IMG/VR virus record: IMGVR_UViG_3300028041_000005
Location: 1 to 28,374 of that record
Length of the DNA: 28,374 nucleotides
DNA from: a virus
Reading direction: 5' to 3' (one strand)
In this document: one piece after another, positions 1-28,374 of the stretch
Position numbering within the stretch: position 1 is the first letter of the stretch
Layout: the number at the start of each line of letters is the position of its first letter
Notes under the pieces: generated by a model
Databases searched by the model: none
Seen by the model: only the letters and a program-made list of their open reading frames with translations
What the model was told of the DNA's origin: nothing
Program-made: the position numbers and the translations under genes

Positions 1-430
1 CCCCCGGAGAGAGATTCCCATTACCAATACCATTACCAGACTGCGGACGCGGGCGCGCGTCCGCGCGAGGCATTGCTCCTAGAGAAGCGGGAGCATTGCT
101 CTCGGTAGTGCTGACGGCATTGCCCGTCGCATTGCCCCACCGGGTATCGGCAGCATTCTTGGCGGCATCCTTCCGGCGCTGACGTTGGGCATCGAGGCCG
201 CGCACCTTGAAGCGGTGCCTGGGCAGGAACTCGACCAGGCCCACTGCGACGAGCTGCTTGACGGCAGCCGTGTTGACCCCGCGCGGCATCTCGGCCGGTG
301 ACGGCCACAGCTTGTCGGCCAGGGCGAAGAGGCGCAGCCACGTCGCCAGTAGCCGGTCGCTGTCCCAGACCTGGGGGAAGTTCTCGATCAGGTCCTCGTG
401 GTAGACGAGGACGTAGCGCCCCTCAGCCAT
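1..430 (-). CDS. Phage replication initiator / replisome organizer, N-terminal part (3' end off the window)
   Basis: Starts at ATG 430, which overlaps the stop of the upstream gene (ATGA), and stays open to base 1, so about 143 residues are visible. Residues 1-80 look like the winged-helix N-terminal domain of phage replication proteins (MAEGRYVLVYHEDLIENFP at the start, then a basic segment ending in GLDAQRQRRKDAAKN). An Asn-Ala rich linker follows (NAADTRWGNATGNA), of the kind seen in many siphoviral replisome organizers between the DNA-binding domain and the helicase-loading region. The family match is from memory of this layout; the catalytic or helicase-interacting part lies outside the window. 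The linker DNA contains repeats that may be an origin. It is the last visible gene of the leftward early operon, which fits a replication role. Alternative: a DnaD-like or other winged-helix regulator. Confidence 0.65.
   Translation of the reverse strand, partial: MAEGRYVLVYHEDLIENFPQVWDSDRLLATWLRLFALADKLWPSPAEMPRGVNTAAVKQLVAVGLVEFLPRHRFKVRGLDAQRQRRKDAAKNAADTRWGNATGNAVSTTESNAPASLGAMPRADARPRPQSGNGIGNGNLSPG
18..158. repeat. Iteron-like array, candidate replication origin inside the initiator gene
   Basis: The plus strand has four exact GCATTGC heptamers at 70-76, 93-99, 117-123 and 129-135, and a degenerate GCATTCT at 153-159. Spacings are 23, 24, 12 and 24 bases. Next to them is a more AT-rich patch in which CCATTACCA occurs at 18-26 and 30-38, again 12 bases apart. 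Three of the heptamers fall in the Asn-Ala codon frame, but the one at 70-76 is in a different frame and still keeps the heptamer. Initiator genes that carry their own origin repeats are known, for example lambda O. That this is an origin is an inference. Confidence 0.4.
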
Positions 431-636
431 CAGGCCACCTTCACGAGCTGAGCGTGCTCGGGACGCAGGTCGCTGATCAGCTGCCAGCCGCGGCGTGCCG
501 CCTGCTGCTGGCCATGCGGGACGTGATCCAGGCACCAGCCGACGCGCTCGCCCTCGGCGGTCCTGTAGACGAGCACGGCTCGACTCGGGCAGCCAAACGT
601 CTGCCAATGCTCGCGGAGGACGGCGTGGCAATACAT
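430..636 (-). CDS. Small early protein of unknown function (68 aa)
   Basis: ATG at 636 overlaps the stop of the upstream gene (TGATG) and its own stop overlaps the start of the initiator gene (ATGA), so it is translationally coupled on both sides. The product is a soluble, compact 68-residue protein with Cys at positions 3, 16 and 35 and His at 4, 10, 38 and 41. A metal site is possible but no clean CxxC pair is present. It has Trp-rich patches (REHWQTFGCPSRAVLVYRT; GWCLDHVPHG). I do not recognise the family. The position directly before the replication initiator suggests an accessory to replication, which is only inference from context. Confidence 0.7.
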   Translation of the reverse strand: MYCHAVLREHWQTFGCPSRAVLVYRTAEGERVGWCLDHVPHGQQQAARRGWQLISDLRPEHAQLVKVA

Positions 637-1409
637 CAGGCGCGCACCGGGTAGACCAGGTCAACGACGGCGGTAAACGCCTTGAGCCACCGCTCGGCCT
701 TGTCCTGGGTCCACTCCGGACCCTCCTCCGCCAACCAGTCGACGAGGGCCAAGACGACTGGATCGATCCTGTGGTCTTCGGGGCTTTCCGTGAAGTTGCC
801 CGTGAGGGTGTGCGTGAAGACCTTGCGCTCCCCGATCAGCTCGCGCAGGAAGGCGGCCGGACCGTCGCCCTCACGGGGCTCGGCCTGCTGCTCCGCGGGC
901 TCCTCGCCAGCGTCCCTGAGGGCGTCGGCGTGCGCCTGCGCCTCCAGTGGCTCGTACACCGCCGCGAACTTGTGACGGCCGTTGAGGGCTTGGTCGATCG
1001 CGGCGGCGGCCTTGGTGAGCGACCCTGAGGGCTCAGCAGCGGGCTCGGGCCGTGCCTTCTGGCTGCGCGGCAGCTCCTCGATCCCGCGCAGCCTCATGTA
1101 GCGGTGAATGCGCGTATGCATCGACGTCTGGCTCATTCCGAGCGCGCGGGCGGCAGCGGCGATCGTGCCGTGCTCCTCGACGGCGCGCCAGTTGCGCTCG
1201 AGCTCCTGCTCGCTGACCCGCACGCCCCTCTTGGGACGAGTGGCCGGCGTCGTCGCCCGGAACGCCTCGGCACCGACCTTCGTGACCTTGACCAAGTCCG
1301 CAACCTCCTCTGGTGCCATGACCGAGCCGTCGTGCCGCTGGAAGAGCACGGCCGGCGCCGGCTCGCTCAGGTCACGCCACTTGCCGCCAGGCAGCTTCTG
1401 TCGTGACAT
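636..1409 (-). CDS. Helix-turn-helix protein of the early operon (257 aa)
   Basis: The start is taken at ATG 1409 because it overlaps the preceding stop (TGATG), giving a protein that begins MSRQKLPGGKWRDLSE. An upstream in-frame start would overlap the previous gene deeply and add a segment that looks non-coding. Around residues 86-120 is a helix-turn-helix of the Fis/Psq-like type (GTIAAAARALGMSQTSMHTR), followed by an Ala/Glu-rich linker and an acidic, Trp-containing C-terminal domain (VLALVDWLAEEGPEWTQ). It probably binds DNA, as a regulator or a replication accessory. No nuclease or ATPase motif is visible. Neighbours are another winged-helix gene upstream and a small protein plus the initiator downstream. 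Confidence 0.75.
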   Translation of the reverse strand: MSRQKLPGGKWRDLSEPAPAVLFQRHDGSVMAPEEVADLVKVTKVGAEAFRATTPATRPKRGVRVSEQELERNWRAVEEHGTIAAAARALGMSQTSMHTRIHRYMRLRGIEELPRSQKARPEPAAEPSGSLTKAAAAIDQALNGRHKFAAVYEPLEAQAHADALRDAGEEPAEQQAEPREGDGPAAFLRELIGERKVFTHTLTGNFTESPEDHRIDPVVLALVDWLAEEGPEWTQDKAERWLKAFTAVVDLVYPVRA

Positions 1410-1726
1410 CACGCTGCATCCCAGCGGAAGGCCAGCGGTTCGGCCTCCCGCGCTTCCCATCGCCTGACCAGGCGCCTCTCGCCACGGACCGTCACGAGCT
1501 GGCTCATCGCCCGTCGTCGGCGGCGCTGGACGTTGTCGGCGTACTCGGCTGCCGTGAGGGGCTGCCAGTAGCCCGAGCCGTCGCTGCAGATGGCCGCCTC
1601 ACCGCTCTTGCGCAGGCGCTCGATCTCTGCCTCGACGTCGCGCGGCACGGTGCCCAGGACATCCGCGATCTCGCGCTTCGTGCGCGCGTTCGAGCGGCCC
1701 AGCGGGATTGCCGTGAGCACGTTCAA
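1409..1726 (-). CDS. Small winged-helix-like DNA-binding protein (105 aa)
   Basis: Begins at TTG 1726 in a TTGA overlap with the stop of the microprotein gene before it; GTG 1720 is the alternative start. Residues 12-55 read as a winged-helix fold: helices TKREIADVLG and VPRDVEAEIERLRKSG, then a wing containing GSGYWQP. This pattern is common in small phage and actinobacterial regulators. The C-terminal 35 residues are very basic (RRRRRAMSQL, RRLVRRWEAR), consistent with DNA contact. The stop overlaps the start of the next HTH gene (TGATG), so the two are likely made together. Target unknown. Confidence 0.7.
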   Translation of the reverse strand: MNVLTAIPLGRSNARTKREIADVLGTVPRDVEAEIERLRKSGEAAICSDGSGYWQPLTAAEYADNVQRRRRRAMSQLVTVRGERRLVRRWEAREAEPLAFRWDAA

Positions 1727-1854
1727 CGCGCACCGCCCACCAGGAACAGCCCGGCGACCATGGCCAGGGCGATCAGGAAGACGAGGACCGTCCCGCCGAA
1801 CTCCATGAGCTCGTCGACGTGACGCTGGCGGGCCGGCCGTGCCATGCGCTTCAC
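1723..1854 (-). CDS. Single-helix membrane microprotein (43 aa)
   Basis: GTG 1854 overlaps the stop of the J-domain gene (GTGA), giving a product that begins MKRMARPARQRHVDE; ATG 1845 is an alternative start three codons in. A basic N-terminus (residues 1-13) is followed by one hydrophobic segment, about residues 18-41, rich in Val, Leu, Ala and Gly (GGTVLVFLIALAMVAGLF). The stop TGA overlaps the next gene's TTG start. The first codons lie in a 16-bp sequence repeated exactly at the start of the microprotein gene at 2850-3002. It is one of four such genes in this operon. Probably an inner-membrane protein with the N-terminus inside by the positive-inside rule. Function unknown. Confidence 0.65.
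   Translation of the reverse strand: MKRMARPARQRHVDELMEFGGTVLVFLIALAMVAGLFLVGGAR
1838..1853. repeat. 16-bp repeated stop/start junction, copy 1
   Basis: CGTGCCATGCGCTTCA on the plus strand is identical to bases 2986-3001. On the minus strand it covers the stop of the upstream gene and codons 1-6 of a microprotein. Both microproteins therefore begin MKRMAR. Confidence 0.75.
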
Positions 1855-2411
1855 GTCGACGCCACCTTTCGGTAGGCGTCCACGTCCGCGAAGTCGCGCG
1901 CCTCGCCGCCGTGGTCAGGGTGGTGGCGCTTGAGCGCCTGGGTCATCCCGCCGGCGGCCTCGACCAGGCGCCGACCGCGGTCGGGATCAGGACCGCCCGG
2001 CGGCAGCTGTGCGAAGCCCGCGTACTGCTCGCCCCTCCGAGTGATGCCGTAGCGATTGACCGCGCGCAGGGCTTCGAGTCCGAGCGCGATGGAGCGCACG
2101 TTGTGCTGCCAGTGGTCGCAGACGTCCGTGGCGTAGACCAGGCGACGCCGGTCGGGCAGCTCGAAACTGATCTCTATGCCTGGGAAGGCGGGATCGCGCG
2201 CATCGCTGCGGGGCAGTCCGTCCAGGCGAATGTCCTGCTCCCGGAAGCCGCCGCCGAGGATCACTTCACGTCCGTCGAGATGCTCGATCTCGCGTTCGAG
2301 CAGGGTCAGGGTGTTGGCCCAGCCGGCCTTGAAGGTCCAGCGAGACCGTCGCTCATAGGCCGGCGTCTCGGGATATGGCCACGCGGGCATTGGCCGGAAG
2401 GTTGCCCTCAT
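1851..2411 (-). CDS. J-domain (DnaJ-like) phage protein (186 aa)
   Basis: ATG 2411 sits in an ATGA overlap with the upstream XRE gene. The C-terminal 40 residues carry a J-domain signature, HPD at residues 164-166 within ALKRHHPDHGG, the tripeptide that stimulates the ATPase of Hsp70/DnaK. The preceding 140 residues form a conserved-looking domain (REQDIRLDGLPRSDARDPAFPG, then WQHNVRSIALGLEALRAVNRYGI). From memory, that domain together with a C-terminal HPD segment recurs in actinobacterial phages and prophages. The J segment is short, with helix II and the HPD loop visible but little else, so it may be degenerate. A plausible role is to recruit host DnaK to a phage replication complex, as lambda P and host DnaJ do; this is inference from its place in the early operon. 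Confidence 0.75.
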   Translation of the reverse strand: MRATFRPMPAWPYPETPAYERRSRWTFKAGWANTLTLLEREIEHLDGREVILGGGFREQDIRLDGLPRSDARDPAFPGIEISFELPDRRRLVYATDVCDHWQHNVRSIALGLEALRAVNRYGITRRGEQYAGFAQLPPGGPDPDRGRRLVEAAGGMTQALKRHHPDHGGEARDFADVDAYRKVAST

Positions 2412-2617
2412 CGCTCGGCCTCGTCGTAGACCGCGAGCAGCGCTCGGGCGCGCTCAGGCGTCAGGTCAGTCGGCCGCTCGATCCGCGAGATGAGCCCGCG
2501 GTTGATGCCAGTCCGCTCCTCGACCTCGCGCAGCGACAGCCCGCGAGCCTGGCGGAGGTCACGCCACGTCAGAGCGCGCGTGCGACCCGGTTCGGCGGGA
2601 GTCACGCCATCGCTCAT
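2408..2617 (-). CDS. Small XRE-family HTH protein (69 aa)
   Basis: ATG 2617 overlaps the stop of the upstream zinc-protein gene (ATGA). Residues 17-62 are a Cro/C1-type helix-turn-helix (LRQARGLSLREVEERTGI, then NRGLISRIERP) with the usual Gly-Ile turn and recognition helix. The protein is little more than the HTH, so it is a small DNA-binding regulator without a sensor or cleavage domain. It is separate from the Cro-like gene at 6213-6413 and may control expression of the distal early genes. Which operator it binds cannot be seen. Confidence 0.85.
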   Translation of the reverse strand: MSDGVTPAEPGRTRALTWRDLRQARGLSLREVEERTGINRGLISRIERPTDLTPERARALLAVYDEAER

Positions 2618-2853
2618 GCCGTGGCCTGCCGAGCCGTGTGGGTGGTTATAACCGCGTCAACGGGCTTCCTGATCAGACCGTCGCGCTCGGCTTGCTTGTG
2701 GGCGGCGGCGGTATCATGACGGCGGCAGAGGGCCGCGAAGAACACGACCCCATCGACCGGCGTGCGTCGCTCGTATCGAGCAACCACCTTGCGACCGCAG
2801 CGCTCGCCGCCGCGCTCGTCGTAGCTGAGCCAGAAGGTGCAGCCGGCGCTCAT
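2614..2853 (-). CDS. Small putative zinc-binding protein (79 aa)
   Basis: Start ATG 2853 is chosen for its ATGA overlap with the stop of the microprotein gene upstream. The product begins MSAGCTFWLSYDERGGERCG and holds Cys5, Cys19, Cys44 and His47 (CRRH), a C-x13-C-x24-C-x2-H spacing that could bind one zinc. The remainder is charged. No family is recognised. Small treble-clef or zinc-ribbon proteins are frequent in phage early operons, where they act in transcription or recombination. The stop overlaps the next start (ATGA). Confidence 0.7.
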   Translation of the reverse strand: MSAGCTFWLSYDERGGERCGRKVVARYERRTPVDGVVFFAALCRRHDTAAAHKQAERDGLIRKPVDAVITTHTARQATA

Positions 2854-3002
2854 GCCAGCACCAGCAGCAGCCACAACAGCGCAGCCAGCACCAGGACGAG
2901 CGCCACGCCGCCGGCAATGTCGCGCAGCGAGGGCAGGTCTTCGGCGTACAGCGGTTCACCGTCGGGCCAGTAGAGGAGGGGTCGGCGTGCCATGCGCTTC
3001 AT
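2850..3002 (-). CDS. Single-helix membrane microprotein (50 aa)
   Basis: ATG 3002 overlaps the upstream stop (ATGA). The product begins MKRMARRPLLYWPDGEPLYA. Residues 1-30 are a short soluble segment, and residues 32-50 are an almost continuous Val/Leu/Ala helix (GGVALVLVLAALLWLLLVLA) reaching the C-terminus, typical of a C-tail or single-span small membrane protein. It shares the MKRMAR start and the 16-bp DNA junction with the microprotein at 1723-1854, although the rest differs. No charged residue sits in the helix. Function unknown. Confidence 0.7.
   Translation of the reverse strand: MKRMARRPLLYWPDGEPLYAEDLPSLRDIAGGVALVLVLAALLWLLLVLA
2986..3001. repeat. 16-bp repeated stop/start junction, copy 2
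   Basis: Identical to bases 1838-1853. It spans the stop of the upstream gene and the first codons (MKRMAR) of the 50-aa microprotein on the minus strand. Confidence 0.75.
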
Positions 3003-3238
3003 CGGAGCGCCCGCGCGGTGTGGCCGGCATAGACGGCGACGGCCTTCCAGTAGGCGGCCATGGGGCCCTTGTTCTTGCGCCACGCGCGCTCAGCTCGCTC
3101 CCGCGCGTCGGATCGAATGTCGAGCAGCAGGGCACGGACAGCCGCTCGTGACTCGTCAGGCAGCACGCGCAGCTCGGCCACGGCCGGCAGGCCAAGAACC
3201 GGATTGCGTACCACTGGCGACGTAGCACGCGCGCTCAC
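2999..3238 (-). CDS. Early protein of unknown function (79 aa)
   Basis: Start GTG 3238 overlaps the stop of the 36-aa microprotein (GTGA); a second GTG one codon upstream (3241) is the alternative. The product begins MSARATSPVVRNPVLGLPAV. Residues 27-65 form a charged, probably helical stretch (ESRAAVRALLLDIRSDARER, then AWRKNKGPMAAYWKAVAVYA). It has no Cys and no hydrophobic span. The stop overlaps the start of the next microprotein gene (ATGA). No family recognised; the basic helix could bind nucleic acid. Confidence 0.6.
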   Translation of the reverse strand: MSARATSPVVRNPVLGLPAVAELRVLPDESRAAVRALLLDIRSDARERAERAWRKNKGPMAAYWKAVAVYAGHTARALR

Positions 3239-3345
3239 CACGTCACCCCATCAAGCCCGCTCAACACGATCAGCGCGATGAGCAGCAGCGCCACCCACAG
3301 CCTGTCGGCGCGCGTGGCGGCTTCCTGCGACTGCCAGGCCTTCAT
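3235..3345 (-). CDS. Single-helix membrane microprotein (36 aa)
   Basis: ATG 3345 overlaps the stop of the zinc-ribbon gene (ATGA), and its TGA overlaps the next GTG start. The product begins MKAWQSQEAATRADRL, then a hydrophobic helix of about 15 residues (WVALLLIALIVLSGL) and a short polar end. Coupling on both sides and clean hydrophobic/polar segmentation support a real gene despite the small size. No family recognised. Confidence 0.65.
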   Translation of the reverse strand: MKAWQSQEAATRADRLWVALLLIALIVLSGLDGVTW

Positions 3346-3675
3346 GGAGTGCGCTCCCACAGCTGGGCGAACGCCTCGTCCGCTGCGGCCTTCTCGGTCT
3401 CGCGCAACGTCCCGGCCGCGCGCCGGCGCAGCAGACGTCGCCTGCGGTCCGCCTCCCGACGCTTGTCGAGGATCTCCGGTCGCCAGATGTCCTCGCGGAC
3501 CAGGTGCACCGTGGGTCGCTCGCGCGGCGGCGTCTTCGGGTCGCTCGACACCGGCTGGGGGGTGCACGGGCAGTAGCCCACGGCGTAGCGGTCGTCGATG
3601 CTCGGACGGGCGGCGATCACTTCGACGCCCCCCCCCCGCGCCGCACTTGGAGCAGACGTAGCGGGGCCTAGACAT
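3342..3675 (-). pseudogene. Zinc-ribbon protein interrupted by a G10 tract (110 aa if restored)
   Basis: From ATG 3675 the frame gives MSRPRYVCSKCGAGGG, a zinc-ribbon knuckle, but after the run of ten G (plus-strand C, 3628-3637) it continues into a poor, Arg/Pro-rich frame. The good frame downstream (VEVIAARPSIDD... then YCPCTPQP, then a long charged helix) is offset by one base. With nine G the two join into one 110-aa protein with CSKC and CPC metal-ligand pairs. As sequenced, only a GTG at 3620 could restart the second half. The start lies 8 bases inside recT. Causes could be a sequencing error, a real mutation, or slippage making both forms. Confidence 0.65.
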
Positions 3676-4729
3676 GCTGGCCTCCCTTCTTCCGCTTGTC
3701 CGGTGGCAGCAGCTCGAGCCCGGCCTGGACATCGGGATCCGGCGCGTCGACGAGCTCGCCGGCGAATTCACGCTGCGCTTCTTCGACGAGGGCGGCGGAG
3801 CCCGCGGGGGGCACGGACTCCGCCTCCTCGACAGGCGGCTCAGCGTCGCCGCTCGCCGCCGTTCCGGTAGCCGCGTCCGCGGCCTCTGTTACATCGGCCG
3901 CCTCGCCCTCGACGACGTCCGGCTCCGGGGTGCGCACGCCGAGCCGCTCACGGATCGCCGCCACGGCGCCGGAGGGCCGGCCCGAGCGGTGCTGCGCGAC
4001 CTCGGCCTCGGCCTGCTCCTCCATCTCGATCGCGCGCCGCGCCTCGACGGTCAGCGGGGCGGTCTTGAGCAGGCGACGCAGGATCGACTTCTTGGCCATC
4101 TCGGCCCAGTCGGTGACCCACGGTCCCTTGTCGGCCGCCTTCGACCGCTTGCGGATGCTCTCGACCCAGGCCCTCGTGTCCCAGTCGAACTGCTGGCTGC
4201 CGTCGCGGTAGCGGATGACGGCGTAGACGTGGGTGACGTTGCCCGGATCGTCCTGGCCGAGATACGGCCGATGGTGCAGCTCGTCGTCCGTGCCCGCCTC
4301 GACGTAGAACTCATCCTTCTCTCGGACGACGCGGGCCCACACCTTGCTGACCTCGCCCGACCGACGCGCCAGCTGCACGTACCCGCGGTAGTCGATGATC
4401 AGCTGGGCCTCGGTCTTGCCTGTCTTGCTGTTGCGGAACGGGACCAGGTGTGCGCCGCCGATCGCCCCGGTCGGCTCCAGGCCCATCTGCGCCGCCTCGA
4501 CCACCGAGCGGGCGATGCTGACCGGCTCGCAATCCCACAGCGCCGGCGTCCGGGTGAACTGGCTGAGGACGACCGCCTTGAGCCGCTGTGGATCGATCAG
4601 CGACGCGGCCGAGGCCTCGACCACCGATCGCCGGCGTTCCAGCTCGGCGTCGAGCGCCTGCAGCGCCTGCTGCTCGGGGCGGACGGTGACCGCCCGCTGC
4701 TCGTTCTTCGGCCGCTGTGCCGTTGCCAT
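3668..4729 (-). CDS. recT: RecT-family single-strand annealing protein (353 aa)
   Basis: Start ATG 4729 lies in a TGATG overlap with the yqaJ stop; an upstream in-frame extension would read through the exonuclease gene and is not likely. The central 230 residues carry the RecT signature: CEPVSIARSVVEAAQMGLEP, AHLVPF, IIDYRGYVQLARRSGEVSKV and a later GPWVTDWAEMAKKSILRRL block. RecT proteins bind single-stranded DNA and anneal complementary strands during phage recombination and replication. The last 100 residues are an acidic Ala/Glu/Pro-rich tail that looks disordered; it may bind host SSB or another partner. Paired with the exonuclease just upstream in transcription, it completes a two-component recombination module. 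Confidence 0.93.
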   Translation of the reverse strand: MATAQRPKNEQRAVTVRPEQQALQALDAELERRRSVVEASAASLIDPQRLKAVVLSQFTRTPALWDCEPVSIARSVVEAAQMGLEPTGAIGGAHLVPFRNSKTGKTEAQLIIDYRGYVQLARRSGEVSKVWARVVREKDEFYVEAGTDDELHHRPYLGQDDPGNVTHVYAVIRYRDGSQQFDWDTRAWVESIRKRSKAADKGPWVTDWAEMAKKSILRRLLKTAPLTVEARRAIEMEEQAEAEVAQHRSGRPSGAVAAIRERLGVRTPEPDVVEGEAADVTEAADAATGTAASGDAEPPVEEAESVPPAGSAALVEEAQREFAGELVDAPDPDVQAGLELLPPDKRKKGGQHV

Positions 4730-5640
4730 CAGGCTGCTTCCTCCTCTGTGAGCGCGGCGAAGTACGTCCGGAACTGCCGGGCGCCCTCCGGGGTGTGCTT
4801 GGCGATCAACTCCGGCGGCGCGCCCGCTTCCTCCGCGATCGCCTTCCACGCGGGCTTGCCGCGCACGTGCGAGTAGGTGAACTTGAAGCCGGGGCCGACC
4901 ATCACCGACGCCTCGCCCATGGCAGCCGCCAGACGGTTGCGGAGGGCCTTCTCGTGCGCCTCGGCGGCCTTCGTGGCGACCGTCGCCTGACGCAGCTCGT
5001 CGGCGAGCAGCTGCTGCTCGGCAGTGGCGACGAGCGTCTCGCCCGACTCGATGGGGAACTTCTCGGCCAGGTGACGGCGGTAGCTCTCGGTGCCGTCCGG
5101 CTCAGGCTCGACGCGTCCCACGACGTGTCGCTGCCACCACTCCACGGCCGCGGTGACCATCTGCTCGAACAGCTCCGGGTCGTGGTCGACGCGGATGATG
5201 CGCAGGCCCATCCCGGCCAGCAGCACGACGTCAGCCCAGTCGCGACCGACGAGCCCGGTGTACCAGGTGACCTGGACGCGGACGTGCGGCGGGAGGTCGT
5301 CGTCGGAGTAGCCACGCGCAGACGCGCTGGCCTTTGCCTCGAAGATCCCGCGCTCGCCGACTACCAGTCGGTCGGGATGGCCACCCAGGAACGGGTACTG
5401 CTTGTGGCGCACGAGCCCGACCCGACGCAGCTGGCGACCGGTCTGCTCGGAGTAGGCGTCGGCGATCGCCTGCTCGAGCAGCTGGCCGAGGCGCATCCGC
5501 TCCGTCTGCCCCTGGCCCTCGTCGAAGCCCAGCTTGAAGCGCCAGACGTCGATCGGCGCCTGGTAAGGCGACAGACCGAGGATGGCCGCCACGTCCGGGC
5601 CGCCCAGGTAAGTGCGACGCTCTTCGCGGTCGTCGTTCAA
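4729..5640 (-). CDS. YqaJ-family phage exonuclease (303 aa)
   Basis: TTG 5640 is the start: the frame upstream is poor and a purine-rich stretch (AGGGGAAGAGAG) precedes it at good spacing. Motifs of the lambda-exonuclease/YqaJ nuclease fold are visible: GGPDVAAILGLSPYQ near the N-terminus, Asp90 in GGHPDRLV, Glu101 and Lys103 in IFEAKAS, and Gln123 in RVQVTWY. Such enzymes resect double-strand ends 5' to 3' and hand the strand to a RecT or Beta annealase, encoded next here. The C-terminal part (GFKFTYSHVRGKPAWKAIA) is a typical extra domain of this family. A long structured leader lies upstream, so expression may be controlled post-transcriptionally. Confidence 0.92.
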   Translation of the reverse strand: MNDDREERRTYLGGPDVAAILGLSPYQAPIDVWRFKLGFDEGQGQTERMRLGQLLEQAIADAYSEQTGRQLRRVGLVRHKQYPFLGGHPDRLVVGERGIFEAKASASARGYSDDDLPPHVRVQVTWYTGLVGRDWADVVLLAGMGLRIIRVDHDPELFEQMVTAAVEWWQRHVVGRVEPEPDGTESYRRHLAEKFPIESGETLVATAEQQLLADELRQATVATKAAEAHEKALRNRLAAAMGEASVMVGPGFKFTYSHVRGKPAWKAIAEEAGAPPELIAKHTPEGARQFRTYFAALTEEEAA

Positions 5641-5669
5641 AATCTCTCTTCCCCTGTTCCTCTCTTTCG

Positions 5670-5718
5670 GAGCAGGCAGCCGGGCGGCAGGCTTCGATAC
5701 CGCCCGGCTGCCTTGCTC
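5670..5718. promoter_or_regulatory. Strong stem-loop upstream of the recombination genes
   Basis: The arm at 5670-5687 (GAGCAGGCAGCCGGGCGG) pairs with 5700-5718, with 18 paired bases, one bulged base and a 12-base loop. It lies 30 bases before the yqaJ start on the transcribed minus strand. No U-run follows on either strand, so it is not a standard intrinsic terminator. It could slow or gate translation, be a protein or RNase site, or protect the message. Confidence 0.75.
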
Positions 5719-5860
5719 AGCCCGTTTGGTGGCGCCTCGCTCGGTGAGCGCGTGAGCGCCACGCCGGACTGCGAGCGACCTGACGTGCCCTTACCGACGG
5801 CCGATTGGGATGCCGGTAAGGCATCGGCGCCGGCGACAGATCGCTCGCGGTCAGGCGTGA
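5719..5860 (-). other. Non-coding stretch rich in nested inverted repeats
   Basis: No convincing gene lies between the 29-aa microprotein and yqaJ, unusual in this tightly packed operon. The sequence has GTGGCGC (5729-5735) facing GCGCCAC (5756-5762). It also has a nested pair, GCGAGCGA (5771-5778) facing TCGCTCGC (5841-5848) around CTTACC (5790-5795) facing GGTAAG (5815-5820). With the strong hairpin next to it the whole 180 bases could fold as three successive stem-loops in the leftward transcript. It may be a regulatory RNA leader or a protein-binding site. Confidence 0.5.
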
Positions 5861-5950
5861 TCACAGGAGCGATCCCACGACCAGCCCGCAGACGAATGCG
5901 GTCAGAAGCAGGACCAGGCCCAGCCACGCGCCGCGGCGGTCGTCGCTCAT
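5861..5950 (-). CDS. Single-helix membrane microprotein (29 aa)
   Basis: ATG 5950 overlaps the stop of the upstream gene (ATGA). The product is a basic/acidic start (MSDDRRGAW) followed by one hydrophobic helix to the C-terminus (LGLVLLLTAFVCGLVVGSLL), which includes one Cys. Length is at the lower end for a gene, but start coupling and the clean membrane profile favour it. It is the promoter-proximal member of four such proteins in this early operon. Confidence 0.6.
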   Translation of the reverse strand: MSDDRRGAWLGLVLLLTAFVCGLVVGSLL

Positions 5951-6213
5951 CGCTCGTTCCTCACGCGATACGCCAGGACAGCGGTCAGCGCGCCGGCGGC
6001 CAGTTGATGGGCAGCCGGCCCGATCTCGTAGGTGGCGGGCTCAAGAGCCCGGAGACGCCACTCCAGGACATCGCACAGGCGCAGGGCTTCACGGCGGAGC
6101 GCGGCACTCTCGACACGCGCCTCGTCCCACTCTCGCTCGGGCACGGTAACCATCGCCGGTTGACGCAGGCCGCCCGCAGTGCGCTGCTGGCTAGGAGTCG
6201 TCGCTGTGGGCAT
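5947..6213 (-). CDS. Early protein of unknown function (88 aa)
   Basis: ATG 6213 overlaps the Cro-like gene's stop (TGATG); a GTG one codon upstream also overlaps it. The product is mostly helical, with a charged central segment (REWDEARVESAALRREALRL) and a C-terminal Ala-rich helix (AAHQLAAGALTAVLAYRVRN). No Cys pair, nuclease motif or HTH is visible. Second gene of the leftward operon, so made right after the switch is thrown. It could be a small regulator or an antagonist of a host protein, but nothing in the sequence decides. Confidence 0.65.
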   Translation of the reverse strand: MPTATTPSQQRTAGGLRQPAMVTVPEREWDEARVESAALRREALRLCDVLEWRLRALEPATYEIGPAAHQLAAGALTAVLAYRVRNER

Positions 6214-6413
6214 CACGCGGCCGCCCGAATGGCCGAGCGGATACGGGCGATGAGCTCAGGGCTCGCCGACCGTTTGCCGGCCTCGATGTTCGAGAGATGG
6301 CCAGCCGATATTCCCGCGGCGGCGGCGATGTCAGTCAACTTCGCGCCGGCCATGACGCGCTCGACCTTCAGGGACCGGCCGAGCACTTGATCCGGCGTGG
6401 TGACTGCCCGCAA
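6213..6413 (-). CDS. Cro-like XRE-family regulator, first gene of the leftward operon (66 aa)
   Basis: Start TTG 6413 is preferred: GGAGGG lies 6 bases before it, whereas the earlier TTG 6437 falls inside the operator. Residues 10-58 are a classic Cro/C1 helix-turn-helix (LTDIAAAAGISAGHLSNIEA followed by GKRSASPELIARI). The protein is almost only the HTH, like Cro proteins. It is divergent from the XRE repressor at 6514-6909 across a palindromic intergenic region, the layout of a lysis-lysogeny switch. It likely represses both directions at higher dose and commits the phage to early expression. An excisionase-like role is a lesser possibility. Confidence 0.85.
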   Translation of the reverse strand: MRAVTTPDQVLGRSLKVERVMAGAKLTDIAAAAGISAGHLSNIEAGKRSASPELIARIRSAIRAAA

Positions 6414-6432
6414 AACTCTCCCTCCGACCGCT

Positions 6433-6479
6433 GACAAATCTTTGCTGACCTAGCCTAGGCTTGCCGGCAAGAGTTTGTC
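6433..6479. promoter_or_regulatory. Large palindromic operator between divergent XRE genes
   Basis: GACAAATCTTTGC (6433-6445) is inverted at 6467-6479 (10 of 13 positions). Both arms are centred on the perfect palindrome AGCCTAGGCT (6452-6461). A second perfect palindrome, TTGCCGGCAA, lies at 6461-6470, and CAAGTC/GACTTG form a further inverted repeat at 6479-6497. These are the likely binding sites of the two XRE proteins and overlap the promoters. Confidence 0.75.
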
Positions 6480-6481
6480 AA
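6452..6481 (-). promoter_or_regulatory. Leftward early promoter
   Basis: On the minus strand TTGACA (6481-6476) is followed after 18 bases by TAGGCT (6457-6452), a typical actinobacterial sigma-70 -10 form. Transcription would begin near 6445 and the TTG start at 6413 follows its Shine-Dalgarno. The -10 sits in the central palindrome of the operator, so repressor binding would block it. A rightward TAGGCT also exists (6456-6461), with only a weak CTGACA 19 bases before it. Confidence 0.65.
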
Positions 6482-6513
6482 GTCACTCGGAGACTTGTTT
6501 GCTAGGCCAACCC

Positions 6514-6909
6514 ATGCTGTGGCGGCTACCGTCCGCCGCAGTGACGCGAGAAGAGGACCAGCACGCTCAGCGCCTCGGCTATTGGCTGCGCCTCGTCCGG
6601 GAGCGCTTGGAGATCACTCAATCGGCCGCGGCAGAGGCGGCCGGACTTTCGCGTGGCTCGGGATCCACGGTCAGCCTGTGGGAGCGCGGCCAGCGGCCGA
6701 TCAGCGTCGTTCAGCTCAGGCGCCTGGCGCGGTTCTACGGGGTGCCGGCGTCGCTCTTCCTCAATCCGCCGAAGACTGACGAGGAACGCCTGGAAGATGC
6801 TCTCTCCGACGCTGCAAGGCTAGAGCGCGAGGACTGGGCAGCGGAACAGGATCAAGGCCGAGGAGCTGACGACGAGCCCGGCGACGGGCGTCGTAAACCG
6901 CTTCAATGA
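6514..6909 (+). CDS. XRE-family repressor of the immunity switch (131 aa)
   Basis: ATG 6514 is used as start; a TTG at 6475 lies inside the operator and a GTG at 6541 is the other option. Residues 20-80 form a long HTH_3 domain (LGYWLRLVRERLEITQSAAA, then STVSLWERGQRPISVVQLRR, then LARFYGVPASLFL). The remainder is a short charged tail. No LexA/CI-type Ser-Lys peptidase domain is present, so induction by RecA-stimulated self-cleavage is unlikely; an antirepressor or dilution would be needed. It is the only regulator on the plus strand and opposes the leftward early operon. The last 40 residues look compositionally odd and the reverse strand is also open there. Confidence 0.83.
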   Translation: MLWRLPSAAVTREEDQHAQRLGYWLRLVRERLEITQSAAAEAAGLSRGSGSTVSLWERGQRPISVVQLRRLARFYGVPASLFLNPPKTDEERLEDALSDAARLEREDWAAEQDQGRGADDEPGDGRRKPLQ

Positions 6910-7087
6910 GACAGGCCTCGATGGCTTCGACCTTGGCGGGCTCGTTAACGGGCTCAGGCAATGCGATGCCCTCCCTAGGCCGCCCCGTCATTCACATCAG
7001 CGAGGCGCTCCGATGGCCGGTTGCTCCGGCGGTCTAGCATCAGTGGACAGCGTGCCAAGTACGCATGACGCAGGGAAGGGAGGGTTC

Positions 7088-7438
7088 GTGACGGATCAGG
7101 CTAGTCCAGGCAAGTCTCGTCGGAGGAAGGTGATGATCGCCGCGGCGGTCGCCATCGTCGTTCTGGTAGCGCTGATGGTCGCCATCCCGCGGGACCGCGG
7201 CGGTGCGCCAGGCCAGACGGAACGGTCGCCGGCGGCCAACTACGTCGAGCAGTACGGTGGCTCGCAAGCGGTCTACGACAGGATCGCCGCGACGAGCGAC
7301 TGTGGTGAGCTCCAGGCTTCGTTCGATCGGGCTGCTGCGGACAATGACCGCGCGGACGCTGGCACACCGGAGCATCGCTGGACCCTCGGGTACATGACGG
7401 CGGCGGATGAGCGAATGAAAGCCGTCGGCTGCTACTGA
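7088..7438 (+). CDS. Membrane-anchored protein encoded downstream of the repressor (116 aa)
   Basis: GTG 7088 is chosen because GGGAGG stands just upstream; a start at 7013 would add a non-coding-like stretch. The basic N-terminus (about residues 1-14, SPGKSRRRK) is followed by one membrane helix (VMIAAAVAIVVLVALMVAIP, residues 15-34), then a 75-residue exported domain with two cysteines (DCGELQ and GCY at the very end) that could form a disulfide. The motif GTPEHRWTLGYMTAADERMK resembles small actinobacterial secreted or membrane proteins I recall as uncharacterised. Same strand and direction as the repressor, so it may be expressed in lysogens and alter the cell surface, for example in superinfection exclusion. 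That role is inference. Confidence 0.75.
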   Translation: MTDQASPGKSRRRKVMIAAAVAIVVLVALMVAIPRDRGGAPGQTERSPAANYVEQYGGSQAVYDRIAATSDCGELQASFDRAAADNDRADAGTPEHRWTLGYMTAADERMKAVGCY

Positions 7439-7447
7439 GGCTCTCGG

Positions 7448-8812
7448 CTAGTAATACTCGGTCACGATCACGACGCCATTAGCACCAACACCACCAGCCT
7501 GCGCTGCTGAAGATGGACCAACGAAAGCCCCGGCCCCGCCACCACCGTAAGCCTTGCCAGCAACACCGGGGCCAGTTGACTCCGGGGCACCGGCTATGCC
7601 TGAGAGCGCAGAGGCACCACCGTGGCCACCCTCCGATCCAGCGTTTCCGGTACCCGTCGCGTTGAGCCCGTCGCCACCCGGAATGTTCAGGTCGCCGCCT
7701 GAAGCGGAGCCACCGACTCCGCCCTTCGCGCTGAACGCTGCTGCTGCTGCGCCCGACGTGACACCGCCCGCGCCGCCGTTGCCCTCAACGGTTGTAATGC
7801 CCGTACCCGCGAATGAGGAGGCCCCACCCGCATTACCATTGTTCGCTCCTGCTGCTGGAGCCGAGCCGCCAGCCCCACGGGTGACGGTACAACTTGCCGG
7901 AAGCACCGACGCAGCAAACAACTTCCGAGCATAGCCCCCAGCCCCGCCACCGCTACCACCCGTGCGCTGCCCGGAACCTGTCAACGCACCCGAGGCACCT
8001 GAGCCACCCGCACCGACCACTTCCACATCAATCGCGACAAGCCCGGCGGGCTTGGTCCACGTAGCGCCCGCCGTGTAGACCCGGACGATCGGAGCAGTCG
8101 CGCCGCCCGTCGGCGTCGCCCACGTCCGATCGCCTCGCAGGAACGTCGAGGAGCTCGGCGTGCCCGTGCCCAGTCGAGCAGCCGCGACGCGCGCGCTGGC
8201 GTCGTTGTCGAGCCCGGCGTAGCCGTTCTGCGCGTTCCTCTCGGAGCGCAGCTGATACCCGGCGTGCGGATTGCCCGCGCCGGCGTGCGCATTGAGCTCA
8301 TCTTGCGTCGCCAGCCCGAGCGCGTCGTGACCTGCCAGATCGGGATGCGTGCCGCCGCCGGTATCGTCGATCCACTCGAAGACGCCCGTCGTCTTGTTGA
8401 CGCGCAGCCGCTTGTGCTCGGCCAACGGCAGCTCGCTCGGGTCGGCGTAGGGCGGATTGAACGCGACCGCCGCGCCGCCTGCGCCGCCGCGGATGATCTG
8501 CCAGTCGCGCGTCATCGGGTTCGTCATTCCGACGACGGCTTCGCCACTGACCGCCAGCGCGTTCCGGTTCAGGACTTCGGTGATGATCTGATAGCCGCCC
8601 AGCCGGAAGACGTGGACGTGATCGCCTGGCTGGACCGTGAGACTCGGCGGGACGAAGAAGCCGGGTATCGGCATTGACGACGGACCGCCCAACCGGACCA
8701 TCGCCTGCGAGCCCTCGACCGAGTCGACGACGCCGTCGCTCCACGCCTGGCGGACCGAGCGCAGCTCGTCGCCGACGATGCTTCGGATCAGTTCGACGAT
8801 CTCCGTGCTCAT
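7448..8812 (-). CDS. Tail adhesin: N-terminal OB-like baseplate domain and C-terminal Gly-rich domain (454 aa)
   Basis: ATG 8812 overlaps the stop of the hub-like gene (ATGA). Residues 20-85 look like an OB-fold spike/baseplate attachment domain (GVVDSVEGSQAMVRLGG, VQPGDHVHVFRLGGYQII). Residues 150-235 are a fibre-like linker (HDALGLATQDELNAHAGAGN, STFLRGDRTWATP). From about 240 a domain opens with VYTAGATWTKPAGLVAID and continues as a Gly/Ala/Ser repeat rich in GGAGG, NGGAG and GGVGG, ending in GANGVVIVTEYY. This is the phage glycine-rich domain type (I believe Pfam Gly_rich_2), found at receptor-binding tips. It is the last structural gene and ends 10 bases from the convergent membrane-protein gene. 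Confidence 0.8.
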   Translation of the reverse strand: MSTEIVELIRSIVGDELRSVRQAWSDGVVDSVEGSQAMVRLGGPSSMPIPGFFVPPSLTVQPGDHVHVFRLGGYQIITEVLNRNALAVSGEAVVGMTNPMTRDWQIIRGGAGGAAVAFNPPYADPSELPLAEHKRLRVNKTTGVFEWIDDTGGGTHPDLAGHDALGLATQDELNAHAGAGNPHAGYQLRSERNAQNGYAGLDNDASARVAAARLGTGTPSSSTFLRGDRTWATPTGGATAPIVRVYTAGATWTKPAGLVAIDVEVVGAGGSGASGALTGSGQRTGGSGGGAGGYARKLFAASVLPASCTVTRGAGGSAPAAGANNGNAGGASSFAGTGITTVEGNGGAGGVTSGAAAAAFSAKGGVGGSASGGDLNIPGGDGLNATGTGNAGSEGGHGGASALSGIAGAPESTGPGVAGKAYGGGGAGAFVGPSSAAQAGGVGANGVVIVTEYY

Positions 8813-9894
8813 GCAATGAGGCTCCGGACACGGCGCGACTGCATCGTCATATTGCCCGCGCGCAGCGGGATCGTGAGCTTGTCGAGCAGGAACGCATCGT
8901 CGTACTCCGGGAAGCGGACGACGCTGCGCTCGGTAATGAACGGCAGCGGCATCGCGGCAGCCGAGTAGTCTTCGTCAGCGAGTGCGCCCTCGTAGAGCAG
9001 CCGGAGCGCAACGGCGTTCGCAGCCGCCTGCGTATGTATGTCGGTCGAGACGAACCGCGGGCGCGGCCGATCGCCCATCGGCCCGGAGCCGTCTGGCGGA
9101 TTGTAGGTCGGCGAGTTCGGGTTCAGGTCCCGCGCCTGGGCCTCGATCGGATAGCGGTCCGGCCCGATGCCGACGACGATCGTCCGGTTAAAGATCTGCC
9201 GCCGAGCCTTCAGCGTCCGGTCCGTCGAGAGCAGGATCGACGCCTCGCCCGGCTCGAACGTCCAGTCCGGAGCCTGAGCCGACGGATCGACGAATGGCCG
9301 GAGCGTCGTCCGGCCGTAGGGATCGTCATAGAGCTCCAGCGCGTGAGCCGCCGCGATGGTGTGCATCGCGGCGAGGATGTTCTCGCCCTCGTCGAACGTT
9401 CGCGTGGCCTGGAGCGTCGCGAAGCCGTCGTCGAGGTCATAGAGCTCCGGCGCCGTGCCCAGCCCGCCGAGCCCGCCGAGCTGAAGGATCGCGTCCCGAA
9501 CCCGCATCCGCTCCGGCAGCGTGACGGCCGAGCTGAACTGCTGATCGGCGATCATCTGCCGACCCCATAGGCGGATCCGGACTTGCCGCTTGCCGCCGAC
9601 TTCGTCGACGAGCCCGGTCATCATCGGAACGTATTGCGGCACGCCGGCGACAATCGCGCCGCGCTCCAGCCGCCATATCCGGCCTGGCGCGATCAGCGCG
9701 TCGAGCGCCGCGTCCTCGTTGGTCAGCGTCAGCGAGCCTTCCCGTCGAATCTGCCGAAGCCGGTCGATCGAGACCGAGCCCTCGAGCAACCGGCCGGGAA
9801 CTTCCGAGACGACCGTCTCCAGGTCATCGTCGACGACCAGCGCCCGAGCCGCGAGCGTGTAGTTCCCCGATCGGTAGGCGTCGACGAGCGACAC
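8809..9894 (-). CDS. Tail hub-like protein (361 aa)
   Basis: ATG 9894 begins 4 bases after the upstream stop. The beta-rich product (VSIDRLRQIRREGSLTLTNE, PYVPMMTGLVDEVGG-type strands, VRIRLWGRQMIADQQF) and its place between the large baseplate protein and the adhesin match siphophage tail-hub or Tal-type proteins, and resemble small proteins of the ReqiPepy6 Gp37-like or DUF5047 class. I infer a gp27-like fold that closes the tube and connects to the adhesin, whose OB domain would sit on it. No lysin motif (no NlpC/P60, lysozyme or peptidase residues) is visible. Confidence 0.7.
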   Translation of the reverse strand: MSLVDAYRSGNYTLAARALVVDDDLETVVSEVPGRLLEGSVSIDRLRQIRREGSLTLTNEDAALDALIAPGRIWRLERGAIVAGVPQYVPMMTGLVDEVGGKRQVRIRLWGRQMIADQQFSSAVTLPERMRVRDAILQLGGLGGLGTAPELYDLDDGFATLQATRTFDEGENILAAMHTIAAAHALELYDDPYGRTTLRPFVDPSAQAPDWTFEPGEASILLSTDRTLKARRQIFNRTIVVGIGPDRYPIEAQARDLNPNSPTYNPPDGSGPMGDRPRPRFVSTDIHTQAAANAVALRLLYEGALADEDYSAAAMPLPFITERSVVRFPEYDDAFLLDKLTIPLRAGNMTMQSRRVRSLIA

Positions 9895-9897
9895 GGC

Positions 9898-12800
9898 TCA
9901 GAACCCGGCCGCCTCGGGCCCGACTTCGACGCCGGATAGCGTCAGCGACGTGTAGCCGGCTTCCGACTCGGACGGGACGACGGACTTCAGCTTCGAGTAG
10001 ATAACCCGGCCGCGCGGCGTCTTCACGATGACGATTCGCCCGAGCTGCTTGTCTTCTTCGAGCAGCCGGACGACGCCCTCGTCCTCGGCGGGCATCCATA
10101 GTGGCAGCTCCCACTCTCGGCCATACGTCCCGAGCGTGACGACGCGCTTATAGTTCGCGCCTTCCGGCTCGTATTCCGCGGTCTGCGTTGGCATGCCGCC
10201 CGAAAGCCCGGTCCGCGCCCAGCGTAGCTCGACGGGGATCCCGTCCGAGCCGATGCGCCAATACCCGTCGACCTCGAGGAGCGCCGAGCCTTCGATCGGA
10301 GCGGACTCGGCGAAGCCGTTGTCCTGGGTGACCCGGACGATCGTATCGATCATATGCGGAGCGCCCCGGAAGACGAACGACGTCGTCGCCTTGTCGCTGA
10401 TCGTCGCGATTTGCCGGAACTGCCCGAAGACGGAGCGCGCGTAGATCGCGTAACGGTCGAACTCGGCCGTCGTGAGCCCCGACTGGTCCCACGAGACGAC
10501 GATCGCCTTCTGATCCTCGTCCGGCGTCAGGGCGAGTCCGGTCAGGGCCGGTGGAGTCGCGAAGTTCGTCGTGAACGTCCGCGTCAGCGTCGCCGTCAGC
10601 CCGTACTGATCCCAGACGGTCAGCGTCCAGGTGACGGTCGCGCCGGTCGGCAGCGTGCGCCGCGGGATCGTATGCGCGCCCGTCGTGCCCATCGCCGAGA
10701 CGACGCCCGAGTCATAGATCGGATTGCCGGCGACGGACGCCTCAACCCGGAACCGAGCCTGAGTCCGCGAGATTGTCCAGCTGATCGTCGGCGTCGGATC
10801 GGTGATCGCCGCGGCGTTCGCCGGAGTGACCGACGAGAGCGCCGGAGCTGCCCGTCGACGGAGCAGGAAGGCGTCCGAGTAGTCCGACCGAACGAGTGCC
10901 GTATCGTCGTAGCGAGCCCGGAGCCGGTAGAGCGTGTCGACAGCCAGGGCGTCGGCGCGGAGATCGTCGACAAACATCTCGAACGTCTGATTAGAGCCGA
11001 CGCTATGCGAGACACGGATCTCGATGCCCGAGACCTGCGCCCAGTTCACGGTCCCGCCGGTCGACGCCGGAGACGTGCGCGTCATCGCCGTCGTCGTCCA
11101 GACTCCATTCGCGCCGAGCGTGAGAGTGAACTGCGCGAAGTTCGCCGCGTTGCCCGAGAAGATGAAGCGGAGCGCCATCGTCTGCCCGGTGAGCGTCTGC
11201 GACCGCAGGACGGCGATCCTGAACGTCGACACGTTCGACAGATCGGTCCAGAGCGTCCCCGAGCGCAGCGCGTCGTAGAGCGTCGAGATGCTCGTCGTGC
11301 CCGACGCCAGGTTTGTGAAGGCAAGCTTCAGCGATGCGTTGCCCTGGGTCGCCCAGCCCCCCACGTTGTCCTGGTAGGTCAACGCGACGCTCGCTCCGGC
11401 GACGAAGCCCGACTGGGCAGGCGTCAGCGAGCCCGGCTGGTCGAAGCTCACGATCTGTAGCGGGTCGGTCGCGTCGTCGATCGCATGCAGCACCCGGACG
11501 AAGCGGCCGAGAACAGCCGCGGCCGAGCTCTGCCATTCGACTTCACGGAGCCGCGGATACTCGTCGTATCCGAGATCGCGGTCGATATCGCGGAACGGGA
11601 TCACGAGCCGCGGACGAGAGGATGACGTGACCCACTCGCCGTCGAGCTGCTGGACGTGCTGGACGCCGCCTTCGACCGCGAGTGCGACCGGATACGGTGC
11701 GCCCGGTGCGGCGTTGATCCGGATCCGCTTTTGATCCGAGAACGGTCCGGGATCGGCGTTGCCGGCGACGCGAGCCCGCGCGTCGACCATCGGCTCCGAG
11801 CCCCAGTCCCATAGGTTCGCCGGGACGACGAAGTCGCGAAACGCCGCCGATGAGAACGACTGAAGCCCGAAGTCGTGGAGCAGGACGCCTGTCGGCGAGT
11901 AAAGCCGGACCTGGGCCTGGTCAATGTTCCCGCCGCCCGGATCCGAGACTCGAACCGTCGGCGTCCGCGTGTCGATCTTTACCGTCTGGTCGGCCGGATG
12001 ATTGGTCGTCCCGACGCGGATCTGGACGGTCGGCCCAAGCGCCTCGTACTGCGTGAAGTAGAGATCGCCCGTCTGGTCGCTCGCGACGTCGTCCTTATTC
12101 CAGACGCGGAAGCGATGCCGGTACTTCACGCCATAGGCGAGCGCCGAGCCGCCATAGGTGATCTGCGGCCGCGTCGGCAGCCCGCCGATCGACACCTTCC
12201 CGGACGCGTACTTCGTGACGACGCCGCTCGGCGTGTCCTGGTAAACGATCCACTCGATCGCCGTCGCGCCTTCGCCTGCCGGATCGTTCGACGTGATCGA
12301 GATCGCGCCGGTCGGCGTCAGCGTCGCCGGAGTGACGCTCGGGTTCGTCGCAGACGGCTTGTACGCCGGCGTCGCCTGTAGCAGCCCGCTCCACGGGCCC
12401 CAGAGCCCCGAGACGCGCGCGAAGCGAATCCGCCACTTGCCCGCCGTCCGCGGCGTCAGCCCGGTCAGTGTGTGCGAGCGCGTCGCGTTATGCGCCGTCG
12501 TCGCCGTGACCGTGTCCGTCTTCAGCGGCGTTCCGGGATCCTGATCGGTAGCCGACGTCGGATACCACTCCACCTGGAAGTGCGAGCTCGACTTGCCCTC
12601 CGGGTGTGTATGAAGCGCCGAGACGGTCAGCGTGTTGCCGTTCGTCGAGCCCTGCACCGTGTTGGCCGGCGGCGCCATGTTCGACGGAGCGTTCGGCGCG
12701 ACCTCGGTCTCGATCGAAGCTTCGCCGTAGGGGACGCTCGTCGTATGCCGCGAGTAAAAGCTGATCCGGCGAGCAGCGGTCGTCTCGTCGTACCCGGTCG

Positions 12801-13344
12801 AAGCATCGGCCGCGATCAGCCGGACGCGAAGCTCGGTCTCCTTCGCCGCCCATGCGGCCCGGACCATCGCCGTTATGGCGATCCGGAGCCAGGAGTCGAT
12901 TGCCGGGACGCCGTCGTACTTGACGCGATCCGTCGTCGAGTGCGTCGGACCGGGGAAGCGGCCGGTCGAGCTCCCAGATGCGTACTGAGTGCATTCGCCC
13001 GTCGAGCCCGAGTTCTCGGTGAATGCTGCGGTCAGCTTCTCGATCCAGAACCGCGGGCCGGAGCCCATCGAGAAGCATCCCTGAGTGCCTCGGACGCGAA
13101 GGTTCAGCCAGTAGCCGATGATCTGCTCGGCTGCTGTGACGCCGGCGAGCTGCCCGGCCGTATAGACGCCGTTCGTAACGGTCCCGAGCGGAATCCGGAG
13201 CAGGACGCGGCCGGCGCCCGAGCCGGCTTCGAACACGGCATATCCGACCTGGAGCCGGTTCCCGAGCCCATTCCCGTAGTTCCCGCCGCCGGCCTGCTGG
13301 ACCCACGTATCGAGATCGACGTTCGACGTCCGCGTTTGGGCCAT
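9898..13344 (-). CDS. Large multidomain baseplate / distal tail protein (1148 aa)
   Basis: ATG 13344 follows the tape-measure stop by 4 bases. Residues 1-215 look like a carbohydrate-binding jelly-roll of the DNRLRE/CBM96 type (VLLRIPLGTVTNG, IIGYWLNLRVRGTQGCFSMG, PAIDSWLRIAITAMV). Several Fn3-like modules follow (about 220-330, 335-430, 845-945, 955-1045), each ending in a WSG/TPA or LTGLAL-type junction. A beta-sandwich region lies between (580-830), and the last 95 residues resemble a distal-tail-like domain (YGREWELPLWMPAEDEGV, VKTPRGRVIYSKLKSVVPSE). It occupies the slot of a distal tail (Dit) protein but is several times longer. Likely a baseplate scaffold with several sugar-contacting modules. 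Domain limits are approximate. Confidence 0.7.
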   Translation of the reverse strand: MAQTRTSNVDLDTWVQQAGGGNYGNGLGNRLQVGYAVFEAGSGAGRVLLRIPLGTVTNGVYTAGQLAGVTAAEQIIGYWLNLRVRGTQGCFSMGSGPRFWIEKLTAAFTENSGSTGECTQYASGSSTGRFPGPTHSTTDRVKYDGVPAIDSWLRIAITAMVRAAWAAKETELRVRLIAADASTGYDETTAARRISFYSRHTTSVPYGEASIETEVAPNAPSNMAPPANTVQGSTNGNTLTVSALHTHPEGKSSSHFQVEWYPTSATDQDPGTPLKTDTVTATTAHNATRSHTLTGLTPRTAGKWRIRFARVSGLWGPWSGLLQATPAYKPSATNPSVTPATLTPTGAISITSNDPAGEGATAIEWIVYQDTPSGVVTKYASGKVSIGGLPTRPQITYGGSALAYGVKYRHRFRVWNKDDVASDQTGDLYFTQYEALGPTVQIRVGTTNHPADQTVKIDTRTPTVRVSDPGGGNIDQAQVRLYSPTGVLLHDFGLQSFSSAAFRDFVVPANLWDWGSEPMVDARARVAGNADPGPFSDQKRIRINAAPGAPYPVALAVEGGVQHVQQLDGEWVTSSSRPRLVIPFRDIDRDLGYDEYPRLREVEWQSSAAAVLGRFVRVLHAIDDATDPLQIVSFDQPGSLTPAQSGFVAGASVALTYQDNVGGWATQGNASLKLAFTNLASGTTSISTLYDALRSGTLWTDLSNVSTFRIAVLRSQTLTGQTMALRFIFSGNAANFAQFTLTLGANGVWTTTAMTRTSPASTGGTVNWAQVSGIEIRVSHSVGSNQTFEMFVDDLRADALAVDTLYRLRARYDDTALVRSDYSDAFLLRRRAAPALSSVTPANAAAITDPTPTISWTISRTQARFRVEASVAGNPIYDSGVVSAMGTTGAHTIPRRTLPTGATVTWTLTVWDQYGLTATLTRTFTTNFATPPALTGLALTPDEDQKAIVVSWDQSGLTTAEFDRYAIYARSVFGQFRQIATISDKATTSFVFRGAPHMIDTIVRVTQDNGFAESAPIEGSALLEVDGYWRIGSDGIPVELRWARTGLSGGMPTQTAEYEPEGANYKRVVTLGTYGREWELPLWMPAEDEGVVRLLEEDKQLGRIVIVKTPRGRVIYSKLKSVVPSESEAGYTSLTLSGVEVGPEAAGF

Positions 13345-13347
13345 CTT

Positions 13348-16038
13348 CTATCGATCCGTCCAGCGCAGGCCAGACGCCGACTGCGCTGCCGCCATCTTCC
13401 GAGCCCACTCAGCATCGAAGTCGATCGCGGTCCCGACGATAGCAGCGACGCCCTCGTTCGTGACGCCCGGCGGCAGATTGCGCCCGTCGATCTCGACCCG
13501 ATGCCGGAGCTCGATCGGGATCGTCTGCCCGTTCAGCGTCCGCTCGGCGAGCAGCTCGACGATGTTCGAGCCGGAGCCGATGCCCGCGACCGTCTCCGCG
13601 AAGAGCCCGACTTCCCGGTCGGCCCGGCGACGGCCGCGGCGGAAGTTCTCGACGAAAGCGTCCGTCATCCGGTCAGCGGCCGAGCCCATCCACGCGATTG
13701 GGCCGCCGGCCTCGCTCCACGGTCCGGTACGCGCCGGCGACATGAGCCGGACCTGATTAGCGACGCCCCGCGTGAATGACTGGAGATCTTGCATGATCGC
13801 GCCCTTCTTGATCCCCCACTGCCGAAGGAACGCCGCTCCAGAGTCGCGTCCGGCGTCGCCGAAGATGCCCGGTAGCTGCCCGAGCTGCTGCTCCGAGACG
13901 CCGAGTATCTCGGCCAGCGACGCCCGGAGCGCGGGCCGCTGGGCGGCCGTCGCGGACGCGAGCAGCCGCATTGACATTCGGCCGATCTCTTCCGACTGCG
14001 GGTTCAGCTTCGCAAGCTCGCGGATCGAGTCGAGCGTGATCTGCTGCGCTTCGAGCCGGACTTCCGGCCGGCCGTCGTCGAGCGCGTTCGCGAGCCGCTT
14101 CGACGTCAGGATCCCGATCAGCTCGGCTTCCTTCTGGACCGGCGAGAGCGTGTTCTTCATCAAGTCCTTCAGCCGATCCATGGCCGAGACGGGCTCCGCG
14201 TAGCCGGACGCGATGCCCTGCCCGTATGCACGCGGCGTCTGCTGCCCGCCCCACGCCGCTTCGGCGATGATCGCCCGGTTCGCCGCTCGCAACGCGGCGA
14301 GCTGATCGGCCCCGCTCGTCTTCGTGACGTCGACGAGCTCGACGCCCGTCTGGCGATGTAGCCGCTGGACTTCCGATAGGCTCGCGCCCGTCTCGTCGGC
14401 GATCGCCTGAGCGGTCGTGCGCGTCGCCGCGGCCGCGTCCGCGTTCGCCTGCGCCTGAGCGCCGGCTTCGCGCTGAACGGCCGCCGTTGTCGCCTCCGCA
14501 CCCCGCCGTCGAGCCTCTTCCGACGCATCCCACTCTTCGGCCGTCTTCCGAGCGGCTTCCTCGTGCGCTGCCGCCGTTGCCTCCGCGGCCTTCTCGGACT
14601 CCCACGCCGCTCGGCTGCCCGCGCCTTCGAGAACTCGCTGCACTGACTCGCCGACCCCGCCGATCCGGTTCAGCGCCCGCTCGGCAGCTGCCGCCGCGCC
14701 CTCGAAGTCGCCTTGAAGCAGCCGGATGATCGCGTCGCCAGCATCGATCATCGCCCCGAATAGGTTCTCGAAGATGCCGATCAGCCCGCCCAGCCGAGTG
14801 CCCAGGTCGACGACGATCCACTCGAGCTCGCGGAACGCGCCAGCGACCATCTCGCCCGCGATCCGGCCCAGCTCGCCGAGCATGGAGATCACGTCGTCTA
14901 GGATCCCGAAGTGCTCCAGCGCCAGAACGAGCGCCGCACCGGCGGCTGCGAGCGCGATCAGCGGAGCGAGCGCGACGATCGTCGCCGCGGCCCATGCGAG
15001 CATCGGCGGAACTACCATCGTCGCCACTGCGATCCCGATCGCGCCGACCGCGCCGGCGACGGCCGGACCGTTATTGAGCAACAGATCGACGACTTCGCCG
15101 ATGACCCCGACGAGCCCGACGACGGCATCGGCGACCATCGGGACGATCGTCTCCGCGATCGGCATGAGTGCCTCGCCGACCGTCGTCCACGCTTCCTCGA
15201 TCCGGGCCGCCGCGATACGCTGCCCGTTCGCGAGTCCGTCCGACGTTCGAGCGAAGTCGCCCTGGGCGGCCGCCGTCTGTTCGAGGATGAGCTGATAGGT
15301 CGCCGTCGCCTTCGCGTTCTTATCCATCGCGCCGACGCCGTCGTATAGGCCGAGCTCCATTGCCTTCGCCTTGACACCGGCCTCGTCGAGCATCACGCCG
15401 AAGCGCCGGATCGGCTCCGTCTCGCCGCGGAACGCCGCGCCCATCGCGTAGACGACGTCTTCCGTGCTCGCGTTATTGAATGAGCCCATGTCCGCGGCCA
15501 GCGCGAGCATGTCGACCGACATGTTCGCGGCCTCGTCGCCGGCGAAGCCGAGATTGGTAATCAGGTTCCCGAGCGTGCCGATCGAGTCGAGATACGCCCC
15601 GGACGAGAGCCCAACGCTCGTCGCGGCATCCTTCGACGCCTCTTCGACGATCCGGTACGAGTCGCCGAAGAGCTCGCCCGCCTTCGCTGCCGCTTCCGCC
15701 TTGTCGCTCGCGAGCGAGATCGAGTCTGAGAGCGTCCGCATCGCTTCGGCCGGAGCCTGCATGACGAACTGAGTCGCCATGTTGCCGATCGCGAGCCCGA
15801 CGCCCATGATCGCGCCCTTGCCGATATCGCCGAACTTGCTGAACTTCCCGCCCGTCTCGTCGGCCGCGTCGCCCGCTTCGCGCGTCTTATCGGCGACGTC
15901 GTCCATAGCGTCGGCCGCCGGCTGCGCGCCCGCCGCCGCCCGGCTGCCGACTTGCTGGACTTGCCCGAGGAACCCTTCGTCGCGCAGCTCGAGGTCGTAC
16001 CAGGCCGCGCCCACGCGCCCGCCACCGCCACCGAGCAT
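13348..16038 (-). CDS. Tail length tape measure protein (896 aa)
   Basis: ATG 16038 follows the chaperone stop by two bases. The N-terminal 200 residues show the tape-measure signature of helical, Ala/Gly-rich repeats (GKFSKFGDIGKGAIMGVGLA, then DSISLASDKAEAAAKAGELF), followed by the block AYLDSIGTLGNLITNLG and FAGDEAANMSVDMLALAADM. Residues 310-385 are strongly hydrophobic, as expected for the segment that enters the host membrane at infection. The middle (460-560) is a long Ala/Glu coiled-coil. By the usual rule of about 0.15 nm per residue the tail would be near 135 nm. No lysozyme, transglycosylase or peptidase motif is visible. Confidence 0.93.
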   Translation of the reverse strand: MLGGGGGRVGAAWYDLELRDEGFLGQVQQVGSRAAAGAQPAADAMDDVADKTREAGDAADETGGKFSKFGDIGKGAIMGVGLAIGNMATQFVMQAPAEAMRTLSDSISLASDKAEAAAKAGELFGDSYRIVEEASKDAATSVGLSSGAYLDSIGTLGNLITNLGFAGDEAANMSVDMLALAADMGSFNNASTEDVVYAMGAAFRGETEPIRRFGVMLDEAGVKAKAMELGLYDGVGAMDKNAKATATYQLILEQTAAAQGDFARTSDGLANGQRIAAARIEEAWTTVGEALMPIAETIVPMVADAVVGLVGVIGEVVDLLLNNGPAVAGAVGAIGIAVATMVVPPMLAWAAATIVALAPLIALAAAGAALVLALEHFGILDDVISMLGELGRIAGEMVAGAFRELEWIVVDLGTRLGGLIGIFENLFGAMIDAGDAIIRLLQGDFEGAAAAAERALNRIGGVGESVQRVLEGAGSRAAWESEKAAEATAAAHEEAARKTAEEWDASEEARRRGAEATTAAVQREAGAQAQANADAAAATRTTAQAIADETGASLSEVQRLHRQTGVELVDVTKTSGADQLAALRAANRAIIAEAAWGGQQTPRAYGQGIASGYAEPVSAMDRLKDLMKNTLSPVQKEAELIGILTSKRLANALDDGRPEVRLEAQQITLDSIRELAKLNPQSEEIGRMSMRLLASATAAQRPALRASLAEILGVSEQQLGQLPGIFGDAGRDSGAAFLRQWGIKKGAIMQDLQSFTRGVANQVRLMSPARTGPWSEAGGPIAWMGSAADRMTDAFVENFRRGRRRADREVGLFAETVAGIGSGSNIVELLAERTLNGQTIPIELRHRVEIDGRNLPPGVTNEGVAAIVGTAIDFDAEWARKMAAAQSASGLRWTDR

Positions 16039-16040
16039 CT

Positions 16041-16322
16041 CTAGTGAACCCGCCGCGGCATGAAGTCTTCCGGCCGGACGCCTTCCGGCAGGACGTCAGC
16101 GAGGGTCGCGTATCGCTGCCCCGGCGGCAGCGATCCTTTACCCGTGCTCATCGCGGACCGCTCCGCCTTACGTCGAGTTTCGACGAGCCTTACGAACAGC
16201 GCCTGATCGATCTGAAGCGCCAGGACCGGATCCGTGATCTCCATTGCCGAGCTCGGTCGGAACGAGAACCGCTCCGCTGTCCCCGCTAGTAGCAGCGCGT
16301 TTGGCGTCGTTATCCACTCTGC
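16041..16322 (-). CDS. Tail assembly chaperone, second reading frame (made by frameshift; 93 aa)
   Basis: This frame is open far upstream of its only ATG (16244), and the upstream part looks coding: AEWITTPNALLLAG, then ERFSFRPSSAMEITDPVLAL, then ALFVRLVETRRKAERSAM. That is the usual layout of the T part of G-GT chaperones, with a short PSS/MxI-DP motif. It lies +1 relative to the first chaperone frame and shares DNA with its C-terminal 54 residues. If joined at the TTT-C site (16326-16323), the fusion is 259 aa. It ends 2 bases before the tape-measure gene, its usual place. A separate start at ATG 16244 cannot be excluded but would lose the conserved region. Confidence 0.72.
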   Translation of the reverse strand, partial: AEWITTPNALLLAGTAERFSFRPSSAMEITDPVLALQIDQALFVRLVETRRKAERSAMSTGKGSLPPGQRYATLADVLPEGVRPEDFMPRRVH

Positions 16323-16821
16323 GAAACTCGCCGGCTGCCGGAGCAGCCTCCCCTTCCTGCATCTCGGCGATCTTCTTCACGAGCCCGAGCTTCAGCAGCG
16401 ACTCGGCCGTGACCGTCGCCGGCTGCTTGTGTCGGATCGCGATGAAGCCCAGCGCGTCGAGATCCTCGGCCGGAATGACCGACTCCAGATCGAGAATGAA
16501 CGGCGTCAGATCGAGCTCGCCCCACTCGGCGGCCGGATCGTCCGGCGACTCGCCGGCGACGAGTCGCTCGCGGACGCAATACGCGATCAGCCGGTCCTTC
16601 ATCTGAAGGAACTGCTCCTGCTCGGCCGGATCGAGCTCGCGCAGTACGAGCCGCTCCATAGTGAAGCGGATCGCCATCCCGGTAAGCTCCTGCGGGAAGA
16701 CGCCCTTCCGGAGCAGATGCTCGACGCTCGGCAGCCGGACCCGAACCCATGTCCCGGTCGGCAGCAGGACCTTATGGAGCCCGGCTTCCGTCCAGCCCCG
16801 GAGCGCGGCGGTCGTGTTCAC
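16168..16821 (-). CDS. Tail assembly chaperone, first reading frame (gpG-like; 217 aa)
   Basis: GTG 16821 starts 3 bases after the tail-tube stop. Residues 1-160 are a coherent protein (GWTEAGLHKVLLPTGTWVRV, then AIRFTMERLVLRELDPAEQE, with an extended Leu/Glu-rich C-terminus EDLDALGFIAIRHKQPATVT) like other phage gpG proteins, which chaperone tape-measure and tube assembly. After about residue 165 the sequence turns into an Arg/Ser/Gly stretch that reads like the shadow of the overlapping frame. So the 217-aa form likely carries an incidental tail, and part of the ribosomes shift to the second frame. Confidence 0.78.
   Translation of the reverse strand: MNTTAALRGWTEAGLHKVLLPTGTWVRVRLPSVEHLLRKGVFPQELTGMAIRFTMERLVLRELDPAEQEQFLQMKDRLIAYCVRERLVAGESPDDPAAEWGELDLTPFILDLESVIPAEDLDALGFIAIRHKQPATVTAESLLKLGLVKKIAEMQEGEAAPAAGEFRRVDNDAKRAATSGDSGAVLVPTELGNGDHGSGPGASDRSGAVRKARRNST
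16320..16329 (-). promoter_or_regulatory. Probable programmed frameshift site (+1 or -2)
   Basis: In the first frame the minus strand reads GAG TTT CGC; slipping one base forward gives TTC GCA GAG TGG, where the second frame looks coding. Tail chaperones usually use -1 slippage, but +1 and -2 cases are known (for example a -2 shift in phage Mu and +1 in Listeria phage PSA). No seven-base -1 site (XXXYYYZ) is visible nearby. The exact slip codon could lie a few codons upstream. Confidence 0.5.
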
Positions 16822-16823
16822 GA

Positions 16824-17843
16824 CTACGTCGCCGGATAGGTCGCGACAGCGTTCCGAAGGATCGCCGTCAGGGCCGAGCCCGAGCCGGGCTGATAGGCGT
16901 CATACGTCACCGTCGCGCGCAGCGGCTCGCCGTTGTTGTTCGTTTCCATCCCGGCGATGTTCGCGATCACGATCCGCGGAGCATTGATCTCCAGCGAGCG
17001 CTCGGGGGTCACCGCGACGCCGGCATTGTTGCGCTTCGTCCACTTCAGCGAGAGCCCGGCTGGGGCGCCGCCGAGCTCCAGCAGCCCGCGCGTCTGCGCG
17101 GCCTCGTCGCCCGGAGTCGCCGAACCGTAGTGCAGCCGCCGCCAAAGTGCGCCGTCCTCGATCAGCTGCGACGTCTCGAAGCGGATCCCGACCATGCCCT
17201 CGGCGATCGCGTAGCCGCCCAGGTTGTCGCCCGGGATGACCGTCGCGCCGGTCGTGATCGTCGTCGTCACGCTCGACATGCTCGCGACCGGCGTCCCTTC
17301 GACGAGTAGCTGCTGCTCGGCGTCGTAGTGAACGAACGGGATCCCGACTTCGAGAGCCGGCGTCCCGACCGCCGCGACGAGGTTTTGCGCGCGGAGCCCG
17401 ATGATGCCGATCTCGGCCGTCATGGCCGCGCCCTCTGCCGAGCGAAGGACCAGCTGCGACACCTTGCAGTCGGGGAACCGCTCGAACTGGATCCCGCCGA
17501 CGTTGCGCCAGAAGGTCATGTATGGCTGGCTCGGGGCCAGCGTGAACGTGTGCTCGTAGGGATCCGCCGCGCCGGTTACGGCCTTCGCGCCGAGCGCCGC
17601 GAACAGGAACGCGCCGAGCGAGTCGGGCATCGCGTAGATCGTCGGCGAGCCCTCGGCGCGAGCTCGTGCGACGAACGCGCCCATGCGCACGCGGTTGGCG
17701 GTCGAACCTTCGAGCGCCGTGACCTCGCGCGTCGGGTTCAGCCCGCCGCCGGTGATCGGAACGCGGAAGAGCGCCGCCGGTGCCGGCGTGCCCTTCGCCG
17801 CCTGAATGGCGACGGCAAGGTCGCCGATGTTGCCTGCCGGCAT
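16824..17843 (-). CDS. Major tail tube protein (339 aa)
   Basis: ATG 17843 has GGAGACTGACCG upstream. The N-terminus is typical of tube proteins of GC-rich siphophages (MPAGNIGDLAVAIQAAKGTP), and most of the chain is beta-rich: SPTIYAMPDSLGAFLFAALG, AADPYEHTFTLAPSQPYMTF, CKVSQLVLRSAEGAAMTAEI. The position just before the tail chaperones, and the length of around 300 residues, fit the family. The C-terminal 100 residues (SLKWTKRNNAGVAVTPERSL, AGMETNNNGEPLRATVTYDA) may be a decorating Ig-like or second beta domain. Hexameric rings of this protein would form the tail tube. It ends in TAG 3 bases before the first chaperone start. Confidence 0.88.
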   Translation of the reverse strand: MPAGNIGDLAVAIQAAKGTPAPAALFRVPITGGGLNPTREVTALEGSTANRVRMGAFVARARAEGSPTIYAMPDSLGAFLFAALGAKAVTGAADPYEHTFTLAPSQPYMTFWRNVGGIQFERFPDCKVSQLVLRSAEGAAMTAEIGIIGLRAQNLVAAVGTPALEVGIPFVHYDAEQQLLVEGTPVASMSSVTTTITTGATVIPGDNLGGYAIAEGMVGIRFETSQLIEDGALWRRLHYGSATPGDEAAQTRGLLELGGAPAGLSLKWTKRNNAGVAVTPERSLEINAPRIVIANIAGMETNNNGEPLRATVTYDAYQPGSGSALTAILRNAVATYPAT

Positions 17844-17846
17844 CGG

Positions 17847-18191
17847 TCAGTCTCCTTCCTGTGCTGCGCCTTCGGTCGCGGCCTGGTCGTCGGCCGGTCC
17901 CTCAGTCGTGATTGGTGCCGGCACAACCGGCTCTGGATCGGCGATCTTTCGCGTGGTCGTGCCGCCTGATGGCGTGCGGACCTCGCGTACCTGGTCAAGC
18001 CCGAAGGCGTTGAGGATTGCTTCGTCCTCGGGCGTCTCAGGCGTCACCACGCCGGCGTCGTCGGCCGCGATCTCGCGGTAGGTGCCGTCCGCAGCGGCGT
18101 ACCCGTAGGAGGCGCTCGGCTCCCCGCGTCGGAGCGTGTAGCCCGCCTCGGCGCCTTCGGGCCGCTCAGCTGGTCCAGTCGTCTCTGCCAT
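17847..18191 (-). CDS. Small acidic protein before the tail tube (114 aa)
   Basis: ATG 18191 is chosen for a GGGAGGAG Shine-Dalgarno seven bases upstream; a longer frame begins within the previous gene. The product is acidic and Pro/Ala-rich at both ends, with a central patch RRGEPSASYGYAAADGTY followed by TPEDEAILNAFGLDQVREVR. It has the look of a disordered structural accessory: a short module linked by Glu/Pro/Ala-rich tails. In other phages this slot can hold a small neck or capsid-decoration protein. I do not recognise the family. Confidence 0.7.
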   Translation of the reverse strand: MAETTGPAERPEGAEAGYTLRRGEPSASYGYAAADGTYREIAADDAGVVTPETPEDEAILNAFGLDQVREVRTPSGGTTTRKIADPEPVVPAPITTEGPADDQAATEGAAQEGD

Positions 18192-18193
18192 CG

Positions 18194-18682
18194 TTACGCT
18201 CCTCCCATTGCTGCTGGAACGACGCGCCACCCGCTGATCCGGAGCGCGACGCCCCTGACCTCGAAGGCGCGCACGTAATCACCGTCGATCGTGCATTCGA
18301 GATGGCTCCACGACGCCGCTGAGCGGCGCTGCCTGATCCGTGCCGCGTAGAACTCGCGCTTTGCGTCGAGAGTCTCGGTCACGTCTCGACGCCGCCGCTC
18401 CTGCGGCTCCTCGTCCTTGGCGTCGGCCACGTACACCGCCTGGAGCGCGAAGCGCTCCAGGTCCTGCGGCGAGGCGCCCGCGAGGCCGCGGATGTCCGGA
18501 CCCCACTCGAAGAGGAAGAGCGTGTCTGGGTAGCCCACGTAGCCGAACGGCTCGGCGGCCGACAGATCGCGCCAAGTCCCCGACTCACCGCGGTCGAAGG
18601 TCACGCCCTTGTACTCGCGTGCGACCGGCGGGTCGGCCGGCGGCTCGATGAGGTCGCGCACGGCGTCGATGAGGTCGAGCAT
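18194..18682 (-). CDS. Tail terminator-like protein (162 aa)
   Basis: ATG 18682 overlaps the gp10-like stop (TGATG); a longer frame upstream would cover most of that gene. The product begins MLDLIDAVRDLIEPP and has an alternating alpha/beta profile (TLFLFEWGPDIRGLAGASP, then FYAARIRQRRSAASWSHLEC, ending VRGVALRISGWRVVPAAM). In HK97- and SPP1-like phages the gene between the gp10-like protein and the tube usually encodes the tail terminator, a ring that caps the tube and joins head and tail. The assignment rests mainly on gene order and size. It could also be another neck protein. Confidence 0.6.
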   Translation of the reverse strand: MLDLIDAVRDLIEPPADPPVAREYKGVTFDRGESGTWRDLSAAEPFGYVGYPDTLFLFEWGPDIRGLAGASPQDLERFALQAVYVADAKDEEPQERRRRDVTETLDAKREFYAARIRQRRSAASWSHLECTIDGDYVRAFEVRGVALRISGWRVVPAAMGGA

Positions 18683-19152
18683 CACTGCACCGCCCGGAGC
18701 GCGTCGAACATGTGGCCGGCGAAACGCTCCGAAGCCGGTCGCAGGTAGGGATGGCCGCTCACGCGGACCTCGGTGCCAGGGACGAAGATCGTCGTGCCGC
18801 CGGTGCGTGGATCCACACGGGCGAAGCGTCGGCGGATGCCGGGGCCCATCACGATGCGCGCGCCGCTTGGCATGACCCAAGACAGCGCTCGCCTGGCGCG
18901 TGGGCGGATCGTCCCACCGCGCTCCTGGAGGGCGGCGTAGGGTAGCGAGCTGCCGATGGCGCCGCCCACTCCGAGGCCCGAACGCTGGGGACCGGCCATC
19001 GGCTGGATGCTGCTCGCCAGGCGGCCTGAACGACGGCGGGCAAGCCGCGCTGCCTCAACGACTGTCGCCTGCTGAGCGCGCGCAAACGCCTGCTCATGGA
19101 TGCTCCGGAACCGTGCCAGCGCCGACGAGTCCGGCTGCAGCGTCAAGCCCAT
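18682..19152 (-). CDS. HK97 gp10-like neck / tail-completion protein (156 aa)
   Basis: ATG 19152 overlaps the connector stop (TAATG), so a longer frame is not needed. The sequence carries family traits of HK97 gp10-like proteins: ARRRSGRLASSIQPM near residues 38-52, PYAALQERGGTIRPRARRAL at 71-90, and a C-terminal block GHPYLRPASERFAGHMFDAL. The YAxxxExG and HPFLxPA elements are hallmarks of the group. These proteins sit at the head-tail joint and are needed to attach tails. The coding order connector, gp10-like, terminator, tube is standard for siphophages. Confidence 0.85.
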   Translation of the reverse strand: MGLTLQPDSSALARFRSIHEQAFARAQQATVVEAARLARRRSGRLASSIQPMAGPQRSGLGVGGAIGSSLPYAALQERGGTIRPRARRALSWVMPSGARIVMGPGIRRRFARVDPRTGGTTIFVPGTEVRVSGHPYLRPASERFAGHMFDALRAVQ

Positions 19153-19679
19153 TACCAGCGCCCCGCGGAGCTCAGTCGGCTCGAGACGACACCGCGGCCG
19201 CTGCGCGTGCCGCGTCCACGGACGACCTCCAGCCAGCGCGCGGCGTTTGGCGCCAGGCGGCCGTACTGGACGTCTTCGGAGCCCATCACCGTGCCGGAGC
19301 CGCCTTCGCTCGAGAAGCTGACGAGGCCGCGCGCCAGGCGGCTCGCGGCATCGTCGAGAAGGTGTGCATTCGACGCGACGTAGATGGCCTGCTCGTATGT
19401 GGCCCGGGCGATGCCATCTGGCACGAATGGCACGCCGCTGGCGACGTCGAGAGACCTGGGGAAGGAACGCGCCTGGGTCGCCGCGTAGCGCCGAACCGAT
19501 CCGTAGTGCGAGTCGATCTCTCGCGTCGCGCGCCGAAGCGCGCGTTCCTTCTTGTCCGGGGTGTGCTCGGCCCACGCCTCGGCGAAGCGGCCGAGGTCGG
19601 CCGCCGCCATGGCGTCGGCCTCGGCCACCGAGATGTAGGAGTCGGTCGCGGCACCAGCGACCGTCGTGTCGAGCGGCAT
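19152..19679 (-). CDS. Head-tail connector (DnaT-like / gp6-like, 175 aa)
   Basis: ATG 19679 is the first ATG and is well placed; 25 non-coding bases separate it from the previous stop. The N-terminal half has the family pattern TDSYISVAEADAMAAADLGR followed by PDKKERALRRATREIDSHYG, an alpha-helical bundle as in DnaT_2/HK97 gp6 connector proteins that sit under the portal ring. The C-terminus is Arg/Gly/Ser-rich (VVRGRGTRSGRGVVSSRL), likely flexible. The database name of this family (DnaT-like ssDNA-binding) is probably misleading for a structural protein. Confidence 0.85.
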   Translation of the reverse strand: MPLDTTVAGAATDSYISVAEADAMAAADLGRFAEAWAEHTPDKKERALRRATREIDSHYGSVRRYAATQARSFPRSLDVASGVPFVPDGIARATYEQAIYVASNAHLLDDAASRLARGLVSFSSEGGSGTVMGSEDVQYGRLAPNAARWLEVVRGRGTRSGRGVVSSRLSSAGRW

Positions 19680-19704
19680 CGGTCAGCGAGTCGCAGCCTG
19701 GGGA

Positions 19705-20061
19705 TCAGGCTGTCTCGACGCCTCCCTTCTTGCCGGCTTCCTCGCCCTGCTCCTCGGCCTGCGACCGCTGAGCTACGACGCGAACCGTCGGCTCGCCTGG
19801 CTTTGCATCGGGCACCGGGACGACCTGATGCGGCTGGTAGTCGGACGGACCGACGCGACCACTGTAGTCGCCGCGCTTCGGGCCGGGACCGAGCGCGTCC
19901 TCGGGACCCTGCGGCTCGTCCGGGCTACCGGGCAGCATCGGGACACCCATGTCCGTGGCGTCCGACCGCGTGGTCGTGCCCTCCACTGAGTGCTCGGGCT
20001 TCTCGTTCTCGCTCTGGGTCGCCACGTCGTCCGCGGCGTCCTTCTTCTTCGTGTCAGCCAC
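19705..20061 (-). CDS. Acidic, disordered protein after the capsid gene (118 aa)
   Basis: GTG 20061 with AAGGAG upstream; the start overlaps the end of the previous gene by 8 bases. The product has a Lys-rich start (MADTKKKDAADD), then a Glu/Pro/Gly-rich chain without hydrophobic core (SPDEPQGPEDALGPGPKRGD, then VGPSDYQPHQVVPVPDAKPG). It looks intrinsically disordered. A repeated GP motif may suggest a capsid-associated linker or a decoration protein. No family is recognised. Its own ribosome site, between capsid and connector, suggests high structural dosage. Confidence 0.7.
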   Translation of the reverse strand: MADTKKKDAADDVATQSENEKPEHSVEGTTTRSDATDMGVPMLPGSPDEPQGPEDALGPGPKRGDYSGRVGPSDYQPHQVVPVPDAKPGEPTVRVVAQRSQAEEQGEEAGKKGGVETA

Positions 20062-20266
20062 CGTCTGTCTCCTTCACGTCAGCGTGGTGATCCCGACCGC
20101 AGTCAACGCAGCGCGTGACCAGTACGCGCCCGCCGAGCGGGTACTGGGCGGAGCGCGGGCGACTGAGCTCGAACGACTCGATCCGCTCCCTTGGACACCC
20201 AGCGCGATGCGCGATGGGGGCCGCGTGCTCCTTAGTGGCCTCGGGCTGCGTTGCTGCGGTCGGCAT
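20054..20266 (-). CDS. Small protein with a zinc-knuckle-like motif after the capsid gene (70 aa)
   Basis: ATG 20266 has a strong AAGGAGG site six bases before it. A disordered N-terminus (MPTAATQPEATKEHAAPIAH) leads to a compact part holding Cys24 (AGCPRER) and then TRCVDCGRDHHADVKE, a CxxC pair with two histidines. Zinc binding with Cys24 and one of the His residues is plausible but not proven. Strong translation signals suggest a structural or abundant product. Function unknown. Confidence 0.7.
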   Translation of the reverse strand: MPTAATQPEATKEHAAPIAHRAGCPRERIESFELSRPRSAQYPLGGRVLVTRCVDCGRDHHADVKETDGG

Positions 20267-20304
20267 CTGGTCCTCCTTATGCGGCTAGAACCGCGTGCGA
20301 TGGG

Positions 20305-21390
20305 TTAGGCGTTGGCTCGGATGCCGCGCAGGCGGACCGCCCCCTTGCCGAAGACGGCCAGGCCGAGGAAGCCCTCGATGCGGGTCCGGAAGACGGGCTT
20401 GGAGTCGATCTCGCCGAGATCGCGGACGTCGAAGACGGCCGCTGGGCCATTGAAGAGCCCAGTCACGCCGCCGTCGGTCTCGTCCTCGCCGAACTTGACG
20501 GCGTAGATCGAGGTCGTGTCGTCCGCGGTGCCCTGGACCTCGTCGTTCGGGATGATCTCGGTGCCGTCGGCGCGCTTGCCGATGTCGAGGATCGGGATCC
20601 CGTTGTAGGTCTCGATCACCTTGCCGAAGTCGGCCATGGTGTACGAAGACCAACCGCCGATACGCCGCGCGACGGAGCGGAGCTTGCCGACGAACCGAGC
20701 GTTCGCGTAGATGGCATCGGCGCCGCCAGCGACGCGGCTGAGCGCCTCGTCGAGGATCTCGAGGAACGCGTGCCGGTCGTTGTCGCTGGCGCCGATCATG
20801 CCCAGGCCGTTCGTGGCGGCGTCGACGACCTGCGTGCCGGTCAGGCGCTTCTTGAGCCCGTCGAAGCTGTTGGCATCGACCGCCACGTCGCCGTTGATGA
20901 ACGAGTCCTGGTACTTGATCCGGGCGGCCTTGACCTTCATCCGGGTCTGGGTCGCCCGCTGGTCGTTCAGGTTGCCGCGGGTCTTGGCGATGAACGTGTC
21001 GACGTCGGCGTCGCCGCCCAGGATGACCAGCGACTCGGTCTTCTGGTTGACGGTGCCTGTCGACTCGCTGTACGCGGAGTTCACCGCCCGGAACTCGACG
21101 CCGGGCAGCGTGCCTTCCTCGTTGTAGGCATACGCGTTGCCTTCGATGGGCAGCAGCGGCAGCCGGTCGAGGACGGACGACTCGAGGATGAACGTCTCGA
21201 CCACGCCGCGCTGCAGGTCGGTCTGTGACAGCTTCGCTGCCTCGACGAGCGTCAGGGCACCGAGCGCCACGCCAGCTGCGCCGGCGAGCCAGTAGCCGAT
21301 CAGCGCGAGCAGCAGGCTGAGGGCGATCGAGAAGAGAAGAGGATGGGCGTCGCGCTGTGCGCGGGCCCGATCAGCAAGTGTGAGGATCAT
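20305..21390 (-). CDS. Major capsid protein, HK97-fold (GP7-like family), with unusual N-terminal membrane segment (361 aa)
   Basis: From residue 45 the sequence follows the GP7-like capsid family: ALTLVEAAKLSQTDLQRGVV, LLPIEGNAYAYNEEGTLPGV, FRAVNSAYSESTGTVNQKTE, and near the end ALSRVAGGADAIYANARF with the C-terminal FRTRIEGFLGLAVFGKGA. Such proteins form the icosahedral shell. Members I recall begin near that point, but here the frame extends to ATG 21390 and adds 40 residues with a hydrophobic helix (LLFSIALSLLLALIGYWLAG). AGGA lies close before that ATG. GTG 21270 would give the usual length but has a weak ribosome site. Which start is used is uncertain. No maturation protease gene is visible nearby. 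Confidence 0.85.
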   Translation of the reverse strand: MILTLADRARAQRDAHPLLFSIALSLLLALIGYWLAGAAGVALGALTLVEAAKLSQTDLQRGVVETFILESSVLDRLPLLPIEGNAYAYNEEGTLPGVEFRAVNSAYSESTGTVNQKTESLVILGGDADVDTFIAKTRGNLNDQRATQTRMKVKAARIKYQDSFINGDVAVDANSFDGLKKRLTGTQVVDAATNGLGMIGASDNDRHAFLEILDEALSRVAGGADAIYANARFVGKLRSVARRIGGWSSYTMADFGKVIETYNGIPILDIGKRADGTEIIPNDEVQGTADDTTSIYAVKFGEDETDGGVTGLFNGPAAVFDVRDLGEIDSKPVFRTRIEGFLGLAVFGKGAVRLRGIRANA

Positions 21391-21410
21391 CGTCCTGGGT
21401 TGTCCTTTCT

Positions 21411-21433
21411 CCCCGCCGAGCGCCCGGCAGGGG
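21411..21433. promoter_or_regulatory. Hairpin between scaffold and capsid genes
   Basis: CCCCGCCG (21411-21418) faces CGGC plus GGGG (21425-21428, 21430-21433) with one bulged A and a 6-base loop. There is no U-run, so it is not an intrinsic terminator. In the minus-strand message it lies just after the scaffold stop and 20 bases before the capsid ATG, where it could be a processing or stability element. Confidence 0.5.
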
Positions 21434-21435
21434 AT

Positions 21436-22146
21436 CTATCTGGATGCTTCGTAAGCCCGGCGCAGCCGATCCGCGCCCGGCGCCACAGGGGCGGCGTTGC
21501 TGCCGCCTTCCGCGCCACCCCACGAGCCACCCGGCCCAGCGGGCGTCGGGGTCTGCTGCTTGCCAAAGAGAGCTGCGTACTCGGGGTCCTTCTTCAACGC
21601 TTCCACGGCCTCCGTCAGCCCCTCGACGCGGCGGGTCTCGGTGTCGACCTTGAGCGCCCGCAGTTCGGGCGCCGCCTTCGCCAGGGCGAGCAGCTTGTCG
21701 CTCGTGATGCCGGCCCCTCGGAGGGCTCCTTCGACGACGAGGTCTCGGCCCCATTCCTGCCAACGCGCCCGCTCTTCAGCGGCAGATTCGCGTCGTGCCT
21801 GGGTGAGGGCCTTCTCGTGGTCGGTCTGCTGCCCCGCCTGCAGCTCCTGGAGCTGCTGCTCTGCAGCCTTGGCGCGGTCTTCCGCTTCCTTCGCCAGGCG
21901 TCGCGCCTCGCGGAGAACGGCTTTGCCGGGCTCTCCGAGGGCCTCCTCGCCCGTCGCGGGCTGGGTGGCCGGTGCGGGCGACGTGCCCGCTCCTGCGGCC
22001 GGCGTCGCGCCGGCGGCAGTTCCCGTAGCGGCTGGTGTCGGCGTCGCGCCGGACCCGGGCGTCGCACCCGTGCCGCCACCGCCACCGCCTTCGCCCTCAA
22101 AAAAGCTGAGAGGCCAGAACGGGAGCGGTATCAGGTTTCGCAGCAT
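21436..22146 (-). CDS. Capsid scaffolding protein (236 aa)
   Basis: ATG 22146 with a strong AAGGAGG site. An N-terminal hydrophobic stretch (MLRNLIPLPFWPLSFF) and Gly/Ala/Pro/Thr low-complexity segment (about residues 18-66) come before a long charged coiled-coil (GKAVLREARRLAKEAEDRAK to RARWQEWGRDL, about 73-135). A helical region follows (SDKLLALAKAAPELRALKVD, then DPEYAALFGKQQTP) and a Gly-rich end. Order portal-scaffold-capsid and the coiled-coil core are standard for phage scaffolds, which guide shell assembly and then leave. No Ser-His-Asp protease motif is evident, so it is probably not a protease fusion. Confidence 0.82.
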   Translation of the reverse strand: MLRNLIPLPFWPLSFFEGEGGGGGGTGATPGSGATPTPAATGTAAGATPAAGAGTSPAPATQPATGEEALGEPGKAVLREARRLAKEAEDRAKAAEQQLQELQAGQQTDHEKALTQARRESAAEERARWQEWGRDLVVEGALRGAGITSDKLLALAKAAPELRALKVDTETRRVEGLTEAVEALKKDPEYAALFGKQQTPTPAGPGGSWGGAEGGSNAAPVAPGADRLRRAYEASR

Positions 22147-22171
22147 TATGCGCCTCCTTGCAACTGGAATG

Positions 22172-23752
22172 TCAAGCCGGCTGGCTCATTGGTCCCGTGC
22201 CGGGTGCGGCCGGCGGTAGCGGGTTGTCAGGGACGTCGGCCAATGGACCGCCGGAGATCGTCCGGGCGATTGAGCGCGCGGCCATCTCCGGACCGGCCAG
22301 CTCTGTCAGCCTCTTCGCCTCGTCATCGAGCATCCGTCGCCAGCGCTCGATGTCTTCGGGCGACGCCGGCAACAGCTCCCACGTCGCCTCGAGGGGCAGC
22401 CCCAGCATCTGGCGCAGCTTGCCGAGGGCATCGACGTGCTGCGACTCGGTCCGCCGTTCCGGGTCCTCCCAGATAACCTGGCCGCCGTCGCGCATCGCCT
22501 GGGCTCGCTGCTCGTCACCGCCCAGCCGCAGTGCCAGGCGCATAATCTGGCGCCAGGCAGCGCCCTTGTCGCGACCGTGGGCGCGGACCTTGTCGACGAG
22601 CGGCGCTTCCGAGGCCGTAATGCTCTCGCCCGACGGCGGGACGCTGCTCGGCATGTTGAGCAGGAAGTGGTACGGCGTGAACGTGTCGGTCGCGATGTCA
22701 GCCCGGATCTGATCAAGCTCCTTGACGTAGTTGTCGAGCGTCGCGACGGTGAACTGGCCGAAGCGAGCCGCCTCCTCGGGCGTCGTGATCCACCGCGTCT
22801 GGCCGGTGCGCGTGGCAGGCGGCGGGGCCGGCTCGATCGGCTCGCCGGTCACCTCGTCGACGGCAATCTCGTCTTCCTCCGGCTCGACGCCGGTACCCCA
22901 ACGCTGTGGGTAGGCCATCTCGTGCGACGTGACCGCCATATCCATCAGCGTCTTGTTGTAGTGGTCGATCCGCGATAGCACGGGCTCGTGCTCGGCTTCA
23001 GGCGAGCCATTGAGTCGCGGGTCGTTGGGCAGCACGACGATTGGCACCTCGCCCAGCGGGTTCACCATGCGCCCCGGCTGACCCGGTCGCTCGCGTAGCT
23101 CCCAGCGGGCGGGCTCGGTCGCGGCCACCAGGCGGTTGAGCCACCAGTCCATCTGGCTCGGCTCGCGATCGCGCCAGTGCTCGATGCGGTCAGGCAGGTA
23201 CAGGATGTAGAACCGGCGCGCGCTATCGAGGTCCCACCACGACTTGAGCGCGGCCTGGCGGAGGCGGCGGTCGCCCGGTGCGTGCCAAACGATGACCTGC
23301 GCCGGATCCTGGGGCGTGATGATCGGGGTCGAGGGATCCGCGGGATTGGGCTCGACGAGTACCGGGCACTCGCCCTTGACGAGCGCCTCGACGTGCGCCT
23401 TGGACGATTCAGAGTGCATCTCGTTGGCGCGCCAGATCCGCGCTGCCTCGGCGTCCGCGCCGGTCTCGCCCGAGAAGCGGAAGCCGAGCACGTTCAGCCG
23501 TTGGGCGGCGGCATTCACGATCAACTTGGAATGATTGGCGTGGAGGTAGTTCGGGAACATTTTGGAGACCTCCGACTCGCGCCACGCCTGACCGGCAAGC
23601 TTGCTGAGGTCCTGCGTTCCGCGGTAGTAGTGCTCCAGGCGAGTGAAGCGGCCCTGGCGGGCGTGCAGTGCCGTCGTCAGGCGCTCGAGCCACCACTCCG
23701 ACGAGCCGGCCGGATGGCGGGAACCACCACCACGAACGGCGGGCAGGGTCAT
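22172..23752 (-). CDS. Portal protein, SPP1 gp6-like (526 aa)
   Basis: ATG 23752 overlaps the terminase stop (ATGA). Family traits include LEHYYRGTQDLSKLAG, then PNYLHANHSKLIVNAAAQRL, an LGEVPIVVLPNDP strand before the stem, and a C-terminal block ADIATDTFTPYHFLLNMPSS followed by SGESITASEAPLVDKV. Twelve copies would form the ring at the capsid vertex through which DNA is pumped. The length and the place between TerL and scaffold are standard. A Pro/Ala/Gly-rich tail (PDNPLPPAAPGTGPM) ends the chain. Confidence 0.92.
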   Translation of the reverse strand: MTLPAVRGGGSRHPAGSSEWWLERLTTALHARQGRFTRLEHYYRGTQDLSKLAGQAWRESEVSKMFPNYLHANHSKLIVNAAAQRLNVLGFRFSGETGADAEAARIWRANEMHSESSKAHVEALVKGECPVLVEPNPADPSTPIITPQDPAQVIVWHAPGDRRLRQAALKSWWDLDSARRFYILYLPDRIEHWRDREPSQMDWWLNRLVAATEPARWELRERPGQPGRMVNPLGEVPIVVLPNDPRLNGSPEAEHEPVLSRIDHYNKTLMDMAVTSHEMAYPQRWGTGVEPEEDEIAVDEVTGEPIEPAPPPATRTGQTRWITTPEEAARFGQFTVATLDNYVKELDQIRADIATDTFTPYHFLLNMPSSVPPSGESITASEAPLVDKVRAHGRDKGAAWRQIMRLALRLGGDEQRAQAMRDGGQVIWEDPERRTESQHVDALGKLRQMLGLPLEATWELLPASPEDIERWRRMLDDEAKRLTELAGPEMAARSIARTISGGPLADVPDNPLPPAAPGTGPMSQPA

Positions 23753-25431
23753 CGCGGCCTCCCGGCCAGCACACGCGGCGGCTTGCGCGTCATCACTCGC
23801 GAACGTGCCTGGGGAGCGGTGAGCGCACGGTGGACCGCGAGCATCACGGCGCGTGCCGCCGGGATCCGCTGGCCCTCATCCGAGTCGATCGTCCAGCCTC
23901 GCGTGACCTCGTTGGCCACGACCCAGCCCATCTGGCGCGCGAGCTCGGGATCGCCGTCGTGCACGAGCTTGCCGTTGACCGCCGCCTCCTTGAGCGCCTC
24001 CGCGGCCAGCGCCATGCGCTGCGGGCTCGGCGGAATGTCGATCAGCGCGAGGCCCTCGCTGCGCAGCACGCTCGCCGAGCGTTCGAAGAACGTGCCGTGA
24101 TAGCCGATCTCGGGGCCGGCCGCCGGCACCAGCCGCTCATGCCCCCGGCGGGTCGTGCGCTTGGGCACCATGACGTGCGCCGGATATGCCTCGTGCAGCT
24201 GGCGCAGATGGCCTTCGAGCTCCTCGAGGTCGAGGTACTCGCCTTCGCCTTCGCCGCCTTCCGTCTGCTGCTGCGGGAAGTGGTCGACATGGGCCACGAC
24301 CTGGTCGCCCTGCAGCTGCGCGAGGGCCACGGCCGCGGTGCGATGGTCGTGATCGATCACGACGTCCGCGAAGACCGGTCGCGCAGGGTCGAGGGCGACG
24401 GGGCCGCCGCGCTCCGACCAGAGCGCCTCGGGCATCCAGCGCCGGGCCGAGCCGGAGCTGGGCAGGTTCCAGAAGAGCCGCTTCATGCGGTCCCAATCCG
24501 CGGTCGGCGAGAGCGCGTCGTCGACGATGCGGCCGAGGTTTACCCAGGTGGCATCGGCGTAGACGTCGCGCAGGCTGGCGATCAGCTGCTCGCGTGTCCA
24601 ATCGCGCTGCGGCTCCTTCGCCGGCCGCCGGGCGTAGCGCAGCGCCCCTGGCTCGTCGACGTCGAAGCGCTCGGCGACCGAGTCGGCGCCCTTGACGTAG
24701 GCGTTGCCGGTGAAGACGGCGCGGCCGTCCATCTTCGTCAGGTTGCCCAGGATCGTGTCGACGAGCTTGTGCCCGCCGTTGCCGGCGGTCCACAGCTGCG
24801 GCTCGTCGAGCGTCGCCTTCGTGATCCGCTGCCCTTCGCGTGAGCCGGCGGAGGCCGTGACGAACTCGAGCAGCGCCTCGGGCACGTCCATCAGGTACAT
24901 CCGCGTCCGACCGAGGTCGATCCGCAGCTCGTCGGCCGCGCGGCCGCCGCTGGCGGCGAGCATCCCGTACAGCGCGCCCCAGGTGTTCTTCGTCTGGCCC
25001 TCGCTGACGGCCGCGATCTGGATCCACGGCGGCGGACGCATGCCCGTGCCCCACGGCACCCCGACCGGCTGGCCATCTGCGTCCCAGCCGTCGAAGCAGA
25101 CGGGTCCGCGGAAGTCGACGATGTCCAGCGACGCCGCGAACGGCGACTTCCCGAAGCCCTTGGCCTCCTCGAGGTTCAGCCGGCGGTCGTGGACGTAGCG
25201 GCCGGTCTGCGGATCGAGCCGGAACCACTCGAGCACGCGCTTCGCCTGCTCGACGGTGTAGACGAGCGGCTGCTTTTCGTCGGCCGGAGAGGGCAGATAA
25301 GCGTAGGTCCAGTCCAGGACGAGCCATCCGAGCGTCGGGAAAGGCCTTTCGGGCGTCGCACGCCACCCACGAGGCCTGAATCGGGCGGATCGGGCCGTCG
25401 AGGGGCTCGGAGGGGCCATGACGAGCGTCAT
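23749..25431 (-). CDS. terL: Terminase large subunit (560 aa)
   Basis: ATG 25431 overlaps the small-subunit stop (ATGA); Met5 is an alternative. The N-terminal ATPase has a Walker A-type motif KGFGKSP at residues 91-97 and Walker B ending LDE at 208-210 (ITKATLDEPQLW). The C-terminal nuclease has the expected acidic residues: Asp356 and Asp360 in ADVVIDHDHRTAAVAL and an Asp in GWTIDSDEGQRIPAARA near residue 510. The enzyme cuts concatemers and drives DNA into the prohead. Together with the HNH gene nearby it suggests a cos-type packaging system. Confidence 0.93.
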   Translation of the reverse strand: MTLVMAPPSPSTARSARFRPRGWRATPERPFPTLGWLVLDWTYAYLPSPADEKQPLVYTVEQAKRVLEWFRLDPQTGRYVHDRRLNLEEAKGFGKSPFAASLDIVDFRGPVCFDGWDADGQPVGVPWGTGMRPPPWIQIAAVSEGQTKNTWGALYGMLAASGGRAADELRIDLGRTRMYLMDVPEALLEFVTASAGSREGQRITKATLDEPQLWTAGNGGHKLVDTILGNLTKMDGRAVFTGNAYVKGADSVAERFDVDEPGALRYARRPAKEPQRDWTREQLIASLRDVYADATWVNLGRIVDDALSPTADWDRMKRLFWNLPSSGSARRWMPEALWSERGGPVALDPARPVFADVVIDHDHRTAAVALAQLQGDQVVAHVDHFPQQQTEGGEGEGEYLDLEELEGHLRQLHEAYPAHVMVPKRTTRRGHERLVPAAGPEIGYHGTFFERSASVLRSEGLALIDIPPSPQRMALAAEALKEAAVNGKLVHDGDPELARQMGWVVANEVTRGWTIDSDEGQRIPAARAVMLAVHRALTAPQARSRVMTRKPPRVLAGRPR

Positions 25432-25928
25432 TTGCTGCTCACCAGGCGCAATCCGTCATACGGACTGGCCGAAGAGCCCTTCGAAGAGCGGCCAGGGGGC
25501 CTGGTGGACGCTGAATCGGCTCCTTCCGGTCTAACCCAGCGCCGATCCTGCTGTCCCTTGGGCGTGATGCCGTAGTTGTCCATCAGCTGGCGCAACTCGG
25601 CCGCGGGATTCGGGCGCAGGACGTGCACGATGGCGTCGCCGACCTCCTTGGCGACGTAGGGGTCCTCGAAGAACTGCTCGCACAGGTCGTAGAGCTGCGC
25701 CACGCGCCGAAGACCGGGCAGATCGTCGGGCGTCCAGTGCGCGGCGAACCACGCGCCCATCCAGGTCGCCCAGGCGGTGCGTGCCGCGTTGCCGAGGCTC
25801 TCAGGTGGCTCAGGCGGCGGGCCATGCTGCCAGCCGATGCCTGGTGTCGGCTTCCACTCGCCACGCCCAGGCGCAGCCCGCCGCCGGCGGCTGTCGGGGT
25901 TCTTCGGGGTGCGCCCTACGCCCGGCAT
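25428..25928 (-). CDS. terS: Terminase small subunit (166 aa)
   Basis: ATG 25928 is the first good start after a 97-base gap from the HNH gene. A basic N-terminus (RTPKNPDSRRRRAAPGRGEW) precedes a helical core (LGNAARTAWATWMGAWFAAH, then DLPGLRRVAQLYDLCEQF) and an oligomerisation-like part with PNPAAELRQLMDNYGITPKG, as in P27-type small terminases. It would recognise packaging sites and load the large subunit. The C-terminal Ser/Arg-rich tail is likely disordered. Stop overlaps the TerL start. Confidence 0.85.
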   Translation of the reverse strand: MPGVGRTPKNPDSRRRRAAPGRGEWKPTPGIGWQHGPPPEPPESLGNAARTAWATWMGAWFAAHWTPDDLPGLRRVAQLYDLCEQFFEDPYVAKEVGDAIVHVLRPNPAAELRQLMDNYGITPKGQQDRRWVRPEGADSASTRPPGRSSKGSSASPYDGLRLVSSK

Positions 25929-26025
25929 GGCTGGCGCTCCCAGATTCGTACAGAATGCGAGAGGGCTGCGGGTTGGTGATTACCACCGATCACGATTTTT
26001 GGTCCACCCCCACACCCCGGGTCGG
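25929..26025. other. 97-base gap between HNH and small terminase genes
   Basis: One of the longer gaps in the packaging module, with no gene. It contains GTGAT (25976-25980) facing ATCAC (25989-25993), then TTTTT at 25996-26000 on the plus strand, too short for a firm terminator. Since a cos or small-terminase binding site commonly lies beside these genes it may be one, but nothing proves it. Confidence 0.35.
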
Positions 26026-26376
26026 TCATCGCGCGGCTCGCGATCGACGACTCGGCGAGTCGGCCCATCGCTTGCGCGTGTTGCAGCCGCGACACAACAC
26101 CTGCGTCGGACCCAGCAAGGCACCGCCGTTGGCGAGCGATGTCACGTGATCCACCGTCAGGTCGCTGCTCGCGTGGCCCGCACGTCCGAAGCCAGGGCAC
26201 CAGTCCCCGTGACGGCCCCGCCAGTCGGCAAGCACCTGCGTCCGCAGCTCCCGCCAGTCGCTGCGGTCGTAGGCCGGGTTGTGCGCCGCTCGCTGCAAAC
26301 CCCGGTTGCAGTCCAGGCAGCGCGAGCCGTTCAGCGTCGGGACACCGCAGCGCAGACACGGACGCGGCCCCGCCAT
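26026..26376 (-). CDS. HNH endonuclease associated with the terminase (116 aa)
   Basis: ATG 26376 is used; a second frame over the same bases is a shadow. Two zinc pairs open the chain (Cys7-x2-Cys10 in PCLRCG and Cys20-x2-Cys23 in RCLDCN), followed by the HNH core: YDRSDWRELRTQVLADW, Cys60, His77 in VDHVTSLANGG, and Cys95-x2-Cys98-Asn in VLCRGCNTRK. Proteins of this type next to TerS/TerL support cos cleavage in HK97-like phages by making the nicks or stimulating the terminase. The phage likely depends on it for packaging. It is not a homing endonuclease, judging by location and strand. Confidence 0.88.
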   Translation of the reverse strand: MAGPRPCLRCGVPTLNGSRCLDCNRGLQRAAHNPAYDRSDWRELRTQVLADWRGRHGDWCPGFGRAGHASSDLTVDHVTSLANGGALLGPTQVLCRGCNTRKRWADSPSRRSRAAR

Positions 26377-26580
26377 TCACTTCTCGGTCCCGAGCTGCTG
26401 GCTGCCGACCACCGCCGGCGCCCAGCAGCCGGGACCCTCGCCCACGAGGGAGGGCCTCGGGCCGGGGACCCCTCCGCCGACGGGGGACCCCTCCCGGCGC
26501 AGGGGAGCCGTCCCGGCCTCGGGCATGGCGCCGCGCGGGGGGCCCTGCCGCGGAGGGGGTCCTGCCTGGGGCATACCCAT
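26377..26580 (-). CDS. Pro/Gly-rich ORF of uncertain reality (67 aa)
   Basis: ATG 26580 lies 4 bases after the stop of the HExxH gene, and its TGA is directly followed by the HNH ATG, so the spacing suits a gene. The sequence is very low complexity (MGMPQAGPPPRQGPPRGAMP, then SPVGGGVPGPRPSLVGEGPG) and contains direct repeats in the DNA. It could be a disordered protein or just a GC-rich spacer. I see no domain. Confidence 0.35.
   Translation of the reverse strand: MGMPQAGPPPRQGPPRGAMPEAGTAPLRREGSPVGGGVPGPRPSLVGEGPGCWAPAVVGSQQLGTEK
26464..26494. repeat. Direct repeat of GGGGACCCCTCC (period 19) beside a small hairpin
   Basis: GGGGACCCCTCC occurs at 26464-26475 and 26483-26494. Close by, CCCTCG (26435-26440) faces CGAGGG (26445-26450) with a CCCA loop. 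Together they make a GC-rich structured stretch between the HExxH and HNH genes. Function unknown; it lies in the packaging module. Confidence 0.5.
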
Positions 26581-26584
26581 CAGC

Positions 26585-27085
26585 TCACTCAACGGAGCCT
26601 GCCTGTGTGGTGTCCACGGCGACCGGGCCATGCGGCATCAGCGGCGCGACGTGCGGCGTGTCACCCGCGGTGGCCAGCTCGGGCAACGGCAGGCGTGGGG
26701 CGACGATGACCGAGAGCCGGTCGACCATCTTCTCGATGTGATCGCGGAAGACTTCCCAGGTCGCGTCGTAGGTGCCCTGGCCGACGTGCCGGATCCACGC
26801 GCCGAGTCGGATGACGTCGGTCGCGTCGCGGTGCAGGACGTGGAGCATCTCGTGCGCGATGGTCTGACGCTGCTCCTCGGGCGTCTCGATCCAGAACGAC
26901 GGGCCCAGCCAGAGCTCGGCCATCATCCGGCCGTCTACCGGCTGGATCATCGCCGTCGCCTCTTCGCGCCCTGGCGGCGGACCGTCGCGCAGCACGATCT
27001 TGTAGGCCTGCAGGTTCAGCGCATCGCGGACCTGGGCGATGTACTCCGTCAGCGCCTCGCGCCGCTCCTCGTCCAGCGTCGTCAC
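26585..27085 (-). CDS. Putative zinc metalloprotease-like protein with HExxH motif (166 aa)
   Basis: GTG 27085 overlaps the upstream stop (GTGA). The N-terminal helix (DEERREALTEYIAQVRDALN) and beta-like segment (MMAELWLGPSFWI) lead to TIAHEMLHVLHRD, an HExxH zinc motif at residues 78-82. A second acidic helix follows (DATWEVFRDHIEKMVDRL), which may carry the third ligand. Phage proteins of this shape are often annotated as metalloproteases, but the substrate is unknown. It may be an inactive or self-limited enzyme, or act on the capsid or a host factor. The last 30 residues are Pro/Ala-rich and disordered. Confidence 0.7.
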   Translation of the reverse strand: MTTLDEERREALTEYIAQVRDALNLQAYKIVLRDGPPPGREEATAMIQPVDGRMMAELWLGPSFWIETPEEQRQTIAHEMLHVLHRDATDVIRLGAWIRHVGQGTYDATWEVFRDHIEKMVDRLSVIVAPRLPLPELATAGDTPHVAPLMPHGPVAVDTTQAGSVE

Positions 27086-27351
27086 GGCGCGCGCTGACCG
27101 GGCGTGGCGGGGGCGGCAGACGCCGCTTCAGCGCCTTGCTGGATGGCACGCTCCGCTGCGCGCGCGCCGCCGACGCTCGACTCCCTGGAGAAGATGAAGC
27201 CCAGCACGATGCCGAGCACTGTGGTCACGAGGGCGAGCTTGGCCGTGCCCTCGACGCCCGGTGTATCCAGGAGCAGCAGCACAAATGAACCGATCAGGCA
27301 GAGCAGCCCGATGCCATACGTGTAATGTAAACGGATGGTATCGGTACTCAC
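27082..27351 (-). CDS. Small membrane protein whose 5' end is duplicated by a homing-gene insertion (89 aa)
   Basis: GTG 27351 starts MSTDTIRLHYTYGIGLLCL. Two membrane helices are visible: residues 11-30 (IGLLCLIGSFVLLLL) and 38-56 (AKLALVTTVLGIVLGFIF); a charged, Ala/Gln-rich tail follows. The first 18 bases recur at 28017-28034, where GTG overlaps the stop of the next gene upstream (GTGA), the junction style of this genome. So the original start was probably at 28034 and a plus-strand endonuclease gene has been inserted, with the repeat giving a new start. Holin-like topology is possible, but no lysin is nearby. Confidence 0.75.
   Translation of the reverse strand: MSTDTIRLHYTYGIGLLCLIGSFVLLLLDTPGVEGTAKLALVTTVLGIVLGFIFSRESSVGGARAAERAIQQGAEAASAAPATPGQRAP
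27334..27351. repeat. 18-bp direct repeat, left copy
   Basis: GATGGTATCGGTACTCAC; 17 of 18 bases match 28017-28034. On the minus strand it encodes the first six codons (MSTDTI) of the 89-aa membrane protein, including its GTG. Confidence 0.85.
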
Positions 27352-27374
27352 GTGCTCATCACCCGCCAATCGTT

Positions 27375-27380
27375 TACAAT
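27375..27380 (+). promoter_or_regulatory. Candidate -10 box for the homing endonuclease gene
   Basis: TACAAT is followed by six bases and then the ATG at 27387. Initiation at +7 would begin at or near the ATG, a leaderless message as is common in actinobacteria. No clear -35 element is seen. Confidence 0.45.
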
Positions 27381-27386
27381 GCTCGT

Positions 27387-28139
27387 ATGGCAAGACCGAC
27401 GGGCCCGCTCGCTCCGCGCTTCTGGAGCAAAGTCATCAAAGGAGAGGGCTGTTGGGAATGGCAGGCGTCCCTCGGGACACACGGCTACGGTCAGATCACC
27501 GTCGATGGTCGGCCCGTCCATGCACACCGCGTCGCCTGGTTCCTGACGCACGGCGAGTGGCCGCCCAAGGGGCTTCACTGCTGCCATCGCTGCGACAACC
27601 GACGGTGCGTCCGTCCCGACCACCTGTTCCTGGGCACGCACGCCGACAACCTGGGCGACATGCGGCAGAAAGGTCGCTCGGCCAAGCGTCTCTCTGAGAG
27701 TGCCGTGCTCGCGATGTACCAGATGCGTCACCGCTCGACCGCCGAGATCGCCAAGCTCTTCGGCGTCCACGAAACGGCGGTCAAGGACGTCCTGAGCGGG
27801 AAGACATGGCGGCATCTCTACGTGCCTCCCGTCATCAAAGGCGTCACGCTCCAAGAAGCTGCGCGCCGGCTCGGAGTCACGCGTAGTGGCCTCGGGGTGC
27901 AGGCGCACCGTGGCGTTCTCAAGACGTTCCGTGACCGCAGTTCGATCTACGTCAGGGAGGAAGAGATCGAGCGCTACAGACGCGAGCATTTGGGCCGTCG
28001 CTCCCGGCGCAAGCCTGATGGTATCGGTGCTCACTTGGCCTCCTCGTCGCAGCAGCCGCCGCCGAGCGGCCGAGTGGTCTCAGCTGGCCCCTGGCGGTCA
28101 TCGGTCGCCTCGTCGAGCGCCACGCTGCCCTCCGGGTAG
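27387..28139 (+). CDS. HNH homing endonuclease with two HTH segments (250 aa as open frame)
   Basis: ATG 27387 gives MARPTGPLAPRFWSKVIKGE. Residues 20-95 are an HNH_3-type domain: GCWEWQASLGTHGYG, VHAHRVAWFLTHGEWPP, then LHCCHRCDNRRCVRPDHLFL and GTHADNLGDMRQKGR. Residues 100-143 hold a helix-turn-helix (STAEIAKLFGVHETAVKDVL) and residues 152-200 a second, MerR/excisionase-like one (GVTLQEAARRLGVTRSGLGV), likely for DNA site selection. The enzyme would cut a target allele lacking the insert. From residue 211 the frame passes the right direct repeat and reads antisense to the neighbouring gene (about 40 extra residues), so its own stop may have been lost. Confidence 0.85.
   Translation: MARPTGPLAPRFWSKVIKGEGCWEWQASLGTHGYGQITVDGRPVHAHRVAWFLTHGEWPPKGLHCCHRCDNRRCVRPDHLFLGTHADNLGDMRQKGRSAKRLSESAVLAMYQMRHRSTAEIAKLFGVHETAVKDVLSGKTWRHLYVPPVIKGVTLQEAARRLGVTRSGLGVQAHRGVLKTFRDRSSIYVREEEIERYRREHLGRRSRRKPDGIGAHLASSSQQPPPSGRVVSAGPWRSSVASSSATLPSG
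28017..28034. repeat. 18-bp direct repeat, right copy
   Basis: GATGGTATCGGTGCTCAC; see the left copy at 27334-27351. On the minus strand it again reads GTG AGC ACC GAT ACC ATC, and the GTG overlaps the stop at 28031-28033. The next two codons (AGG CTT) still spell Arg-Leu as in the left copy (CGT TTA) despite different bases. Confidence 0.85.
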
Positions 28140-28195
28140 GCGCTATCCGGTAGGGGTGGCAACGCCTCGCCGGGCACCGACTCGAGCTCCTTCAT
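28031..28195 (-). CDS. Small acidic protein (54 aa)
   Basis: ATG 28195 overlaps the stop of the gene entering from the right (ATGA). A longer frame upstream would cover that gene and looks non-coding. The product is acidic and Pro/Gly-rich (MKELESVPGEALPPLPDSAY) and ends with a Cys-Cys pair (GGGCCDEEAK). No domain is recognised. Its stop overlaps the original GTG of the interrupted membrane-protein gene. The reverse strand is read by the C-terminal overrun of the homing endonuclease. Confidence 0.6.
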   Translation of the reverse strand: MKELESVPGEALPPLPDSAYPEGSVALDEATDDRQGPAETTRPLGGGCCDEEAK

Positions 28196-28374
28196 GCGAC
28201 GAACATCCGGCGGATACGCTCCGCTGCCGCCTCGATGGCCGCTGCCTCGTGCGCAGCCGCCGCGCCGCTCTCGGACAGCGCGATTACCTGTTTGCGCAGA
28301 GCCCCGACTTCGCCTGCCAGCGCCTCGCTGCGGGCGCGCCACTCGTCACGCTCGGCACGCATGGCCGCCAGGGC
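28192..28374 (-). CDS. Coiled-coil protein, C-terminal part (5' end off the window)
   Basis: The frame is open from the right edge to TGA 28192, which overlaps the next ATG (ATGA). The 60 visible residues are a helical, charged repeat (MRAERDEWRARSEALAGEVG, then ALRKQVIALSESGAAAAHEA, then AAIEAAAERIRRMFVA), compatible with a coiled coil. Phage proteins of this sort include small scaffold-like or DNA-associated proteins. Without its beginning no family can be given. Confidence 0.6.
   Translation of the reverse strand, partial: ALAAMRAERDEWRARSEALAGEVGALRKQVIALSESGAAAAHEAAAIEAAAERIRRMFVA

Follow-up and report, generated by a model that had tools for sequence, protein, structure and literature searches.

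A free-standing HNH homing gene has probably, though far from certainly, inserted at the start codon of a gene for an 89-aa predicted membrane protein in a phage, where the 5' codons of the target would now be donor-derived and the native start would persist as a remnant. The window analysed, a phage contig from IMG/VR, comprises 28,374 bases with 69% GC. Insertion at a start codon, accompanied by a rebuilt start, is observed as far as one contig permits, and the evidence comprises the anatomy of the site, synonymous differences between two copies of the target 5' end, the odd composition of the left copy, and recoded target 5' ends in two relatives of the HNH gene.

The minus-strand genes of the contig are tightly packed and are linked by 4-nt overlaps, either ATGA or GTGA, at 28192, 28031, 27082, 25428, 23749 and 8809. 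The portal (22172-23752), large terminase (23749-25431) and small terminase genes belong to one minus-strand operon, and the series of minus-strand genes is interrupted near the right end of the contig by the plus-strand HNH gene (Table 1). The target gene overlaps the next gene through GTGA at 27082-27085. Its 166-aa neighbour (window 26585-27085, minus strand) possesses a HEMLH motif and matches gp9 of Microbacterium phage Karate at 32%, and this relative also lies immediately before the terminase. A second HNH protein (phrog_144, HNH_5-like; window 26026-26376, minus strand) is encoded directly upstream of the small terminase gene and may serve in packaging instead of homing.

Table 1. Features at the insertion site, with positions in the 28,374-base window.
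Feature	Position	Strand	Remarks
HNH endonuclease gene, 250 aa	27387..28139	+	HNH_3 E=1.4e-13, residues 44-88
Target gene, 89-aa predicted membrane protein	27082..27351	-	No convincing family match
Upstream 54-aa gene	28031..28195	-	TGA stop contained in native GTGA
Right repeat GTGAGCACCGATACCATC, native 5' end of 89-aa gene	28017..28037	-	GTGA overlaps 54-aa gene stop; AGGAGG upstream
Left repeat, rebuilt 5' end and present start of 89-aa gene	27334..27354	-	GTG 27351-27349, GGTGAT before
AT-rich start of 89-aa gene, candidate donor-derived tract	27310..27351	-	45% GC; rare codons AGT, CGT, TTA
Open frame, 228 aa, antisense of HNH gene	27348..28034	-	Native GTG to TGA of rebuilt GTGA
Inverted repeat arm 1	27312..27333	-	19/22 match; codons 7-14 of 89-aa gene
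Inverted repeat arm 2	27371..27392	+	Contains TACAAT and HNH start codon

As the initial annotation had described, the HNH gene lies on the plus strand between two 18-bp repeats with 17 matching bases (27334-27351 and 28017-28034); extended to 27354 and 28037, the copies match at 19 of 21 positions, and nucleotide similarity falls off sharply at both repeat ends. The right copy had been proposed as the ancestral start, and AGGAGG, the GTGA overlap with the upstream stop and the habit of the operon all bear this out: the native GTG occurs in the context AGGAGG-CCAA-GTGA, with the Shine-Dalgarno sequence four bases upstream and an overlap of the kind present at five other junctions on the contig. 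The left copy contains a second GTG that now starts the 89-aa gene, and the accompanying proposal that the element occupies the 5' end of a gene yet leaves it with a start also holds. VSTDTIRL is encoded in both copies, by native and rebuilt codons that differ only synonymously (AGC/AGT, AGG/CGT and CTT/TTA). The sole differing base within the 18 nt falls at a third codon position, and protein identity outlasts the nucleotide repeat by two codons (AGG CTT versus CGT TTA, both R-L), an extension expected by chance in about 1% of cases as estimated from 6-codon families.

Direct repeats that match at 17 of 18 positions within 1.5 kb are not rare on the contig, where six spacings were seen against a mean of 0.53 per dinucleotide shuffle, whereas the exact repeat pattern occurs at only two places, with 0.04 expected. 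A chance likeness of two unrelated starts could appeal to the first of these figures, about 0.5 per shuffled contig, but it can practically be discounted because both copies start exactly at GTGA, flank one foreign gene and encode the same eight residues, which agree past the end of the nucleotide repeat.

The composition of the left copy is distinct from that of the rest of the contig. The GC content of the AT-rich tract lies in the lowest 0.05% of same-width windows, codons 2-14 of the 89-aa gene fall within the lowest 1.6% of 13-codon windows, and TTA, present in the left copy, does not occur among 4,977 codons in other genes. A fresh duplication would be expected to resemble the native copy, which the left copy does not, suggesting that it is sequence from elsewhere encoding the same residues. 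Judged from the sequence, the left copy looks like a 5' end received from a donor by co-conversion and the right copy like the native remnant, with a simple duplication less likely. Selection on the start region or on an operator could be another source of the low GC content and rare codons. The initial annotation had called the start both duplicated and rebuilt; the rebuilding is upheld, whereas "delivered" is a likelier description than "duplicated", given the synonymous differences, the odd left composition and the recoded 5' ends in the two relatives.

A plain duplication of the target would entail a staggered or double cut at the gene start, followed by fill-in or end-joining with an HNH segment, so that 18-21 bp were doubled and later drifted silently. 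The 19/21 identity across the repeat, the sharp loss of similarity at both ends and the third-position location of the differing base within the 18 nt are all consistent with such a history. However, it must treat both the R-L continuation of the protein and the AT-rich, rare-codon left tract as coincidence, the insert is without a transposase, and relatives of the HNH gene are without flanking repeats of such length. Plain duplication is thus considered unlikely, although it deserves serious weight. Were it true, GTGAGCACCGATACCATC in an uninserted close relative would run straight into CGTTTACATTACACG, whereas under replacement from a donor it would run there into AGGCTT-like codons.

The protein encoded by the insert possesses both the HNH and the DNA-binding domains that characterise a free-standing HNH homing endonuclease. 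In addition to the HNH_3 domain, it contains two helix-turn-helix segments (about residues 105-136 and 154-200) and matches HTH_17, a Sigma70_r4_2-like domain, phrog_1872 and phrog_59; no solved structure resembling it was found by sequence match. The initial annotation had placed the HNH gene and its repeats at 27334-28034, which is correct for the repeats but not for the end of the HNH ORF, which extends 105 nt beyond, to 28139. The frame is free of stops within the insert and crosses the right repeat into the antisense of the 54-aa gene, from which, together with the repeat, its last ~40 residues are derived. As recognisable domains stop near residue 200, this tail probably has no function, and the element may have lost its 3' end when the right junction formed.

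Domain and phrog matches revealed no transposase within the insert, and a transposon with target-site duplication was rejected on this ground and because the copies differ at synonymous sites. A group I intron was likewise rejected after an Rfam scan of 26000-28374 gave no intron family match. More broadly, an intron or intein-like element would accord with the similarity of the insert 5' end to what follows the insertion site, which has been discussed as a group I intron feature (PMC11855218), but here the insert is taken up by an HNH gene antisense to the target, which makes an element of this type scarcely credible.

An inverted repeat at 27312-27392 surrounds the rebuilt start with a 37-nt centre. 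Such repeats are expected at 0.05 per shuffled contig, and a second one is present at 5761, so that the significance is modest; this other strong repeat (window 5760-5860) has 22-nt arms with at least 19 matches. The repeat at the rebuilt start could fold on transcripts arriving from upstream (plus strand z -3.9). Two arrangements have been described for T4 homing endonucleases, one in which the operator is a copy of the homing site and one in which a stem conceals the translation start (PMC2988022), and by analogy the repeat is possibly an HNH operator or a start-sequestering stem, as in T4 I-TevI. A partial third copy of the start is arranged in tandem, with ATGAGCAC followed directly by GTGAGTAC (window 27344-27359, minus strand). 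Slippage or template switching after a simple HNH insertion, in which local copying made the second start, would draw on the 19/22 inverted repeat centred on that start, rare in shuffled contigs although matched by the one at 5761, and on the adjoining ATGAGCAC and GTGAGTAC. Local copying, however, does not bring in 18 nt with synonymous changes across a distance of 683 nt, and slippage is accordingly rated improbable.

The 228-aa frame antisense to the HNH gene gave no family match and is probably incidental. The HNH gene is missing TTA, CTA and TCA codons, but the chance of an open antisense strand is about 0.23, multiplied by one third for the frame, and its openness is therefore a hint only. 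The repeat spacing of 683 is 2 mod 3. It is conceivable, if doubtful, that the antisense element is harmless by design, combining recoded first eight target codons and their own ribosome-binding site with a stop-free opposite strand and a length of 2 mod 3. Given that strand and length, ribosomes from the native GTG would finish in the rebuilt GTGA and could restart on the target.

No relative with these neighbours was found in IMG/VR scans for the 89-aa protein and its 166-aa neighbour or in phage records. The terminase has one relative in GTDB, and 400 genomes scanned from the phylum of that relative gave only weak matches (E 8e-4 or worse), all within longer frames of 129-1194 aa. Relatives of TerL have upstream genes that differ from those here, and a DNA pattern for MSTDTIRL starts gave two matches, both to unrelated proteins. 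Karate carries the relative of the 166-aa protein before its terminase, without a homologue of the 89-aa protein. Since these searches yielded neither an insert-free relative nor a donor, we infer the native join from one contig.

As no relatives of the 89-aa gene were found, relatives of the HNH gene were examined instead. All 14 annotated relatives have the HNH gene and its neighbours on one strand, and in 8 of the 14 the HNH gene shares 1-4 nt with the start of the gene that follows, although these sites are not all independent. Alignment with empty relatives shows presence/absence polymorphism of the HNH gene at both the gp8 and the ligase sites. In Klebsiella phages RCIP0133 and 146039, the HNH gene ends within the ATGA of DNA ligase. 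The RCIP0133 ligase exhibits 10 differences from that of the empty phage 175028 in the first 36 nt and then none until nt 220; compared with carrier 146039, it has no differences in the first 41 nt and 23 differing sites in 330. In T7 and C5, the gp7.7 gene uses the RBS and start site native to gene 8, while TAATGG provides the new start for gp8. These two carriers are identical over the first 74 nt of gp8, whereas C5 differs from the empty EG1 at 10 of the first 60. The recoded tracts lie at 3411-3450 in RCIP0133 and 3390-3464 in C5. From these alignments, the recoded target 5' ends (36-74 nt) resemble co-conversion tracts through which the target acquires the 5' end of a donor. The premise of the initial annotation that free-standing phage HNH genes sit in intergenic spaces and leave nothing behind does not survive, given the eight overlaps with a following start and the rebuilt starts in T7, C5 and the Klebsiella phages. 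A scan for flanking repeats in 16 HNH relatives gave none comparable to the repeat here; those examined further were a 12-mer (Jada), an 11-mer (C5) and a 10-mer (RCIP0133), and the second copy of the C5 11-mer lies in the stretch encoding the TWRH motif.

In the favoured reading of homing with donor-derived codons, the element would have entered the opposite strand of a tightly packed operon at the start codon of the 89-aa gene, leaving the native start, its Shine-Dalgarno sequence and the GTGA overlap upstream as a remnant. On the other side, it would have supplied its own version of the first codons, so that the target retains a complete reading frame. The most likely route would be repair of a break with a donor phage as template, in which the element already stood before a related target gene. 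On the left, recombination inside the target gene would have transferred the donor 5' codons, and on the right, the junction would have closed just past the native start. We infer cleavage of this target by the HNH protein, the donor and the repair route. Against this reading, the comparator HNH genes are on the same strand as their targets and have no coding remnant of 18-24 nt upstream.

With both ends legible, the site would show how a homing gene can enter a gapless operon at a start codon. The HNH relatives suggest a general habit, in which the first 36-74 nt of the target are exchanged for a mostly synonymous version that keeps the gene working. A recoded 5' end could also guard against recutting, making it a natural counterpart of the recoded rescue used in gene drives.

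T7 gp7.7, located before gene 8 and with relatives in T7-like phages, shares with the present case a related HNH protein (found by search), insertion at a start codon, a native RBS left upstream and a new start. It differs in being on the strand of its target, so that the HNH gene takes over the native start position, and in having no coding remnant of 18-24 nt; here, the HNH gene is on the plus strand and the target on the minus strand. The HNH genes before DNA ligase in RCIP0133 and 146039 also accompany a rebuilt start and a recoded target 5' end (first ~36 nt), but they share the strand of the target and the native start has been replaced instead of kept. The T4 seg and mob genes are similarly free-standing HNH or GIY-YIG genes adjoining their targets, but they are described as intergenic, and the review text does not mention duplication (PMC2988022). 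The ShiLan domain is a hidden HNH in an actinophage methylase (PMC11855218). In the host frame, the first 11 residues of its insert are similar to the 11 that follow the insertion site and the insert has no stop, as in the present case, whereas the insertion is within the gene, the HNH is on the same strand and the host start codon is not involved (PMC11855218). Mobile ORFs of fungal mitochondria (atp6, atp9, cox2 and nad3 in Allomyces and Glomus) likewise bring a foreign replacement for an end of the target, while the native end persists as a divergent remnant, but this is the carboxy-terminal end, in mitochondria, and the enzymes are mostly LAGLIDADG (PMC3630166). The ShiLan element and the fungal mobile ORFs are the nearest published cases found, and the present site is a phage version at the 5' end and on the opposite strand. 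Related phage HNH genes seem to use the same kind of trick, and here the original start is still visible opposite the element.
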